A stretch of DNA of 64,000 bases. Source: Lutibacter maritimus. GTDB lineage: Bacteria; Bacteroidota; Bacteroidia; Flavobacteriales; Flavobacteriaceae. A program made the position numbers and the translations under genes. The notes under the pieces were generated by a model, which had not been told where the DNA came from, searched no databases, and worked only from the letters and a program-made list of their open reading frames with translations. The number at the start of each line of letters is the position of its first letter. Within the stretch, counting starts at the first letter, position 1. This document shows positions 1 through 64,000 of this stretch, piece after piece. The stretch is from the NCBI RefSeq assembly GCF_900116115.1, contig NZ_FOZP01000006.1:186001-250000 (forward strand), written 5' to 3'.

Positions 1-168
1 AATGATAAAACAAAAGTTTTTGAGCCACAATTTACCACCAAATCTAGCGGAACTGGTTTAGGTTTAGCTATGGTTAAAAATATTGTAGAAGCTTACAACG
101 GAACAATTACATTTACATCACAAGAAAACACTGGCACAGTATTTAAAATAATTTTACCTAAAAAATAA
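1..168 (+). CDS. Sensor histidine kinase, C-terminal end (partial)
   Basis: The reading frame is open from the first base and stops at 166-168, so only the last 55 residues are present. They contain the end of a HATPase_c ATP-binding domain: FEPQFTTKSSGTGLGLAMVK carries the F-box and G2-box (GTGLGLA), followed by the usual IVEAYNGTI and GTVFKIILP strands. This is the signature of two-component kinases of the NtrB/PAS-kinase type. The sensor part and partner regulator lie outside the window. The enoyl-CoA hydratase gene follows after 5 bp, so the two may be co-transcribed. Confidence 0.9.
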   Translation, partial: NDKTKVFEPQFTTKSSGTGLGLAMVKNIVEAYNGTITFTSQENTGTVFKIILPKK

Positions 169-173
169 ATATC

Positions 174-950
174 ATGAAATTTGAAAATTTAATAATAGAT
201 AAAAAAAGAAACATTGGAATAATTACAATAAACAGACCTTCTAAGTTAAACGCTTTAAACAAAGCCACTATTGAAGAATTGCATATTGCCTTTAAAGTTT
301 TAAATAAAAACATTGAAATTAAAACAATTATACTCACCGGAAGTGGCGAAAAAGCATTTGTAGCTGGCGCAGATATTTCTGAATTTGCCAATTTCAATAT
401 TGAAGAAGGAACCGAATTGGCAAGAAAAGGTCACGAAATTCTATTTAATTTTGTTCAAAATCTAGAAACTCCAGTAATTGCTGCAGTAAATGGTTTTGCA
501 TTGGGTGGTGGTTTAGAACTTGCAATGGCTGCACATTTTAGAGTAGCAAGTACCAATGCGAAAATGGGATTACCAGAAGTAAGTTTAGGTGTTATTCCTG
601 GTTATGGAGGCACACAACGTTTACCGCAATTGGTTGGGAAAGGAAAAGCGATGGAAATGATTATGACTGCCGGAATGATTGGTGCTGAAGAAGCAAAAGA
701 ATGGGGATTGGTAAATTATGTTGTAGACCAATCAGAATTAATTGCTTTTTGTGAAAAGTTAGCCGAAAAAATTACCAAAAATTCATCGGTTGCAATTTCG
801 GCTGCCATAAAAGCCATAAATGCAAATTACACCAATGGAGTAAATGGTTTTAGTGTTGAAATTGAGCAATTTGGAGTAAGTTTTGGTACAAATGATTTTA
901 AAGAAGGAACAACTGCCTTTTTAGATAAACGCAAACCAAACTTTGAATAA
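174..950 (+). CDS. Enoyl-CoA hydratase (crotonase family)
   Basis: This 258-residue protein has the normal length of a cytoplasmic enoyl-CoA hydratase, which adds water to 2-enoyl-CoA in fatty acid or amino acid beta-oxidation. The oxyanion-hole and acyl-CoA signatures are present: AFVAGADISEF near residue 63, ALGGGLELAM near 108, and GLPEVSLGVIPGYGGTQRL near 130-150. Both catalytic glutamates of the hydratase class are kept (in GGGLELAM and in LPEVSLG), which favours a true hydratase over an isomerase. The C-terminal FLDKRKPNFE is typical. The exact substrate, short-chain or a catabolic intermediate, cannot be read from sequence. Confidence 0.93.
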   Translation: MKFENLIIDKKRNIGIITINRPSKLNALNKATIEELHIAFKVLNKNIEIKTIILTGSGEKAFVAGADISEFANFNIEEGTELARKGHEILFNFVQNLETPVIAAVNGFALGGGLELAMAAHFRVASTNAKMGLPEVSLGVIPGYGGTQRLPQLVGKGKAMEMIMTAGMIGAEEAKEWGLVNYVVDQSELIAFCEKLAEKITKNSSVAISAAIKAINANYTNGVNGFSVEIEQFGVSFGTNDFKEGTTAFLDKRKPNFE

Positions 951-978
951 AAATCGTAAGTTTTCAAATTAATTTTAA

Positions 979-1563
979 ATGAACGCCCAACCTCTTCTCA
1001 ATTACATCAACAAATACATCAGTTTAACTGAGGAGGAAACGTTATTTTTAATTTCAAAAGTAACGTTTAGAAAATATTTAAAAGGACAATATATTGTGCA
1101 GCAAGGTGATATTTGCAAAAAACAATGTTTTATAATTTCAGGCTGCACAAAAACTTTTTATATGGATGCTGGCGGACAGGAACACATTGTTTTATTTGCC
1201 ATTGAAGATTGGTGGACATCCGATATGGGAAGTTTTATAACCCAAGCTCCTGCAGATTTTAATGTACAATGTATTGAAAATACTGAGCTTATTCAAATTA
1301 CATATGAAGATAATGAAGAAATACTTCGTGAAATTCCAAAATTAGAGCGTTTTTTTAGAAAAATTGTAGAATCTGCCTATGCAGCTTCTCAAAAAAGAAT
1401 TATTAGAAGTTTTAGCCTAACTGCTAAAGAACAATACCTTTTTTTTAAAGAGCAATATCCAACAATTGAGCAACGAGTACCCCAATATATGATTGCATCG
1501 TATCTTGGTATTACAAAAGAATTTTTTAGTAAAATAAAAAGTCAGCTTGCAATAGAAGAATAA
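979..1563 (+). CDS. Crp/Fnr family transcriptional regulator
   Basis: The 194-residue protein has an N-terminal cyclic-nucleotide-binding-like beta-roll (about 20-120, with KGQYIVQQGDICKKQCFIISG) and a C-terminal segment with a short helix-turn-helix (YMIASYLGITKEFFSKIKSQL, 170-190). This is the layout of many Bacteroidota Crp/Fnr proteins, where the DNA-binding domain is compact and the cAMP-binding arginine/glutamate motif is not conserved. There is no N-terminal cysteine cluster, so it is not a classical iron-sulfur FNR. It lies 28 bp after the enoyl-CoA hydratase and 114 bp before the YceI gene, which it could control. The ligand is unknown. Confidence 0.85.
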   Translation: MNAQPLLNYINKYISLTEEETLFLISKVTFRKYLKGQYIVQQGDICKKQCFIISGCTKTFYMDAGGQEHIVLFAIEDWWTSDMGSFITQAPADFNVQCIENTELIQITYEDNEEILREIPKLERFFRKIVESAYAASQKRIIRSFSLTAKEQYLFFKEQYPTIEQRVPQYMIASYLGITKEFFSKIKSQLAIEE

Positions 1564-1567
1564 AAAT

Positions 1568-1583
1568 GTTAATCTATATTAAC
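1568..1583. promoter_or_regulatory. Inverted repeat GTTAAT-N4-ATTAAC upstream of the YceI gene
   Basis: A perfect 6-4-6 inverted repeat lies a few bases after the stop of the Crp/Fnr gene and about 95 bp before the YceI start. The two-fold symmetry and 4-bp spacer are those of a Crp/Fnr-type operator, so control by the adjacent regulator is possible. AT-rich DNA produces such repeats by chance, hence the low confidence. Confidence 0.3.
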
Positions 1584-1677
1584 TATATTTAATAAGCTAC
1601 CTTTTTTTAATTTGTAAATTACTTACGCAACTTTGCATTAAATAATATTAATTTAATTTTATAAAAAACATAAGCAC

Positions 1678-2253
1678 ATGAAAACATTTAAAAATTTAGC
1701 GTTAATAGCACTTATTGCTGTTTTCACATTTTCATTTACAAAAGTAAATGCACAACAAAAAGAAATTAAAATTGCAAATAGTAACGTAATTTGGAAAGGA
1801 TACAAAGTTACAGGTTCTCATGAAGGAACAATTAGCTTAAAATCAGGATTTTTAACCTTTAATGACAACAAATTAACTGGAGGAGAATTTGTAATGGATA
1901 TGAATACTATTGTTACAACAGATTTACAAGGTGAATACAAAGGAAAATTAGAAGGACATTTAAAATCGGACGATTTTTTTGGTGTTGAAAAACACCCAAC
2001 AGCTAAACTTGTAATTTCAAAAGTAAATGCTACTGGCAAAAACTCATACAAAGTAACTGGTGATTTAACTATAAAAGGAATTACGAATGTAATAACTTTT
2101 GATCTTTCTGTTTACGGAAACAAAGCCAATGCAGCCTTAAAAATTGACAGAACAAAATATGATGTTAGATATGGATCGACTAGCTTTTTTGACAATTTAA
2201 AAGATAAAGCTATTTATGATGAATTTGATTTAGTTGCAGATTTAGAATTCTAA
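1678..2253 (+). CDS. YceI family periplasmic lipid-binding-like protein
   Basis: The 191-residue protein starts with a signal peptide (about 1-25, ending VNAQ). It then shows the YceI lipocalin-like barrel: SNVIWKGYKVTGSHEGTI, GGEFVMDMNTI, LEGHLKSDDFFGVEKHPTAKL and LTIKGITNVITFDLSV are all family signatures. YceI proteins bind polyisoprenoid-like ligands in the periplasm, and in Bacteroidota they are often linked to stress or redox regulators. Here the gene follows a Crp/Fnr-type regulator. The gene ends just before a strong bidirectional hairpin terminator. The physiological ligand is not known. Confidence 0.92.
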   Translation: MKTFKNLALIALIAVFTFSFTKVNAQQKEIKIANSNVIWKGYKVTGSHEGTISLKSGFLTFNDNKLTGGEFVMDMNTIVTTDLQGEYKGKLEGHLKSDDFFGVEKHPTAKLVISKVNATGKNSYKVTGDLTIKGITNVITFDLSVYGNKANAALKIDRTKYDVRYGSTSFFDNLKDKAIYDEFDLVADLEF

Positions 2254-2270
2254 TATTAAAAAAATAGATT

Positions 2271-2303
2271 AAAAATGCTCAAGTTTCCTTGAGCATTTTT
2301 TTT
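2271..2303. terminator. Bidirectional rho-independent terminator
   Basis: A hairpin with arms AATGCTCAAG / CTTGAGCATT and a 4-nt loop has A-runs on the left and T-runs on the right. It can therefore end both the plus-strand YceI gene and the convergent minus-strand LysM gene. Confidence 0.85.
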
Positions 2304-3732
2304 ATAAAATTCTATTTATTTGTACAAAACGTTTAGCATAATAAGGCTCTTTTATTGAAGAAATTATAACTCCTAAACTAGTGGATGAATGAATAAATTT
2401 TATCTCATCATCTAAAACTTCAGTAATTAACCCAACATGACTAATACTACCTTTTCTATTGGTAGTAAAAAATATTAAATCTCCTTTTTTTGCATCAGAT
2501 TTGTTAATTTTTATTCCATATTTGGCCATTCCTTTAGATGATCTTGGCAAATCCATATTAATTTCTTTAAAAGTAGTATACATTAATCCAGAACAATCAA
2601 ATCCTTTTCCACTTGTTCCACCACTTCTATAGGGTGTTCCAATTTTTTTTGAAGCTTCTTCAATTAAAATTTCAATTTTAACCGAAGTAATTTCATCATA
2701 CTTTATTTTATTAATTATTTCTGGCGTTAAGCTTTCATTTATAGTTCCCTTTTTAATAATTAATAAATAATCTTCAGGCAAACTATTAATAACTTCTGGA
2801 TTTAGCTCATCTATTTTTTCAACCGTAATACCATATTTTTTTGCGATACTATATTTGGTTTCATTGGCCAGCACTTTGTGCAGCAAATCTTTAGTTTCAT
2901 CAACAAAAACAGTGTAACTTGAATCTTTTTTTGCTTTATTAATAGATAAGCTATCTAATTTATTTAACACAACTACCGTTCCTATTTTTAATTTTCGTGG
3001 TTCAAGTTTTGGGTTTAGCGCTTTTAACTGATTTAAAGTTAATTGATATTTTTTAGCAATAATTTTTAGGGTTTCGCCTTTTTTAATTTTATGCATTTTC
3101 AGCTGAAATTCTTCTGAATTGGTTGCTATTTCAGTTTCTTGATTGTTAACTATACTGGTTATTTTTTCGTTAACAGTTGTTTCCTCAATCAATTTTAAAA
3201 CAGTACCTACTTTTAAATATTTAGGATCAATCTCAGGATTTAAATTCCTTAATTTAGATAAGCCAATATTGTATTTTTGAGCAATACCACCCAATGTTTC
3301 GCCAGATACAACTTTGTGAGTAGTTAAAATGTTAGCAATTTCTTCATTTTTTTCTGAACTGGATATTTGTAAAACTGTTCCGATTTTTAATCTTCTGGAA
3401 TCCACCGTTGGATTTAACTCCATTAATTTAGCAAGCTTTAAATTGTATTTTTGAGCAATTATAGATAAAGTTTCACCAGATGACACCGTGTGTGTTTTTG
3501 GAATTGTATCTTCAAAATTTTTATTAGGAATTAATAATGTAGCATTTAATTGTAAATATTTGCCTTTTGTTTGCGGATTTAACTCATAAATTTCCGATTC
3601 TTTTACATTGTATTTTTTGGAAATGACAGAAATACTTTCTCCTTTAGTTATCGTATGTTTTATAGTAGCTTGGGAATATGCACTACTTGTTAAAAGCAAT
3701 ATAAAAAGCGAAAAAAGTTTTAAAATATTCAT
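2302..3732 (-). CDS. LysM-repeat NlpC/P60 cell-wall hydrolase
   Basis: The 476-residue secreted protein has a signal peptide (1-21, ending AYSQ). Five LysM peptidoglycan-binding repeats follow at roughly 24-69, 80-125, 139-183, 213-257 and 285-328, each beginning HT/HK-GET-like and ending LNP...L-IGTVL. The C-terminal NlpC/P60 peptidase domain (about 350-476) shows the catalytic cysteine in GFDCSGLMYTTF and histidines in ISHVGLITE and KFIHSS. The expected activity is cleavage of D-glutamyl bonds in peptidoglycan stem peptides, in the periplasm, for wall remodelling. Five LysM repeats in tandem is a high number. The gene is a single transcription unit convergent with the YceI gene. Confidence 0.93.
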   Translation of the reverse strand: MNILKLFSLFILLLTSSAYSQATIKHTITKGESISVISKKYNVKESEIYELNPQTKGKYLQLNATLLIPNKNFEDTIPKTHTVSSGETLSIIAQKYNLKLAKLMELNPTVDSRRLKIGTVLQISSSEKNEEIANILTTHKVVSGETLGGIAQKYNIGLSKLRNLNPEIDPKYLKVGTVLKLIEETTVNEKITSIVNNQETEIATNSEEFQLKMHKIKKGETLKIIAKKYQLTLNQLKALNPKLEPRKLKIGTVVVLNKLDSLSINKAKKDSSYTVFVDETKDLLHKVLANETKYSIAKKYGITVEKIDELNPEVINSLPEDYLLIIKKGTINESLTPEIINKIKYDEITSVKIEILIEEASKKIGTPYRSGGTSGKGFDCSGLMYTTFKEINMDLPRSSKGMAKYGIKINKSDAKKGDLIFFTTNRKGSISHVGLITEVLDDEIKFIHSSTSLGVIISSIKEPYYAKRFVQINRIL

Positions 3733-3861
3733 GTTTTAATAAATTTATAACGCTCTATAAGATTGGAGCTTAAAAGCGAGCCAAGATATAAAATCTATGC
3801 ATTGAAAATTATGCTTTTAAATATTTAACAATACTTTATAAAATAATAAATTATTAATTTT

Positions 3862-4515
3862 TTACAATTCTCCATTCCATTCTTTATAAAATTGCTGCAA
3901 AAATGTTTCCATATAAACATGCCTGTTTTCAGCAATTTTTTTTCCAGTTTTGGTGTTCATTTTATCTTTTAACAATAATAGTTTTTCATAAAAATGATTA
4001 ATTGTTGGCGCCTCAGAATTTTTATATTCTTCTTTTGTTTGATTTAATTTTGGAGCAATTTCAGGATTGTATAAAGATCTATTTTTAAAACCTCCGTAAT
4101 TAAAACAACGTGCAATTCCAACTGCCCCAATGGCATCTAATCTATCGGCATCTTGCACAACATCTAATTCTGGAGATTTAAAAGTTTGTTTAAAATTTCC
4201 ACCTTTATAAGAAATGTTTGAAATAATGCTTTCTACATGTTCAACAATGGAATTTTCTACTTGTTCATTTTCTAAAAAAGCACGTGCCATTTTTGGCCCA
4301 ATAGTTTCATCTCCATCGTGAAATTTACTATCAGCAATATCGTGTAGTAAAGCTCCTAATTCAACAATAAATTCATCAACATTTTCATTTTTTGCAATTA
4401 GTTTTGCATTGTTCCAAACGCGTAAAATATGAAACCAATCGTGCCCACCTTCGGCATTTTTCAAGATTTCTTTTACAAAAATTTCAGTATTTTTAATTAT
4501 TTGGGTTGTATTCAT
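3862..4515 (-). CDS. HD domain phosphohydrolase
   Basis: The 217-residue cytoplasmic protein has the complete HD metal site: HDWFHILRVW near 25, LGALLHDIADSKFHDGD near 68 with the HD doublet, and DVVQDADRLDAIGA near 120 giving the last aspartate. It matches the YedJ/YpgQ-type HD subfamily, which hydrolyses nucleotides or phosphoesters. The physiological substrate is unknown. It lies downstream of the bacilliredoxin gene on the same strand, separated by a hairpin terminator, so it is probably transcribed mostly on its own. Confidence 0.9.
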   Translation of the reverse strand: MNTTQIIKNTEIFVKEILKNAEGGHDWFHILRVWNNAKLIAKNENVDEFIVELGALLHDIADSKFHDGDETIGPKMARAFLENEQVENSIVEHVESIISNISYKGGNFKQTFKSPELDVVQDADRLDAIGAVGIARCFNYGGFKNRSLYNPEIAPKLNQTKEEYKNSEAPTINHFYEKLLLLKDKMNTKTGKKIAENRHVYMETFLQQFYKEWNGEL

Positions 4516-4529
4516 CTTTTAAAAATAAA

Positions 4530-4557
4530 AAAATCCGCTTTAAATAAAACGGATTTT
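4530..4557 (-). terminator. Terminator after the bacilliredoxin gene
   Basis: The inverted repeat AAAATCCG / CGGATTTT with a 12-nt loop is followed, on the minus strand, by a run of T. It sits 44 bp downstream of the bacilliredoxin stop and just before the HD-domain gene. Confidence 0.7.
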
Positions 4558-4600
4558 AAAAAATTATATTTCCTTCAATTAAAAATTGAAAGTTAAAATG

Positions 4601-5014
4601 TTAGTTACAATACTCATCGTACGCAGCTGCTAAATTTGAAGCAATTACCTCAGCAGGTCTTCCTTCAATGTGGTGACGTTCTAACATATGAACTAAAGCG
4701 CCATCTTTAAAAAGTGCAATTGCAGGTGAAGATGGAGGGAAAGGAATCATAAATTCTCTTGCTTTTGCAGTAGCTTCACTGTCAACTCCGGCAAAAACGG
4801 TCACTAAATTTGTTGGAACTTTATCAAATTTTAAAGAAGCAACAGCTCCTGGTCTGCAAGTTCCTGCAGCACAACCACAAACCGAGTTTACAACAACCAG
4901 TGTTGTTCCATCTTGTGCTAATACTTTTTCAACTTCTTGTGCAGTATGTAATGATGTAAAACCTGCGTTTTCTAATTCTAATTGCATTGGTTTAACTAAT
5001 TCTGGTGGATACAT
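4601..5014 (-). CDS. BrxA/BrxB family bacilliredoxin (YphP/DUF1094)
   Basis: The 137-residue protein belongs to the UPF0403/BrxA-BrxB family, thioredoxin-fold proteins that in Firmicutes remove bacillithiol from mixed disulfides. The active-site CGC motif is at C46-C48 within VVNSVCGCAAGTCRPG, with another cysteine at C53, and the family features MYPPELVKPM and FPPSSPAIALFKDG are clear. Flavobacteria commonly carry this family and some make bacillithiol, so a thiol-redox role is likely but not proven here. A TATATTTG -7 element precedes the gene at 5061-5068 on the minus strand. Confidence 0.93.
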   Translation of the reverse strand: MYPPELVKPMQLELENAGFTSLHTAQEVEKVLAQDGTTLVVVNSVCGCAAGTCRPGAVASLKFDKVPTNLVTVFAGVDSEATAKAREFMIPFPPSSPAIALFKDGALVHMLERHHIEGRPAEVIASNLAAAYDEYCN

Positions 5015-5060
5015 AATATTTTGATTTTTTTATTAGATTTTGTTAGACGTAAATTAGTTG

Positions 5061-5068
5061 CAAATATA
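5061..5068 (-). promoter_or_regulatory. -7 element TATATTTG for the bacilliredoxin gene
   Basis: Read on the minus strand, the octamer is an exact match to the Bacteroidota -7 consensus TAnnTTTG, 46 bp before the start codon. No exact TTTG -33 box was found at 19-21 bp. Confidence 0.5.
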
Positions 5069-5146
5069 ACAGTTTAAATGCTAAAAGTTTATAAATATTT
5101 TAACAACTGTAACATTTATGGGCTTTATAGGTACTAATATTTCAAT

Positions 5147-5154
5147 TATCTTTG
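5147..5154 (+). promoter_or_regulatory. Promoter (TTTA-N19-TATCTTTG) of the TerB-DnaJ gene
   Basis: TATCTTTG at 5147-5154 matches the Bacteroidota -7 consensus TAnnTTTG. A TTTA box at 5124-5127 lies 19 bp upstream, close to the -33 consensus TTTG. The start codon follows 17 bp later. Confidence 0.6.
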
Positions 5155-5171
5155 CAGAATTAAATTAAATT

Positions 5172-5912
5172 ATGGGGAATTTTATTAAATGGATTGGCGC
5201 CGGAGTTGGTTTTACACTAGGAGGTCCAATTGGTAGTATTTTGGGATTTGTAGTTGGAAGTATAATTGGAGGTTTTACTATAGAAGATATTGAAAATGCT
5301 AAAAAATATAGTGCATCAGGAGGTAATGTGCAATCGGGGGATTTTGAAATAAGTTTGCTACTACTTTCATCTGTTGTAATTAAAGCTGATGGAAAAGTTG
5401 ATACCCGTGAATTAGATTATGTTCGTACACATTTTAAAAACATGTATGGCGAAGAAAGAGCTGCAAATGCGTTTAAATTATTTAAAGGATTTATTCAAAC
5501 TAATACCATTTCAACACAACAAATTTGTGTGCAAATTCGTCAAAACTTAACACATGCTTCTCGTTTACAATTAATTCATTTCTTGTTTGGAATTGCAAAA
5601 GCCGATGGCAATGTTGTTGAAGTGGAAATAAACGCCATTAAAACTATTGCAAGTTATTTATACATTAGTTTAAATGATTTTGAATCTATTAAAGCTATGT
5701 TTTATGAAGATTCAGAATGTGCATATAAAATTTTAGAAATAGAAAAAAACGCAACAAATGATGAAATAAAAGCTGCTTATAGAAAAATGGTCAAAAAATA
5801 CCATCCAGATAAACTGCAACATTTAGGTGAAGAACATGTAAAAGGTGCTGAAGAAAAATTTAAACAAGTTCAAAAAGCATACGAACAGATACAAAAAGAA
5901 AGAGGAAAGTAG
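5172..5912 (+). CDS. TerB-DnaJ co-chaperone-like protein (DjlA-like)
   Basis: The 246-residue protein starts with a glycine-rich hydrophobic segment (about 5-35, [19 protein letters not shown]) that may associate with the membrane. It continues with a TerB/DjlA-type helical domain carrying two acidic metal-binding-like motifs ([16 protein letters not shown] and [13 protein letters not shown]). It ends with a J domain (about 185-243) that contains the essential HPD in [10 protein letters not shown]. This order matches DjlA-type J proteins that recruit DnaK. A clear promoter and a strong terminator bracket the gene, so it is monocistronic. Confidence 0.9.
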
Positions 5913-5942
5913 TTTTTTAAAAATATAGGCCATTAATAATAT

Positions 5943-5977
5943 AAAAGTGTTTCTCAAAAAAAAGAAACACTTTTTTT
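5943..5977 (+). terminator. Rho-independent terminator
   Basis: The arms AAGTGTTTCT / AGAAACACTT surround an A-rich loop and are followed by seven T residues. It lies 30 bp after the TerB-DnaJ stop. Confidence 0.85.
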
Positions 5978-6085
5978 ATTTTAAAAAGTGACTTTTCAAA
6001 ATTTTATGTGTCAAAAAAACAGGTTAGTAAAAATTAGTTAAAGGATATATGAATCCTAATAAACATATACCCAAAGATTAGTTTT

Positions 6086-6113
6086 AGCGTCTCTTTTTAA
6101 GGGGCGCTTTTTT
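6086..6113 (+). terminator. Second plus-strand hairpin terminator
   Basis: AGCGTCTC pairs with GGGGCGCT (with G-U pairs) across a 7-nt loop and is followed by TTTTTT. No annotated plus-strand gene ends here, because the preceding one already has a terminator at 5943-5977. A short RNA from the 5978-6085 segment is possible. Confidence 0.6.
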
Positions 6114-7002
6114 ATTTTAAATATTTAAAAATATGAATTGGTCCTTCCAAAACAGATTTTACAATTTGAAGCGTGCCATTTTTTTGAGAAATAATATGCC
6201 ATTTTATCAATGAAATTTGCATATCTACAATTTCAATTCCAGTAATTGACCTTGGATGCACACAACTTCCATCGTTAAAATAAGGCAATTCATTTGGTTC
6301 AGGAAATCGTGGCCTATGTGTGTGACCAGCAATAACCATTTGGTTATTGTTAGCTAAAATCCATTTTTTAAGTCGGCGTTCAACTTTTATCAGTTCAGTG
6401 AAATTTTTAGCAGGACTTGTTGGATCTTTTATCCCAACAACTTGCAATGGTTTCCATAAAATCCGAACTAAAAATCGGCTCCATTTCCACAAAACATAAT
6501 TATAAAAATCTGCCTGATGACCGTGAATTAATAGTATGTCTTTTTTACTACCTTCAACCTCTAAAACAATACCTTCTTCTAAAGTTAAGCCCGGTAATAA
6601 ATCTTGATATTTACCTGTTATTTTATCAAAATAGCTCCCCAAAAGTTCTGCTGCTTTTTTGGGATTTTTCAAAACCATGTCATGATTTCCCCAAAGCATA
6701 TGCAACTTGTTTTTTAAATGAAATTCACGCAATAATAAAAAATTGTTTTTATGCGCTTCAAAAACATCATTAAAAAATAAATTCTCCCATAATTCAATTC
6801 CATCACCCAGTTCAACGTAGGTATAATCTCTCTCTAAATAGTTTCGTAAAGCATGATAATAAATATTGCTATTGTTTGCAAAATCATCGGCATAGCTATT
6901 ATCACCTCTATGGCAATCACTAAAAAAAATAAATTTCGAACCGCAATTCAACGGAATTCGTTTTGCATTTTTATAGGAATTAGAGATAATTTTTTGAATC
7001 AT
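6112..7002 (-). CDS. Calcineurin-like metallophosphoesterase
   Basis: The 296-residue protein has the full metal-ligand set of the metallophosphoesterase fold: FFSDCHRGDN near 27 (DxH-like), YVELGDGIELW near 63 (GD), MLWGNHDMV near 103 (GNHD), LLIHGHQADF near 158 and MVIAGHTHRPRF near 222 (GHTH). It resembles UDP-2,3-diacylglucosamine hydrolase-like and YbbF-like phosphatases, but the sequence is longer and the substrate is uncertain. It is transcribed divergently from ileS. Confidence 0.88.
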   Translation of the reverse strand: MIQKIISNSYKNAKRIPLNCGSKFIFFSDCHRGDNSYADDFANNSNIYYHALRNYLERDYTYVELGDGIELWENLFFNDVFEAHKNNFLLLREFHLKNKLHMLWGNHDMVLKNPKKAAELLGSYFDKITGKYQDLLPGLTLEEGIVLEVEGSKKDILLIHGHQADFYNYVLWKWSRFLVRILWKPLQVVGIKDPTSPAKNFTELIKVERRLKKWILANNNQMVIAGHTHRPRFPEPNELPYFNDGSCVHPRSITGIEIVDMQISLIKWHIISQKNGTLQIVKSVLEGPIHIFKYLK

Positions 7003-7146
7003 ATTTAGTATAAAAATTTATAGAAATATAAACTTACTATAATTCTATTAAAGTCAATGTTTTATGTGTATAATTTTTTACAAAATATGAAATGATATTT
7101 TGTAGAAAATACGTAATTTCGCAAACTAATTGAATTTAAGGTAAAA

Positions 7147-10100
7147 ATGAGTAAAAAGTTTAGAGAATATAAGGGATTGAACCTCACTCAAGTAGCAGAT
7201 GAAACTTTAGCGTTTTGGGAAAAAGAACATATTTTCGAAAAAAGTATTACAACAAGAAATGAAAATAAACCATACGTATTTTTTGAAGGACCTCCTTCAG
7301 CTAATGGTTTACCAGGTATTCACCACGTAATGGCGAGAGCTATTAAAGATATTTTTTGTAGATATAAAACTTTACAAGGTTTTCAAGTAAAACGCAAAGC
7401 AGGTTGGGATACGCACGGATTACCTATTGAATTAGGCGTTGAAAAAGAATTAGGTATAACCAAAGAAGATATTGGCGTAAAAATAACTGTTGAAGAATAT
7501 AACGAAGCTTGTAAAAAAGCAGTGATGCGTTATACCGATGTTTGGAACGACCTTACAAAACGTGTAGGTTATTGGGTTGATATGGAAGATCCGTATGTAA
7601 CCTATAAACCAAAATATATGGAAACTGTTTGGTGGTTATTGGCCAATATGTATAAAAAAGGATTGATTTATAAAGGGTATACCATTCAACCATATTCTCC
7701 AAAAGCTGGTACAGGATTAAGTTCTCATGAGTTAAATCAACCAGGAACGTACCAAGATGTTACAGATACAACAGCAGTTGCACAGTTTAAAGCTATTAAA
7801 AATACCTTACCAAAAATGTTGCAAAATATTGATGGTGATGTACACTTTTTAGCTTGGACAACCACTCCTTGGACATTACCTTCTAACACAGCCTTAACAG
7901 TTGGTAAAAAGATAGATTATGTTTTAGTAAAATCGTTTAACCAATATACTTTTGAACCAATAAATGTAATTTTAGCCAAAAACTTAGTTGGGAAACAATT
8001 TGCAGGAAAGTTTTTTGCTGTTGAAAATGAAGCACAACTTGCAGATTACAAACAAGACGATAAAAAAATTCCTTTTATTGTTGTTCAAGAATTTAAAGGA
8101 ACCGATATTTTAGAAGCTAAATACGAACAATTATTACCATACACACTTCCATATAAAAATCCTGAAAATGCTTTTAGAGTAATTGCAGGAGATTTTGTTA
8201 CTACAGAAGACGGTACTGGAATTGTACACACAGCACCAACTTTTGGAGCAGATGATGCACTAGTTGCAAAACAAGCAAGTCCTGAAGTTCCGCCAATGTT
8301 GGTATTAGATGATAACGGAAATCCAGTTCCTTTAGTAGATTTACAAGGAAGATTCACCAATCATATGGGTGAATTTGCCGGAAAGTATGTGAAAAATGAA
8401 TATTACGATGAAGGTGAAGCTCCAGAACGTTCTTTAGATGTTGAAATTTCTATCAAATTAAAAGAAGAAAATAAAGCTTTTCACGTAGAAAAATACCGCC
8501 ATAGTTATCCACATTGTTGGAGAACAGATAAACCGGTGTTATATTATCCGTTAGATTCTTGGTTTATTAAAGTAACCGAGAAACGAGATAGAATGTTCGA
8601 TTTAAATAATACTATTAACTGGAAACCAAAATCAACCGGAGAAGGACGTTTTGGAAATTGGTTGAAAAATGCCAACGACTGGAATTTATCTCGTTCACGT
8701 TATTGGGGAATTCCATTACCTATTTGGAGAACGGAAGATGGAACGGAAGAAATTATTATTGGCTCCGTTGAAGAATTAAAAGCTGAAATGAAAAAATCAG
8801 TTGATGCTGGTTTTATGAAAGAAGATATATTTTCAACTTTTGAAGTTGGAAATATGAGTGAAGAAAATTATGATAAAATAGACCTTCATAAAAATGTAGT
8901 TGATAAAATAATATTGATATCGCCAAAAAGACAACCAATGAAACGCGAAAGCGATTTAATTGATGTTTGGTTTGATTCTGGTTCTATGCCTTATGCGCAA
9001 TGGCATTATCCATTTGAAAATAAGGAATTAATTGACGAGAAAAAGTTTTACCCAGCCGATTTTATTGCAGAAGGAGTAGATCAAACTCGAGGATGGTTTT
9101 ATACATTGCACGCAATTGGAACGATGGTTTTTGATTCTGTTGCCTATAAAAATGTAGTTTCTAACGGTTTGGTGTTAGACAAAGAAGGTAAAAAAATGAG
9201 TAAGCGTTTAGGAAATGCTGTTGATCCGTTTGAAACAATGGATAAATATGGAGCAGATGCTACACGTTGGTATATGATTTCAAATGCAAATCCGTGGGAT
9301 AACTTAAAATTTGACATTGAAGGAATTGATGAAGTTAGAAGAAAATTCTTTGGAACACTTTACAACACCTATTCTTTCTTTTCATTATATGCGAATTTAG
9401 ATAGTTTTACGTATGCGGAAGATGAAATTCCTTTAAATGAAAGACCAGAAATTGATCGTTGGATTTTATCAGAATTAAATACATTGGTAAAAAATGTTGA
9501 AAGTTTTTACGAAGATTACGAACCAACTAAAGCAGCCAGAGCTATACAAGAATATGTAGGTGAAAATTTAAGTAACTGGTTTGTGCGTTTAAGCAGAAGA
9601 CGATTTTGGAAAGGTGAATACGGACAAGACAAAATTTCAGCATATCAAACATTATATACTTGTTTGGTAACTGTTTCAAAATTAGCATCTCCAATAGCAC
9701 CATTTTTCATGGATAATCTTTACAAAGATTTAACAAACGCAACTGGTAAAGAAAATTTTGAATCGGTACATTTGGCAGAATTTCCAAAATACGATGAAAG
9801 TTTGGTTGATAGCAAGTTAGAACATAAAATGCAACAAGCACAAAAAATATCTTCAATGGTGTTATCACTTCGTAAAAAAGAAATGATAAAAGTACGTCAG
9901 CCATTGCAACGTATTATGATTCCTGTGTTAAATAATGAAGATAGAGAAGAAATTTTAGCTGTTGAAAACTTAATAAAATCAGAGGTAAATGTAAAGGAAA
10001 TTGAATTAATTGATGATGCTTCAGGAATATTAGTAAAAACCATAAAACCAAACTTTAAAGTACTTGGACCAAAATACGGTAAAGACATGAGGTTTGTGGG

Positions 10101-10554
10101 ACAAGCAATTCAAAATTTAACGCAAAAAGACATTGCAATTGTTGAAAAACAAGGAGAAATATCTTTAAAAGTAAACGAAAATGTTGTAAATTTAACAATA
10201 GATGAAGTTGAAATTACATCACAAGATATTGAAGGTTGGTTAGTGGCAAATCAAGGAAATTTAACGGTTGCATTAGATGTTACAATTTCTGATGAATTAC
10301 GTAAAGAAGGTAACGCAAGAGAGCTAATAAACAGAGTGCAAAATTTACGTAAAGAAAGCGGTTTAGAAGTTAATGATAAAATTAAATTAGTTATTCAAAA
10401 AAATGATATATTAGAGCAATCAGTTTTAGCTAATGAACAATATATTAAAAACGAAACGTTAACAAAAGAACTAATTTTTATTGAAGATTTGGAAAAAGGC
10501 ATAGAAATTGCTTTTGACGATGTAAATACAAAAATATTAATTGAAAAAATGTAA
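7147..10554 (+). CDS. ileS: Isoleucyl-tRNA synthetase
   Basis: This 1135-residue class I aminoacyl-tRNA synthetase charges tRNA-Ile. The HIGH-like motif is in SANGLPGIHHVMAR (about 52-65) and the KMSKR loop in KEGKKMSKRLGNAV (about 680-693). The CP1 editing domain (TWTTPWTLPSN-like region near 237-250) lies between them, and the long C-terminal anticodon-binding region follows. The length and the missing C-terminal zinc site place it in the long, eukaryote-like IleS type common in Bacteroidota, a type often less sensitive to mupirocin. The next gene starts 3 bp after the stop, so the two form an operon. Confidence 0.98.
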   Translation: MSKKFREYKGLNLTQVADETLAFWEKEHIFEKSITTRNENKPYVFFEGPPSANGLPGIHHVMARAIKDIFCRYKTLQGFQVKRKAGWDTHGLPIELGVEKELGITKEDIGVKITVEEYNEACKKAVMRYTDVWNDLTKRVGYWVDMEDPYVTYKPKYMETVWWLLANMYKKGLIYKGYTIQPYSPKAGTGLSSHELNQPGTYQDVTDTTAVAQFKAIKNTLPKMLQNIDGDVHFLAWTTTPWTLPSNTALTVGKKIDYVLVKSFNQYTFEPINVILAKNLVGKQFAGKFFAVENEAQLADYKQDDKKIPFIVVQEFKGTDILEAKYEQLLPYTLPYKNPENAFRVIAGDFVTTEDGTGIVHTAPTFGADDALVAKQASPEVPPMLVLDDNGNPVPLVDLQGRFTNHMGEFAGKYVKNEYYDEGEAPERSLDVEISIKLKEENKAFHVEKYRHSYPHCWRTDKPVLYYPLDSWFIKVTEKRDRMFDLNNTINWKPKSTGEGRFGNWLKNANDWNLSRSRYWGIPLPIWRTEDGTEEIIIGSVEELKAEMKKSVDAGFMKEDIFSTFEVGNMSEENYDKIDLHKNVVDKIILISPKRQPMKRESDLIDVWFDSGSMPYAQWHYPFENKELIDEKKFYPADFIAEGVDQTRGWFYTLHAIGTMVFDSVAYKNVVSNGLVLDKEGKKMSKRLGNAVDPFETMDKYGADATRWYMISNANPWDNLKFDIEGIDEVRRKFFGTLYNTYSFFSLYANLDSFTYAEDEIPLNERPEIDRWILSELNTLVKNVESFYEDYEPTKAARAIQEYVGENLSNWFVRLSRRRFWKGEYGQDKISAYQTLYTCLVTVSKLASPIAPFFMDNLYKDLTNATGKENFESVHLAEFPKYDESLVDSKLEHKMQQAQKISSMVLSLRKKEMIKVRQPLQRIMIPVLNNEDREEILAVENLIKSEVNVKEIELIDDASGILVKTIKPNFKVLGPKYGKDMRFVGQAIQNLTQKDIAIVEKQGEISLKVNENVVNLTIDEVEITSQDIEGWLVANQGNLTVALDVTISDELRKEGNARELINRVQNLRKESGLEVNDKIKLVIQKNDILEQSVLANEQYIKNETLTKELIFIEDLEKGIEIAFDDVNTKILIEKM

Positions 10555-10557
10555 GTT

Positions 10558-10935
10558 ATGGATGAAAACAATAGATATTCAGATAAAGAACTAGCAGAAT
10601 TTAGAGAAATAATTCAGAAAAAAATTGATTACGCTTTAGAAGATTTAGATTTGATTAAAAGTTCATTTAAAAATGATTCTAATAACGGAACCGATGATAC
10701 TTCTCCAACATTTAAAGCTTTTGAGGAAGGCTCTGAAACCATGTCTAAAGAAGCGAATGTTGCTTTAGCCATTCGTCAAGAAAAATTTATTCGCGATTTA
10801 AAAAACGCATTGATTAGAATTGAGAATAAAACTTATGGTGTTTGTAGAGTTACTGGAAAATTAATTGCTAAAGAACGATTAAAATTAGTACCTCACGCAA
10901 CATTGAGTATTGAAGCTAAAAACATGCAGCAATAA
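10558..10935 (+). CDS. TraR/DksA-like protein with degenerate zinc finger
   Basis: The 125-residue protein has a long helical N-terminal half and a C-terminal segment aligned with the DksA/TraR zinc finger: YGVCRVTGKLIAKERLKLVP then HATLSIEAK. Only one of the four finger cysteines remains (C96); the others are replaced by T, S and A. Cysteine-poor DksA variants that still act on RNA polymerase secondary channels are known in other phyla, so it may still bind RNA polymerase without zinc. It is coupled to ileS by a 3-bp gap, an arrangement common in flavobacteria. A hairpin terminator follows. Confidence 0.85.
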   Translation: MDENNRYSDKELAEFREIIQKKIDYALEDLDLIKSSFKNDSNNGTDDTSPTFKAFEEGSETMSKEANVALAIRQEKFIRDLKNALIRIENKTYGVCRVTGKLIAKERLKLVPHATLSIEAKNMQQ

Positions 10936-10950
10936 AATAAATTTATATTA

Positions 10951-10994
10951 TTAAATAATGAAGCTTCCTGAATAATGGAGGCTTCATTATTTAA
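10951..10994 (+). terminator. Hairpin terminator after the DksA-like gene
   Basis: A 16-bp stem (AAATAATGAAGC.. pairing with ..GCTTCATTATTT, one G-U) and a short loop lie 16 bp after the stop. The T-run is short, so termination may be partial and allow read-through to lspA. Confidence 0.6.
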
Positions 10995-11018
10995 TATCAA
11001 TACATAATTACCATTACA

Positions 11019-11618
11019 TTGAAAAAAGCGCTTTTTATCATAATCACTGTTTTATTAATTGATCAAATAAGTAAAATTTATATCAAAACAAACTTCTTAT
11101 ATGGAGAAGACGTTGTTGTTTTTGATTGGTTTAGAATCCATTTTATAGAAAATAATGGAATGGCTTGGGGTGCAGAATTTGGAGGGAAAGCTGGAAAATT
11201 ATTTTTAACAATTTTTAGACTTTTTGCAATTGGTGGTATTGGTTATTGGCTATATTCATCTATTAAAAAAGAAGCTCACACAATATTAATTGTAGCTATT
11301 TCACTAATTTTTGCAGGTGCAATGGGAAATATAATTGACTCGGTTTTTTACGGAGTCATTTTTGATACTCCTGCAAATGCTACAGCAACACTTTTTGCCG
11401 AAAAACCATATGGTGAATTATTTTATGGAAAAGTTGTTGATATGCTATACTTCCCAATTTGGAGTGGCGATTTACCTAGTTGGATACCAATTTGGGGCGG
11501 CAAACCTTTTACTTTTTTTAATGCAATTTTTAATGTAGCTGATGCTGCAATTTCCATAGCTGTAGGTTTGCTAATTGTTTTTAACAAAAAAGCGTTTCCT
11601 AAAGATAATAATGAATAA
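11019..11618 (+). CDS. lspA: Lipoprotein signal peptidase (signal peptidase II)
   Basis: This inner-membrane aspartyl protease removes signal peptides from prolipoproteins. The 199-residue sequence shows the two catalytic aspartates in GAMGNIIDSVFYG (about 104-116) and FNVADAAIS (about 170-180), plus IENNGMAWG near 44 and four hydrophobic helices. It is longer than the usual 160 residues because of an insert between the two catalytic motifs, as in other Bacteroidota. The start is TTG at 11019. No upstream in-frame ATG fits, and the next ATG would remove the first helix. Confidence 0.95.
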   Translation: MKKALFIIITVLLIDQISKIYIKTNFLYGEDVVVFDWFRIHFIENNGMAWGAEFGGKAGKLFLTIFRLFAIGGIGYWLYSSIKKEAHTILIVAISLIFAGAMGNIIDSVFYGVIFDTPANATATLFAEKPYGELFYGKVVDMLYFPIWSGDLPSWIPIWGGKPFTFFNAIFNVADAAISIAVGLLIVFNKKAFPKDNNE

Positions 11619-11682
11619 TCAAATTTTCAAATTTACACTTACTTTAAGTAATACTATTTACATAGAGTAATACAATAATTTG

Positions 11683-11690
11683 TAATTTTG
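11683..11690 (+). promoter_or_regulatory. -7 element TAATTTTG of cydAB
   Basis: TAATTTTG matches TAnnTTTG exactly and lies 40 bp before the cydA start. A weak TTTA box is at 11657-11660. The separate promoter suggests cydAB is expressed independently of lspA. Confidence 0.55.
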
Positions 11691-11729
11691 GCTTCAACAC
11701 TGGCTTAAAAATTATAAAATTCATACATA

Positions 11730-13061
11730 ATGGATGACGCACTTTTGTATGGTAGATTGCAGTTTGCTTTTACCATTACTTACCATTACTTATTTCCACA
11801 ACTCACTATGGGTTTGGCGTTAATAATTGTTTTATACAAAGGTTTTTACTTAAAAACCAATCAATTAATTTACAATGAGTCAGCTAAATTTTGGGCAAAA
11901 ATATTTGCTATAAACTTTGGAATGGGCGTTGTTACAGGAATTCCAATGGAGTTTCAATTTGGAACAAACTGGGCGCAATTTTCTGAAAGAACCGGAAATA
12001 TAATAGGTCAAACCTTAGCTATGGAAGGTATGTTTTCCTTCTTTTTAGAATCTTCCTTTTTAGGATTATTTTTGTTTGGCGAAAAAATTCTGGGTAAAAA
12101 ACTCCATTTTTTAACGGCGTTCTTAATTTTTATTGGCTCTTGGGCAAGTGGTTATTTAATTATTGCCACGCATTCTTGGATGCAAAATCCAGTAGGTCAT
12201 GAAGTTTTAGCTAATGGCAAGTTTATATTAAATAATTTTTCAGATTTATTTAGCAATCCTTGGTTATTGCCATCATTTTTTCACAACCAAATGGCTTCAT
12301 TAGTAACAACTTCTTTTGTTATAGCTAGTGTTGGTGCATTTTACCTTTTAATCAATAAACATAAGGAATACGCACATTTATTTTTAAAAACAGCCATAAT
12401 TACAGGACTTATTTCAACCTTATTTGTAGCTTTTCCTACGGGCGATTTATTAGCAAAACAAGTTGCTTTAAAACAACCTGTAACTTTAGCAGCTATGGAA
12501 GGTTTATTTAACGCGGAAGAAGGTGCTCCTATTGTATTAATTGGACAACCAAATATGAAAGAACAACGATTGGATAATAAAATTGAAGTTCCAAAAGTAT
12601 TGAGTTTTTTAACCTACAAAAGGTGGGATGCTGAAATAAAAGGTTTAAATGATTTTCCTAAAGAAGAATGGCCAACTAACATTCCAGGTTTATATTACTC
12701 ATACCATATTATGGTTGGTTTAGGGACTATTTTTATTGGAATTATGTTTATAGGAATTTGGTTTTTATGGAAGAAAAAATTAGAAATTCAACGATGGTTT
12801 TTATGGATATTATTATTCGCCGTTCCATTTCCATACATTGCAAACACAGCAGGTTGGTACACATCTGAACTTGGTAGACAACCGTATTTAGTATACGGAC
12901 TTTTTAAAACTTCTGATGGAATTTCTGAAAGTGTTTCAGCAGGAAACACCTTATTTACACTTTTAGGATTTGTTGGATTGTACTTATTATTAGGATTTAT
13001 AATGCTAATTTTAGTAGGGAAAATAATTCATAAAGGTCCAAAATTAACTTTAAAAAACTAA
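11730..13061 (+). CDS. cydA: Cytochrome bd oxidase subunit I
   Basis: This quinol-oxidising, haem-carrying subunit of the high-affinity terminal oxidase has 443 residues. The N-terminus RLQFAFTITYHYLFPQLTMG carries the haem ligand at H19, the same position as in the E. coli protein. NFGMGVVTGIPMEFQFGTNW and TAGWYTSELGRQPYLVYGL are family signatures. The protein is short and lacks the long C-terminal Q-loop insert of the E. coli type. It sits in the inner membrane with about nine helices. cydB follows after 4 bp. No cydX-like ORF was recognised. In this genome it is a natural electron sink for the H2-derived quinol of the hydrogenase. Confidence 0.97.
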   Translation: MDDALLYGRLQFAFTITYHYLFPQLTMGLALIIVLYKGFYLKTNQLIYNESAKFWAKIFAINFGMGVVTGIPMEFQFGTNWAQFSERTGNIIGQTLAMEGMFSFFLESSFLGLFLFGEKILGKKLHFLTAFLIFIGSWASGYLIIATHSWMQNPVGHEVLANGKFILNNFSDLFSNPWLLPSFFHNQMASLVTTSFVIASVGAFYLLINKHKEYAHLFLKTAIITGLISTLFVAFPTGDLLAKQVALKQPVTLAAMEGLFNAEEGAPIVLIGQPNMKEQRLDNKIEVPKVLSFLTYKRWDAEIKGLNDFPKEEWPTNIPGLYYSYHIMVGLGTIFIGIMFIGIWFLWKKKLEIQRWFLWILLFAVPFPYIANTAGWYTSELGRQPYLVYGLFKTSDGISESVSAGNTLFTLLGFVGLYLLLGFIMLILVGKIIHKGPKLTLKN

Positions 13062-13065
13062 ACAC

Positions 13066-14142
13066 ATGGAAGTAATTTGGTATGTAATTTTATGCTTTAT
13101 GCTTGTTATGTATATTGTATTAGATGGTTTTGATTTTGGTGCTGGAATTATTCATTTATTTTTTGCTAAAACTGATGCTGAAAAAAAACAGGTTATGAGA
13201 GCCATTGGTCCATTTTGGGATGGAAATGAAGTTTGGTTAGTAGCTTTTGGAGGCGTTTTATTTGCTGCTTTCCCAACATTGTACGCTTCAGCATTTAGTG
13301 GTTTTTATTTGCCTTTAATTATTATACTCTGGTTATTTATTTTTAGAGCATTAGGTATTGAATTTACACATTTAATAAACCACGAATTATGGATTAAACC
13401 TTGGCAAAAAGCATTTGGAATTTCTAGTTTGTTATTGGCTTTATTTTTTGGTATTGCTTTTGGAAATGTTATTAGAGGTGTAAATCTTGGAGGTGTTGAA
13501 GATGGCGTTGCTAGTTTTACTAATAATTATGCATTTTTTACGCCATTATGGGATGGAAGCTTCTCTCCTTTTGCAGAAAGACCAGGTGTTATAGATTGGT
13601 TTACAATTACAATTGGATTAGTGGCTGTTTTAACATTAACCATTCACGCCGCTTATTGGATCATCTTAAAAACGGACGGTGAATTTGTTAAAAAATTACA
13701 ATCTAAAATATTGCCTTTATGGGTTGCTTTGGTTGTTTTAATTGCTATTTCTTTACTTGCATTTATAACAATGAAATCATTTCATAAAGAACTTTTTTCT
13801 CAGCATCCATCTATTTATTTATTGCCTTTTATAGCTTTACTAGGTTTAATTGGAATGCTATTTGCACGAAACAGCAAAAAAAGTTGGCTTGGTTTTACAG
13901 CATCAACCATTTTTATAATTAGCGGTATTGGAAGCGCTGTTGCCAGTATGTTTCCAGTTGTAATTCCAAGTACAAATTCCATAATTGAATCGTTAACAAT
14001 TTACAATACAGCCTCAGAAACTTATGCATTAGAGGTGGGTATTATTTGGTGGATTATTGCGTTTGTTTTAGTAGTTATTTATTTCACTTTTGTACATCGG
14101 GTTTTTAAAGGAAAATTAACTGAAGCGCACGATTATCACTAA
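13066..14142 (+). CDS. cydB: Cytochrome bd oxidase subunit II
   Basis: The 358-residue polytopic membrane protein pairs with CydA. Signatures are MYIVLDGFDFGAGIIHLF near 15-35, RAIGPFWDGNEVWLVAFGG near 45-63 and YASAFSGFYLPLIIIL near 73. About eight or nine hydrophobic helices are visible. It is translationally adjacent to cydA (4-bp gap) and ends 20 bp before the convergent DinB-like gene. No terminator is evident between them. Confidence 0.97.
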   Translation: MEVIWYVILCFMLVMYIVLDGFDFGAGIIHLFFAKTDAEKKQVMRAIGPFWDGNEVWLVAFGGVLFAAFPTLYASAFSGFYLPLIIILWLFIFRALGIEFTHLINHELWIKPWQKAFGISSLLLALFFGIAFGNVIRGVNLGGVEDGVASFTNNYAFFTPLWDGSFSPFAERPGVIDWFTITIGLVAVLTLTIHAAYWIILKTDGEFVKKLQSKILPLWVALVVLIAISLLAFITMKSFHKELFSQHPSIYLLPFIALLGLIGMLFARNSKKSWLGFTASTIFIISGIGSAVASMFPVVIPSTNSIIESLTIYNTASETYALEVGIIWWIIAFVLVVIYFTFVHRVFKGKLTEAHDYH

Positions 14143-14162
14143 AAAAAATAATACTTATGCTT

Positions 14163-14618
14163 TTAATTTTTGATAATATCTTGCGCTATTTTTAAATGAT
14201 GATTTGTATGAATTGCTAAAAACCGAAGACTTTTTTTCAAACATAACATACCAAAATGAGGATGCCTAAAATGACTTTTAGCAGGCATTTTTTTTACTTC
14301 CTCTAAATTAATTCTTGCAGAAATTAATTGTTCTAAAATATCATTTTCAAAAATATCAGCAGTTGAAATAACGTTTTTGGGAGCTTTAGCTTTACCTCTG
14401 GGAATAATTCCTATTAAAAGAATATAACTCTTTAAAAAGCTAAAATTAGACTTATAATTTTCAACTTTCGATTGCTTTATAGCTAAACAAACATTATTAA
14501 CTACTTTTAATGAATGATCTAAATGCCATCCTACATTTACAGCAGATACTTTTACATTTGTCTTTTTAAAAAAAGGCAATAATTTTTCTATTTCCTGTAA
14601 ACTTTTGTCTATAAGCAT
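14163..14618 (-). CDS. DinB-like / DUF1569-type four-helix protein
   Basis: The 151-residue helical protein has the spaced histidines typical of the DinB/YfiT metal-binding superfamily: VGWHLDHSLKVV near 31 and FLAIHTNHHLKIAQDII near 135. The first histidine pair and the C-terminal HTNHH match the DUF1569 branch. Some superfamily members act as thiol-dependent transferases with mycothiol or bacillithiol, which would fit the bacilliredoxin gene in this window, but the activity of this protein is unknown. It is convergent with cydB. Confidence 0.7.
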   Translation of the reverse strand: MLIDKSLQEIEKLLPFFKKTNVKVSAVNVGWHLDHSLKVVNNVCLAIKQSKVENYKSNFSFLKSYILLIGIIPRGKAKAPKNVISTADIFENDILEQLISARINLEEVKKMPAKSHFRHPHFGMLCLKKSLRFLAIHTNHHLKIAQDIIKN

Positions 14619-14689
14619 TCACTCTGTTTTATAAATTAGTCTTTTGTAAAAGTAAATAAATTTAAATAATACTTAAAAAACTAAATTTT

Positions 14690-15220
14690 TCAACTCTTAA
14701 TTTCTCTATTATAATATCCTAAAATAATTCCTAAAATAACGCTCCAAACAGCAGCTAATCCAATTTGAAAAGGTTTATCTAACATAAATGTTATGGTATG
14801 TGCTGGAATCCAAAACCAAACTAGTGAAAACATTCCTTTATCAATGTTTTTCCAATTATTTTCTCTTGAAATTAAATTATCTAAAAAACGATGCAAAATA
14901 ACCAGTAATAACCCAAACTGTAAATTCATTAAAACAGATACCGAGAATGCGCTGCCAAACAAACCAAGATTAGGTAATAATTTATGTGAAATTAAACTCT
15001 CAACAAACCCTTGAAAACCAATAAACGCATATTTTATACAAATACCTAAAAAAGCCCATTCGAGCATTTTTAAAAATAAAATTGAAAACTTATATGGTAA
15101 AAAAATTACTCTTTGTTGAAGCCATTTAGATATAATATCGCCAAAAGTTCCTAAAACGGCAAATTGAATAATGGCGCTTAAAATTGGATATTCTTTTACT
15201 AGCTCTACATATTGGTTCAT
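14690..15220 (-). CDS. Mpv17/PMP22-like membrane protein
   Basis: The 176-residue protein has about four hydrophobic helices. Its N-terminal YPILSAIIQFAVLGTFGDII and following SKWLQQR resemble the start of the eukaryotic Mpv17/PMP22 family (tandem helix with GDIISQ). The C-terminal part, with a W-x-W-x-PAHTITFML-like stretch followed by LAAVWSVILGIILGYYN, resembles its tryptophan-rich signature in order and position. Mpv17 proteins form channels in the inner mitochondrial or peroxisomal membrane, and bacterial homologues are little studied. The match is by eye. It stands alone between a DinB-like gene and the relic upstream of the hybrid kinase. Confidence 0.6.
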   Translation of the reverse strand: MNQYVELVKEYPILSAIIQFAVLGTFGDIISKWLQQRVIFLPYKFSILFLKMLEWAFLGICIKYAFIGFQGFVESLISHKLLPNLGLFGSAFSVSVLMNLQFGLLLVILHRFLDNLISRENNWKNIDKGMFSLVWFWIPAHTITFMLDKPFQIGLAAVWSVILGIILGYYNREIKS

Positions 15221-15227
15221 TTTAATT

Positions 15228-15395
15228 TTAATTTTTTAAAAATGATTTTTTTAATACAAACTTACAACTTAATTTATCTTTAAAGCTAAATAACGGTCCA
15301 AATTCAATTTGCTTAATTTCCTTTCTACTCATAATAATTTTATATCTTTTAAGTGTTCTTAATAAATTTTTAAAATGAAAACCATTTAAATTTTC
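15228..15395 (-). pseudogene. Relic of the 3' end of a paralogue of the 18020-19489 gene
   Basis: This stretch has no full gene. On the minus strand an open frame without a proper start encodes LKRYKIIMSRKEIKQIE. This matches FKRYRIIMNRKGIKRVE near the C-terminus of the unknown membrane protein at 18020-19489. At DNA level about 33 of 40 bases agree between 15307-15346 and 18046-18085, and the similarity extends weakly to the TGTTCT.AATAAA segment beyond. The copy is cut at its 5' side by a stop. It is best read as a decayed duplicate. A tiny 34-residue ORF starting at the internal Met is an alternative. Confidence 0.45.
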
Positions 15396-15582
15396 TTAAT
15401 TAGAATGATTATTAATTTTATTATCCAAAGAAGTTTACACAACTATTTCAATTCTTTTTTTTATATTAGTTAAATTTCCTAAAAAAATTATAAAATCTAA
15501 TTCATTGATTTATAAAAGGTTTTATAGTAACTTTTTAAATACAAAAAAACCGATTTTATTGAAAAATCAAATCACAAATAGT

Positions 15583-18027
15583 ATGAAAACTCAACCTACA
15601 TACGAAGAATTACAAATACAGCTTTCTGAATTACAAAAACTATATAATAATCTTCAGCTTGAATTTGATTTACAAATTAAACAAAATGAAAAACGTACTA
15701 AGGAATTACTTAAAGCCAAAGAACATGCTGAAGAAAATGAAAAACGCTTTAAACTGTTATATGATAACGCTCCATTAAGTTATCAATCATTAGATAATAC
15801 TACACGAATTATTGATGTAAATAATACGTGGCTAGAAACAATGGGGTATGAAAGAGAAGAAGTTATTGGTCGCTACTTTCGGGAATTTATGACTCCAAAA
15901 TCTGCAGAACTTATTAAAGAACGGTTCCCAACTTTCATAAAAAATGGTGAAATTCATAATTATGAATTTGAAATGGTAAGAAAAGACGGCACTCATTTTA
16001 TGGTTTCTTATGAAGGTAAAATAGGATGTGATGAATTTGGCCAATTTCATCATACACATTGTATTTTTTCTGACATTACACATCGTAAACAAGTAGAAGA
16101 AAAATTAAATGAGGCCAATGAATTTAATCAACAAGTAATTAATAGTGCTCAAGAAGGCTTTGTTGTATATAATTTAAATAAAAAATATATAGGTTGGAAT
16201 CCCTATATGGAAGAATTAACAGGAATAAAAGCGGCAGATGTTTTGGGTAAAAACCCCACAAAAGTATTTCCGTTTTTAGAAGGAAGTGGCATTCTTGCAA
16301 ATGTTGAAAAAGCTCTAAAAGGTTTAAAAACAGACATTGTAGAAACCTCTTTTAACATTACAACTACAAATAAAAAAGGTTGGGTAGTAGATAGAATTGC
16401 TCCGTTATATAACCATAAAGGCAAAATTATTGGAGCAATTAGTACAGTTAATGATATTACTGCTCAAAAAATAGCAGCATTAGAACTAGTGAAAGCAAAA
16501 GAAAAAGCAGAGCAAAGCGAAAAATATTTATATACAATTATAAATAATATTGCCGACCCAGTATTTGTAAAAGACGATGAAAGCAGAATGTTAGTAGTAA
16601 ATGATGCATTTTGTAAATTATTTCAATGTTCTAAAAATGATGTTATTGGAAAAACACTTGCTGAGGATGTTTCCCTTGAAGAAAGAAAGAATTTTCTTAA
16701 AATTGACAAACAAGTATTAATGAGCGGCATTGAAAGTATTAATGAAGAACCATTTACTTTAGGAGACAATGAAACTCGCACACTCCTTACAAGTAAAAAA
16801 AGGTTTATAAATGATAATGGCGACAAATTTTTAGTTGGTGTAAGTCACGATATTACGAGCCTAAAAATTATTGAAAATGATTTAAAAATTGCAAAAGAAA
16901 AAGCAGAACAAAGCGATCAATTAAAATCTGCTTTTTTAGCAAATATGAGTCACGAAATACGCACACCAATGAATGGTATTTTAGGATTTTCAGAATTATT
17001 AAAAAACCCTGAACTTTCCGGTGAAAAACAACAACAATATATCCATGTTATTGAAAAAAGCGGAGCGCGAATGCTTAATATAATTAATGATATAATTGAT
17101 ATTTCTAAAATTGAATCTGGATTAATAGAACTTGACTTAAAAGAATTAAATATTAATGAACAACTAGAAGATATTTATACGTTTTTTAAACCCGAAGTTG
17201 AAAAAAAAAGTGTTCAATTCCTTTGTAATAAGCCATTACCTTTAGAGGCGGCAATTATTAAAACTGATAAAGAAAAAATGTATGCAATACTTACAAATCT
17301 TGTAAAAAATGCTGTTAAATTTACTGATAAGGGTTGTATAGAATTTGGTTATCTTATAAAAAATGAAGGAAAAAACTCAGTACTAGAATTTTATGTGAAG
17401 GATACAGGAATTGGTATTTCAAAAAATAGACTTGATGCCATATTTGAACGTTTTATTCAAGCAGATATTACCGATAAAATGGCACATCAAGGAGCTGGAC
17501 TAGGCTTGGCAATTTCAAAAGCATATGTAAAAATGCTTGGTGGAAAAATTTGGGTTTCATCAGAACAAAAAACAGGCAGTACATTTTATTTTACTATTCC
17601 TTTTAAAACCAAAGATACAATTACTAATACAGCAACAGAATTAAAGGGCATTAAACTCAATACAACAAATTCTTCTGAAAAATTAAAAATATTAATTGTA
17701 GAAGATGATGAAGCTTCTGATATGCTTCTTTCCATTGCCATTAAAGATTTAGCCAAAGAAATAATTCATGCAAAAAACGGCATTGAGGCTGTAGAAGCTT
17801 GCAAGAAACATGAAGATATTGATATTATATTAATGGATATTCAAATGCCCGTAATGGATGGTTATGAAGCGACTAAACAAATACGAAAATTTAATAAAAA
17901 AGTACAAATTATTGCCCAAACTGCCTTTGCTTTAGAAGGTGATATGGAAAAAGTAATGGCTGTAGGTTGTAACAATTATATTACCAAACCAATTAAAGTT
18001 AGCGAATTAAAACAAATGATTAAATAA
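15583..18027 (+). CDS. Hybrid sensor histidine kinase (PAS-PAS-PAS-HisKA-HATPase-REC)
   Basis: I chose the ATG at 15583. The frame is open to a TTG at 15505, but the extra residues show no conservation and the chosen start gives the usual TYEELQIQLSELQ coiled-coil. The 814-residue protein then has three PAS domains (about 65-175, 180-305, 310-430 of the chosen protein). A dimerisation/phosphoacceptor helix follows with the histidine in FLANMSHEIRTPMNGILGF, then a HATPase domain (NLVKNAVKF; DTGIGIS; GAGLGLAISK). It ends with a receiver domain carrying the phospho-aspartate in IILMDIQMPVMDGYEATKQI. No membrane helix is visible, so it is probably cytosolic, sensing through PAS ligands. Its 3' end overlaps the convergent gene by 8 bp. 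Confidence 0.95.
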   Translation: MKTQPTYEELQIQLSELQKLYNNLQLEFDLQIKQNEKRTKELLKAKEHAEENEKRFKLLYDNAPLSYQSLDNTTRIIDVNNTWLETMGYEREEVIGRYFREFMTPKSAELIKERFPTFIKNGEIHNYEFEMVRKDGTHFMVSYEGKIGCDEFGQFHHTHCIFSDITHRKQVEEKLNEANEFNQQVINSAQEGFVVYNLNKKYIGWNPYMEELTGIKAADVLGKNPTKVFPFLEGSGILANVEKALKGLKTDIVETSFNITTTNKKGWVVDRIAPLYNHKGKIIGAISTVNDITAQKIAALELVKAKEKAEQSEKYLYTIINNIADPVFVKDDESRMLVVNDAFCKLFQCSKNDVIGKTLAEDVSLEERKNFLKIDKQVLMSGIESINEEPFTLGDNETRTLLTSKKRFINDNGDKFLVGVSHDITSLKIIENDLKIAKEKAEQSDQLKSAFLANMSHEIRTPMNGILGFSELLKNPELSGEKQQQYIHVIEKSGARMLNIINDIIDISKIESGLIELDLKELNINEQLEDIYTFFKPEVEKKSVQFLCNKPLPLEAAIIKTDKEKMYAILTNLVKNAVKFTDKGCIEFGYLIKNEGKNSVLEFYVKDTGIGISKNRLDAIFERFIQADITDKMAHQGAGLGLAISKAYVKMLGGKIWVSSEQKTGSTFYFTIPFKTKDTITNTATELKGIKLNTTNSSEKLKILIVEDDEASDMLLSIAIKDLAKEIIHAKNGIEAVEACKKHEDIDIILMDIQMPVMDGYEATKQIRKFNKKVQIIAQTAFALEGDMEKVMAVGCNNYITKPIKVSELKQMIK

Positions 18028-19489
18028 CATCAAGCGCTATATTTTCAACACGTTTAATTCCTTTTCTGTTCATAATAATTCTATATCGTTTAAACTCAAT
18101 TCCTTGTTCTGAATAAAATTTTTGAATTACGTTTATGTGATAAATTTTATTGCCAACTCTATTAATAATTTTGCCTTTTTTTAAAATAGAATAACTTTTT
18201 TTGGGATCATCCATTTGGGTAATAAATCGATTAAAACTAATTCGTGTAATGTCAACTAAACTATTTAATCGATTATCAGAAATTTCTTGACCAAATTTTT
18301 TCGGATAAATCTCAATTTTTCGCTTGTATTGAATTATTTGTTCTCCATAAAAATCATAATCCGCATCCAAATATCCATCTTTAATACGGTGTTTTTTAAC
18401 TTTTGGTCCTAATTTTTCGAAAGGGACAAATACAAAATTCTCTTTTGTGATACCAATTAAATTATTTTGAAGATCTTTAATTTTTATCTTATAATCATAA
18501 AAAAAAGAACTTGCTTTACTAATAAATAACAACCCAATTGAAGCTTTAATTCTATCTTTAAACATATAGCCAACAACTAATGCAATAAAAAATGGAAGTG
18601 TAAAATTTCCGTAAACTTGTTGATAATAAAATGCTATCCCAGTTGAAAAAACCATAGCTAAACCTGCAGCAATTGCAAAAACAGATTGCTCAACAAAAGC
18701 GCCATCTTTTCTTACATCTCGAGTTAAAAACAAAACTCCATCAATATATTTTTTTAGTTGACTTCTTTTATGAAGCAACGTTTCATCATAATAATCATCA
18801 TCTTTAGAAGTATCAAAATTTTGTGTTTTTCGATACTCTTGTTCTTCTTTTATAAACTGAATAATTATTTTTAAATCCGACTTTTCAGTACTTATTTTTT
18901 TGAAATGTTCTAATAATTGTATGGTGTAATAGTTGGATATATTGCTTAAATACTCATCGCCTAGTTTTATAATATTTTTTATATTTTCATCTAAACTTGA
19001 GTTTTCGATTATTGGAATTTGTGTTCTGTAAATATGAAGAATTTCTTTTAATTGATTAAAAAAATCTTGATTAGAAAGTTGTAAATCTGCCAGTTTTTGG
19101 AACTTAAAATAGTGTGTTTGTAATTTTAACGAGTTATTTAAAATTGCTCCCAACAATTTTACTTTTGCCTCAAAATCTAAGATATTTTTTTTAGTTGATT
19201 TTTCCTTAACAATCTTTTTTACACTTTTTATAAATAAATTTAAAGGTCCTGTTTTTAAATTTATGATCTCTTCTAAAGTGTATTCCGAAGCATTATATCT
19301 AATGTAAACCTTTACATCATTATAAAATTTTGTTTTGGTATATGTTTGATTATTAATATTTAAACCATTAGGAATAAACAAATAGGTAATAGTATCATAT
19401 TTTGTTTTTTTTCTTTTTGAAGTATTTTCATAAATCGATTTAATTTCTAAAGAAAAATTATCATGAATTTTTACACTATTTTGAATCAT
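18020..19489 (-). CDS. Unknown two-helix membrane protein, last gene of the phosphate operon
   Basis: I do not recognise this 489-residue protein. It has a long charged, mainly helical N-terminal half (1-265), two transmembrane segments at about 268-318 (FAIAAGLAMVFSTGIAFYY and FFIALVVGYMF), and a C-terminal beta-rich domain (about 335-489) rich in Lys, Arg and Tyr. The N-terminal half might be a helical sensor domain, but no known motif is evident. It follows the SLC13 transporter gene by 15 bp and ends the nine-gene minus-strand series, so a role in anion uptake or its regulation is likely. Its 3' end overlaps the hybrid kinase gene. A relic of a second copy lies at 15228-15395. Confidence 0.75.
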   Translation of the reverse strand: MIQNSVKIHDNFSLEIKSIYENTSKRKKTKYDTITYLFIPNGLNINNQTYTKTKFYNDVKVYIRYNASEYTLEEIINLKTGPLNLFIKSVKKIVKEKSTKKNILDFEAKVKLLGAILNNSLKLQTHYFKFQKLADLQLSNQDFFNQLKEILHIYRTQIPIIENSSLDENIKNIIKLGDEYLSNISNYYTIQLLEHFKKISTEKSDLKIIIQFIKEEQEYRKTQNFDTSKDDDYYDETLLHKRSQLKKYIDGVLFLTRDVRKDGAFVEQSVFAIAAGLAMVFSTGIAFYYQQVYGNFTLPFFIALVVGYMFKDRIKASIGLLFISKASSFFYDYKIKIKDLQNNLIGITKENFVFVPFEKLGPKVKKHRIKDGYLDADYDFYGEQIIQYKRKIEIYPKKFGQEISDNRLNSLVDITRISFNRFITQMDDPKKSYSILKKGKIINRVGNKIYHINVIQKFYSEQGIEFKRYRIIMNRKGIKRVENIALDVI

Positions 19490-19504
19490 TATATTTTTAG
19501 CTTT

Positions 19505-21094
19505 TTAAAAAAGTCCGTTAGGTGTTATATCTAGCCATTTAAAATAAGTCATTGCCATTACAATTGAAAGTATCCAAGCTAAAATTTGCATGGTTATTCC
19601 GTATTTAAAAGTATCTGCCCAACTATAATGATTAGTAGAATACAACAATAATGCAGGCTTGCTATTAAAAGGCAATGTATACACATGCTCTATTAAAAAG
19701 GCTACTGGCAACGTTAAACTAATAATTTCAAAACCAAATCTTGTTGCAATTCCTATAGCAATTGGAATAAAAATCATAGCACGCATTGTTTTACTTTGAA
19801 ATACCAATGCGCTAAAAACCATTCCAAAGGTTAATACCATATAAAGCAACCAAAAAGGCGTATTGTCGCTTATTCCTAAACTATCAAACATTGAGTTTAC
19901 TGCAATACTTGGCAAATCGGTTACATTAAATCCAGCACCTAAAGTATAAGCTCCGGCAGAGAATAATAATAAATGCCAAGGAATATCAACATCATTCCAA
20001 GATACAATTCCAATTTTTGGAAGTAAAGCAACTATCGCTCCAACAAATGCAACTGCTGTTGGACTTATTCCGTGGTATTTATCTGTTACCCAAAGTGCTA
20101 AAATAGAGACAAATATAAAAATAGATTTAATTTCATTAAATGAAACTTTACCCATGTTGTGTAATTCTGTTTTTAACGTATCCATTCCACCTTCAATAGA
20201 AGGCGTTTTCTCTTCTTTTTTAAGCGGAAAAATAATTTTTGTTCCAATAATCCATCCTAAAATCATTAAAATCATTGCCCCAGGAAATGCAGCAATCATC
20301 CAATCGGCAAAAAATATATCGCTACCAATAGCTCCTGCAATTAGTGATGCCGCCAATAAATTGGCTCCAGAACCTGTTAAAAAAGCACTGGCTCCCATAT
20401 TAATTTGAAATAGATTTTGTAGAATTATATTTCGCCCAAAATTATTTCTATTCCCATTTGATGCTCCATAAACAGCAGCAATCACCATAAATATTGGTAA
20501 TAAAATAGCTGCTTTTGCAGTTGTAGCTGAAATAAATATAGATAACAACACATTTATAACAATAAAACTTAAAAATATGGAAGAAGCATTTTTTCCAAAC
20601 TTTAAAATAAACCAAAGTGCAAATCTTTTTGCAACGCCAGTTGCAACCAACATACTTGCCAAAATAAACGACAAGATATTTAACCACATTACTTCGTGAC
20701 CTAATTGCGCATAAGCAACTTTCTCTGGTAAAACACCTGTCAATACCAACGCAATAATTAAAATTAAAGAAGTTAAATAGTTTGGAATTGCTTCGGTTAT
20801 CCATAAAATTAATGAGGCGATAAATATGGCCAACATTGCTCTATTAGACTGAATAAAATTGTTTATTCCAATTTTATCAAAATTAGCCAATGCACTTTTA
20901 CTTAAACTCTCTGAATTAAAATTTTGTAAAAACGACAAATCAAGCACAAACATGATGAGTATGAATGAAATAATTGCCAATGGCCCGCCAATAATGGCAA
21001 ATACTTTTTCTACCTTGGTTAACTGCCTTTTTGGAAGTTTTTCCATTCGGTAGTTACTCATGTCCAATACATTTTTATACATATTATTTTTCAA
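19505..21094 (-). CDS. SLC13/DASS family sodium:anion symporter
   Basis: The 529-residue inner-membrane protein has about eleven to twelve hydrophobic helices. DASS-type features include ITEAIPNYLTSLILI near 98, ISATTAKAAILLPIF near 187 at the place of the SNT motif, and TGSGANLLAASLIAG near 240. DASS proteins import dicarboxylates, sulfate or phosphate with Na+. In fungi an SLC13 domain with an SPX domain forms the phosphate transporters Pho87/90/91. The neighbours (PiT, DUF47, CYTH, phosphate-type porin) make phosphate a plausible substrate here, but this is inference from context. Confidence 0.85.
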   Translation of the reverse strand: MKNNMYKNVLDMSNYRMEKLPKRQLTKVEKVFAIIGGPLAIISFILIMFVLDLSFLQNFNSESLSKSALANFDKIGINNFIQSNRAMLAIFIASLILWITEAIPNYLTSLILIIALVLTGVLPEKVAYAQLGHEVMWLNILSFILASMLVATGVAKRFALWFILKFGKNASSIFLSFIVINVLLSIFISATTAKAAILLPIFMVIAAVYGASNGNRNNFGRNIILQNLFQINMGASAFLTGSGANLLAASLIAGAIGSDIFFADWMIAAFPGAMILMILGWIIGTKIIFPLKKEEKTPSIEGGMDTLKTELHNMGKVSFNEIKSIFIFVSILALWVTDKYHGISPTAVAFVGAIVALLPKIGIVSWNDVDIPWHLLLFSAGAYTLGAGFNVTDLPSIAVNSMFDSLGISDNTPFWLLYMVLTFGMVFSALVFQSKTMRAMIFIPIAIGIATRFGFEIISLTLPVAFLIEHVYTLPFNSKPALLLYSTNHYSWADTFKYGITMQILAWILSIVMAMTYFKWLDITPNGLF

Positions 21095-21154
21095 TAAAAG
21101 GTTTTAAATCCTATAAACATTTCTATTTATAGGATTTTTAAAATAATTTTGTGT

Positions 21155-21625
21155 TTACCAATTTTTATATGGCGTTTTCATTAACATCGAATTGTAATAC
21201 TTGACTTGCCCTGTTACTTCCTCACCTAACCAACTCGGTTTTTCAAAATTTTCATCTTCTGATGAAAGTTCTATTTCAGCAACAACCAAACCTTCATTAT
21301 CTCCATAAAATTCATCAACTTCAAAAGTATGTTCACCAGATTTTACATTGAAACGTGTTTTATCAATTACACCTGGTTCACAAATTTTTAATAGCTGATT
21401 TACCTCTTCAACAGCAATTTCTTTTTCCCATTCGTAACGCGATGCGCCAGATTCATTTCCAATCCCTTTAATTGTTAAAAACCCTTTTTCTCCTTTAATA
21501 CGAACACGTACCGTTCTTTCTGGAATTGATGATAAATAACCTTGGGTAATTCTCATTTTTGCTAAAGCTTCAGTTTTAAAAGCATCGCTTTTTACTAAAA
21601 ACTTTCTTTCAATTTCTTGTGCCAT
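21155..21625 (-). CDS. CYTH domain protein (class IV adenylate cyclase/triphosphatase fold)
   Basis: The 156-residue cytosolic protein is a complete triphosphate tunnel metalloenzyme domain. It starts with the hallmark ExExK (E4, E6, K8 in QEIERKFLVK), followed by RVRIKGEKGFLTIKG, EWEKEI, IDKTRFNV, FEVDEFYGDNEGLVVAEIEL and a C-terminal helix. Short bacterial CYTH proteins of this type usually hydrolyse inorganic tripolyphosphate or related triphosphates rather than make cAMP. It lies 2 bp from the neighbouring CYTH-like gene and within the phosphate operon, which supports a polyphosphate-related substrate. Confidence 0.9.
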   Translation of the reverse strand: MAQEIERKFLVKSDAFKTEALAKMRITQGYLSSIPERTVRVRIKGEKGFLTIKGIGNESGASRYEWEKEIAVEEVNQLLKICEPGVIDKTRFNVKSGEHTFEVDEFYGDNEGLVVAEIELSSEDENFEKPSWLGEEVTGQVKYYNSMLMKTPYKNW

Positions 21626-21627
21626 AA

Positions 21628-22269
21628 TTAATTTGCTAGTGGTTTATTAATCCAACCTATTACTCTTTTTATTGCTTGTAAATAGTTTATATTTTCAACG
21701 CCTTCTAATTTACAATCTGCAATTGTTTTTTTGATATCTTCTAACTCTGTAGATTCAGAATTAATAGTAACTACTTTTGCTCCGTTTATTAAAACATTTC
21801 CAACTTCACATAAAGTATTGTTTACCATATACCCAAAACGTTGCTTGTAAACTCTAACTCCTTGCAAATCTGGATGTGCATCTATAATTGCCATAAACTC
21901 ATCAAAAGTGTAAACATCTTTATTAAAGGTTGGTATTTTTACTTTAAATGCAGGAAATACTTCTTTTAATAACACTTCTTTTGCAATTGGGAATTCACCT
22001 TTCATTAATGGATTCCATTGTTCTAAGCCATCAACAGTTTGCACGTAGGTTTTAATATCCATTTTACCATCGCGTATTTTGGTGTTATTTATATCGTTTG
22101 TTTTAGATAAAATATAAATTTCTTCGGATTCTCTTTCCCAAACTTTTTCAGGAATTGGCACTGAAAATCTGGACATTCTTTTAGCAGATTCTTCAAAACT
22201 TTGTCCGAAACTTCTAAACTCAAAACGAGGTTTAGATATTTCACCTATTTTCATTTCTGGTTTTGTCAT
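21628..22269 (-). CDS. CYTH-like protein, divergent
   Basis: The 213-residue protein has no clear database family that I can name, but its strand pattern fits a CYTH/triphosphate tunnel fold. A first strand KPRFEFRSFG carries an acidic residue. The motif EIYILSKTNDINNTKIRDGK and the MDIKTYV strand supply the Arg/Lys positions. The segment VRVYKQRFGYMVNNTLCEVG gives basic residues and a glutamate on later strands, and a C-terminal helix ends WINKPLAN. The gene abuts the canonical CYTH gene with a 2-bp gap, so the two may work together or form a heteromer. Evidence for the fold is by pattern only. Confidence 0.6.
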   Translation of the reverse strand: MTKPEMKIGEISKPRFEFRSFGQSFEESAKRMSRFSVPIPEKVWERESEEIYILSKTNDINNTKIRDGKMDIKTYVQTVDGLEQWNPLMKGEFPIAKEVLLKEVFPAFKVKIPTFNKDVYTFDEFMAIIDAHPDLQGVRVYKQRFGYMVNNTLCEVGNVLINGAKVVTINSESTELEDIKKTIADCKLEGVENINYLQAIKRVIGWINKPLAN

Positions 22270-22287
22270 TATTGTATTTTTTTAATT

Positions 22288-23040
22288 TTAAACTGGTTTT
22301 TTAAATATGTACAGTTTAGCCTCCGCATCACTTACTATATAAATTTTATCGTTACTAACTGCAATTCCTTCCGCTTTAATTACATTAATTGGGTAACTTT
22401 TTATAAGGTTACCCTCTAAATTACACTTATTAATTGTTCTACTTTGATCGCTAACAATCCATAAATTATCAGTGGCGCTTTCGTGAAAAACCCCTGAATA
22501 ATCTGAAGCAAAATTTAATGTAGTAGAGGTTTTAATGGTGTAATTTGGATTTAACCTTATTAATAATCCTGGATCTTTTTCATTTAAAATAAATATGGTT
22601 TCATCATTAAAATTATACGCTACACCTTCTAACCCACTATTTGCTGTGGTGTTATTGTAGTCAATTTTATGTTTATTAAAATTTCCTGTTTCCATATCAT
22701 ATTCTACTACTTCTTTTGTTCTTTCTTCAACAACCAACAACTTAGTATTGGTAAATACTGAAATACCTTCTAAATCATTTCCAGAATATTCAAAAGTTTG
22801 CAGCACATCTCCAGCAGTAGATAATTTGTATATTTTATTGGTGCTATCACTTACGGTGTATAAAATTGTTCCATCGTTATTAATTGCTAAACCCGAAGGT
22901 TCTAACACATTAATTTTGTATGAATTAATGAGTTCTAATCCATTATTTACTGGAAAAACTTCATTATTTTTAGAACAAGACACAAAAAGAATGAATATCA
23001 CACTTAGTATTACACCAATGTTTTTGATTTTTAGTAGCAT
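22288..23040 (-). CDS. SdiA-regulated-type beta-propeller lipoprotein
   Basis: The 250-residue protein has a lipoprotein signal (IFILFVSCSKN, cysteine near 22). It then has a repeated six-bladed propeller pattern typical of the SdiA-regulated family (PF06977): LEPSGLAINNDGTILYTVSD, NDLEGISVFTNTKLLVVEER, NSGLEGVAYNFNDETIFILN and IKAEGIAVSNDKIYIVSD. The family is related to phytase-like and esterase-like propellers that act on phosphoesters or bind metal. It would sit on the cell envelope. Its place in the phosphate operon makes a surface phosphoesterase or binding role attractive but unproven. Confidence 0.8.
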   Translation of the reverse strand: MLLKIKNIGVILSVIFILFVSCSKNNEVFPVNNGLELINSYKINVLEPSGLAINNDGTILYTVSDSTNKIYKLSTAGDVLQTFEYSGNDLEGISVFTNTKLLVVEERTKEVVEYDMETGNFNKHKIDYNNTTANSGLEGVAYNFNDETIFILNEKDPGLLIRLNPNYTIKTSTTLNFASDYSGVFHESATDNLWIVSDQSRTINKCNLEGNLIKSYPINVIKAEGIAVSNDKIYIVSDAEAKLYIFKKPV

Positions 23041-23098
23041 ATTTTATATTAATATCAACTTGTATTTAGCTAAAAATACAAGCTGATATTTTTATTAT

Positions 23099-23623
23099 TT
23101 ATTGAGCTGTAAATACATTCCAAAGAGATGGATTTTCTTTAAATGTATCAGATTCATCTGTTGAGCCTCCTCCAGGAGTATCATCTAAATACATAGAACC
23201 ATCATTACCATAATAATACTCTGCATTTGCTGTTGCAATACGAACATAAAATGAAGTTTTAACACCTGATTGTGATTGATCTTTCATGTTAATTGTAACT
23301 CCTGTTTGAGTGAATGAAGGATCATCTTCACCTCCAATTTTATTGGCTTTTACATATACTGGATTATCTCCTATTGCAAAATAAATTCTTGCTTCTAAAA
23401 TTGTTTCAGTACTTAAATATGTTAATACAACATTAACTGCTTCTCCTGGAATTGGGTTATTAGGAAAATTCACCGTTTTTAATGGTCCCTGCGTATAATT
23501 TACTGTTTTTGTTGTAACCGTAACCCAAGGACTTGGTTCAACATACACATTCTCGTCTTCAACACAACTAAAAGTTGTAGTTAAGGCAATTATCATTACT
23601 AATAAATATTTAATATTTTTCAT
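23099..23623 (-). CDS. Hypothetical lipoprotein
   Basis: I do not recognise this 174-residue protein. It has a lipoprotein signal (MIIALTTTFSC, cysteine near 20) and an all-beta, Ig-like central region (VVLTYLSTETILEARIYFAI). A low-complexity acidic/Gly-Ser tail follows (DDTPGGGSTDESD). It lies 18 bp upstream-to-downstream from the porin gene in the same operon and may be a surface or periplasmic accessory of the porin. Confidence 0.65.
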   Translation of the reverse strand: MKNIKYLLVMIIALTTTFSCVEDENVYVEPSPWVTVTTKTVNYTQGPLKTVNFPNNPIPGEAVNVVLTYLSTETILEARIYFAIGDNPVYVKANKIGGEDDPSFTQTGVTINMKDQSQSGVKTSFYVRIATANAEYYYGNDGSMYLDDTPGGGSTDESDTFKENPSLWNVFTAQ

Positions 23624-23641
23624 TTTAATATTTTTTAATTG

Positions 23642-25009
23642 TTAAAAATCAATTTCTATTCTAAATGCTGCCATTCCAAAATCATCACCACCATTACCAT
23701 CTGCATCAAATACATTTGTTGGATCTTTTGTTAAGTTGCCATCAGCATCATAACCCGCATATAATTTACCTTTACCGTTCGCAAATCTATCGTTATTATT
23801 ATAAATATAATTCAACATAAATTTCACGTTTGGATTTACATGATAGTTTAAACCAACAGTATATCCTTCTGCTGAACCACCATAAATTCCATTATCAAAA
23901 TCATTTGCATCTACAAAATCATATCTAACAGCTAATTCTAAATCACCATATTCTTTTCCTCTTGTAATTCTTGTAAATTCACCTTCTTCTGCATTGTAAT
24001 TATGATGACCCCCAAATAATAAATAGGCTCCTTGCACATAAAAACCATTAAAATTGATGGCATCTAAATCATCATTTCTATTTACTGTAACTAACTTATA
24101 TTCACTTTGAAACATAAATCCTTTATATCTACCCGCTAATTCAAAGTTTACCATTGTGTTATTATCAACATTTAAAATATCGTCAGTATCTATATATTTT
24201 TTTCTGTTGATTGATGAGTGAGATCTTGTGCTAAATCTGTAAGAATAAGGAATTTCTAAATCTACTTTTGGAGTTCTATACGTACCTGCAATTCCCAGAT
24301 GTAATACTTTATCCTCATCATTTATAGGAATAAAAACAGCTCTACCAGTTAATGAATATCCATCATCTACACCCAAATCTTTATTGTTGTCTTGAGTAAA
24401 AACTACTTCTTCATTATCTCCAACTGTACTAAAATGTAATCCTGCTGTTATTAAGTATTTATCCGCCCAATGGTTAAATTGAAATCCCAAATGGCGTGAA
24501 GGATCAAATTTAGACATAAGGGAACGTTCTGTAAACGTTAAATATCTAGAAGTTGTAGTGGTTTCCATACCAAAACTTTCTTTAAAATGTCCTGCTTTAA
24601 TATTCCAGCTATCAGAATCTGGAGTATATTTAACGTAAGCATCTTTTAATTCTACAGCCGAACCAGAAAAATCTAAATCAATTTCTCCATACCAATTATT
24701 CCATAGTTCAGCTTTCATAGCAAACCTTGCTCTTCTAATGGAAGCTCCGTTTCCAATTGGATTAAATGCATCATTAGAAAACATTTCGCCATCAAACTGA
24801 ACGCGGTTATCCATCCAAATAGAATAACTTTTGTCTGCTGATGTAAATTTTAAAATTCCATCTTGAGCTTCAGCATTTAGCGGCTGAAAACGAACTGCTT
24901 GTCCATACTGATTTATCCTTATAGAATCAGTTTTAGTTCCTTCTTGAGCAACAGATCCAATACCATATAGGATCATTACTACTAGCAATGTGTAAAATTT
25001 GTTTTTCAT
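23642..25009 (-). CDS. OprO/OprP-type phosphate-selective porin
   Basis: The 455-residue outer-membrane protein has a signal peptide (about 1-21, ending VAQEG). It has a 16-stranded porin pattern with alternating amphipathic strands, for example RARFAMKAELWNNWYGEIDL, VKYTPDSDSWNIKAGHFKE and YFMNYIYNN-like turns, and ends with FRIEIDF, a C-terminal aromatic as needed for barrel insertion. The family (PF07396) includes the Pseudomonas phosphate and polyphosphate porins OprP and OprO. Substrate specificity depends on arginine rings that cannot be judged here. The gene lies 30 bp from the PiT transporter gene. Confidence 0.88.
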   Translation of the reverse strand: MKNKFYTLLVVMILYGIGSVAQEGTKTDSIRINQYGQAVRFQPLNAEAQDGILKFTSADKSYSIWMDNRVQFDGEMFSNDAFNPIGNGASIRRARFAMKAELWNNWYGEIDLDFSGSAVELKDAYVKYTPDSDSWNIKAGHFKESFGMETTTTSRYLTFTERSLMSKFDPSRHLGFQFNHWADKYLITAGLHFSTVGDNEEVVFTQDNNKDLGVDDGYSLTGRAVFIPINDEDKVLHLGIAGTYRTPKVDLEIPYSYRFSTRSHSSINRKKYIDTDDILNVDNNTMVNFELAGRYKGFMFQSEYKLVTVNRNDDLDAINFNGFYVQGAYLLFGGHHNYNAEEGEFTRITRGKEYGDLELAVRYDFVDANDFDNGIYGGSAEGYTVGLNYHVNPNVKFMLNYIYNNNDRFANGKGKLYAGYDADGNLTKDPTNVFDADGNGGDDFGMAAFRIEIDF

Positions 25010-25039
25010 TTTTATTTTAATTAAAGTTCATATATATAT

Positions 25040-26779
25040 TTAAAGTTTACTTACAATTTCAGTTAAGTTTTCTTCGCGTTTTAAGCGCATTTTCTTTCTA
25101 AGTCGATGTCTATTTACTTCTACACTTTTCGTAGATATGTTTAATATGGAAGCAATTTCTTTTGAACTTAAATTAAGGCGAATTAAAGCCGCCAAACGTT
25201 GTTCATTTTCAGATAAATCTGGAAACCTGTTTACAAGCCTCAAATAAAAATCTGCATTTAGTTCATTTACATAAAAATTAAATTTTTCTCGTTCTTTATC
25301 AATACTTAAATTATCAATAATCAACCTTTTTAGGGTTATTAATTCTTCTGCTTTTACTTCTGGTTTTGATATTATTTTATCAATTTTAATTTTTAATTTT
25401 TCAAGAAATTGATTTTTTTGAATAATGCTTAAAGCAATTACCATTTGTTCCTTTCTTTTAAATTCTATCTGCTTTTCTAACTTGGCATTTTCTGTATTTA
25501 CTTTTTGTATTTCAGCATTTAACATTTTTTCTTGAGATTCATATTTAAGTAACCTTTCAGATGAAGCATCTTCTTTTGTTTGAGAAGACGTACGAACCAA
25601 ATTAACAAGCATTACAACTAAAGCAATTACTAAAACAATGATAATTAAGAACAATAAAGGTTGGTATAAATTAACAGAGGTATTCATTTGTGGGTGTATA
25701 ATAACATCATTTATTTTATTAGTTATTATATTATTTTCATTTTGAACAACAACCATTTTAAATACATTGTTCATAAAAAATAAAGAAACAAATGTGGTAA
25801 AACCAGCAATTATAGGCGTTGCAATCCATCCTATTGAAATTTTACCTAAAACGCCATATTGTATTCCTCTTCCTCCTTTTAATAAACCAATTCCAACAAT
25901 AGCTCCTACAATTGCCTGAGAACTTGAAACAGGAACCAACATAATTCCTGGTAAACCTACACTTTGAAACAAGTTTGATAGTGTTGTTGAAGAAAAAACA
26001 AATAACACTAACGAGTGCGATAAAACCACCACCAAAGCAGCTTCTGCAGAAAGTTTCATTAAATTATTTCCAACGGTCATCATTACTTTTTTAGAATACG
26101 TAATAATACCTATTGCTATAGATGCACCACCAACTAAAAATAAAAGTTGAACAGCATTTAATGAGAAAAATCCAAAGTTTAATGTAATTTCTGGAAGTGA
26201 TGGGATAAAAACACCTACAACATTAGATACATTATTTGCTCCTAAACTATATGCACCAAAAGCACCTACAATTAAAAGTCCGTATTTTAAATATGCATCT
26301 AATTTTAAAAGATGAATTCTTCTTTTATCAAGAAAATATTTTAAGAGTAAATACAAAACTATTGCAAAAATCCCTCCTAAAATCGGTCCTGCAACCCAAG
26401 TGCTGACAATTTTGCTCAACACAGCTAAATCCGTTGGATTTCCAGAATAGAAATTCCACCCTATTATTGCTCCAATAATTCCTTGTGAAGTAGAAACTGG
26501 TAATTGCAACTTGGTCATCCAAAACACCGTTAATCCAGCACAAAGTGCCACTGTAAAAGCACCTCCAATTGCATTTATTGAACCTAAATCGCCCAAAGTT
26601 TGTGAAGCTCCATAACCTTGTAAAACTGCACCTATAATCACAAAAACAGAGGCAATTACAACTGCAGATTTAAATTTGACCATTTTAGTACCAACAGCAG
26701 AACCAAAAATGTTGGCAGCATCATTTGCGCCTAATGACCAACCTAAAAATAATCCGCTTGTTAGAAAAAATAAAAACAT
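25040..26779 (-). CDS. PiT-type inorganic phosphate transporter fused to a LuxR-type HTH domain
   Basis: The 579-residue protein joins a membrane transporter to a DNA-binding-like domain. Residues 1-345 are a PiT phosphate:cation symporter with both signatures, GANDAANIFG (17-26) and GANNVSNVVG (180-189), and about ten helices. A further helix lies at 374-394 (LLFLIIIVLVIALVVML), then a coiled-coil at about 404-446. The C-terminal 521-579 is a LuxR/GerE helix-turn-helix: NLSSKEIASILNISTKSVEV and NRHRLRKKMRL. This same ending is common in flavobacterial membrane-tethered TPR-LuxR regulators. The reading frame is continuous without frameshift. It could be a transporter that also senses phosphate and regulates genes. 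The DUF47 gene precedes it by 16 bp. Confidence 0.92.
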   Translation of the reverse strand: MFLFFLTSGLFLGWSLGANDAANIFGSAVGTKMVKFKSAVVIASVFVIIGAVLQGYGASQTLGDLGSINAIGGAFTVALCAGLTVFWMTKLQLPVSTSQGIIGAIIGWNFYSGNPTDLAVLSKIVSTWVAGPILGGIFAIVLYLLLKYFLDKRRIHLLKLDAYLKYGLLIVGAFGAYSLGANNVSNVVGVFIPSLPEITLNFGFFSLNAVQLLFLVGGASIAIGIITYSKKVMMTVGNNLMKLSAEAALVVVLSHSLVLFVFSSTTLSNLFQSVGLPGIMLVPVSSSQAIVGAIVGIGLLKGGRGIQYGVLGKISIGWIATPIIAGFTTFVSLFFMNNVFKMVVVQNENNIITNKINDVIIHPQMNTSVNLYQPLLFLIIIVLVIALVVMLVNLVRTSSQTKEDASSERLLKYESQEKMLNAEIQKVNTENAKLEKQIEFKRKEQMVIALSIIQKNQFLEKLKIKIDKIISKPEVKAEELITLKRLIIDNLSIDKEREKFNFYVNELNADFYLRLVNRFPDLSENEQRLAALIRLNLSSKEIASILNISTKSVEVNRHRLRKKMRLKREENLTEIVSKL

Positions 26780-26795
26780 AAATTATATTTAAATA

Positions 26796-27446
26796 TTACA
26801 TTCTAGTTTTTATTACTAATGATGATAGCATTTTTGCCACAACTTCTGCTGCGTCTGAAACTTCTTCGACATGCAATGTGAAATAACGTAAGTGTATTTT
26901 TTCACTTAGTTTAAGATGCGGCATTTCTTTAAATACTTTTCGCTTAATATTGGTTGCTAACTTATCAGTTTCACGTTCGTAAAAAATAACTTTTTGAATT
27001 TTATCTTTTACCAAGTTTTGGTCAGTAAAAAAAGCGCGAGCAGCAGGAATTACATTTTCGGCAGATTTTACCGAGATGTTTAAAAGGCGAGAAAAATCAT
27101 TTTTTATTTCTTCAGGAAGAAAAGGTCTTTCAACATCAAATTGACTTAAATTATTTTTAACCTTATCAATAATATCATCCACTTTTTCAAGCAAGTTTAA
27201 AACCTCACTTGCATAATTTGGGATTAATGAATATATGTATAAATCATTCTCAATTTTTCTAATTATTGAATCGGCTTTACCTTCAAGTACTTCAATAATT
27301 TTTAGGTTATTTTCAAATTCGGTGAAATTTCCTTCTAAATAATTATTAACTCCTTCTTTAAAATTTAGAATACCTAACTCAACTGTATCAAAATACTCAT
27401 CAATGTTAATAATAACATTTTTTGAAGTTTTAAATATTTTTATCAT
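26796..27446 (-). CDS. DUF47 family PhoU-like protein
   Basis: The 216-residue all-helical protein is of the DUF47/PhoU-like family, commonly encoded next to PiT transporters and thought to modulate them. Visible features are IDEYFDTVELGILNFKEGV, the conserved acidic segment IEVLEGKADSIIRKIEND near 48-65, and YERETDKLATNIKRKVF near 151. It begins the nine-gene series, with a -7 element upstream at 27463-27470 on the minus strand. Confidence 0.92.
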   Translation of the reverse strand: MIKIFKTSKNVIINIDEYFDTVELGILNFKEGVNNYLEGNFTEFENNLKIIEVLEGKADSIIRKIENDLYIYSLIPNYASEVLNLLEKVDDIIDKVKNNLSQFDVERPFLPEEIKNDFSRLLNISVKSAENVIPAARAFFTDQNLVKDKIQKVIFYERETDKLATNIKRKVFKEMPHLKLSEKIHLRYFTLHVEEVSDAAEVVAKMLSSLVIKTRM

Positions 27447-27462
27447 TACAAAAAGTTTTTAT

Positions 27463-27470
27463 CAAAATTA
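27463..27470 (-). promoter_or_regulatory. -7 element TAATTTTG of the DUF47-PiT operon
   Basis: The octamer matches TAnnTTTG on the minus strand and lies 16 bp before the DUF47 start codon. No exact -33 TTTG was found at the right distance, which is common for regulated promoters. Confidence 0.5.
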
Positions 27471-27723
27471 TGTTCAACTTAAACAATTTAGAATGATATT
27501 TATCAGTTTGAGAAATGATAGATATTTAATTGAGAGTTTTTTTAAATTTAATGTAACTGATTTTTAGATTAATATATTTTATAAGTAAAGTTTTTTATTT
27601 AGCATTAATAATTATATGAGAGTTTAATTAAAGTTTTTTGATTAGCGAAAAATTTTGTTTTAAGCAAAATATTAATAGGCTATAGCATTAAAATTAGCTA
27701 TTTAAAATAATTATTATTTATAA

Positions 27724-27763
27724 AAAATATGCGAATACTTTATATAAAGTATCCGCATATTTT
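27724..27763 (-). terminator. Terminator of the LemA/TPM operon
   Basis: A long stem (AATATGCGAATACTTT / AAAGTATCCGCATATT) with a 4-nt loop is fully paired on the minus strand through one G-U pair and followed by T residues. It lies 46 bp after the TPM gene stop. Confidence 0.75.
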
Positions 27764-27808
27764 ATGAATTAATTTTATTTTTTTAATTCCTTAAAAATTA
27801 AACAACTA

Positions 27809-28621
27809 TTACCAGCCTCCTCCTGCGCCGCCGCCACTAAAGCCGCCGCCACCGAAACCGCCACCAAAGCCGCCACCACCAAAACCACCACTTGAACCAC
27901 TTCCAAATCCACCACCAAAGCCGCCACGTCCAGCACGTGTTAGTATAATTGTTTCTAAAATATCTGCAGCTGTTGAATCTCTTCTAAAGCCTCTTCCTCC
28001 ATTTCCACCTCCTCTATTTTTATTAGAGAAAATAATCATTAAAATAATAAATATGATGAATATAATTATAAACGATGGAAATCCTCCATCTTTTTTTTTG
28101 GCCTTATTTGCTTTGTATGTTCCTTTTAAAACTTCAAAAATTGCATCTGCACCTTTATCTAATCCAGCATAAAAGTCTCCTGTTTTAAATTCAGGAATAA
28201 TTACATCACGCACGATATCACCAGTAATACCTGCAGTTAATTTAATTTCAACTCCATAGCCGGGAGAAATCCAAATTTTACGTTCTTTATTAGCTAATAA
28301 AATAAGTATTCCGTTATCTTCTTTTGCTTGTCCTATTTTCCATTCATGTGCCCATTTTGGTGTTAAAATACCAATATCTTCACCGTTTATTGTTTCAACA
28401 GTAATTACAACAATTTGTGTTGAAGTGGAATCGGAATACTGGATTAATTTTTGTTCTAAAGCCGCTTTTTCATTAACAGACAAAATAGAAGCATAATCGT
28501 AAACACTGGTTTGTAGCTTGGGTACTTTAGGAATAGTAAACTGAGCGAAAGTTACTTGTATAAAACAAAATACAAGCAAAAAAATGCTTATTAACCTACT
28601 ATTTTTATTTTTTGATTTCAT
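27809..28621 (-). CDS. TPM domain membrane protein with Gly-rich tail
   Basis: The 270-residue protein has a signal peptide (about 1-26) and a TPM_phosphatase domain (about 35-160; QIVVITVETINGEDI, WKIGQAKEDNGILILLANKE, ERKIWISPGYGVE). A transmembrane helix (FIIIFIIFIILMIIF, about 185-199) follows, with a C-terminal tail of repeated GGGFGGG units. TPM proteins such as YgcG and PSII-repair factors are thought to fold or maintain membrane complexes. It is the third gene of a LemA-TPM-TPM operon, immediately adjacent to the soluble TPM gene. Confidence 0.9.
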   Translation of the reverse strand: MKSKNKNSRLISIFLLVFCFIQVTFAQFTIPKVPKLQTSVYDYASILSVNEKAALEQKLIQYSDSTSTQIVVITVETINGEDIGILTPKWAHEWKIGQAKEDNGILILLANKERKIWISPGYGVEIKLTAGITGDIVRDVIIPEFKTGDFYAGLDKGADAIFEVLKGTYKANKAKKKDGGFPSFIIIFIIFIILMIIFSNKNRGGGNGGRGFRRDSTAADILETIILTRAGRGGFGGGFGSGSSGGFGGGGFGGGFGGGGFSGGGAGGGW

Positions 28622-29059
28622 TTATCCTTTTGAAATTTCGTCAGATAATTCATTTGTATCATCAGATTGATGTGGAAAAAATTCTTTAAGTTTTTTACCA
28701 ACTTCTAAAATTGCTTTTTTAAGTCCTAAAGCATATTCCTTGTCTTTAAAATGTGCAAGTATGATATTTTTTTCATTATCCCAAAAATTTTCAGGAACTA
28801 GCTTATTAATACCTTCATCGCCTAAAATTGCAAACTTTTTGCTTTCAACAGCCACGTAAATCAACACGCCATTTTTTAATTCAGTAGCATCCATTTTTAA
28901 GGAATAAAAAACATCCAATGCTCTTTCCATAGGAGGTTTTTCTGTGCTTTTTTCAATATGAACACGTATTTCACCTGAAGTATTTTTTTCGGCAGTTTTT
29001 ATGGCTAAAACAATTGTTTGTTCTTGCTCAGCTGTTAAAAAATCTTCAACTTTAGACAT
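28622..29059 (-). CDS. TPM domain protein, soluble
   Basis: The 145-residue protein consists of one TPM domain (about 8-130) with the conserved GEIRVHIEKS, ALDVFYSLKMDATELKNGVL and FAILGDEGINKLVP stretches. No signal peptide or membrane helix is visible. It is abutting both neighbours: it overlaps the LemA stop by one base and is directly followed by the membrane TPM gene. This operon order is conserved in many Bacteroidota. Confidence 0.9.
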   Translation of the reverse strand: MSKVEDFLTAEQEQTIVLAIKTAEKNTSGEIRVHIEKSTEKPPMERALDVFYSLKMDATELKNGVLIYVAVESKKFAILGDEGINKLVPENFWDNEKNIILAHFKDKEYALGLKKAILEVGKKLKEFFPHQSDDTNELSDEISKG

Positions 29060-29667
29060 TATTCTTTATCACTAAAATTAAATTCAACATTTGGCGCTTT
29101 ATCTGCCCCAGCTTCAGAATCAAAATATGGCTTCCCTTCAAAATTAAAAAATCCAGCCAAAATATTATTAGGGAACGTTTTAACATGATTATTAAAAGGT
29201 TTTATTGCTTCGTTATAACGTGTACGTGCCGTAAGTATTTGATTTTCTGTGCTTGTTAATTCATCTTGTAATTTTAAAAAGTTTTGATTTGCTTTCAAAT
29301 CTGGATAACGCTCTACGGTTACCAATAAACTTTTTAATGCACCACTCAATCCGCCTTGAACTTCATTAAATTTTGCTAACTGCTCTGGTGTAATATTTGT
29401 AGGATCAACAGTTACTGATGTTGCTTTTGCTCTGGCTTCAATTACAGATGTTAAAGTTTCTTTTTCATAATCTGCTGCACCTTTAACGGTATTTACTAAA
29501 TTACCAATTAAATCGCTTCTACGTTGATAGGCTGTTTGCACATTTCCCCAACTTTCTGAAACATTTTCATTTAACTGAACGGTAGAGTTATAAAAACCTT
29601 TTACCCAACTATAACCACCCAATACAAGTAAACCAATTATTATTACGGGAATTAACCACTTTTTCAT
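29059..29667 (-). CDS. lemA: LemA family protein
   Basis: The 202-residue protein has one N-terminal membrane helix (PVIIIGLLVLGGYSWV) and the LemA antiparallel helical domain: NVQTAYQRRSDLIGNLVNTV, ERYPDLKANQNFLKLQDEL and RTRYNEAIKPFNNHVKTFP are strong family marks, with FNFEGKPYFDSEAGADKAP near the end. LemA proteins are membrane-anchored with unknown biochemical role. It is the first gene of the LemA-TPM-TPM operon. Confidence 0.95.
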   Translation of the reverse strand: MKKWLIPVIIIGLLVLGGYSWVKGFYNSTVQLNENVSESWGNVQTAYQRRSDLIGNLVNTVKGAADYEKETLTSVIEARAKATSVTVDPTNITPEQLAKFNEVQGGLSGALKSLLVTVERYPDLKANQNFLKLQDELTSTENQILTARTRYNEAIKPFNNHVKTFPNNILAGFFNFEGKPYFDSEAGADKAPNVEFNFSDKE

Positions 29668-29744
29668 TGTTTTCTATTTTTAAATTAATACTATTTAATT
29701 AGTTGTTGAAAATTTAAATTTGTTACTAAATTATATAAATATAA

Positions 29745-30077
29745 TTAAGAAATTTCATTTTTAATATTAATTAATTCGGCCTTAATCTTTTCTAAACGCA
29801 TAATAATATCATGATTTCCTTCAATATTTTTTGGATTTTCTTTCATTTTGCTTTTAGCACCTTCTAGTGTAAAACCTTTTTCTTTTACCAAATGGTAAAT
29901 TAGCTGTAAGTTTTTAAGATCTTCTTGCGTAAATAAACGATTTCCTTTTTTGTTTTTTTTAGGTTTTAAAATATCAAATTCTTTTTCCCAAAACCGAATG
30001 TGAGATGCGTTTAAACCAAATGCTTTGGCAACTTCTCCTATTTTATAATATCTTTTTTCTGGTAAATCTATATACAT
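29745..30077 (-). CDS. MerR family transcriptional regulator
   Basis: The 110-residue protein is a short MerR regulator: a winged HTH (YYKIGEVAKAFGLNASHIRF then WEKEFDILKPKKN, with TQEDLKNLQLIYHLVKEKGF) and a short helical tail. There is no effector-binding cysteine cluster. In flavobacteria this gene is usually found between an M23 peptidase and LemA genes, as here. Its start overlaps the M23 stop by one base, so the two are translationally coupled. The target is unknown. Confidence 0.92.
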   Translation of the reverse strand: MYIDLPEKRYYKIGEVAKAFGLNASHIRFWEKEFDILKPKKNKKGNRLFTQEDLKNLQLIYHLVKEKGFTLEGAKSKMKENPKNIEGNHDIIMRLEKIKAELINIKNEIS

Positions 30078-31048
30078 TAGTCTAGTGATTGGCCTTGAAT
30101 TTCAGCAGCTTTTTGCATTGCTGCAAACTCCTCTGGAGATAAGTTACCATAATAAAAATTAATTGGGTTTATTCTGGCTCCGTTTTTAAAAATTTCATAG
30201 TGTAAATGTGGTGCTTGAGAACGACCAGTGTTTCCTACAAAACCAATTAAATCTCCTCTTTTAACTTTTTGTCCTTTTTTTACATTATAATTACTGAGGT
30301 GAGCATATAGCGAAATATATCCAAAACCGTGGTCTATTCGTATGTGTTTTCCGTAACCTGCTGCGTTTTGATCTGCTCTTTCTATAACGCCATCACCTGA
30401 AGCATAAACTGGTGTACCTTTGGGTGCTGTAAAATCCATTCCCCAATGCTTTTTGTTGGCTTTTGTAAACGGATCTGTTCTCCATCCATAACCAGATGCC
30501 ATTCTTGTTAAATCTTGATTTTTAACTGGTTGAATTGCTGGAATAGCTGCTAATAACTTTTCTTTATTCTCGGCTAATTTCACTATTTCATCTAAAGATT
30601 TTGACTGTATGTATAACTGTTTAGATAAAATATCCATATTTTTTGTTACATCAATTATCATTTCAGAATTGTCAAAACCTTCTAAAGCTTTATACCTATT
30701 TACACCACCAAAACCAGCTTTTCTTTGCTCGTTTGAAATTGGACTAACTTCAAAATACAATCTATAGATATTATTATCTCTATCTTGAATATCTTGTAAA
30801 ATTTTTTCTAACTGAACAATTTTTTTACTGTGTAATTGTTCATTTAATTTTACAAACTCTAACTCTCTTTTTAATTCCTTTTCTTTAGGAGAATCAAAAA
30901 ACTGAGTAAATACAACGTAGCCTAATACCATAAACATGATTGCTGACACTAAAGCCAATGATATTTTTTTTAAAATATCGCTTATTTTAGACTTTATCTT
31001 TTTATAGGAAAGTGTATCAGAATCGTAATAATATTTTACCTTCGCCAT
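30077..31048 (-). CDS. M23 family metallopeptidase
   Basis: The 323-residue protein has an N-terminal membrane anchor (ISLALVSAIMFMVLGYVVF, about 32-50), a coiled-coil (about 55-100) and a C-terminal LytM/M23 domain (about 190-290). The zinc ligands are in HWGMDFTAPKGTPVYA and in APHLHYEIF, with YGKHIRIDHGFGYISLYAHL between. It is expected to cut peptidoglycan cross-links or to activate amidases in the periplasm, in the manner of MepM/EnvC. It is divergent from alaS. Confidence 0.94.
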   Translation of the reverse strand: MAKVKYYYDSDTLSYKKIKSKISDILKKISLALVSAIMFMVLGYVVFTQFFDSPKEKELKRELEFVKLNEQLHSKKIVQLEKILQDIQDRDNNIYRLYFEVSPISNEQRKAGFGGVNRYKALEGFDNSEMIIDVTKNMDILSKQLYIQSKSLDEIVKLAENKEKLLAAIPAIQPVKNQDLTRMASGYGWRTDPFTKANKKHWGMDFTAPKGTPVYASGDGVIERADQNAAGYGKHIRIDHGFGYISLYAHLSNYNVKKGQKVKRGDLIGFVGNTGRSQAPHLHYEIFKNGARINPINFYYGNLSPEEFAAMQKAAEIQGQSLD

Positions 31049-31180
31049 TGTTATTAAATTATATTATTTTTGCACTTTAAACGCACTATTAATTTATAAT
31101 ATTGCTGTACACAATTAACAAAATTACAAAATGTTTTACAAAAGGAATAAAACTCCTTTATTTTAGTAAATAATTAACAG

Positions 31181-33796
31181 ATGAAATCACAACAAATACG
31201 TCAACAATTTTTAGATTTTTTTGCTTCTAAAAAACACCAAATAGTTCCATCTTCACCAATAGTATTAAAAAACGATCCAACATTAATGTTTACAAATGCT
31301 GGAATGGTGCCGTTTAAAGAATATTTTTTAGGACAAAAAACAGCCGCCGAAAAACGTGTTGCTGATACTCAAAAATGTTTACGTGTTTCAGGAAAACATA
31401 ACGATTTAGAAGAAGTTGGTAAAGACACTTACCATCATACAATGTTTGAAATGTTAGGAAACTGGAGTTTTGGTGATTACTTTAAAAAAGAAGCAATTTC
31501 TTGGGCTTGGGAATTATTAACCGAAGTATATAAAATTGATAAAGACTGTTTATATGTAACCGTTTTTGAAGGTGCCGAAGAAGATGGATTAGGTTATGAC
31601 CAAGAAGCGTATGATTATTGGAAACAGTTTATTGATGAAGAGCGCATTATAAATGGAAATAAAAAAGATAACTTTTGGGAAATGGGCGCACAAGGTCCGT
31701 GTGGTCCGTGTTCAGAAATTCATGTTGATATACGTTCTGCAGAAGAAAAAGCTAAAATTTCTGGTAAAAGCTTAGTAAATAACGATCATCCTCAAGTTGT
31801 AGAAATTTGGAACTTGGTTTTTATGGAATTCAACCGTAAAGCCGATGGTTCTTTAGAAAAATTACCAGCACAACACGTAGATACTGGAATGGGATTTGAA
31901 CGTTTGTGTATGGTATTACAAAACAAACAATCTAATTATGATACGGATGTTTTTACACCACTAATTAGAGAAGTTGAAGCAATTACAAGCAGCGATTACG
32001 GAAAAAATGAAGAAACAGACATTGCTATTCGTGTAATAGCAGACCATGTAAGAGCTGTTGCATTTGCAATTGCCGACGGACAATTACCATCAAATACTGG
32101 CGCTGGCTATGTAATTAGAAGAATATTAAGACGTGCCATTCGTTACGGATTTACATTTTTAAATACAAAAGAACCTTTTATTTACAAATTGGTAAATACT
32201 TTAAGCAAACAAATGGGAGAATATTTCCCTGAATTAAAAGCCCAAAAACAATTAATAACTAACGTAATTAAAGAAGAAGAAAATTCTTTTTTAAGAACTC
32301 TAGATCAAGGGCTATTACTACTTGATGGTATTATAAAAAACACCAACGGAACTGAAGTTTCTGGAAAAAAAGCCTTTGAATTATTTGATACGTATGGTTT
32401 TCCAATTGATTTAACAGCATTGATTCTATCAGAAAAAGGAATGACTTTAAATGAAGTTGATTTTAATACTGAATTAGAAAAACAAAAAAACAGATCAAGA
32501 GCAGCTTCTGTTGTAGAAACAGATGATTGGGTTGTTTTATATGAAGATGATGACGAAGAAGAGTTTATTGGTTATGATACTTTAAAAGCCAAAGTTAAAA
32601 TAACACGTTATCGCAAAGTTTCATCAAAAAAAGAAGGGGATTTTTACCAATTAGTGTTTAATATGACTCCTTTTTATCCTGAAGGCGGTGGTCAAGTAGG
32701 TGATAAAGGTTATATAGAAGTGCCTAATGGAAATGTAATTTATATTGTAAACACAAAAAAAGAGAATAATTTAATTATTCATTATGCCGAAAATTTACCA
32801 AAAGACCCAACACAAACTTTTAATGTTTCGGTAGATGAAAAACAACGTTTTAGAACTGCTTGTAACCATTCTGCAACCCATTTATTACACCAAGCATTAA
32901 GAGAAGTTTTAGGAACTCATGTAGAACAAAAAGGATCTGCTGTACATTCAAAAAATTTACGTTTCGACTTTTCGCACTTTGCAAAATTAACCGTTGATGA
33001 ATTACGTGAAGTAGAAGATTTTGTAAATGCCAGAATTGATAGTAAAATTCCATTAAAAGAATTTAGAAATATTCCAATGCAAACTGCCTTAGATAAAGGT
33101 GCAATGGCTTTATTTGGCGAAAAATATGGCGATACCGTTCGCGCCATTCAATTTGGACAATCGGTAGAATTATGTGGTGGAACTCACATTCAAAACACAG
33201 GAGATATTTGGCATTTTAAAATTACCTCTGAAAATGCTATAGCATCTGGAATTAGACGTATTGAAGCAATTACTGGCGATGCTACAAAAGATTTTTATTT
33301 TGAAAATAACAGAGCTTTTTTTGAAATTAAAGACATCTTGAAAAATCCAGTAAATCCTTTAAAATCAATTTTAGATTTACAGGAAGAAAACACTACGCTT
33401 AAAAAACAAATTGAAACATTATTAAAAGATAAAGCCAAAAATTTAAAAGGCGATTTAATTAATGAGGTTGAAAAAATTAATGGTATAAACTTTTTAGCTA
33501 AAAAACTAGATTTAGATCAAAATAGTATTAAAGATTTAGCTTTTGAAATTGGTAACCAAGTTGAAAATTTATTTTTATTAGCAGGTGCTGAAGCCGATGG
33601 AAAAGCGTTTTTAACGTGTTATATTTCTAAAAATTTAGTGACAGAAAAAGGACTAAATGCCGGACAAGTTGTAAGAGAATTAGGAAAACTAATTCAAGGT
33701 GGCGGTGGCGGTCAACCGTTTTTTGCAACTGCTGGAGGAAAAAATCCAGCAGGTATTGAAGATGCTTTACAAAAAGGAAAAGAATACATTCTTTAA
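31181..33796 (+). CDS. alaS: Alanyl-tRNA synthetase
   Basis: The 871-residue class II synthetase charges tRNA-Ala. The catalytic core has [20 protein letters not shown] and [19 protein letters not shown] at the start. The editing domain carries the zinc site [20 protein letters not shown] and [11 protein letters not shown]. The C-terminal DHHA1-type segment ends [19 protein letters not shown]. The GSCFA gene starts 13 bp later and is probably co-transcribed. Confidence 0.98.
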
Positions 33797-33809
33797 AAAT
33801 TGGTAAAAA

Positions 33810-34757
33810 ATGAACTTTAGAACCAACATAAAACTTCAAAAAGAGCGTAATCAAATAGATTATAACTCCAAATTAGTTTTAATTGGTTCTTGTTTTTCTG
33901 AAAATATTAGCAAAAAGTTACACTATTTTAAATTTCCAACATTTAGCAATCCTTTTGGTATTTTATTTAACCCAATTGCTATTGAAAATTTAATTACAAA
34001 TGCTATAAACTTAAAAAAATACTCAGAAAAAAATACGTTTTCATTAAATGAACGTTGGCATTGTTTTGATGCGCACTCAGATATAAGTGCAATAACTCAA
34101 AACGAATTATTACTCAATTTAAATTCAGCAATTAAGCAAACGCATCAGCAATTAAAAAATGCAAGCCATATTGTAATTACGTTAGGAACTGCTTGGGTTT
34201 ACAGATTTATTGAAACCGATACGATTGTTGGAAATTGCCATAAAGTTCCCCAAAAAAAGTTTTTAAAAGAAATGCTTTCTGTTGATGAAATATTGGCTTC
34301 CTTACAAAATACATGTGTGCTTATAAAGGATATAAATCCTACAGCAACAATTATTTTTACAGTAAGTCCGGTTAGACATTTAAAAGATGGTTTTATTGAA
34401 AACACACAAAGCAAAGCGCATTTAATCTCGGCCGTTCATCAAATAATAACTACAAAAAATAAGCTGTTTTATTTTCCGTCATTTGAAATTATGCTAGATG
34501 ATTTACGAGATTATCGTTTTTACTCGAGTGATATGATGCACCCAAATGAAACGGCCATTAATTATATTTGGGAACAGTTTAAATATGTTTGGATTGATGA
34601 AAAAACGTTTGCAACTTTAAAAGAAGTTGATACCATTCAAAAAGGGATGGCGCATCGTCCATTTAATTCTTCTTCAACGCAACATCAACAGTTTTTAAAA
34701 ACACTTCATGATAAAATAGCGTTGCTTGAAAAAACTATTCCAAACATCCATTTTTAA
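33810..34757 (+). CDS. GSCFA domain protein
   Basis: The 315-residue protein begins with the family block VLIGSCFSENISKKLHYFKF (about 23-42, GSCFS), followed by NPFGILFNPIAIE and WHCFDAHSD. Later come VITLGTAWVYRF, FTVSPVRHLKDGF and YRFYSSDMMHPN. GSCFA (PF08885) belongs to the SGNH-hydrolase-like group and is conserved across Bacteroidota, often after alaS, but its substrate is unknown. No signal peptide is present. Confidence 0.92.
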   Translation: MNFRTNIKLQKERNQIDYNSKLVLIGSCFSENISKKLHYFKFPTFSNPFGILFNPIAIENLITNAINLKKYSEKNTFSLNERWHCFDAHSDISAITQNELLLNLNSAIKQTHQQLKNASHIVITLGTAWVYRFIETDTIVGNCHKVPQKKFLKEMLSVDEILASLQNTCVLIKDINPTATIIFTVSPVRHLKDGFIENTQSKAHLISAVHQIITTKNKLFYFPSFEIMLDDLRDYRFYSSDMMHPNETAINYIWEQFKYVWIDEKTFATLKEVDTIQKGMAHRPFNSSSTQHQQFLKTLHDKIALLEKTIPNIHF

Positions 34758-34760
34758 TAA

Positions 34761-34780
34761 AATACGACATTTGACGTATT
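34761..34780. promoter_or_regulatory. Palindromic operator 1 (AATACGACATTTGACGTATT)
   Basis: This 20-bp near-palindrome (arms AATACG / CGTATT, inner CA..TG) ends 53 bp before the 34834 gene. It is followed after a G and exactly 23 bp by TTTTG (34805-34809), the same geometry as at 35628 and 42973. It also overlaps a -33-like ATTG. A second inverted repeat GATTTTTGA / TCAAAAATC lies at 34802-34828. The TACGNCA..TGNCGTA symmetry suits a NarL-type response regulator. Confidence 0.75.
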
Positions 34781-34833
34781 GTTTGCGTTTCTAATATTTA
34801 TGATTTTTGAAACACTAATTCAAAAATCACATT

Positions 34834-35322
34834 ATGAAAACACTACATTTTACATCAAAAAAAATAAAATTAATCTTAGTTGGATTGTTTATTTCAACAA
34901 TTTCATTTTCTCAAAATTATATTGACAACACCACTTTAAACACTCAAAAACTTTCTGAAATTTTTAAAAATGCTTACGTAGAAGTTTTACAAGTGAACAG
35001 TTCTTACCTTAAAATAAAAGACAAATACGAAACTTTTGTTGATTTAGATAGCCAAAATAGATATATCTCTATTAGCGGAAATTATGCTTTACAACCTAAC
35101 TTAACTAAAATGGAGATTTTAGAATTTATAAACAAATTAAATACTGAAGTTGCTTTGGTAAAATCATATTATGGAGAAAACAATAATTCTATAAACTATG
35201 TTGCTTATTTATGGATTGAAAAAGGTTTTACAGATGCTACTTTAATAAAAATGCTTAAGTCATACAATTTGGCATTAGACTTAATTTTACAAAAAGACCC
35301 AGATTACAAATATCTTAAATAA
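34834..35322 (+). CDS. Secreted protein of unknown function, candidate regulon member
   Basis: I do not recognise this 162-residue protein. It has a signal peptide (about 1-27, ending TISFSQN) and a compact alpha/beta body with YLKIKDKYETFVDLDSQNRY and a helical C-terminus (LIKMLKSYNLALDLILQKD). The operator-bearing promoter directly upstream (34761-34809) places it under the same control as 35715 and 43053. The small membrane protein gene follows after 47 bp. Confidence 0.7.
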   Translation: MKTLHFTSKKIKLILVGLFISTISFSQNYIDNTTLNTQKLSEIFKNAYVEVLQVNSSYLKIKDKYETFVDLDSQNRYISISGNYALQPNLTKMEILEFINKLNTEVALVKSYYGENNNSINYVAYLWIEKGFTDATLIKMLKSYNLALDLILQKDPDYKYLK

Positions 35323-35369
35323 GATTCTCTAGCAATTACTCTGTAGAATTTAACCCATAATAGCAAAAA

Positions 35370-35609
35370 ATGAAAAAAAGTTTAATATACTATGCTTTAA
35401 CATTTGTTTTTGCTTTATGGTTTATGCTAACAAGTTTTATTTGGGTTTATTATATAAATTTATTTTTATCGTTGCCTTTTGGTGTTATTAGTTTTCTTTT
35501 ATGGTTAAAAATTCAAAAAAAAGTAACTAAAACCAAACGTTTGTTAATTCTTTACATGTTAATTATAGGAGTTTTTTTAGCAATTGCATCATTAATTATG
35601 CTCTTGTAA
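35370..35609 (+). CDS. Small membrane protein
   Basis: The 79-residue protein is almost wholly hydrophobic, with three probable helices (ALTFVFALWFMLTSFIWVYY, LFLSLPFGVISFLLWL and LLILYMLIIGVFLAIASLIM) and a short basic loop. No family is recognised. It lies 47 bp after the secreted-protein gene on the same strand, without a visible promoter of its own, and stops 18 bp before operator 2. Confidence 0.65.
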   Translation: MKKSLIYYALTFVFALWFMLTSFIWVYYINLFLSLPFGVISFLLWLKIQKKVTKTKRLLILYMLIIGVFLAIASLIMLL

Positions 35610-35627
35610 TTCTTTATTTTTTCGCAA

Positions 35628-35647
35628 AATACGACATATGACGTATT
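35628..35647. promoter_or_regulatory. Palindromic operator 2 (AATACGACATATGACGTATT)
   Basis: This copy has an inner CATATG and the same arms as operator 1. It is followed by G, 23 bp and TTTTG (35672-35676), then 38 bp to the 35715 start. It is the most symmetric of the three copies. Confidence 0.78.
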
Positions 35648-35714
35648 GTTTTAACTGTCTATTTAATAGACTTTTGGTTACAGATCACGCAAAAACTTAA
35701 TAAAACTATTAATT

Positions 35715-37631
35715 ATGAAATCAAACTATTTTAATTTAAAAAACAATTTGATAATTGCTCTATTATTCAGCGCAGTTTCAATTTTAGCTCAAAAATCAGA
35801 AACACCCGATGCTGTATACGATTTAGGCGCTAAAATTAACGAAATGACATTAACTATTGGAGGTGTTTTGGTAGTGGCAACTAATGATGGTTTAACTGGA
35901 ATTAGACCTACACAAAAAGAACCTGTATTTGTATTTAACACTTTTGGACAATTAAAACCTGAAGAAACAGAATTTATACCTGGCTCACCTTATATAGTTG
36001 TATCACAAGGGGCAAACTCTAAATTTGCAGGAATAGCAAAAACAAAACGAGCAGTTATTGATTACATTAAAGGTGAAGTTATTTTTAACTCAGAAAACGA
36101 TAACTGGAACCAAATATATACCTGTAATATTGTACTACCACAAAATAAATTAATTGTTAGCGGTATTCAAAAAGAAGGAGATAAATTTGAAAAAATGACA
36201 CCAAAAGTGGCTGTTTACGATTTAAATTCAAGTAAACTAGACTATAGTTTCTTTTTAGATAAACCAGGACGTGTTGGTATTGCAAAAGATTTTAGCGTAA
36301 CAGGCACACCGCTATTTTTAAAAAACTTTATTATTATTCCTACTGCTCAAGGTTTAATTGCTAAATCTCACAAAGGAGATGATTTATGGGAATGCAAAAT
36401 AAAAGGTGTAAATTGGATGGTAGCAGATGAATCAGAACAAGAAATTTATGGCTTTGAAACTACTACAAATGGTAAAAACACCAGAATTCATAAAGTTGGA
36501 AATAACGGTGCTGAACTTTGGAAAGATGATAGAAAAGTACAAGGAAATGTTTCTAACTTTCAAATTTTACCACAAGGTTTAGCTGTAGTAAGCGATAAAA
36601 ATGATGGTGGAAGTAATAGTATTTTAGCCACCAAAAACGAATCTGAAATTGCATTTTTAAGCGCTGCAACTGGTGAAGATTTATGGGAAAAAGCCCCTAA
36701 AACTAAAGGATATGTACAACATTTTTATGTGCAAGATGATGGTATTTTATTTGGAATTCAACAAGGAGGTATAAACAAAATTTCTTTTGATGGAACTACT
36801 TTATTTAAAAAACCTTTAAAAACGGGTGAAAATATTATGATAATGGCACAAACTCCACAAGGTTTAATTTATATAACAAGTGAAGATGCTAATATTGTTG
36901 ATTTAAAAACAGGTGATCAAGTTTGGAAAAAACCTTTAAAATATAAAAATTCTGCTGCAGTAGCTTCAACCTTCGACAGTGCTAAAAACAGATATTTAAT
37001 AGCTGCAAACGGAACCATTTATGCAATTGATGCTAGCTCTACTGATATTAGTGAACTGGCAAATGTAAAATTTGATGAAAAAGAAGTTGCAAATACCATG
37101 GAAATGAGAAATGGAAATATCTTTTTAAGTTCTTCTCAAAACCTAGCCTTATTAGATGCTAATGGAAAGCAAATATTTCAAGAATATTTTAAATCTCCAG
37201 GTCAAAGTGGTTTTATTAAAGTGCTATCAGGAGTTGTTGCCGTAGCATCTACAGCACTGGCAGTTTCAACAGCTGCCAGAGCTGGCATGAACAGAACTAA
37301 CCCATACGGCAGTGCAAATGATTTAGATAATTATAATGATTATGGTAAAGAGGCTAAAAGAGCATCAGATATGTTTGCCTCCATTGGAAGCGCATCGTTT
37401 GCAATCATGTCAAAACGATTTAAAGCATCTGCTGCTACCGAAAATTCTCAATTTATCTTAACCAAATTAGATGACGGTGTTGGTTTGGTGAAAGTTGATA
37501 AAAACTCTGGAAAAGTTACTAAAGAAATTATTTTAAATGATAAAAAACCTGAATATCAGATTGATGAATTTGAAGGGTTTTTATACTACAAAGCAAATAA
37601 TAGCACTATAAATGCGTATAATTTAAAATAA
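35715..37631 (+). CDS. Secreted PQQ-like beta-propeller protein
   Basis: The 638-residue protein has a signal peptide (about 1-25, ending SILAQ) and repeated WD/PQQ-like blades. These carry aromatic-Trp ends such as GDDLWECKIKG, GAELWKDDRKV, GEDLWEKAPKT and GDQVWKKPLKY, as in BamB-like and pyrroloquinoline-quinone-type propellers. Between late blades (about 498-575) is an unusual Ala/Ser-rich stretch including VVAVASTALAVSTAARAG. No quinone-binding or catalytic site is evident, so a binding or scaffold role is more likely than an enzyme. It is under operator 2. Confidence 0.75.
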   Translation: MKSNYFNLKNNLIIALLFSAVSILAQKSETPDAVYDLGAKINEMTLTIGGVLVVATNDGLTGIRPTQKEPVFVFNTFGQLKPEETEFIPGSPYIVVSQGANSKFAGIAKTKRAVIDYIKGEVIFNSENDNWNQIYTCNIVLPQNKLIVSGIQKEGDKFEKMTPKVAVYDLNSSKLDYSFFLDKPGRVGIAKDFSVTGTPLFLKNFIIIPTAQGLIAKSHKGDDLWECKIKGVNWMVADESEQEIYGFETTTNGKNTRIHKVGNNGAELWKDDRKVQGNVSNFQILPQGLAVVSDKNDGGSNSILATKNESEIAFLSAATGEDLWEKAPKTKGYVQHFYVQDDGILFGIQQGGINKISFDGTTLFKKPLKTGENIMIMAQTPQGLIYITSEDANIVDLKTGDQVWKKPLKYKNSAAVASTFDSAKNRYLIAANGTIYAIDASSTDISELANVKFDEKEVANTMEMRNGNIFLSSSQNLALLDANGKQIFQEYFKSPGQSGFIKVLSGVVAVASTALAVSTAARAGMNRTNPYGSANDLDNYNDYGKEAKRASDMFASIGSASFAIMSKRFKASAATENSQFILTKLDDGVGLVKVDKNSGKVTKEIILNDKKPEYQIDEFEGFLYYKANNSTINAYNLK

Positions 37632-37640
37632 CTTTTTTTT

Positions 37641-37682
37641 AAGGACCGTTTCAATAATCTACAATAATTGAAGCGGTCTTTT
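37641..37682 (+). terminator. Rho-independent terminator after the propeller gene
   Basis: The stem GACCGTTTCAA / TTGAAGCGGTC has one G-U pair, a 13-nt loop and a TTTT tail. It lies 13 bp after the stop. Confidence 0.75.
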
Positions 37683-37703
37683 CAAATTTAAAAACAACTG
37701 ATT

Positions 37704-38219
37704 TTGTCTACAACTAATTCTAAAGACTTTTTAGATACTTGGACTTTTAGCGCTAAAGAATGGAACCTATTTATTAAGGAAGCAAAATCACTTAAAAAAG
37801 AAGATAATATTTATATGGGAATTGCAACTTTAATAGTTGGTATTCCTTTTTTAATGTTATCAAGAAAAATAACTTTTTTAATGACACTTATTTTTGTAAT
37901 TCCTTTTGCAATTTTAATTCCTTGGGCTCGCAATAAAATATCAACAGCTCATTTAAAACCCATTAAAAAGGAGGCAATTGTAAATTTTTATACAGATTAT
38001 ATCACTATTAATAATAAAAGGATAGATTTATATGGCGATAAAAAATGGATTAAAAACATGACAATAATTGATGGTAAAAATGGCTTAAAACTGCTAGAAA
38101 TTGAAATTGCTTGGTCTACAAGAAAAGGAGATACTTTTGATGAAACACGCATTCCAATTCCTTCTAATAAAATAGAAAGAGCCGAAGCTTTAATTGAATA
38201 TTATAAGTTATATGCTTAA
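37704..38219 (+). CDS. Two-helix membrane protein, YcxB-like
   Basis: The 171-residue protein has two adjacent helices (IYMGIATLIVGIPFLML and TFLMTLIFVIPFAILIPW) followed by a beta-rich cytosolic part (IVNFYTDYITINNKRIDLY, IPIPSNKIERAEALIEYY). This resembles the bacterial-PH/YcxB-like layout but is not a firm match. The start is TTG at 37704. The first in-frame ATG would remove much of the N-terminal region before the helices. It lies between a terminator and the first TPR kinase. Confidence 0.6.
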   Translation: MSTTNSKDFLDTWTFSAKEWNLFIKEAKSLKKEDNIYMGIATLIVGIPFLMLSRKITFLMTLIFVIPFAILIPWARNKISTAHLKPIKKEAIVNFYTDYITINNKRIDLYGDKKWIKNMTIIDGKNGLKLLEIEIAWSTRKGDTFDETRIPIPSNKIERAEALIEYYKLYA

Positions 38220-38327
38220 AATTTTTAATTTATAACCAATAACAACTCGCAAATTATTTCATTAATTTTTGGAATTCTAGAAATATTACTATTTTCATCT
38301 TACAAAATTCCAACACATAAATTTGCA

Positions 38328-40136
38328 ATGAAACTACGTTTAGCTTATTTTTTTATCATTTTTTGGATTTGCAACTTTTTTGCCCAAAAAACTTCCTATT
38401 CAGATAGTCTTCAAAATGCCATTACCAATTTACCGAAAGAAATTCAACTAAAAAAAATTGTACAATTTCCTTATGATAAATTTGTTGGAGACATTTCAAA
38501 TTCTGAAAAAATTATTCAGAAAGGGAAAGACTTGGCAATTTCGTTAAATGACAGTCTTTCATTAGCCGAAATTTATTTCAAATTAAGTCAAATAAGCGCC
38601 TATAAAGATAAAAATGATCAAAAGATAGATTACATTTTAACAGCAATTAAAATTTATGAAAATTTAGGTGAAACATTAAAAGCTGGCGTAGCATATGGTC
38701 AATTAGGATATTCCATTAAAAGAAATGATATGGATAAGGCTTTTTATTATATGCGAATGAGTATTAAATTAATTGAATCTACCAATGACAACACTTTAAT
38801 AGATCCTATTTATGATAATTATGGCACGCTGCATTTATTAAATAAAAATGCTGATAGCGCTTTGTATTACCATAAAAAATCTTTGGTTTTAAAAAAGCAA
38901 TTAAAAGATAATATTGGTTTAGGTTATGGTTATGCAAACTTAGCAGACACTTTTTCTGAACTTAAAAAATTTAATATTGCAAAAAAATACATTGACAGTT
39001 CGCTAACTATCAGACAAAAATTGAATGATAATTATGGTATTGCTGTTAGTTACACACATATTGGAGACATTAATTTTGCCGAAAAAAAATACGAAGAAGC
39101 TATTAAAAATTTTAAAAAGAGTGGCGATTTAGCTAAAAAGTATAAATACCAACACTTAGAAAAATATTGTGCAGAATTAATAACACAATGCTATTTAGAA
39201 TTAAATGATTATAAAAATGCGTATGCTTACAATAAAATATTTCAAACTTTAAAAGATAGCACTACTAACATACAAATCAATACACGTGTTGCAGAATTGC
39301 AAATTGAATTTGAAACCGAAAAAAAAGAAAAAGAAATAGCTCAACAAAAAGAACAGCTATTAAAAAGTGAATTAGAAATAAAAAACAAAAATTTATATGC
39401 CTTATTATTAGGTTCTGGTCTTTTAATATTTTCGCTAGTTTCTTTAGGTTTATACAAACGTCAACAGCACAAAAAAAGAGAATATTTAAATCAACTTCAA
39501 CTTAAAGAAGCGCAAACATATAGCAAATTACAAGATCAAAGACTACAAATTTCTCGCGATTTACACGATAATATTGGCTCTCAACTAACCTTTATAATTT
39601 CTTCTATTGATAATTTAAAGTTTTTAACAGATGCTACAAATGAAAAACTTAAAAACAAATTATCTGAAATTAACCAATTTGCAACTTCAACAATTGCGCA
39701 ATTACGAGATACCATTTGGGCAATGAATAAAAGTGAAATTACTTTTGAAGATTTTTACAGCAGAACTTTGGCGCTTATTGAAAAAGCAAAATTGGTTTCA
39801 GAAAATATTCATTTTAATATTGAAAACAAGATTACAAGCAAAATCATTTTTTCATCAATTAAAGGAATGAATATTTTTAGAGTTTTTCAAGAAGCCATTA
39901 ACAACACTATAAAATATGCCGAAGCAACTGAAATTAATATACACATTTCAGAAAATAAAAACGCCATTACTTTTTTGATAAATGATAATGGTAAAGGCTT
40001 TGACAAAAACACCACTGAACTTGGTAATGGTTTGGAAAATATGGAACGAAGAATTCTTGAAATTGGCGGTGAAATTTTTATAAATTCTGAAATCAACAAA
40101 GGAACATCAATTAAAATTGTATGTCCTAAAAATTAG
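38328..40136 (+). CDS. TPR-containing sensor histidine kinase 1
   Basis: The 602-residue protein has a signal peptide, a periplasmic array of TPR repeats (about 65-330), a coiled-coil, one membrane helix (LYALLLGSGLLIFSLVSLGLY-like, about 357-376), then a HisKA_3/HATPase kinase. The phosphoacceptor is in ISRDLHDNIGSQLTFIIS, and the ATP site carries NDNGKGFD and GNGLENMERRI. This is the LytS/NarX-like class that pairs with NarL-type regulators. Its kinase core is nearly the same as that of the 40322 kinase while its TPR sensor differs. Confidence 0.93.
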   Translation: MKLRLAYFFIIFWICNFFAQKTSYSDSLQNAITNLPKEIQLKKIVQFPYDKFVGDISNSEKIIQKGKDLAISLNDSLSLAEIYFKLSQISAYKDKNDQKIDYILTAIKIYENLGETLKAGVAYGQLGYSIKRNDMDKAFYYMRMSIKLIESTNDNTLIDPIYDNYGTLHLLNKNADSALYYHKKSLVLKKQLKDNIGLGYGYANLADTFSELKKFNIAKKYIDSSLTIRQKLNDNYGIAVSYTHIGDINFAEKKYEEAIKNFKKSGDLAKKYKYQHLEKYCAELITQCYLELNDYKNAYAYNKIFQTLKDSTTNIQINTRVAELQIEFETEKKEKEIAQQKEQLLKSELEIKNKNLYALLLGSGLLIFSLVSLGLYKRQQHKKREYLNQLQLKEAQTYSKLQDQRLQISRDLHDNIGSQLTFIISSIDNLKFLTDATNEKLKNKLSEINQFATSTIAQLRDTIWAMNKSEITFEDFYSRTLALIEKAKLVSENIHFNIENKITSKIIFSSIKGMNIFRVFQEAINNTIKYAEATEINIHISENKNAITFLINDNGKGFDKNTTELGNGLENMERRILEIGGEIFINSEINKGTSIKIVCPKN

Positions 40137-40321
40137 TAAAACTCACATTAATTTAAGCATTTTTCAAATTGTGTTTTAATACATTTTTAAATTATTTACG
40201 TAAAATAATACCAATTATTATACATAACACTACATAATTTTTATAAAACACGTGTTTTTATTAAATATTAAACACACATAAAAACAAGCCTCTTTTTTTG
40301 TATATTGCTTAAAAATTTCAT

Positions 40322-42268
40322 ATGAAACTAAAACTAGCTACCTTATTTTCAATAGTATTTTTATCAGCTTCTGCTCAAAATAATGTAATTGATAGCTTAA
40401 AATTACTTTTAAAAACTCAAATTTCAGATTCAACAAAAGTAAAAGTATTAGGAGATTTATGTTGGTATTATAGTGGTATTTCAACGGATTCTGCCTTTTA
40501 TTTTGGCAACGCAGCACTTGATTTATCAAAAAAAACAAAAAATTTAAATGGCGAAGCTCAGGCTTATAATGATTTTGGTATTATTCATTATAAACTTTCA
40601 AATTTTGATACATCTATTTCATTTTATAAAAAAGCGTTATTAATTCGTATTAAAAACAAAGACTCTGCTGGTGTTGGAAGCTTGTATAACAAAATGGGAA
40701 TTTCATATCAAAGAATTTTTAAAATGGATTCTGCTATCTACTTTAATACAAAAGCGCTTGAAATTTTTGAAAAATTAAAAAACATACAATACGTTGCGCT
40801 TATAAAAAACAATATTGCCAACATTTATTTTAACCTAAAACAATATGAAAAAGCATTAACAGAACATCTTGAAGTTGCAGAAATAAGAACAAGAATTAAT
40901 GATGAATATGGTTTAGTTCACTCCTACACAAATATTGGAAATTCATATTTGTATTTAAAAGATACTGTACAAAGTTTAACGTACTACAAAAAAGGAATTG
41001 AAGTTGGTGAAAAAAACAATTATGAACAAGAACTTTCGGCACTTTATAACAATTATGGAGGTGTTTTAAAAGATCAAAACAAATATGTTGAAGCACTTAA
41101 AATGTTTGATAAATCATTAAAATTACGCAAAAAATTAAATGATAGCTATGGCATTTCAAGTGTAGCTTTAAATATGGGCGATTTATATTTACAAACTGGT
41201 AAAATTAATAATGCTGAACTTAAATTTAGAGAAGCTTTATATTTAGCTAACAAAACAAATGCCAATGAATTAAAAATGAATTCATACAAATCACTACTAT
41301 ATTTATTTGCACATAAAAATAATAGCGATAGCGTAATTCATTATCAAAAATTGTATTCTGTTATGCAAGACTCTATGTTTAATTCAAGAGTAACAAAAGA
41401 AATTGCAGAAATTCAAGAAAAATATGATACTGCACAACGTGAAAAAGAAATTTCGCAACAGAAAGAACAATTATTAAAAAGTGAATTAGAAATTAAAAAC
41501 AAAAATTTATATGCTTTATTGTTAGGATCTGGATTGCTGGTTTTTTCAATTATTTCATTCGGTTTATATAAAAGACAACAGCATAAAAAAAGAGAATATT
41601 TAAATCAACTTCAACTAAAAGAAGCACAAACATATAGTAAATTACAAGATCAGCGTTTACGCATTTCTCGCGATTTACATGATAATATTGGCTCACAGCT
41701 TACTTTTATAATTTCTTCAATAGATAATTTAAAGTTTTTAACCGACGCTACTAATGAAAAACTTAAAAACAAATTAGCCGAAATTAATCAATTTGCATCG
41801 GCAACTATTGGGCAATTAAGAGATACCATTTGGGCAATGAACAAAAACGAAATTTCTTACCAAGATTTGCAATCTCGCCTATTAACATTTATTGAAAAAG
41901 CGAAAACAGTTGCAACAACTATTCAGTTTCATTTTACATCAAATATACAAAGTAGCAATATTGTATTCTCTTCAATTAAAGGAATGAATATTTTTAGAGT
42001 TTTTCAAGAAGCTATTAACAACACTATAAAATATGCTGAAGCAACTGAAATTAATATACTTATTTCAGAAACTGATGATCATATCAATTTTGAAATTCAT
42101 GATAACGGTAAAGGGTTTGACATAAACACCATTAATCTTGGCAATGGTTTAGAAAATATGCAACGTAGAATTTTAGAGGTTGGAGGAAAAATTACTGTTA
42201 CATCAGCACCAAATAACGGGACCTCAATTAAAATTATATGCCCTAAAAATAAGACAAATGCCGTATAG
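40322..42268 (+). CDS. TPR-containing sensor histidine kinase 2
   Basis: The 648-residue paralogue of the 38328 kinase has a signal peptide (ending SASAQN), periplasmic TPRs (about 60-345), one membrane helix and a HisKA_3/HATPase kinase with ISRDLHDNIGSQLTFIIS and HDNGKGFD. From SELEIKNKNLYALLL onward, through the helix and the catalytic helix, the two proteins are almost the same, and the C-terminal HATPase is also close. It ends 51 bp before the response regulator gene, its likely partner. Confidence 0.93.
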   Translation: MKLKLATLFSIVFLSASAQNNVIDSLKLLLKTQISDSTKVKVLGDLCWYYSGISTDSAFYFGNAALDLSKKTKNLNGEAQAYNDFGIIHYKLSNFDTSISFYKKALLIRIKNKDSAGVGSLYNKMGISYQRIFKMDSAIYFNTKALEIFEKLKNIQYVALIKNNIANIYFNLKQYEKALTEHLEVAEIRTRINDEYGLVHSYTNIGNSYLYLKDTVQSLTYYKKGIEVGEKNNYEQELSALYNNYGGVLKDQNKYVEALKMFDKSLKLRKKLNDSYGISSVALNMGDLYLQTGKINNAELKFREALYLANKTNANELKMNSYKSLLYLFAHKNNSDSVIHYQKLYSVMQDSMFNSRVTKEIAEIQEKYDTAQREKEISQQKEQLLKSELEIKNKNLYALLLGSGLLVFSIISFGLYKRQQHKKREYLNQLQLKEAQTYSKLQDQRLRISRDLHDNIGSQLTFIISSIDNLKFLTDATNEKLKNKLAEINQFASATIGQLRDTIWAMNKNEISYQDLQSRLLTFIEKAKTVATTIQFHFTSNIQSSNIVFSSIKGMNIFRVFQEAINNTIKYAEATEINILISETDDHINFEIHDNGKGFDINTINLGNGLENMQRRILEVGGKITVTSAPNNGTSIKIICPKNKTNAV

Positions 42269-42319
42269 ATTCACGAAGTATTTCTAATTAGATTTACGAA
42301 TACTAAAAAAATTAAAATT

Positions 42320-42970
42320 ATGACTTTAAAAATAGCCATTGCAGAAGACAATAGTTTTTTAGCGAAAGCCGTAATAGAAAAATTATCTTTTTTTAATGAT
42401 TTAGATTTCAAATTTAAGGGTAATAATGGTGCTGAGTTAATTGGAAAATTAGAAGTAAACCATAATATTGATGTAATATTAATGGATATACAAATGCCTG
42501 AAATGGATGGAATTACGGCAACCGAAATTGTAAAGTCTAAATATCCACATATTAAAATAATTATGTTAACGGTTTTTGATGACGATGAAAATATTTTTAA
42601 CGCAATAAAAGCTGGCGCAAATGGTTATTTATTAAAAGAAATTGACGCCGAAAATTTACATAAATGTATTTTAGAAGTTATAAATGGTGGCGCACCAATG
42701 ACACCAAGTATTGCTTTAAAAACTTTAAACCTACTTAGAAATCCACTAATAATTGATAACAGTGAAGAAGTAGAAAAAATAAAACTTACCAATAGAGAAA
42801 CCGATATTTTAGAACATTTAAGCAAAGGGTTAAATTATAATGAAATTGCTGATAATTTAATTATTTCACCATCTACAGTTAGAAAACACATTGAAAATAT
42901 CTACAAAAAATTACAAGTACATAACAAAATGGAAGCTGTTTTAATAGCTCAAAAACATAAACTTATATAA
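42320..42970 (+). CDS. NarL/FixJ-type response regulator
   Basis: The 216-residue protein has an N-terminal receiver (1-125) with the acidic pair in AIAEDN, the phospho-aspartate in VILMDIQMPEMDG, the threonine in IIMLTVFDD and the lysine in GYLLKEID. A LuxR/GerE helix-turn-helix follows at about 150-216 (LTNRETDILEHLSKGLNYNE and STVRKHIENIYKKLQ). It is probably phosphorylated by the two upstream kinases. Operator 3 lies directly after its stop. Binding to the three 20-bp palindromes is inferred. Confidence 0.95.
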   Translation: MTLKIAIAEDNSFLAKAVIEKLSFFNDLDFKFKGNNGAELIGKLEVNHNIDVILMDIQMPEMDGITATEIVKSKYPHIKIIMLTVFDDDENIFNAIKAGANGYLLKEIDAENLHKCILEVINGGAPMTPSIALKTLNLLRNPLIIDNSEEVEKIKLTNRETDILEHLSKGLNYNEIADNLIISPSTVRKHIENIYKKLQVHNKMEAVLIAQKHKLI

Positions 42971-42972
42971 AA

Positions 42973-42992
42973 AATAAGGCATTTGTCGTATT
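42973..42992. promoter_or_regulatory. Palindromic operator 3 (AATAAGGCATTTGTCGTATT)
   Basis: This third, less symmetric copy lies 2 bp after the response-regulator stop. It is followed by G, exactly 23 bp and TTTTG (43017-43021), then 31 bp to the start at 43053. A second inverted repeat GATTTTTGAT / ATCAAAAATC spans 43014-43045, as at operator 1. Confidence 0.7.
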
Positions 42993-43052
42993 GATTAGCT
43001 TTTAAAAATTAAAGATTTTTGATTGATAATAAACTATCAAAAATCAAAAAAT

Positions 43053-44432
43053 ATGAAAACTTTTATTTGCTACTTAACCATTTTTTTAACCTCAATTAAT
43101 TTATTTTCACAAGATCTTAATGTCAGTTTAAAAGACAATAAATTACAAGGTAAAGTTATAAAAGTTGAAGAATACACGTATAGATATGATAGCAACATAG
43201 ATGGTTATTATATTGAGTCTATTTCAGAAATTATTTATAATAAAAATGGAAATATGACCACTAATATTTATCAATATTTTGGCAGTTATTATCAAAGTAA
43301 ATCTACAACTACTTATAGTTACAATAACAATAAATTAATAGGCGATGCTACCGAAGTAATTTCATTATTAGACAATAAAACAACAAACACTTCAACAAAT
43401 TACATATACACCAATAACCTATTAACTAAAAGAGAATACATATCGGAATACCCTTCAATCATTGAATACTCTTATGATAGTAAAGGAAATTTGTTACAAG
43501 CAATAAGTAAAAATAATACTGGAGAAACTACAGCAATTTACGATTACTTAAACTACAAAAATTCAGATAGTTACACAAAAATTTACAAATATTTTTATAA
43601 AGGTTCACAAGAAAGCACCAGCACTTATTTATATGAAAATGGCAATAATATCTCTTATTCATTTTTAGGAAAAAACTCAAGCTCATTTTACAAATACACA
43701 TATGATTCTTATGGAAATACCTTAGAAACTATAATGAATGACAATGTTTTAAGCTCGTATAATTACGAATACAGTTCTGATGGAAATTGGTTAAAAAAAC
43801 GGTATGCTTATAAATCTACCTATGAAGACAAAACGTACAATGTTTTTTCTTTTAGAAAAATTACTTATGCCAATGGAAAAACAGTTGGAAATACCAATTT
43901 TGATATCCCTTTTATTAAAAAATATGAACAAAAAAATGAATATGTTTTAAAAACTTTAGAAAAGAAAGAAATTTTTAATCCGCTTGAAGATCCTGAAAAA
44001 GTTGATAAAATTTACGTGTTAAAAACCGAAGGCGAAAAATTTAAAGTAAAAACAGATAAAGATGTTTATTTAACTTCAAAAGTATCAGCAGTAAAACATA
44101 CAAATTTAGTTGATATGATTGTATACCATCCAAAAAGTAACACAACTGCAATTGCACGTAATTTTAGTGATAATTTAACCAGACAAGAAATGTGGATGGA
44201 AGCCACAATTATAAGCAACACACACAATATGTTTTGGTGTGTTAACGAAAATAAAAACTGGTATATTACCGATAAAGGAACGGCTTTTAAAGATTATAAT
44301 TTATACACCGTAAAATATTCAACAACAAACCCAAATGATGTAATAATGTATAAAGATAATGTAGCAACTTATATCATGAGAGATTTTAAAAATGCTATAG
44401 CTCATAAACTATATACTTTGGAAAAAATATAA
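43053..44432 (+). CDS. Secreted YD-repeat-like protein
   Basis: I chose the ATG at 43053, which starts a clear signal peptide (MKTFICYLTIFLTSINLFSQ). A TTG 30 bp upstream would fall in the promoter's inverted repeat. The 459-residue protein has Tyr/Ser/Asn-rich beta-strands resembling YD/RHS repeats (YSYDSKGNLLQ, YTYDSYGNTLET, YEYSSDGNWL) in its first 270 residues. A different C-terminal domain of about 150 residues follows (YHPKSNTTAIARNF, EMWMEATIISNT). No RHS toxin cleavage motif or toxin domain is evident. It is under operator 3. Confidence 0.65.
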   Translation: MKTFICYLTIFLTSINLFSQDLNVSLKDNKLQGKVIKVEEYTYRYDSNIDGYYIESISEIIYNKNGNMTTNIYQYFGSYYQSKSTTTYSYNNNKLIGDATEVISLLDNKTTNTSTNYIYTNNLLTKREYISEYPSIIEYSYDSKGNLLQAISKNNTGETTAIYDYLNYKNSDSYTKIYKYFYKGSQESTSTYLYENGNNISYSFLGKNSSSFYKYTYDSYGNTLETIMNDNVLSSYNYEYSSDGNWLKKRYAYKSTYEDKTYNVFSFRKITYANGKTVGNTNFDIPFIKKYEQKNEYVLKTLEKKEIFNPLEDPEKVDKIYVLKTEGEKFKVKTDKDVYLTSKVSAVKHTNLVDMIVYHPKSNTTAIARNFSDNLTRQEMWMEATIISNTHNMFWCVNENKNWYITDKGTAFKDYNLYTVKYSTTNPNDVIMYKDNVATYIMRDFKNAIAHKLYTLEKI

Positions 44433-44454
44433 TTCCCACCAAAAGTAAATAATT

Positions 44455-45129
44455 ATGAAAAGCTTTAATTTAAAAAAATATTTACCAACCAAACAAAACT
44501 CATTTGTTTGGTTTAATGCAATTTTTCTACTATACCTTTTAATTATTGGAAAAGTAGATCCGATAACAATAGTTACAGCTTATTTTTTAGAAACAGCTAT
44601 AATCGGTATTGTGTATGTCTTTAAAATATATTCTATAATTTCTTTTAATAACAAACTAGAAAAAAACTCAAATTACTCAAATTATTCGCTCATTCTATTT
44701 TTTATATTTCACTTTTCATTTTTTATAGCAATTCAACTCATATTTGTATTTGCATTTTTAACTATTTCAGACAATAATATAAAAGAAGCCTTTAATATAT
44801 TAGAAAATATTCAATACGTACTTACATATAAAGGAATTACATTTGTGTTAATTTCAATAACTGTCTATAATTTTGCTGATTATGTGCTTAATTTTATTAT
44901 TCCAAAAAAATATGAAACAAGCTCACTAAACAAAACATTTACAGAACCTTATGTACGCATATTTGTGCAACAATTTACAGTAATTATAAGCGGATTTTTT
45001 ATTGTTTTTTCATCAGGAATAACAGTTGTTGCCATAATTTTAATAGCTTTCAGAACTTTAATTGAACTTTATTTTGTGGCAAATCCAACAAATAATATTT
45101 TAGATGGTAATGAAAAACCTGTAATTTAA
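44455..45129 (+). CDS. DUF6498-like membrane protein
   Basis: The 224-residue protein has about six hydrophobic helices. The opening FVWFNAIFLLYLLIIGKVDP, then ITIVTAYFLETAIIGIVY and LILFFIFHFSFFIAIQLIFV, resembles the DUF6498 family of multi-pass proteins. The function of the family is unknown. It lies 22 bp after the YD-repeat-like gene and 1 bp before the next, so the three form an operon. Confidence 0.65.
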   Translation: MKSFNLKKYLPTKQNSFVWFNAIFLLYLLIIGKVDPITIVTAYFLETAIIGIVYVFKIYSIISFNNKLEKNSNYSNYSLILFFIFHFSFFIAIQLIFVFAFLTISDNNIKEAFNILENIQYVLTYKGITFVLISITVYNFADYVLNFIIPKKYETSSLNKTFTEPYVRIFVQQFTVIISGFFIVFSSGITVVAIILIAFRTLIELYFVANPTNNILDGNEKPVI

Positions 45130-45130
45130 A

Positions 45131-46138
45131 ATGAAAAAATTACTGAAAAATACCATTCTAATTATTGGAACCTTCATCCTTTTTTCCAGTTTACTGTCTA
45201 ATACAGCACAACCAGGCATTTGGAATGCAGGAGGAAGCGGCTCTTTTCAATTATTATATCCTGAAGATTCTATAGCATATAAAAAAATACAAATGCAGTC
45301 AGAATCAATACATATACAATTATATAAAGGTTTTGCTGTTGTAAAAGGTGTTTACAATTTCTTAAATACAACTAATGATTCGTTAACTATAAAAGTTGGT
45401 TATCCTATAAATACCGTTTTTCCTTCAAAAAATTATCAATCGCACTTAAACCAAGTGGTTTTTGATGATTTATATAAAATTAAAGGAAGTATTCATCAAC
45501 AAGAAATTCCTTTATTAAAACTTCCTTCAAATAATAGCAATTGGTATGTTTGGGAAATAACATTTCCGCCTAAACAATTACTAAATTTCACTGTTCACTT
45601 TATTGTAAATACTAATAATGCACAAATTTTACAAGGTTATAATAAAGAAAATAAAAATGGATTTATTTATTTAATTGAAACAGGCTCTATTTGGAAATCA
45701 CCTATTGAAACTGGCAACTTTTATGCACAATTAAAAGATGATATAAACCTAGCCGATATTAAAGGTATTGCTCCCTCACAACTATATTTTAACCCATCTA
45801 ACAACACGCTACATTTAAAATTGGCAAATTATGGCGTTCAACCTGATGATAATTTTATACTTATTTATAATAAAAAAATAGATGATTTTAATTTTGAAGA
45901 AATTATAGCAAAAAGCAACTATTTATTTCAAGAAATTGATGTTTTTTCTAATAACAAACCCTCCGTTGGATACACTAAAATTTCATTAAAAAATCCGTAT
46001 GAAGTAAAAGGCGCTGGAAACTTTATTATAACTGGAATTTATTATTTTATATTTTTTGGAATTCCTATATTGGTTGGGATTATTTTAATTTTAATTATAT
46101 ACAAACTTTTAAAAAGAAGAAGAAAAAGTGATTATTAA
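45131..46138 (+). CDS. Exported single-helix-anchored protein of unknown function
   Basis: The 335-residue protein has a signal peptide (about 1-26). An all-beta extracytoplasmic body follows (IHIQLYKGFAVVKGVYNFL, SLTIKVGYPIN, WEITFPPKQLLNFTVHFIV), and then a C-terminal membrane helix (GIPILVGIILILIIYKLL, about 310-328) with a basic tail. The body recalls DUF4424-like exported proteins but the match is weak. It is the last gene of the operon under operator 3 and ends just before a terminator. Confidence 0.6.
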   Translation: MKKLLKNTILIIGTFILFSSLLSNTAQPGIWNAGGSGSFQLLYPEDSIAYKKIQMQSESIHIQLYKGFAVVKGVYNFLNTTNDSLTIKVGYPINTVFPSKNYQSHLNQVVFDDLYKIKGSIHQQEIPLLKLPSNNSNWYVWEITFPPKQLLNFTVHFIVNTNNAQILQGYNKENKNGFIYLIETGSIWKSPIETGNFYAQLKDDINLADIKGIAPSQLYFNPSNNTLHLKLANYGVQPDDNFILIYNKKIDDFNFEEIIAKSNYLFQEIDVFSNNKPSVGYTKISLKNPYEVKGAGNFIITGIYYFIFFGIPILVGIILILIIYKLLKRRRKSDY

Positions 46139-46140
46139 CA

Positions 46141-46170
46141 AAAAAGAGAAGCATAATGCTTCTCTTTTTT
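46141..46170. terminator. Bidirectional terminator
   Basis: AAAAAGAGAAGCA pairs with TGCTTCTCTTTTT around a 3-nt loop, with A- and T-runs on each side. It serves the plus-strand accessory operon and the convergent rhodanese gene. Confidence 0.85.
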
Positions 46171-46194
46171 CAATATTAATTAAAATTGTTACTT

Positions 46195-46506
46195 TTATTT
46201 TACAAATTTAGCCACATTTTGCCATGGCCCACCATTAATTACATCAATTCCTTGTTGCTTTAAAAACGATGTTGCTTGCCCACTTCTTGCACCACTTCGG
46301 CAAACTGCAATTACCTTTTTATTTAAAGCTTTAATTTCTTTTACCTTTCCTGGAATTGTATTTAATACAATGTTTTTAGAGCCATTTACATGACCGCTTT
46401 TAAACTCTTCAACTGTTCTAACATCAATTACAACAGCACCTTCTTTTAAATATTCTTCAATTAAGGAACCTTCGTTTCCACCACCAAATAATCCGAAAAA
46501 ACTCAT
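46195..46506 (-). CDS. Single-domain rhodanese
   Basis: The 103-residue protein is one rhodanese domain with the active-site cysteine in VIAVCRSGARSGQAT (about 66-80) and the start VIDVRTVEEFKSGHVNGS near 26-43. It moves sulfane sulfur between thiols. The N-terminal MSFFGLFGGG is not a classical signal peptide. Its promoter has a TATATTTG -7 element and, 21 bp upstream of that, a GTAAC-N4-GTTAC palindrome, so a Crp/Fnr-type activator may control it. Confidence 0.93.
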   Translation of the reverse strand: MSFFGLFGGGNEGSLIEEYLKEGAVVIDVRTVEEFKSGHVNGSKNIVLNTIPGKVKEIKALNKKVIAVCRSGARSGQATSFLKQQGIDVINGGPWQNVAKFVK

Positions 46507-46528
46507 TTTAACTATTTTAAATTTTGCG

Positions 46529-46536
46529 CAAATATA
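46529..46536 (-). promoter_or_regulatory. -7 element TATATTTG of the rhodanese gene
   Basis: The octamer is an exact TAnnTTTG match on the minus strand, 22 bp from the start codon. The usual -33 TTTG is missing and its place is next to the GTAAC..GTTAC palindrome. Confidence 0.6.
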
Positions 46537-46557
46537 AGTTATAATATTATAAATACG

Positions 46558-46571
46558 GTAACACCAGTTAC
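46558..46571. promoter_or_regulatory. Crp/Fnr-type palindrome GTAACACCAGTTAC
   Basis: The half-sites GTAAC / GTTAC are spaced by 4 bp and centred near -40 to -42 from the probable rhodanese transcription start, the class II activator position. The same half-sites and spacing occur at 56299-56312 before the hydrogenase genes. Confidence 0.5.
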
Positions 46572-48376
46572 TAATTGTTTCTTAAAATAAGTTTTAAACC
46601 ATTTTCTATCAAATCAGTAAAATGCTCATTATCTTTTAGTTGCAATAAATAATTATAAATTTTAGTATTCAAATTAGCATCTAAATTAAATGTTAATTCA
46701 AACATTTCTAAAGGTAAAAGCCAATCATTTGGATATTCTTTTATTAACTTTTCAAACAATAAATTAATTCTATCAACATAAATATTTTCAGTACGCATTA
46801 AGGCAATTTCAGCATACATTTTATGAAGATTTAACTCTTTCTCTGAATACTTAATTTTATGTGTTTTTTCTTCCGAAACTTTCCCAAGATTTTGAAAAGA
46901 ACTTGCAGAAGCTGGACCAGCATAAGCCGAAACTATTTCTTTTCCAACAGCCATATCATAAATTCCCCATTCAGGTTTAAATAAATAATTGTTGTTATGT
47001 GTAACAGTACAATTTTTAAAAGAAATTAAAATTATTTTTCCTTTTAAATCTCTTTTTCCAGTTATTACTTCTCCTTCTACTTTTACATTTCCTTCAAAGT
47101 GTAAAATGGTTTTTTTACCTTCATAAATACCGTACACTTCTAAATCTTTTGGAAACATATCTTCAATAGCCAAATTTATTCCTTTTAACTTTCCAATAGG
47201 ACTTCCAAATCCTTCTGCATGATGTTCAGTTCCGTGACCTATAATTTCTCTATCTCTTGTTGCCAAGGCTGTAGGACCTGTAGTTTGAATATAAACCGGA
47301 TTGTTATTATCATCAGCAATAACATTATTAAAAACTCCTGAAATTTGAATTCCAGTACTTAACTCAATTGTTCCAATATTTGAAGATTCAATTAATTTTT
47401 TAACACCTTTTAAACCCCCTTTTCGTAATGCCATTTTGTTTGCAAATTCTTCTAAAACAAAACTTAAATGAGCAAAATCTGGTGTTACAAATAATTGTGG
47501 TTGTTGTTTTGTTATGTCAAAATTTTGAGTGGCGGCTGCAATAGAATATGGTATTTTTTTTACTTTATCGGTTAAGCATAACTTACTTTCTCCAATAGAT
47601 GATAACAAGCCTGCTCCATAAATTTTAGGATTATTAATTTCTCCAATTAATCCATATTCTACAGTCCACCAATGTAAATTTCTAATTTGCGCCATTTCAG
47701 ATAATTCGCCCATAGAATTTTGCAATGCTTCTACTTTTTGTAATGCACTTTCAATAATTTCATCAGAAGAATTTGGATCTTCTTTTAAAATTGATAGCAA
47801 ACGAATTGCTTCATATATTTCATAATCTTTTGCTGAAGAAATTGCTTTGCTTCCAATTTCACCAAAACGCCTTAAATACTCTGCATATTCAGGATTAGCA
47901 ATAATTGGTGCATGACCAGCTGCTTCGTGAATAATATCAGGAGCTGGCGTGTATGCAATATGATTTATAGTTCTAATATCGGATGCAATAACTAAAACAT
48001 TGTATGCTTGAAATTCCATAAATGCATTGGGAGGAATAAATCCATCAACCGAAACAGCAGCCCAACCAATGTTTTTTAAAATTCGGTTCATTCCTTCCAT
48101 TTTAGGAATAACATCTACAGAAATACCTGTTTTTTTTAATCCAGAAATATACGATTCATGTGCAACTTTACTTAAATAATCTAAATTTAAACGCATAACA
48201 TATCGCCAAACAGCTTGGTTTTGAGCGGTATACTCATTATAAGGCTGTTTTACAATAAATTGATGTAAATGCTTTGGTAACTTTTTAGTTACTTCATTAA
48301 AAACAATATTATTATTCATAAAAAAACTATTATTTGGGGAAGTTACAATTTTTTCAAATTTTGAAGTCTTGTTCAT
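46571..48376 (-). CDS. Aromatic amino acid hydroxylase, long form
   Basis: The 601-residue protein has the pterin-dependent hydroxylase core in its first 310 residues. The iron ligands are in PDIIHEAAGHAPI (two His) and the glutamate in TVEYGLIGEINN, followed by the strongly conserved YGAGLLSSIGE. It hydroxylates Phe, Tyr or Trp using tetrahydropterin and O2. After residue 310 it has some 290 residues more, beta-rich then helical, not found in the 270-300 residue bacterial PhhA. This long form recurs in Bacteroidota. There is no N-terminal ACT domain. The exact substrate is open. Confidence 0.9.
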   Translation of the reverse strand: MNKTSKFEKIVTSPNNSFFMNNNIVFNEVTKKLPKHLHQFIVKQPYNEYTAQNQAVWRYVMRLNLDYLSKVAHESYISGLKKTGISVDVIPKMEGMNRILKNIGWAAVSVDGFIPPNAFMEFQAYNVLVIASDIRTINHIAYTPAPDIIHEAAGHAPIIANPEYAEYLRRFGEIGSKAISSAKDYEIYEAIRLLSILKEDPNSSDEIIESALQKVEALQNSMGELSEMAQIRNLHWWTVEYGLIGEINNPKIYGAGLLSSIGESKLCLTDKVKKIPYSIAAATQNFDITKQQPQLFVTPDFAHLSFVLEEFANKMALRKGGLKGVKKLIESSNIGTIELSTGIQISGVFNNVIADDNNNPVYIQTTGPTALATRDREIIGHGTEHHAEGFGSPIGKLKGINLAIEDMFPKDLEVYGIYEGKKTILHFEGNVKVEGEVITGKRDLKGKIILISFKNCTVTHNNNYLFKPEWGIYDMAVGKEIVSAYAGPASASSFQNLGKVSEEKTHKIKYSEKELNLHKMYAEIALMRTENIYVDRINLLFEKLIKEYPNDWLLPLEMFELTFNLDANLNTKIYNYLLQLKDNEHFTDLIENGLKLILRNN

Positions 48377-48422
48377 AAATATTTTACATTGTATATTTAC
48401 GACTATTCAGAAATTAAAAAAA

Positions 48423-49193
48423 ATGAAAAGAGGAAATTCTAAAGTAAAATTATTAATTGGCGCTGCAATTATATTGTTTGGAGTAATTAAATATTATTCT
48501 AATAGTGAAATAAATGAATTTACAGGAAAAAAACAACATATTTCAATTTCTACAGAAGATGAAATTGCTATAGGTTTACAAACCGCTCCAGAAATGGCAC
48601 AACAACATGGTGGTTTGTATCCTGATCAAAACTATCAAAAATTTGTTGATATGGTGGGGCAAAAATTAGTAACCAATAGCGTTGCAAAACAAACCAATTA
48701 TCAATATGATTTTCATTTATTAAAAGACCCACAAACAATTAATGCTTTTGCATTACCGGGCGGACAAATATTTATTACTTACGCTTTGTTCTCAAAATTA
48801 GAAAATGAAGATCAATTGGCTGGCGTTTTAGGTCATGAAATTGGACATGTTGTTGGGCGTCATTCTGCAGAAAGAATGGCTAAACAAGGTTTAACTGAAA
48901 CTTTTGTAAGTGGTGTTGCCGTTGGGCTCGATCCAAATACTGCACAAGGAGCAGCTGCAATTGCTAATGTTATAAATATGAGTTATGGTAGAGATGATGA
49001 ATTGGAAAGTGATGAATTGGGTGTTAGATTTATGATTGATGCAGGCTACAACCCAATAGAATTAATTGGTGTTATGGAAATTTTAAAAGCTGCTGCTGGA
49101 CCAAATAAAACTCCGGAAAGAATGAGTACACATCCAGATCCTGAAAATAGAATTGAAAAAATTAAACAAGCAATAGAAAAATATAAAAAATAA
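48423..49193 (+). CDS. M48 family zinc metallopeptidase
   Basis: I chose the ATG at 48423. The longer frame from 48369 overlaps the start of the divergent hydroxylase gene and adds residues without features. The 256-residue protein has an N-terminal signal anchor (LLIGAAIILFGVIKYY) and the M48 active site GVLGHEIGHVVGRHS (HExxH), with the third ligand in DDELESDELGVRFM. It belongs to the periplasmic BepA/LoiP-like Ste24 group that degrades misfolded outer-membrane proteins. Confidence 0.93.
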   Translation: MKRGNSKVKLLIGAAIILFGVIKYYSNSEINEFTGKKQHISISTEDEIAIGLQTAPEMAQQHGGLYPDQNYQKFVDMVGQKLVTNSVAKQTNYQYDFHLLKDPQTINAFALPGGQIFITYALFSKLENEDQLAGVLGHEIGHVVGRHSAERMAKQGLTETFVSGVAVGLDPNTAQGAAAIANVINMSYGRDDELESDELGVRFMIDAGYNPIELIGVMEILKAAAGPNKTPERMSTHPDPENRIEKIKQAIEKYKK

Positions 49194-49424
49194 TAGTTCT
49201 ACTTATAAACTCATTTTAAATTGAAAATGCAATAAATACTTACGTTTTCATACCCTTTTTTCCCCTGTTAAAGAATGTTAAAGATTTGATTTTCTCAATT
49301 AAATCTTTATATTATTTATATGAAAAATACACAAAAACATTCTAAATTTTCTGTTATCTAATTTTCAATTAGAACAACCTTAACTTTTCGATTTTTTTAA
49401 ATCATCAAATTAAAAATAATAACT

Positions 49425-49458
49425 TTTTTTGAACTCCTTTATATAAAAGTTCAAAAAA
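49425..49458 (+). promoter_or_regulatory. Inverted repeat upstream of dps
   Basis: TTTTTTGAACT and AGTTCAAAAAA form 11-bp arms around a 12-nt spacer, 20 bp before the dps start. It could be an operator or a leader hairpin. The rest of the 284-bp gap between 49194 and 49477 shows no gene. Confidence 0.4.
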
Positions 49459-49477
49459 CACTAAAAACACAGATAAT

Positions 49478-49990
49478 ATGAAATCAATAGCAAAAAACAT
49501 AAATACTTCAACAAAAAACACCTTTAGAAAATTAGGCTTTACCTATTTAGAAACGGCAGAAATAGTAGTAAGTTTAAACGAACTAATAGCAAACTACTTT
49601 GTACATTATCATAAATTAAGAAATTTCCATTGGAATGTAGATGGTCAAGATTTTTTTGAATTACACAAAGAATTTGAAGATGAATACAACACTGTTAAAG
49701 AAAATATTGATGTGCTTGCCGAAAGAATTCGTGTATTTGGAATTAAACCTTCCTTAACCATGAAAGAAATCTTAGATGTTTCTGAAATTAAAGAAGCTAA
49801 AGCTTACAAAATGACTGCAATTGAAATGGTTAACCAAGTACTTAAAGATTACGACATTTTACATAATAAAATGCTAAATGTTATAAACGCAGCTATAGAT
49901 ACTGGCGACAATGTAACCGAACAAATTATAACAGATTTTATGAGAGATTTAGAAAAAAGAAATTGGATGTTTACCGCTTGGTGTAAGTAA
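49478..49990 (+). CDS. dps: Dps family ferritin-like DNA-binding protein
   Basis: The 170-residue protein is a Dps miniferritin. The ferroxidase-site residues are in HYHKLRNFHWNVDGQDFFEL and KEFEDEYNTVKENIDVLAER. The protein forms a dodecamer that oxidises and stores iron and protects DNA under oxidative stress. Length and helix spacing are normal. The gene stands alone with a 284-bp leader region. Confidence 0.95.
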   Translation: MKSIAKNINTSTKNTFRKLGFTYLETAEIVVSLNELIANYFVHYHKLRNFHWNVDGQDFFELHKEFEDEYNTVKENIDVLAERIRVFGIKPSLTMKEILDVSEIKEAKAYKMTAIEMVNQVLKDYDILHNKMLNVINAAIDTGDNVTEQIITDFMRDLEKRNWMFTAWCK

Positions 49991-50150
49991 TAACTCGCCA
50001 AAAAGTAAAAAATCTAGTTACCAAATTTTAACTACATAAGTTGTATTTAAATATATTTTTATAACAAATAAAATATTTTATCGCAATCGTTTTAGTAATT
50101 TTAAGTTCAATTTAAGACCTAAAAATAAGGCGCTTAAGTTGAATACTTCG

Positions 50151-50158
50151 TATATTTG
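50151..50158 (+). promoter_or_regulatory. -7 element TATATTTG of gpmI
   Basis: Exact match to TAnnTTTG, 26 bp before the gpmI start. No clear TTTG box is seen 19-21 bp upstream. Confidence 0.5.
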
Positions 50159-50184
50159 AACTTCAAAATTAAATAGATTTTAAA

Positions 50185-51702
50185 ATGAATAAGAAAGTAA
50201 TTTTAATGATTTTAGATGGTTGGGGAATTACGCAAGATCCAAAGGTTTCTGCAGTATATAACGCAAACACTTCATACATAGATAATTTATACAATCAATA
50301 TGCAAATGCAAGCCTAAGAACTGACGGTGAACACGTTGGTTTACCTGAAGGACAAATGGGAAATAGTGAAGTTGGGCATATGAACTTAGGTGCTGGTAGA
50401 ATAGTATACCAAAACTTAGTTAGAATTAATATGGCAGTTAAAAACAAAACATTAGGTCAAGAACAAGTTTTATTAAATGCACTTAATTACGCTAAAGTAA
50501 ATAATAAAAACATTCATTTGCTAGGTTTAGTTTCAAATGGTGGTATTCACTCTCATATAGATCATTTAAAAGGATTGTTAGATGTTGCTGCTGAAAACAA
50601 TGCGAAAAATGTTTATTTACATGCATTTTCTGATGGTAGAGATTGCGATCCTAAATCAGGAAAATTCTTTATCAATGATATTCAAGAATATATGAAAAAA
50701 ACCACTGGTGAATTGGCGACAATTACTGGTAGATATTTTTCAATGGATAGAGATAAACGTTGGGAACGCGTAAAAATTTCTTATGATGCAATGGTAAATG
50801 CAGTTGGTACAAAATCAACAGATGCAATTGAAAGCATTGAAAAAAGTTATGCAGAAAATGTAACTGATGAGTTTATTAAACCAATAATTATGACCAATGC
50901 CGATGGTACTCCAAAAGCGCAAATAAAAGCTGATGATGTTGTAATTTTCTTTAATTACAGAACTGATAGAGGTCGTGAATTAACAGAAGTTCTTACCCAA
51001 CAAGATTACCCAGATTTTGGGATGAAAACCATACCACTTCATTATGTAACAATTACTAATTACGATGAAACTTACAAAGGAATTAACGTAATTTATAACA
51101 CTGATAATTTAGTAGATACATTAGGTGAAGTTTTAGAAAAAGCAGGTAAAAAACAAATTAGAATTGCCGAAACTGAAAAATATCCACATGTAACTTTCTT
51201 CTTTTCTGGAGGAAGAGAACAACAATTTGAAGGTGAAAAACGTTTATTATGCCCATCACCAAAAGTTGCAACATACGATTTACAACCTGAAATGAGTGCT
51301 TATGAAATTCGTGATGCAATTATTCCTGAATTAAATAAAAAAGAGGTTGATTTTGTGTGTTTAAACTTTGCAAATGGAGATATGGTTGGACATACAGGTG
51401 TTATGGAAGCAGCCATTAAAGCTTGTGAAGCTGTTGATCAATGTGTAAAAGACGTCATAACTGCTGCAAATGCAAATGACTATACAACTTTAATAATTGC
51501 CGACCACGGAAACTGTGAAACAATGATTAATCCTGATGGAACACCTAACACAGCACATACAACAAATCCAGTTCCTCTTATTTTAGTTGATAAAGATTTA
51601 CATAAAATTGAAGACGGCGTTTTAGGTGATATTGCTCCAACAATTTTAAAATTAATGGGAATTGAACAACCAAAAGCAATGAGTAGACATTCATTAATAT
51701 AA
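50185..51702 (+). CDS. gpmI: 2,3-bisphosphoglycerate-independent phosphoglycerate mutase
   Basis: The 505-residue protein interconverts 3- and 2-phosphoglycerate in glycolysis. It shows ILMILDGWGI at the start with the metal-binding aspartate, the catalytic serine in GQMGNSEVGHMNLG (about 58-71), DGRDCDPKSG near 150, and the metal ligands in GDMVGHTGVMEA and IADHGNCETM. Length and domain order are normal. The thioredoxin-like lipoprotein gene follows after 34 bp. Confidence 0.98.
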   Translation: MNKKVILMILDGWGITQDPKVSAVYNANTSYIDNLYNQYANASLRTDGEHVGLPEGQMGNSEVGHMNLGAGRIVYQNLVRINMAVKNKTLGQEQVLLNALNYAKVNNKNIHLLGLVSNGGIHSHIDHLKGLLDVAAENNAKNVYLHAFSDGRDCDPKSGKFFINDIQEYMKKTTGELATITGRYFSMDRDKRWERVKISYDAMVNAVGTKSTDAIESIEKSYAENVTDEFIKPIIMTNADGTPKAQIKADDVVIFFNYRTDRGRELTEVLTQQDYPDFGMKTIPLHYVTITNYDETYKGINVIYNTDNLVDTLGEVLEKAGKKQIRIAETEKYPHVTFFFSGGREQQFEGEKRLLCPSPKVATYDLQPEMSAYEIRDAIIPELNKKEVDFVCLNFANGDMVGHTGVMEAAIKACEAVDQCVKDVITAANANDYTTLIIADHGNCETMINPDGTPNTAHTTNPVPLILVDKDLHKIEDGVLGDIAPTILKLMGIEQPKAMSRHSLI

Positions 51703-51736
51703 TTTTGTATTTTTACTTAATCTTATATTTTATAAA

Positions 51737-52264
51737 ATGAAAAATTTAGTATTGATACTTTTAATAGTTAGTGCATTTAGCTGTTCATCAAAAAAAAATA
51801 TGGTGAACGCCACTAAAGATGTTTCAGGTAATTTAGTTGGAATTGCAGCTAAAGAAAATTTTCAAGTGGAGCCCTATAATTCTTGGTTTCAACCAAATTA
51901 CGATAGCTATACTTTAAATGCTGAAGTAATTGAAAAACTAAAACCAATTATTAACAATGTTACTATAAAAGCATTTATGGGAACTTGGTGTGGTGATAGT
52001 CAACAACAAACACCCGTATTTTATAAAATACTAGATGCAACTGGGTTTAATTACAAAAATTTACAATTGATAGCTGTAAACAGAAGCAAATCAACTCCGG
52101 ATAATTTACAAGAAGGTTTTGATATTGTTCGTGTTCCTACTTTTATTTTTTTTAAAGAAGGAAAGGAAATTGGACGTTTTGTGGAATACCCGAGAGAAAC
52201 GGTAGAAAATGATATATTAAAAATTGTAAGTGGCGAACCTTATAAGCACTCTTACGAAGAATAA
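51737..52264 (+). CDS. Thioredoxin-like lipoprotein with a single active-site cysteine
   Basis: The 175-residue protein has a lipobox (LIVSAFSCSSKK, cysteine about 16). It then has a thioredoxin fold with KAFMGTWCGDSQQQTP near 78-95, cis-proline VPTFIFFKEGKEIGRF near 134. The usual CxxC is CGDS, so the resolving cysteine is missing and simple dithiol exchange is unlikely. It may act by a one-cysteine mechanism. It is co-directional with gpmI and ends before a strong terminator. Confidence 0.88.
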   Translation: MKNLVLILLIVSAFSCSSKKNMVNATKDVSGNLVGIAAKENFQVEPYNSWFQPNYDSYTLNAEVIEKLKPIINNVTIKAFMGTWCGDSQQQTPVFYKILDATGFNYKNLQLIAVNRSKSTPDNLQEGFDIVRVPTFIFFKEGKEIGRFVEYPRETVENDILKIVSGEPYKHSYEE

Positions 52265-52284
52265 CTATTAATTATATTCTTTTT

Positions 52285-52324
52285 AAAAAAGCGTTTATAT
52301 TAAAAAATATAAACGCTTTTTTTT
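52285..52324. terminator. Bidirectional terminator
   Basis: AAAAAAGCGTTTATAT pairs with ATATAAACGCTTTTTT over a 6-nt loop. It lies between the convergent lipoprotein and oxidoreductase genes, touching the stop of the latter. Confidence 0.88.
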
Positions 52325-54572
52325 AAATTATTTTTACACAAACCGATTTTGAAGATGGCGTGTAGCTTGTATGGGCAATTAATTCTAATGGCACTAACGG
52401 ATTTGCTTCCGGAAAATAAGTTGCCACACAACCTTTTGGAATATTATATGGCACAACCGTAAAATTAGAAACTTCTCTTTTTTTATGATTGTAATTATTG
52501 AAAAGTGTTACTTTATTACCTTTTTTCAACCCTTTTTTAAGCATATCTTGTGCATTCATAAAAACAACCATTCTACCATTGTAAATACCTCTATACCTAT
52601 CATTTAAACCATAAATAGTTGTATTAAATTGATCGTGACTTCTAATGGTCATCATAATAAATTCATCCGCTAATTTCTCTTCATTTCGCAATTTATTAAT
52701 AGTAAAATTAGCTTTCTTATTTGGTGTATTAAAGTCCCCAACTCTTGCACCATTTGGCAATTCAAAACCTATTGGATTTTTAATTTTTTCATTGTAATTA
52801 TCAAATCCAGCAATAGTTTTTCCAATTAAATCTCTAATATTATTATAGTCGCTCACTAAAAAATCCCAATCTACTTTGGAGTTTTTTAAAGTTGCTTTTG
52901 CAATATTTGCCACAATAATGGGTTCACTTTCAACAAATTTAGAAGGTGGTTGTAAGGTGCCTTTTGATGAATGTACAACTCCCATAGAATTCTCTACAGT
53001 TATAAATTGTGGTTTTCCGTTCACTTCAAAAACATCTGTTCTTCCCATGGAAGGCAAAATAATTCCTGTTTTTCCGTGTGCTAAGTGAGACCGATTTAAC
53101 TTTGTTGAAATATGCACGGTTAAATTACAATTACTTAATGCTGCTGATGTAAAATGTGTATCTGGTGCTGCTGATAAAAAATTTCCACCCATAGCAATAA
53201 AAACTTTCGCTTTCTTTTGGTGCATTGCTGCTATAGCATCCACAACCGAATAGCCATGTTCTTTTGGTGGTGTAAATCCAAAATTTTCACTTATTTTATC
53301 TAATAATTTTTTTGAAGGTCGTTCAGCAATTCCCATTGTTCTATCGCCTTGCACGTTGCTATGTCCACGAACTGGACAAGTTCCTGCACCTTCTTTTCCA
53401 ATACTTCCTTTCACCAACAACAAATTCACAATTTCTTGAATGTTATCAACTGCATTAACGTGTTGGGTTAATCCCATTCCCCAACAAGTTATTATTTTTT
53501 TGTGGTCTGCAATTAAATCTACCAACGCATCAATATCTTTTTCCGACAAACCTGTTCTTACAATAAGTTCTTGTAGATTATTAGATAATAAATCTTTTTT
53601 AAACTCATCAAAACCCGCAGTTTTTTGTTGAATAAAATCTTGATCTATTATATCAGGTTGCAAAGTTGCTTTTTCAAACAATTTTATAAGCACCGCTTTT
53701 AATAAAGCTACATCTTCGTTAATTTGAATTTGTAAATACAAATCGGAAATTTCTGTTCCAATTCCGCTAATTCCTTTAATTGTTTGTGGATTTTTAAAAT
53801 GAAGTAATCCAGCTTCAATTAACGGATTTATAGTAACTATTTTTGCACCATTTTTTTTAGCCTTTTCTAAAGCAACCAACATTCTTGGATGATTTGTAGC
53901 CGGATTTTGACCAAAAATTAATATCAGTTCTGCTTTGTATAAATCGTTTAAAGTAACCGATCCTTTACCAATTCCAACCGTTTTTGAAAGTGCTGCTCCG
54001 CTAGATTCGTGACACATATTTGAGCAATCTGGCAAGTTATTAGTGCCATACATTCTAACAAATAATTGATATAAAAAAGCAGCTTCATTACTGGTTCTTC
54101 CCGATGTATAAAAAATCGCTTCGTTCGGATTTTCTAATGCGTTTAATTCTTTTGAAATTAACTTATTAGCTTCATCCCAAGAAATTGGAGAGTAATGTGT
54201 TTCATTTGGTCGAATAATCATTGGATGCGTTAATCTTCCTTGTTGCCCAAGCCAATAATCCGATTGTTCTTGTAATTGTTTGATGGAATATTTAGCAAAA
54301 ATTTCTGGACTGGCTTTTGCCTCCATAGCTTCTTCAGCAATGGCTTTGATACCATTTTCACAAAATTCTCCTAATTTAGATCTGTGTTTAGGATCTGGCC
54401 AAGCGCAACCTGGACAATCTGTACCATTTTTTTGATTCAGTTTATTTAAAACTTTCAGCGCCTTTAAAAAAGGCATTCTTTGTAAAATTTGTTGAATAGA
54501 AATTGTTATTGCCTTAAAACCAGCAACACTTTTGGGAGGATTCCCTATTTTCAATTCCTTTGATGTTTTCAT
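52323..54572 (-). CDS. YdeP-type molybdopterin oxidoreductase (FdhF/YdeP family)
   Basis: The 749-residue protein has the FdhF/YdeP-type N-terminus with NGTDCPGCAWPDPKHRSKLG, followed by the molybdopterin domains: YTSGRTSNEAAFLYQLFVR and SNMCHESSGAALSKTVGIG near 150-195, FGQNPATNHPRML near 224, and a C-terminal molydopterin-dinucleotide-binding beta-barrel. YdeP proteins are formate dehydrogenase-like but their electron donor is unsettled; the E. coli one is linked to acid resistance. It is co-directional with hypC, 84 bp downstream, so it may be expressed with the hyp genes. Confidence 0.9.
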   Translation of the reverse strand: MKTSKELKIGNPPKSVAGFKAITISIQQILQRMPFLKALKVLNKLNQKNGTDCPGCAWPDPKHRSKLGEFCENGIKAIAEEAMEAKASPEIFAKYSIKQLQEQSDYWLGQQGRLTHPMIIRPNETHYSPISWDEANKLISKELNALENPNEAIFYTSGRTSNEAAFLYQLFVRMYGTNNLPDCSNMCHESSGAALSKTVGIGKGSVTLNDLYKAELILIFGQNPATNHPRMLVALEKAKKNGAKIVTINPLIEAGLLHFKNPQTIKGISGIGTEISDLYLQIQINEDVALLKAVLIKLFEKATLQPDIIDQDFIQQKTAGFDEFKKDLLSNNLQELIVRTGLSEKDIDALVDLIADHKKIITCWGMGLTQHVNAVDNIQEIVNLLLVKGSIGKEGAGTCPVRGHSNVQGDRTMGIAERPSKKLLDKISENFGFTPPKEHGYSVVDAIAAMHQKKAKVFIAMGGNFLSAAPDTHFTSAALSNCNLTVHISTKLNRSHLAHGKTGIILPSMGRTDVFEVNGKPQFITVENSMGVVHSSKGTLQPPSKFVESEPIIVANIAKATLKNSKVDWDFLVSDYNNIRDLIGKTIAGFDNYNEKIKNPIGFELPNGARVGDFNTPNKKANFTINKLRNEEKLADEFIMMTIRSHDQFNTTIYGLNDRYRGIYNGRMVVFMNAQDMLKKGLKKGNKVTLFNNYNHKKREVSNFTVVPYNIPKGCVATYFPEANPLVPLELIAHTSYTPSSKSVCVKII

Positions 54573-54655
54573 TTTTAGTTAGTTAGTAAAACTAAAATAA
54601 GAACTTTAAGGCAAATATTTTTGAAATGTTTAATAAAAAAGAACAAAGAATTCAA

Positions 54656-54916
54656 TTATTTTTCTGAATCATCTTCTAATTCATGCAATTCATCAAGCTG
54701 TTTTAATAATTCAAAAGTTTTTTTAGCTTCATCTTCATCAATGGTTGAAATAGCAGCGCCCACATGAACCAGCACATAATCACCAATATTTGCTTCTGGT
54801 ACCAACGTTAAACTAACTTCTTTAATAATACCATCAAACGATACTTTTCCAACTCTAAAAGTTTCATCTAATTGCGATGTAATTGCTATTAATTTTCCTG
54901 GTATTGATAAACACAT
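54656..54916 (-). CDS. hypC: Hydrogenase maturation chaperone HypC
   Basis: The 86-residue protein begins MCLSIPGKL with the essential cysteine at position 2, as in HypC/HupF. GDYVLVHVGAAISTIDEDEA is the conserved second half. HypC carries the iron-cyanide group with HypD to the apo large subunit. It is co-directional with hypB and hypA. A palindromic repeat of about 95 bp sits between hypB and hypC. Confidence 0.95.
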   Translation of the reverse strand: MCLSIPGKLIAITSQLDETFRVGKVSFDGIIKEVSLTLVPEANIGDYVLVHVGAAISTIDEDEAKKTFELLKQLDELHELEDDSEK

Positions 54917-54931
54917 AATTATTTAATATTG

Positions 54932-55026
54932 ATTTTGGGCGTTCCTTTTCAGGTCGCGCTTTTTGTTCTATCTTTTTCTTCGTTGCACTCTAAAAAAGGA
55001 TGCCACTTCAATCGCTAACGCAAAAT
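54932..55026. repeat. Flavobacterial palindromic repeat (REP-like)
   Basis: The 95-bp element sits between hypC and hypB and is richer in GC than its surroundings. It begins ATTTTGGGCGTTCC and ends GCTAACGCAAAAT, which form imperfect terminal inverted repeats, with an inner pair ATCTTTTT / AAAAAAGGAT. I recall this general form (GGGCGTT...GGTCG.GCT...GCTAACGC) as a repeat dispersed through many flavobacterial genomes between genes. Only one copy is seen in this window. Confidence 0.65.
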
Positions 55027-55035
55027 TTATATTGC

Positions 55036-55866
55036 CTAAACTAAATTTTCTTTCAGCCATTTATACCAAGTTTCCATTCCAACGCCTTTTGTTGCTGAAA
55101 CTTCAAAAAATTGTAAATGAGGGTTTACTTGTAATGCGTAATTTTTTAATTTTTGAATGTCAATATTTACATACGGTAATAAATCTATTTTATTAATAAT
55201 ACAAACATCAGCTGTATGAAACATATCTGGATATTTTATTGGCTTATCTTCACCTTCGGTTGTACTTATAATGACAACACGTTTACTTTCGCCTAAATCA
55301 AACATTGAAGGACAAACTAAGTTTCCTACATTTTCAATCATTAAAACTGAATGATCTTTCATTTCAAGTTTTTTAACGGCTTCATACACCATATCACTTT
55401 CTAAATGGCAACCTTTTCCAGTATTGATTTGAACAACTGGAATATTTAACGCGTCAATTCTATTGGCGTCATTCATTGTTTGTTGATCTCCTTCAATTAC
55501 ATAAAAAGACATTTCCTTATTTAAATCGGCCAATGTTCGTTCTAAAATTGAAGTTTTTCCAGAACCGGGTGAGCTCACCAAATTCAACGCAAAAATATGT
55601 TTAGCTTCAAAATAACCTCTATTTCTGGCTGCTAAAACCGCATTGTTATTTAAAATATCTTGTTCAATTTCCAACACTTTGTGTTTGTGGTCATGAATAT
55701 GGCTGTGCGTGTGAGAATGGCCATCATGATGATGGTGATGATGATCATCGTGCGAGTGTGAATGCTCATCGTGATGATGATGTTCTTCATGTGAATGTTT
55801 ATGTTCTCCTGGTTTTAAAATTGTTGGACCATTATTTTCTGATCCACAGCCGCAAGTTCCACACAT
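55036..55866 (-). CDS. hypB: Hydrogenase nickel incorporation GTPase HypB
   Basis: The 276-residue protein delivers nickel to the hydrogenase large subunit using GTP. It starts MCGTCGCGSE, the high-affinity nickel-binding CxxCGC motif, followed by a histidine-rich stretch (about 21-60) that can store nickel. The G domain (from about 85) has the P-loop SSPGSGKTS, GDQQTMNDANRID, and NKIDLLPYV as the guanine specificity motif. hypA follows in the same direction. Confidence 0.97.
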   Translation of the reverse strand: MCGTCGCGSENNGPTILKPGEHKHSHEEHHHHDEHSHSHDDHHHHHHDGHSHTHSHIHDHKHKVLEIEQDILNNNAVLAARNRGYFEAKHIFALNLVSSPGSGKTSILERTLADLNKEMSFYVIEGDQQTMNDANRIDALNIPVVQINTGKGCHLESDMVYEAVKKLEMKDHSVLMIENVGNLVCPSMFDLGESKRVVIISTTEGEDKPIKYPDMFHTADVCIINKIDLLPYVNIDIQKLKNYALQVNPHLQFFEVSATKGVGMETWYKWLKENLV

Positions 55867-55878
55867 AATTTTATAAAT

Positions 55879-56220
55879 TTAAATGACTTCTAACGTTTTA
55901 ACTTTTAACTCTTTTCCTTTTAAAATTCCTTTAAAATTACTGCCGCAATTTGGGCAACAATCATAAATATTTTCCATTGCAAACTCGGTATCACAATCTA
56001 TACATTTTCCAATGCCATCAATAATTAGTATTTCTTTTTCAGCATTTTCTAATACCGTATTTTCTACTGCAGAACTCCAAACAAAATTCAACGAATCAAT
56101 TTCAATACCTGCCAACACACCAATTTCCAATTCTATTTTAGTCACCTTTTCTGCTTTTGCTTTTGCAGTTTCATCTTCTGCAATTTTCACAATTCCTAAG
56201 GCAATCGATAGTTCGTGCAT
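55879..56220 (-). CDS. hypA: Hydrogenase nickel metallochaperone HypA
   Basis: I placed the start at 56220, giving the canonical MHELSIALGI; the longer frame to 56283 adds a hydrophobic stretch unlike HypA. The 113-residue protein has the nickel-binding MHE at the N-terminus and a zinc site with CIDCD and CCPNCGSNF (about 73-95). It passes nickel to HypB. It is the first gene of the minus-strand hypABC group and is divergent from the hydrogenase structural genes. Confidence 0.95.
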   Translation of the reverse strand: MHELSIALGIVKIAEDETAKAKAEKVTKIELEIGVLAGIEIDSLNFVWSSAVENTVLENAEKEILIIDGIGKCIDCDTEFAMENIYDCCPNCGSNFKGILKGKELKVKTLEVI

Positions 56221-56298
56221 GAGTATTAAACGATTTACTCTCAAAGTTACAAAATATATAAAAAGAAACCCTATGATATTCATCAGTAAAAAACCATT

Positions 56299-56312
56299 GT
56301 AACAATTGTTAC
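56299..56312. promoter_or_regulatory. Crp/Fnr-type palindrome GTAACAATTGTTAC
   Basis: This perfect 14-bp palindrome lies in the 241-bp divergent region between hypA and the hydrogenase small subunit gene. A -7-like TATTTTAA (56333-56340) lies 20 bp downstream on the plus strand. The half-site pair GTAAC-N4-GTTAC also occurs upstream of the rhodanese gene. Binding by a Crp/Fnr-type regulator is inferred. Confidence 0.5.
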
Positions 56313-56461
56313 CATTAAGGATTGTATAGTCTTATTTTAAAACATTCTAAATTAGGTAGTTACACTTGTTTTAATTAAATTTTATTGTAAATTAGATAGG
56401 TTCTTTTTCCACAAAGAAGCAAATCACTTAAAAAGTATTTTTATCATTTAAAATTTTACCT

Positions 56462-57586
56462 ATGTCTAATAATAATGAACAACGCAAAACCTATTATGAA
56501 AGTATCATAAAACAAGGTTATAGTCGTAGAGATTTCATGAAGTTTACCACATATATGGCTGCTTTTATGGGATTGGAAAACTCTATGGTAGGACAAATAG
56601 CGCAATCTTTAGAAAAAACGCCAAGATTGCCTGTTATTTGGGAACATTATCAAGAATGCACATGTTGCAGTGAATCATTCATCAGGTCAAATCACCCAAT
56701 TGTTGCAGATATTATTTTAGATAAAATTTCATTAGACTATACCTTAACACTAATGGCTGCATCTGGTCATCAAGCAGAAGCAGCAAAACAAGAAACTATG
56801 AAGAAATATCATGGTGAATATATTTTGTGTGTTGAAGGTTCTATTCCAATGGGAGATGATGGAAACTATTGTTGTATTGCAGGAAAATCTGCAAAAGAAT
56901 CGTTTTTAGAAGCTGCTGAAGGAGCAAAAGCTATTATTGCTTGGGGAAGTTGTGCTTCCAATGGTTGTGTGCAAGCTGCAAAACCAAATCCAACTGGCGC
57001 AACACCAATTCATAAAATTGTAAAAAATAAACCAATAATTAGAGTTCCTGGTTGTCCACCAATTGGTGAAGTGATGGCCGGAATTATTGTGCATGTGGTT
57101 GCCTTTGGTCGTTTACCAAAACTTGACCGATTAGGAAGACCAAAAGCATTTTACGCAAAACGTGTTCATGACTCTTGCTACAGAAGACCATATTATGATG
57201 CCGGTTTATTTGCTGAAACTTTTGATGATCAAAATGCTAAAAATGGCTATTGCTTATACAAAGTTGGTTGCAAAGGGCCAATGACTTACAATTCATGTGG
57301 AACTATAAAATGGAATAATGGTGTAAGCTATCCTATTCAATCTGGCCATGGATGTATTGGTTGCAGTGAAGAAGATTTTTGGGATAATGGTCCTTTCTAT
57401 GAAAGAACAACAAAAATGCCTGGATTTGCAGTTGAATCTAATGCAGATACTATTGGAAAAGTTGCTGCAGGAGTTTTAGCTGGTGGCATTGCTGTTCATG
57501 CAGTTGCTGCAAATATCTCTAAACGAAAAGAATTAATGGATAGAATTAACAGAGGTAAGGATAACGAAAAAAATATTGAGTCTTAA
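56462..57586 (+). CDS. hyaA: [NiFe]-hydrogenase small subunit, O2-tolerant type
   Basis: The 374-residue iron-sulfur subunit has a Tat signal (SRRDFMKF, about 21-28). The proximal cluster ligands are all present for the O2-tolerant six-cysteine [4Fe-3S] type: C66, C68 and C69 (ECTCCSESF), C164 and C169 (WGSCASNGC), and C198 (PGCPP). The other clusters follow in HDSCYRRP, GYCLYKVGCKGPMTYNSC and GHGCIGCS. A C-terminal helix (IGKVAAGVLAGGIAVHAVAA) anchors it to the membrane. It is close to Ralstonia HoxK, a group 1d enzyme. Confidence 0.97.
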   Translation: MSNNNEQRKTYYESIIKQGYSRRDFMKFTTYMAAFMGLENSMVGQIAQSLEKTPRLPVIWEHYQECTCCSESFIRSNHPIVADIILDKISLDYTLTLMAASGHQAEAAKQETMKKYHGEYILCVEGSIPMGDDGNYCCIAGKSAKESFLEAAEGAKAIIAWGSCASNGCVQAAKPNPTGATPIHKIVKNKPIIRVPGCPPIGEVMAGIIVHVVAFGRLPKLDRLGRPKAFYAKRVHDSCYRRPYYDAGLFAETFDDQNAKNGYCLYKVGCKGPMTYNSCGTIKWNNGVSYPIQSGHGCIGCSEEDFWDNGPFYERTTKMPGFAVESNADTIGKVAAGVLAGGIAVHAVAANISKRKELMDRINRGKDNEKNIES

Positions 57587-57597
57587 AACATAAAACA

Positions 57598-59328
57598 ATG
57601 GCAAATAGAATAGTAGTTGACCCAATTACACGTATTGAAGGTCATTTAAGAATAGAAGCCGAAATAAAAGATGGTAAAATAGTTGATGCTTTTAGCTCAA
57701 GCACAATGGTTAGAGGTATTGAACAAATAGTTAAAGGTCGAGATCCAAGAGATGTTTGGGCATTTGTACAACGTACTTGTGGTGTTTGTACAACGGTACA
57801 TGCACTTGCTTCAGTTCGATCTGTGGAAGATGCTTTAGGAATTGCGGTACCACCAAATGCTGAAATGGTAAGGAATATTATGGAAGGTGCTTTGTATATG
57901 CACGATCACGCTGTACATTTTTATCATTTACATGCATTAGATTGGGTAGATGTAGTAAACTGTTTAAAAGCTGATCCTACACAAACTTCAGCATTGGCGC
58001 AAAGTATCTCAAAATGGCCAAAAAGTTCGCCTGGTTATTTTTCTGATATTCAAAAAAGAATTCAAAAATTTGTTGAAAGCGGTCAATTAGGCATTTTCGC
58101 CAATGGCTATTGGGGACATTCACAAATGAAATTACCTGCTGAAGTAAATTTATTAGCGGTAGCGCATTATTTAGAAGCTTTAGATTGGCAAAAAGAAATT
58201 GTAAAAGTACATACTATTTTTGGTGGTAAAAATCCACATCCAAATTATTTAGTTGGTGGAATGGCTTGTGCTATTAATTCTGATGGCGCCGGCGGTTTAA
58301 ATGCTGAAAGACTTGCATACGTAGGAAAGTTGTTACAAGACGGAAAAGATTTTATTGAACAAGTGTATATTCCAGATTTATTAGCCATTGCTTCTTTCTA
58401 TAAAGATTGGGGTGCTATTGGTAAAGGATTTGGAAATTACATGAGTTATGGTGATTTCCCAACAAATGGTTATGCAGATTTATCGAGCTTTAAATTTCCA
58501 CAAGGAGTAATTTTAAATAATGATTTATCTAAAGTGCACGATGTAGACCATAGAAATGGTGATATTGAAGAATTTGTAAATAATTCATGGTACAATTATT
58601 CTGATGGTGATGATAAAGGAAAACATCCTTGGGATGGTGAAACTAACATTAAATACTCAGGACCAAAACCACCGTATGAGTTTTTAAATGTTGAAGAAAA
58701 ATACAGTTTTATTAAAACACCACGTTGGAAAGGTTTACCAATGGAAGTTGGACCTTTAGCACGTTTACTAGTCGGTTACGGACGTGGAAATAAAGAAATT
58801 CAAGATGCTGTAAATGGAGCATTAACTCATTTGGAAGTGCCTGTTGATGCATTATTTTCAACATTAGGAAGAACTGCTGCACGTGGAATTGAAACACAAT
58901 TAGTAGCAAATTGGACTATGGAGTTCTACAATACTTTAATGAATAACATTAAAAATGGTGATGAGCGTATGGCAAATATGGATAGTTGGGAACCTTCTAC
59001 TTGGCCTGCAGAAACTAAAGGTGTTGGCTTTATGGAAGCACCTCGTGGAGCATTAGCGCACTGGATTAAAATTAAAGATGGTAAAACTGAAAATTATCAG
59101 CAAGTTGTACCAAGTACTTGGAATGCTTCACCACGTGATCCAAAAGGGCAACGTTCAGCATACGAATCTACTTTAATTGGAACTCCTGTTGCAGATCCAG
59201 AATTACCTCTTGAAATTATAAGAACAATACATTCTTTTGATCCTTGTATTGCCTGCGCAGTACATTTATATGATGAACACGGAAATCATATTTCGCAAGT
59301 TCAAAATATTGCAAGTTGTGAAAGTTAA
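57598..59328 (+). CDS. hyaB: [NiFe]-hydrogenase large subunit
   Basis: The 576-residue catalytic subunit holds the Ni-Fe site. Ligands are C61 and C64 in QRTCGVCTTVHALASVRS and C550 and C553 in SFDPCIACAVH. After H556 comes a 20-residue C-terminal extension (557-576), which the protease HyaD should remove after nickel loading. The opening DPITRIEGHLRIE is a family mark. It lies 11 bp after the small-subunit gene. The L1 motif is RTCGVC rather than RICGVC. Confidence 0.98.
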   Translation: MANRIVVDPITRIEGHLRIEAEIKDGKIVDAFSSSTMVRGIEQIVKGRDPRDVWAFVQRTCGVCTTVHALASVRSVEDALGIAVPPNAEMVRNIMEGALYMHDHAVHFYHLHALDWVDVVNCLKADPTQTSALAQSISKWPKSSPGYFSDIQKRIQKFVESGQLGIFANGYWGHSQMKLPAEVNLLAVAHYLEALDWQKEIVKVHTIFGGKNPHPNYLVGGMACAINSDGAGGLNAERLAYVGKLLQDGKDFIEQVYIPDLLAIASFYKDWGAIGKGFGNYMSYGDFPTNGYADLSSFKFPQGVILNNDLSKVHDVDHRNGDIEEFVNNSWYNYSDGDDKGKHPWDGETNIKYSGPKPPYEFLNVEEKYSFIKTPRWKGLPMEVGPLARLLVGYGRGNKEIQDAVNGALTHLEVPVDALFSTLGRTAARGIETQLVANWTMEFYNTLMNNIKNGDERMANMDSWEPSTWPAETKGVGFMEAPRGALAHWIKIKDGKTENYQQVVPSTWNASPRDPKGQRSAYESTLIGTPVADPELPLEIIRTIHSFDPCIACAVHLYDEHGNHISQVQNIASCES

Positions 59329-59338
59329 AACTTAAATC

Positions 59339-60061
59339 ATGGAAGCAAAAAAATTTATAAGAGTAATGGTTTGGGAATTGCCGGTACGATTATTTCACTG
59401 GTTAAATGTCCTTGCAATTATTGTGCTATGTATTACAGGTTTTTTAATTGCAAATCCACCAGCATTATTATCAAACGCAGAAGCTACCAATTTACATTCG
59501 TTCGGAATTGTTCGTTTTATCCATTTTGTAGCCGCTTATATTTTTCTTTTTATAATGATAATGAGAATTTATTGGTCGTTTGTAGGAAATCAATTTGCAA
59601 GTTGGCGTGCTTTTTGGCCATTCAGTAAAAAGAATTGGAATAATTTTTGGCACGTTGTTAAGATTGATGTTATGCTGTTAAATGAAGATCATCCAAATGT
59701 AAAAGATATTAGTGTTGGTCATAACAGTGTGGCAACGTTATCCTATTTAGTAATGTTTTTTATAGCTCTAATTCAAATATTTACTGGTTTCGCATTGTAT
59801 GCAGATACATCTGGTTGGTGGTTTCCAAAATTATTTTCGTGGGTTATTCCCTTATTTGGAGGTGATTTTATGGTGCGTACTATTCATCATATAGCAATGT
59901 GGACATTTATTTTATTTAGTTTAGTACACGTGTATTTGGTTTTTTATCATGATTGGTTAGAAGGTCGTGGGGAAGTCTCATCAATGTTTGGAGGCTTTAA
60001 ATTTGTACGAGAAGATAGAATTAAACATCACGAAGATATTCCAGAAGAAAGTAAAAAATAA
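59339..60061 (+). CDS. hyaC: Ni/Fe-hydrogenase b-type cytochrome subunit
   Basis: The 240-residue membrane protein has about four helices with conserved histidines in LPVRLFHWLNVLAIIVLC, FGIVRFIHFVAAYIFLF and FMVRTIHHIAMWTFILFSLV. It transfers electrons from the hydrogenase to the quinone pool and anchors the enzyme on the periplasmic side. It follows the large-subunit gene by 10 bp and is followed by a hairpin. Confidence 0.96.
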   Translation: MEAKKFIRVMVWELPVRLFHWLNVLAIIVLCITGFLIANPPALLSNAEATNLHSFGIVRFIHFVAAYIFLFIMIMRIYWSFVGNQFASWRAFWPFSKKNWNNFWHVVKIDVMLLNEDHPNVKDISVGHNSVATLSYLVMFFIALIQIFTGFALYADTSGWWFPKLFSWVIPLFGGDFMVRTIHHIAMWTFILFSLVHVYLVFYHDWLEGRGEVSSMFGGFKFVREDRIKHHEDIPEESKK

Positions 60062-60079
60062 AAACAATACATTCATAGT

Positions 60080-60128
60080 AGTAAGTTCATTTTATTTGAA
60101 AGTACAGATAAAATGAATTTACTTTTTT
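60080..60128 (+). terminator. Intra-operon hairpin terminator
   Basis: A 16-bp stem (AGTAAGTTCATTTTAT / ATAAAATGAATTTACT, one G-U) with a 12-nt loop is followed by a run of six T. It lies between the cytochrome b and protease genes, so expression of the maturation genes could be lower than that of the structural genes. Confidence 0.65.
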
Positions 60129-60142
60129 AAAATGAATAAAAT

Positions 60143-60670
60143 ATGACAGAAAGAACTCCAGTTGCCATTAGCAGCGATTCTTATTTTTTTGAAAAAGACA
60201 AATCCAACAGTATTTTAGTAATGGGTGTTGGCAATTATTTAATGGGTGATGAAGGGATTGGCGTGCATATTATTCAGGAAATGAGTAAAATTGAACTTCC
60301 TGATTATATAGATATTTTAGATGGCGGAACAGGTGGTTTTTTATTGCTGAATTGTTTTGAGGCTTATAAAACCATCATTTTTGTTGATGCCACTATGGAT
60401 GGAAAACAAGCCGGAACTATTTCTCTTATTCGTCCAAAATTTGCATCGGATTTTCCTTCTGCATTAAGTGTTCATGATGTTGGTTTAAAAGATATGATTG
60501 AGGCAGTCTATTTAATGGAGCATATTCCTGACATTCATTTATTTACGGTTTCTATTGAAGAATTAAATCCAATGACCATAGATTTAAACGATCACGTTCG
60601 AGCTGCAATTCCTGAAATAATTCAACAAATTTTAAACCATTCAGAAGCACTTCACCTAAAAAAAGTGTAA
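60143..60670 (+). CDS. hyaD: Hydrogenase maturation endopeptidase
   Basis: The 175-residue protease trims the C-terminus of the hydrogenase large subunit after nickel insertion. The nickel-sensing residues lie in MGVGNYLMGDEGIGVHII (Glu), ILDGGTGGF and FVDATMDG (Asp), and SVHDVGLKDMI (His), as in HyaD/HybD. The expected cleavage site is after H556 of the large subunit. hypF follows after 31 bp. Confidence 0.93.
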   Translation: MTERTPVAISSDSYFFEKDKSNSILVMGVGNYLMGDEGIGVHIIQEMSKIELPDYIDILDGGTGGFLLLNCFEAYKTIIFVDATMDGKQAGTISLIRPKFASDFPSALSVHDVGLKDMIEAVYLMEHIPDIHLFTVSIEELNPMTIDLNDHVRAAIPEIIQQILNHSEALHLKKV

Positions 60671-60701
60671 ATTTATAGTAAATTATAAAGCTATAAATTG
60701 A

Positions 60702-62954
60702 ATGTTGAAAACCTATAAAATTACGGTTGCTGGGCAAGTACAAGGTGTAGGTTTTCGTCCTTATATTTATACTTTGTCCACCGAATTTAATTTAAAAGGA
60801 ACCGTATCTAATAACCAAGAAGGTGTACTAGTTAATGTAACTGGCACAAAAGAAAATATTGACAAGTTTTATTCCAAATTAATACATTTTCCTCCGCCAG
60901 TTGCAAACATTCAAAAAAGTAAAATTATTGAGATTGAACACGTTCTATTTGATGATTTCAAAATTATCTCCTCAAAAAAAAACGGACAATTAAATCTGCC
61001 TTTAACTCCCGATTTTGCAATTTGTGACGACTGTAAAAATGAAATCAAAAATTCAAAGAACAAACGTTTCAATTACCCTTTTACAACATGTGTAAATTGT
61101 GGACCTAGATTTGCGGTTACTGAAAATTTTCCTTTTGAAAGAAGTAATACCAGCATTCACAATTTTTTAATGTGTGATGATTGTATGGAAGAATATACAA
61201 ACCCAGCAAACAGACGTTTTCATTCTCAAACAAATACATGTTCAACCTGTGGAATTGAATTAGTTTTAATAAATGCTGAAGGAATAGCTATTAAAACTTC
61301 TAAAAACACAGTATTTCAGAAAGTTGCATCGCTTTTACAAGAAGGAAATATTGTAGCTATAAAAAACACCAGTGGCTATTTATTGTGTTGTAATGGCGAA
61401 AACACAGAGGTTATTCAAAAATTAAGAGAAAAAAAGCATCGACCAAAAAAACCATTTGCGGTGTTGTTTCCATCTTTAAAAAAGCTTCAAAAAGAGTTTT
61501 TTATCTCAGAAAAGGAAATAGAATCACTAACATCAAAAGAAAGTCCGATTACTATTATTTCATCAAAAAATTACAATGGTAATTTAGCTTTAAATGAAAT
61601 TACTCCAAACTTAAATCAACTTGGTGTACTATTACCTTATACTGGAATTTTACAATTATTAGCAAATGAATTAAATTTTCCAATAGTTGCCACAAGCGGT
61701 AATATTCATGGTTCACCAATTATTAGTGAAAATGATGAAGCATTTGAAAAATTGGAAAATGTAGCCGATTATTTTTTACAACATAATTTAAAAATAACCC
61801 ATCCCCAAGACGATTCTGTGGTGAAATTTAGCAGTAATTTTCAGCAAAAAATACTATTTAGACGTTCACGTGGTTTTGCGCCAAATTATTTTGGTACAGC
61901 TATTAAAACTATTGAAAAAATATTGGCCATGGGCGCCGATTTAAAAAGTAGTTTTACCTTTTATCCGAATAATTATTTATACGCAAGTCAGTATATTGGG
62001 AACTTAGAAAATTTTGATATTTATAATCGTTATATTACTGAAATAGCATCTTTTATCAATATTTTTGAACAACAACCAGAAGTTATTTTGGTAGATAAGC
62101 ATCCGTTATATCACAGTACAAAATATGGAATAGAATTGGCTAAAAAAACAAGTTCAAAATTGGTTGAAATTCAGCATCATAAAGCACATTTTTCAGCCAT
62201 TTTAGGAGAGCATAACTTGTTTGAAGAAAAAGTTTTAGGAGTGGTTTTTGACGGCACTGGTTTTGGTGATGATAATCAAATTTGGGGCGGAGAATTTTTT
62301 AGCTATAAAAACAATGTTATTGAGAGAATTGCCCAAATAGAAAATTTTGATTGGATTTTGGGCAATAAAATGGCTAAAGAACCTCGGCTATCATTATTTT
62401 CTTTAGCCTCAGATGAAATGATTGATGTTTTAGTGCAAAAATTCACATCAACAGAATTAAAGAATTATCAATATTTAAAGAAAAATAATCAACTTAAAAC
62501 ATCTTCGGTCGGGAGATTATTTGATGCTGTAGCATCCTTATTAAATATTACCGATTATAATTCTTACGAAGGTGAAGCGGCTATTTTATTGGAAAATTCA
62601 ATTGGCAATTATGATTTAAAAAACTGTAAAAACTATTTAAATTCAACAGATGTTATTTCTGTAAATGAAATAATTTCAGCAATTTACAAAGAAATTCAAC
62701 AAGGAAATTCAACTAAAAATATGATTACTAATTTTTTATTTACGTTAGCAACTTCTATTTTAAATATCGCTAAAAAACACCAATTTAAGCATATTGCTTG
62801 TAGTGGTGGTGTATTTCAAAACACAACTTTGGTAGATATGCTTTTAGAATTAGCTCCAAAAGAAATTAAATTGTATTTTCATAAAGAATTATCACCTAAC
62901 GATGAAAACATTTCTTTCGGACAATTGATGTATTATTTACACATTAAAAATTAA
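60702..62954 (+). CDS. hypF: Carbamoyltransferase HypF
   Basis: The 750-residue protein makes the carbamoyl group that becomes the cyanide ligands of the Ni-Fe site. An N-terminal acylphosphatase domain (VQGVGFRPYIY, about 14-24), two zinc fingers (CDDCKNEI with CVNCGPRF; CDDCMEEY with CSTCG), a YrdC-like domain and a Kae1-like carbamoyltransferase domain are present in order. The last has VEIQHHKAHFSAILGEH, VVFDGTGFGDDNQIWGGEFF and CSGGVFQNT. hypD starts 3 bp after its stop. Confidence 0.97.
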   Translation: MLKTYKITVAGQVQGVGFRPYIYTLSTEFNLKGTVSNNQEGVLVNVTGTKENIDKFYSKLIHFPPPVANIQKSKIIEIEHVLFDDFKIISSKKNGQLNLPLTPDFAICDDCKNEIKNSKNKRFNYPFTTCVNCGPRFAVTENFPFERSNTSIHNFLMCDDCMEEYTNPANRRFHSQTNTCSTCGIELVLINAEGIAIKTSKNTVFQKVASLLQEGNIVAIKNTSGYLLCCNGENTEVIQKLREKKHRPKKPFAVLFPSLKKLQKEFFISEKEIESLTSKESPITIISSKNYNGNLALNEITPNLNQLGVLLPYTGILQLLANELNFPIVATSGNIHGSPIISENDEAFEKLENVADYFLQHNLKITHPQDDSVVKFSSNFQQKILFRRSRGFAPNYFGTAIKTIEKILAMGADLKSSFTFYPNNYLYASQYIGNLENFDIYNRYITEIASFINIFEQQPEVILVDKHPLYHSTKYGIELAKKTSSKLVEIQHHKAHFSAILGEHNLFEEKVLGVVFDGTGFGDDNQIWGGEFFSYKNNVIERIAQIENFDWILGNKMAKEPRLSLFSLASDEMIDVLVQKFTSTELKNYQYLKKNNQLKTSSVGRLFDAVASLLNITDYNSYEGEAAILLENSIGNYDLKNCKNYLNSTDVISVNEIISAIYKEIQQGNSTKNMITNFLFTLATSILNIAKKHQFKHIACSGGVFQNTTLVDMLLELAPKEIKLYFHKELSPNDENISFGQLMYYLHIKN

Positions 62955-62957
62955 TAA

Positions 62958-64000
62958 ATGAAGTATTTAAGTGAATATCGAAATTTAGAAGAAACTAAGA
63001 AAATCTTAGATGAAATTCACAAGATTACAACGCGTGAGTGGAACATTATGGAGATTTGCGGAGGTCAAACACATAGTTTGGTTAAAAACGGTATTTTAGA
63101 ATTATTGCCTGAAAAAGTTAGAATGATTCACGGACCTGGTTGCCCCGTTTGTGTAACACCTTTAAACTTAATTGACAAAGCTATTGAACTTTTAGAACAA
63201 GGTGTAATTGTATGTTCATTTGGCGATATGATTCGTGTCCCTGGAAGTAAAAAAAGCTTATTAGAAGCCAAAGCTTTGGGTGGAGATTTACGTATTTTAT
63301 ATTCGCCAATTGAGGCAGTTTCTATAGCAAAAGAAAATCCCGATAAGGAAGTTGTATTTTTCGCTGTTGGATTCGAAACTACTGCACCAGCAAATGCTTT
63401 ATCGGTATTACATGCTGAAAAAGAAGGCATTTCTAACTATTCCATTTTAGCATCACATGTATTGGTTCCGCCAGCAATGGAAGCTATTTTAGATGATAAA
63501 TTTTGTACAATTGATGCTTTTTTAGGCGCAGGTCATGTGTGTGCAATTATGGGAACTAAAGAATATTATCCGTTAGTGGAGAAATATAAAATTCCAACAG
63601 TAATTACTGGGTTTGAGCCATTAGATTTGGTTCAGGGTATTTATTTGGCTGTAAAACAGTTAGAAGCAGGAAAATACAAACTAGAAAATCAATATTCGCG
63701 CATTGTTAAAGAAGAAGGAAATATTGCCGCTATTAATGTAATCAATAAAATATTTGAAATTGGCAATAGAGAATGGCGTGGTATCGGTGAAATTCCTAAT
63801 AGTGGTTACGTTATAAAAGATGCTTACAGAAAATATGATGCTGAAGCAAAGTTTAATATCAGTAATATAAAAGTACCTGAAAACCCGAATTGTATTGCAG
63901 GTGAAATTTTACGAGGTATTAAAAAACCTAATGAATGTGAGCAATTTGGTAAAGCTTGCAAACCATCAAATCCGTTAGGTGCTCCAATGGTTTCATCAGA
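62958..64000 (+). CDS. hypD: Hydrogenase formation protein HypD (cut by window end)
   Basis: The frame from ATG at 62958 stays open to the last base of the window, giving 347 residues, nearly complete. HypD is an iron-sulfur scaffold for the Fe(CN)2CO group with HypC. It has MEICGGQTHSLVKNG, IHGPGCPVCVTP, FGDMIRVPGS, VGFETTAPAN and a C-terminal cluster-type region with PNCIAGEILRG and FGKACKPSNPLGAPM. hypE and any remaining genes would be beyond the window. Confidence 0.97.
   Translation, partial: MKYLSEYRNLEETKKILDEIHKITTREWNIMEICGGQTHSLVKNGILELLPEKVRMIHGPGCPVCVTPLNLIDKAIELLEQGVIVCSFGDMIRVPGSKKSLLEAKALGGDLRILYSPIEAVSIAKENPDKEVVFFAVGFETTAPANALSVLHAEKEGISNYSILASHVLVPPAMEAILDDKFCTIDAFLGAGHVCAIMGTKEYYPLVEKYKIPTVITGFEPLDLVQGIYLAVKQLEAGKYKLENQYSRIVKEEGNIAAINVINKIFEIGNREWRGIGEIPNSGYVIKDAYRKYDAEAKFNISNIKVPENPNCIAGEILRGIKKPNECEQFGKACKPSNPLGAPMVSS

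Follow-up and report, generated by a model that had tools for sequence, protein, structure and literature searches.

A PiT-family transporter fused to a LuxR-type helix-turn-helix in Bacteroidota: a candidate self-regulating transporter-receptor

It is still an open question how cells learn of nutrient flux from their transporters. The classical phosphate signal passes through several proteins; a gene of Lutibacter maritimus suggests that sensing of the nutrient and activation of the uptake genes may reside in a single molecule. The gene lies in the window, the stretch of 64,000 bases analyzed here (contig NZ_FOZP01000006.1, positions 186,001 to 250,000, of a 3,484,703-base genome assembled in 20 contigs), and joins a transporter and a predicted DNA-binding output in one protein. 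A likely binding site is predicted as well, so that the coupling of transporter state to transcription becomes directly testable. It belongs to a conserved Bacteroidota operon, apparently for phosphate or polyphosphate, that we have not met in the open-licence PMC literature. We read the protein as a membrane-tethered, self-regulating transporter-receptor, i.e., a one-component regulator with a whole PiT transporter as its sensor, and give this reading a probability of about two in three. If true, it would add a transporter-to-DNA class beside the known transporter-kinase receptors.

The original prediction described one uninterrupted frame joining a PiT transporter to an extra helix, a coiled coil, and a C-terminal LuxR/GerE helix-turn-helix (HTH). 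The frame stands: it is read on the minus strand without an internal stop (Table 1), and the plus-strand reading of the same positions has many stops. GANDAANIFG and GANNVSNVVG lie at residues 17 to 26 and 180 to 189, as had been described. The domain search then proposed places both parts above the Pfam cut-offs, with PF01384 at 4.6e-54 (184.1 bits; cut-off, 33.7) and PF00196 at 6.7e-07 (29.3 bits; cut-off, 23.5). A CysP sulfate-permease model scores 69.5 bits on the fusion, far under its cut-off of 400, and the Pfam search gives no receiver domain (PF00072) at E 1 or better. Among five relatives with an intact HTH, L051, L055, and L081 pass the PF00196 cut-off of 23.5 bits, and L064 and L061 score 22.4 and 21.8; L077, with a decayed HTH, gave no match.

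An AlphaFold2 model built from 48 input sequences (mean pLDDT, 79.3; pTM, 0.60; residues 349 to 365 below 50) predicts the transporter, one continuous helix from residue 372 to 470, and HTH helices at 524 to 563. The long helix comprises the extra transmembrane helix and the coiled coil, in line with the two segments originally proposed. In Foldseek, the modeled core matches TmPiT (6l85; E 1.3e-12; TM-score 0.66 by target length and 0.46 by query length; rmsd 8.9), consistent with a PiT fold. The modeled tail matches the LuxR-type proteins StyR (1yio), EL222 (8a5r), and FixJ (5xt2) with probabilities of 0.99 to 1.00 and weak E values of 0.24 to 0.28, and a sequence profile of the 48 fusions recovers 1yio (2.1e-05), 3clo (5.8e-05), EsrB 7vim (1.1e-04), and NarL 1je8 (0.009). 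Positively charged residues are richest in the loops after TM1 (2) and at residues 150 to 165 (5), 228 to 245 (3), and 300 to 308 (2); none occur at 54 to 71, 113 to 117, 195 to 208, and 264 to 285, and the hairpin at 90 to 97 has 1. The linker, residues 340 to 372, has 2 positive and 2 acidic residues. Judged by this loop K/R pattern, the PiT core would end outside, with the tail on the inside; it would then be the extra helix that returns the tail to the cytoplasm.

Table 1 Features of the fusion operon and its promoter in the window
Feature	Positions	Strand	Evidence and remarks
PiT-HTH fusion gene	25040..26779	minus	579 aa + stop; ATG start; PF01384 + PF00196; AlphaFold2 model; relatives
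PiT core, residues 1-340	25760..26779	minus	GANDAANIFG, PVSTSQ, GANNVSNVVG, PVSSSQ; PF01384; Foldseek; profile search
Extra transmembrane helix (predicted), residues 374-394	25598..25660	minus	part of modeled helix 372-470; loop K/R pattern
Coiled-coil stalk (predicted), residues 395-447	25439..25597	minus	modeled helix; variable sequence, mean entropy 2.43 bits
LuxR/GerE-type HTH, residues 521-579	25043..25219	minus	PF00196; core entropy 0.76 bits; dN/dS 0.01-0.10
DUF47/PhoU_div protein (PitR/Pap-like), first operon gene	26796..27446	minus	PF01865 1e-19; 16 bp before fusion gene
Porin_O_P outer-membrane porin	23642..25009	minus	PF07396 4.4e-49; 30 bp after fusion gene
Probable lipoprotein, 174 aa	23099..23623	minus	lipoprotein call by eye; no family match; kept in part of loci
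SdiA-regulated/phytase-like beta-propeller protein	22288..23040	minus	PF06977 7.7e-27, PF13449 2.9e-08
213-aa conserved protein, predicted triphosphate-tunnel fold	21628..22269	minus	no Pfam family; model + Foldseek
CYTH-domain protein (triphosphate tunnel family)	21155..21625	minus	PF01928 8.2e-17
DASS/SLC13-type sodium:anion symporter	19505..21094	minus	TIGR00785 1.1e-58
489-aa protein, end of conserved gene run	18020..19489	minus	no family match
Candidate operator copies AAACTTTAATTAAACTCTCA, 11-bp direct repeat	27617..27636	minus	166 and 155 bp before -7; each 7/10 letters of AAACTCTACA
Candidate operator copy AAACTTTACT	27584..27593	minus	123 bp before -7; 8/10 letters; slot shared with relatives
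Candidate operator copy AAACTCTCAA	27530..27539	minus	69 bp before -7; 8/10 letters; slot shared with relatives
Candidate -7 promoter element TAATTTTG	27463..27470	minus	TAnnTTTG pattern
Palindrome TGATAAATATCA	27494..27505	minus	common to Flavobacteriaceae loci

The survey of such fusions and their neighbors, also proposed with the original prediction, was carried out on three sets of genomes. In a family sample of 199 genomes, a full-length fusion is present in 4, the own genome included, the other three at 60 to 61% identity. The remaining matches listed share the tail only (query start at residue 325 or later; 28 to 41% identity) and are mostly open frames of about 540 to 1,050 aa; by Pfam, one such frame is a Reg_prop/Y_Y_Y protein with GerE just under the cut-off, and another is a TPR protein with a weak Sigma70_r4-type HTH match and no GerE. 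Within a phylum sample of 395 genomes, the own genome is the only one with a full-length match (E ≤1e-60), and in 12 others the match stops before the HTH. From a scan of named genomes, we took the best 80 loci, which are not a census: 47 run through the HTH region (including L077 with its decayed HTH and L042, truncated by two codons where its contig stops), 4 break off at contig ends before reaching it (L060, L069, L076, and L082), and 29 are unfused. The 47 fused loci show 44 to 94% identity to the window fusion, the closest named relative among the loci listed being Lutibacter sp. MAG13 at 94%. Fused carriers, mostly metagenome-assembled genomes among these best 80 loci, are labeled as Flavobacteriaceae, Salinivirgaceae, Bacteroidales, Lentimicrobiaceae, Saprospiraceae, Chitinophagaceae, Prolixibacteraceae, Petrimonas, and one Melioribacteraceae. 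Judging by the family and phylum samples, the fusion is uncommon yet widely spread.

Mean column entropy across 48 aligned fusions is lowest in the HTH core (0.76 bits), the PiT core (0.98), and the HTH as a whole (1.23); it rises to 2.17 for residues 448 to 520, 2.43 for the stalk, 2.55 for the extra helix, and 2.96 for the linker. Residues K551, S552, E554, R557, and R559 are kept in 47 of the 48, the exception being L077. Over six Lutibacter-clade pairs, dN/dS is 0.04 to 0.11 for the PiT core, 0.01 to 0.10 for the HTH, and 0.28 to 0.85 for the linker, ratios that are rough because dS exceeds 1 in several pairs. By these measures of sequence change, the HTH is under purifying selection, as is the transporter.

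A midpoint-rooted tree of 83 PiT cores (52 labeled fused, the 4 cut loci and L077 included, and 31 not) requires 5 changes of the fusion label, 3 of them forced by starred branches. Unfused L088, L097, and L090 and a 17-row Bacteroidales clade are placed among fused lineages, and the 11 other unfused rows form a starred group, eight of them labeled as other phyla and three taken from the phylum sample; the deepest branches have a support of only 54%. The simplest reading of this midpoint-rooted tree with weak deep branches would be one old fusion followed by several later losses. The original prediction had held domain capture to be plausible. In the family sample, the tail appears to descend from Bacteroidota membrane regulators (28 to 41% identity), which supports that view, and the tree argues against a recent capture. 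Unfused relatives end either after the core or after the extra transmembrane helix and a short tail. Stop-codon readthrough or a split HTH was looked for by eye in 23 of them, in three forward frames up to 900 bp downstream (contigs end within about 180 bp in L090 and L114), and no HTH was seen, so that both were rejected.

The fusion gene sits second in an operon of the order DUF47, PiT-HTH, Porin_O_P, lipoprotein, SdiA-regulated protein, 213-aa protein, CYTH, DASS symporter, and 489-aa protein, the lipoprotein and SdiA-regulated genes being present in part of the loci only. In every PiT locus listed, a DUF47 match ends at most 175 bp upstream of the PiT gene. The porin follows in all 43 scorable loci whose HTH is intact, compared with a single one (L088) of the 24 in which it is not, loci with no match and less than 2.5 kb downstream being left out. 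A DASS symporter was found in 32 of the best 80 loci (many do not extend far enough to include it) and lies upstream in L090; the 489-aa protein was found in 19 of the 80 and stands elsewhere, on the other strand, in L050. The 213-aa protein is 72 to 97% identical to 14 aligned relatives out of 35 found. Its model (pLDDT 84.5) matches AtTTM3 and thiamine triphosphatase in Foldseek (probability 1.00, TM-scores 0.44 to 0.51, rmsd 6 to 8), a fold comparison on which the predicted triphosphate-tunnel fold is based. As a sequence relative of CYTH it was rejected, with an hhalign probability of 0.4 and a PDB sequence search giving only an unrelated match (E 0.73). The families encoded in the operon point to a theme of phosphate or polyphosphate. 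The same genome carries, on another contig, a porin-pstSCAB-phoU cluster, most of its gene names assigned by eye, and two further PiT proteins of about 750 aa.

Does the PiT part still transport? It might instead serve as a sensor only, with the DASS symporter doing the uptake, by analogy with Ks-Amt5, in which an ammonium transporter is joined to a histidine kinase and which, according to passages of one paper, has lost transport and binds but does not translocate (PMC5764959). The operon holds a second anion symporter and the genome two other PiT proteins and a Pst system, which would fit such a loss. The second PiT repeat of the fusion, moreover, reads GANN and the first GAND, unlike TmPiT with GAND in both repeats, so transport may differ. 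However, every one of the 83 PiT rows has GANN, whether fused or not, so it does not track the fusion and is, by the alignment, a trait of this PiT subfamily. The strong constraint on the PiT core (entropy 0.98 bits; dN/dS 0.04 to 0.11) also speaks against a sensor that no longer transports, and we consider this explanation unlikely, while taking it seriously.

What might the HTH bind? A new observation is that direct repeats of AAACTCTACA, phased with one another, recur in the promoters of fused operons. The motif was found by expectation-maximization in 45 fused upstream regions, defined as the 250 bp before DUF47 (its start picked by script from ORF length near 216 aa), with a log-likelihood of 156.6 versus 25.6 for one shuffled set. 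In 29 thinned fused loci, the shifted form AACTCTACAT reached 107.4 versus at most 37.8 in 12 dinucleotide shuffles. On the upstream regions of 24 unfused loci the procedure gave a different word (51.7), and on a control stretch from 25 loci it reached 33.0. Two matrices were then applied at a strict threshold, the 99th percentile of shuffles. The first, built from 32 fused loci outside Flavobacteriaceae, scores above it in 14 of the 17 fused loci of that family, in 20 of the 33 in its own group (which counts L077), and in none of 25 unfused loci; the second, built from the 17 Flavobacteriaceae loci, does so in 9 of these 17, in only 10 of the 33 remaining fused loci, and again in no unfused locus. 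Sites of at least 7.5 bits occur in 1 of 26 unfused loci; in fused loci they lie mostly on the coding strand, with one reverse site as well in 8, and most sit 60 to 210 bp before the -7 element. The gaps between sites (n = 63, near-duplicates included) have a period of 10.9 bp with R 0.80, the maximum of 500 null sets being 0.41. In the 29 thinned loci, whose promoters are still homologous, the 35 gaps fit a period of 10.95 bp with R 0.84, a value that none of 1,000 random sets reach. Distances from site to -7 element, by contrast, are only weakly periodic (R 0.36 at 10.5 bp, best 0.39), which speaks against our reading. Paired sites of at least 9 bits number 30 in the promoters of 48 fused loci (12,480 bp; the set does not include the window or L077) versus 7 in 1,519,980 bp elsewhere in the loci; 24 of the 48 have a pair and none of the 25 unfused loci do, and the 24 fused loci without a pair likewise speak against our reading.

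The motif follows the HTH. Among the 75 loci whose upstream sequence spans 200 bp or more (site at 7.5 bits or more; cut loci counted as fused, L077 as without HTH), 46 have both, 3 the HTH only, 1 the motif only (L106), and 25 neither, so that the motif is present in 46 of 49 loci with an intact HTH versus 1 of 26 without (Fisher 1.5e-15, ignoring kinship); in the window, L036, and L038, the best site stays under the motif threshold. The Fisher value treats the loci as more independent than they are, because starred branches offer only 3 independent contrasts, all 3 of which agree (sign test p 0.25, too few for significance), and locus homology inflates the association statistics. L088 has lost both HTH and motif and keeps the porin, which dissociates the motif from the porin; L077, with its decayed HTH, has neither porin nor motif. 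Since the repeat is usually absent where the tail is absent, it is likely the binding place of the HTH tail. On this comparison of promoters, we propose that the motif supplies a candidate for the DNA target, which the original prediction had called unknown; the regulator role put forward there gains support from an operator-like motif that comes and goes with the HTH, through what would be binding to DNA.

Could the repeats belong to another regulator? PhoB-type response regulators use direct repeats of about 11 bp. With their period of about 11 bp, the AAACTCTACA repeats resemble PHO boxes, and a Pst-PhoU operon is present in the same genome, so they might be a PHO-box-like site of a separate PhoB-type regulator, the fused HTH acting elsewhere or as a dimer module. 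Yet 32 pst-type loci, mostly of genomes not known to carry the fusion and including three own-genome loci, two of them overlapping, have no coding-strand site of at least 10 bits, although only 13 of the 32 show at least 100 bp of upstream noncoding DNA, which weakens this control. Their other strand has 4 such sites versus 16.4 expected from shuffles, and the own Pst region (18 kb) has only 3 scattered sites of at least 9 bits. Strict pairs in 20 fused genomes total 8, of which 5 are at the fused operon and 3 elsewhere (L164, L169, and L170, the L169 pair inside a coding frame), the reversed control giving 4; this pattern is too strict for most fused promoters and so gauges specificity, not sensitivity. 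The joint loss of HTH and motif in L088, where the operon is kept, weighs in the same direction, and a separate PhoB-type regulator appears improbable.

In the promoter of the window operon itself, matches of at least 7 of 10 letters within 300 bp upstream occur only at 166, 155, 123, and 69 bp before TAATTTTG, and relatives use slots at 164 to 171, 152 to 156, 122 to 126, and 68 to 74 bp before the -7 element. Of 5,000 shuffles of this promoter, 1 fills all three tested slots and 34 fill two or more. Matches of at least 7 of 10 letters are frequent across the window (440 on the minus strand), so it is their register that makes the case for these degenerate copies. Consensus sites are present in relatives such as Lutibacter litoralis (L040) and Mariniflexile maritimum (L044). 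TAnnTTTG, which we take to be the Bacteroidota-type -7 consensus, lies no more than 75 bp from the start in 35 of 50 fused loci but also in 15 of 25 unfused ones, and is therefore not itself a mark of the fusion. LuxR-type HTHs mostly bind palindromes; against our proposal, AAACTCTACA is a direct repeat, and a palindrome is present in Flavobacteriaceae. As an operator, however, this palindrome, TGATNNNNATCA, was rejected: it is exact in 13 of 17 Flavobacteriaceae fused loci and in only one other listed (L083), and being nearly confined to the former, it cannot explain the remaining fused loci.

In the transporter-receptor that we propose, the PiT core would end outside the cell membrane, and the extra helix would place the HTH in the cytoplasm. 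Dimerized via the stalk and staying at the membrane, the HTH would bind the AAACTCTACA repeats and activate the fusion's own operon; activation rather than repression is suggested by the position of the candidate sites upstream of the -7 element. A loaded or transporting state of PiT would decide HTH binding or activation, modulated by the DUF47/PitR-like partner, to give a compact, local self-regulating uptake circuit alongside the cell's Pst-PhoU system. We lean, by a little, toward the more specific idea that the PiT core reads nutrient flux and the molecule docks from the membrane on its own promoter, as an ancestral private feedback loop of Bacteroidota. If true, the functions of PstSCAB-PhoU-PhoRB would be folded into one protein and a PitR-like partner.

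Regulated proteolysis might instead free the HTH from the membrane as a free regulator, given a long, variable linker and stalk and the easier access to DNA that release would presumably bring; CadC-type membrane-tethered regulators work without release, however, and we hold this to be a long shot. As for an artifact, whether the frameshift or assembly error that the original prediction had named as its refuter, a chimera, or a chance HTH score, its probability is negligible, as the same fusion at 44 to 94% identity in 47 loci of other genomes excludes chance and misassembly, and the HTH scores above the Pfam cut-off with a dN/dS of 0.01 to 0.10.

No description of a PiT-HTH protein was found in the open-licence PMC literature, and passages of an Actinobacteria LuxR census (PMC3466318), a Flavobacterium PHO-regulon paper (PMC8115612), and a review of transporter-linked sensing (PMC6978683) contain no such fusion. 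The PitA-PitR pair of Staphylococcus aureus and TmPiT (6l85) are like the window protein in PiT/SLC20 family and fold, and in the window a DUF47 gene lies just upstream. Known PiTs, to our knowledge, lack an HTH. In the available passages of PMC13170248, S. aureus PitR, tied to its partner PitA, controls PhoPR, a precedent for transporter-PitR signaling; output there runs via this separate two-component system, whereas in the window the output HTH is within the transporter.

Bacteroidota membrane LuxR-type regulators, two examples of which were scanned with Pfam, have a homologous C-terminal module (28 to 41% identity) and place a beta-propeller or TPR sensor before the transmembrane segment, coiled coil, and HTH, whereas in the fusion the sensor would be a transporter. 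Besides Ks-Amt5, CbrA is another transporter-kinase fusion. ToxR/CadC proteins, as far as passages of PMC5936718 describe them, resemble the fusion in that a single protein senses, is anchored in the membrane, and binds DNA; they have an N-terminal DNA-binding domain and one transmembrane helix, in contrast to a C-terminal LuxR-type HTH on a polytopic transporter. The sensor of ToxR-like regulators is periplasmic. CadC is controlled by a separate permease, LysP, according to the same passages (PMC5936718), whereas in the fusion the permease itself is proposed as the sensor. In Ks-Amt5, by the passages of PMC5764959, a transporter domain serves as sensor for a fused signaling domain; its output is a histidine kinase, and that of the fusion would be a DNA-binding domain.

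Among the loci listed, 17 with a fused PiT-HTH gene belong to Flavobacteriaceae, and 13 of these (the window, L036 to L042, L046 to L048, L056, and L076) carry an exact copy of the palindrome TGATNNNNATCA approximately 59 to 75 bp upstream of the DUF47 gene's start, at a position overlapping that expected for a -33 promoter element. Outside this family, only one fused locus among those listed, L083, carries an exact copy, at -112.

L077 is a natural case of regulator loss: the HTH of its fusion protein has lost the recognition residues and gives no GerE match in the profile scan, and both the porin and the phased direct repeats before the DUF47 gene, the candidate operator, are absent.

Coordinates of the features discussed (window positions unless a locus is named)
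Feature	Position	Strand	Remark
Palindrome TGATNNNNATCA	27494-27505		exact copy
Fusion with decayed HTH	L077:9998-11734
213-aa protein	21628-22269	minus	adjoins CYTH gene
Two tandem PiT proteins, ~750 aa each	L160:3191-7865	minus	near pstSCAB-phoU, same genome as window
489-aa protein	18020-19489	minus

The second PiT repeat reads GANN in all 83 aligned PiT cores, most of which have PVS[ST][ST]Q where the structurally known TmPiT has P[VI]STTH; the ion coupling or substrate of this PiT subfamily may differ. Five unfused PiT proteins, four from other phyla (L091, L100, L105, and L107) and one out of the phylum sample (L119), bear a C-terminal extension of ~140 aa; several of these extensions contain an HRWQL/YKWQL-like motif, and the three scanned (L091, L105, and L119) matched no Pfam family. 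In the L. maritimus PiT pair, the long soluble C-terminal part looks PhoU/DUF47-like by eye.

Two proteins of the conserved gene run lack a family assignment. The 213-aa protein, without a match in Pfam or NCBIfam, shares 72 to 97% identity with the 14 relatives aligned (35 found) and is predicted to adopt a triphosphate-tunnel fold. The 489-aa protein, without a Pfam match, is present in 19 of 80 loci among the matches listed, mostly at the operon's end.
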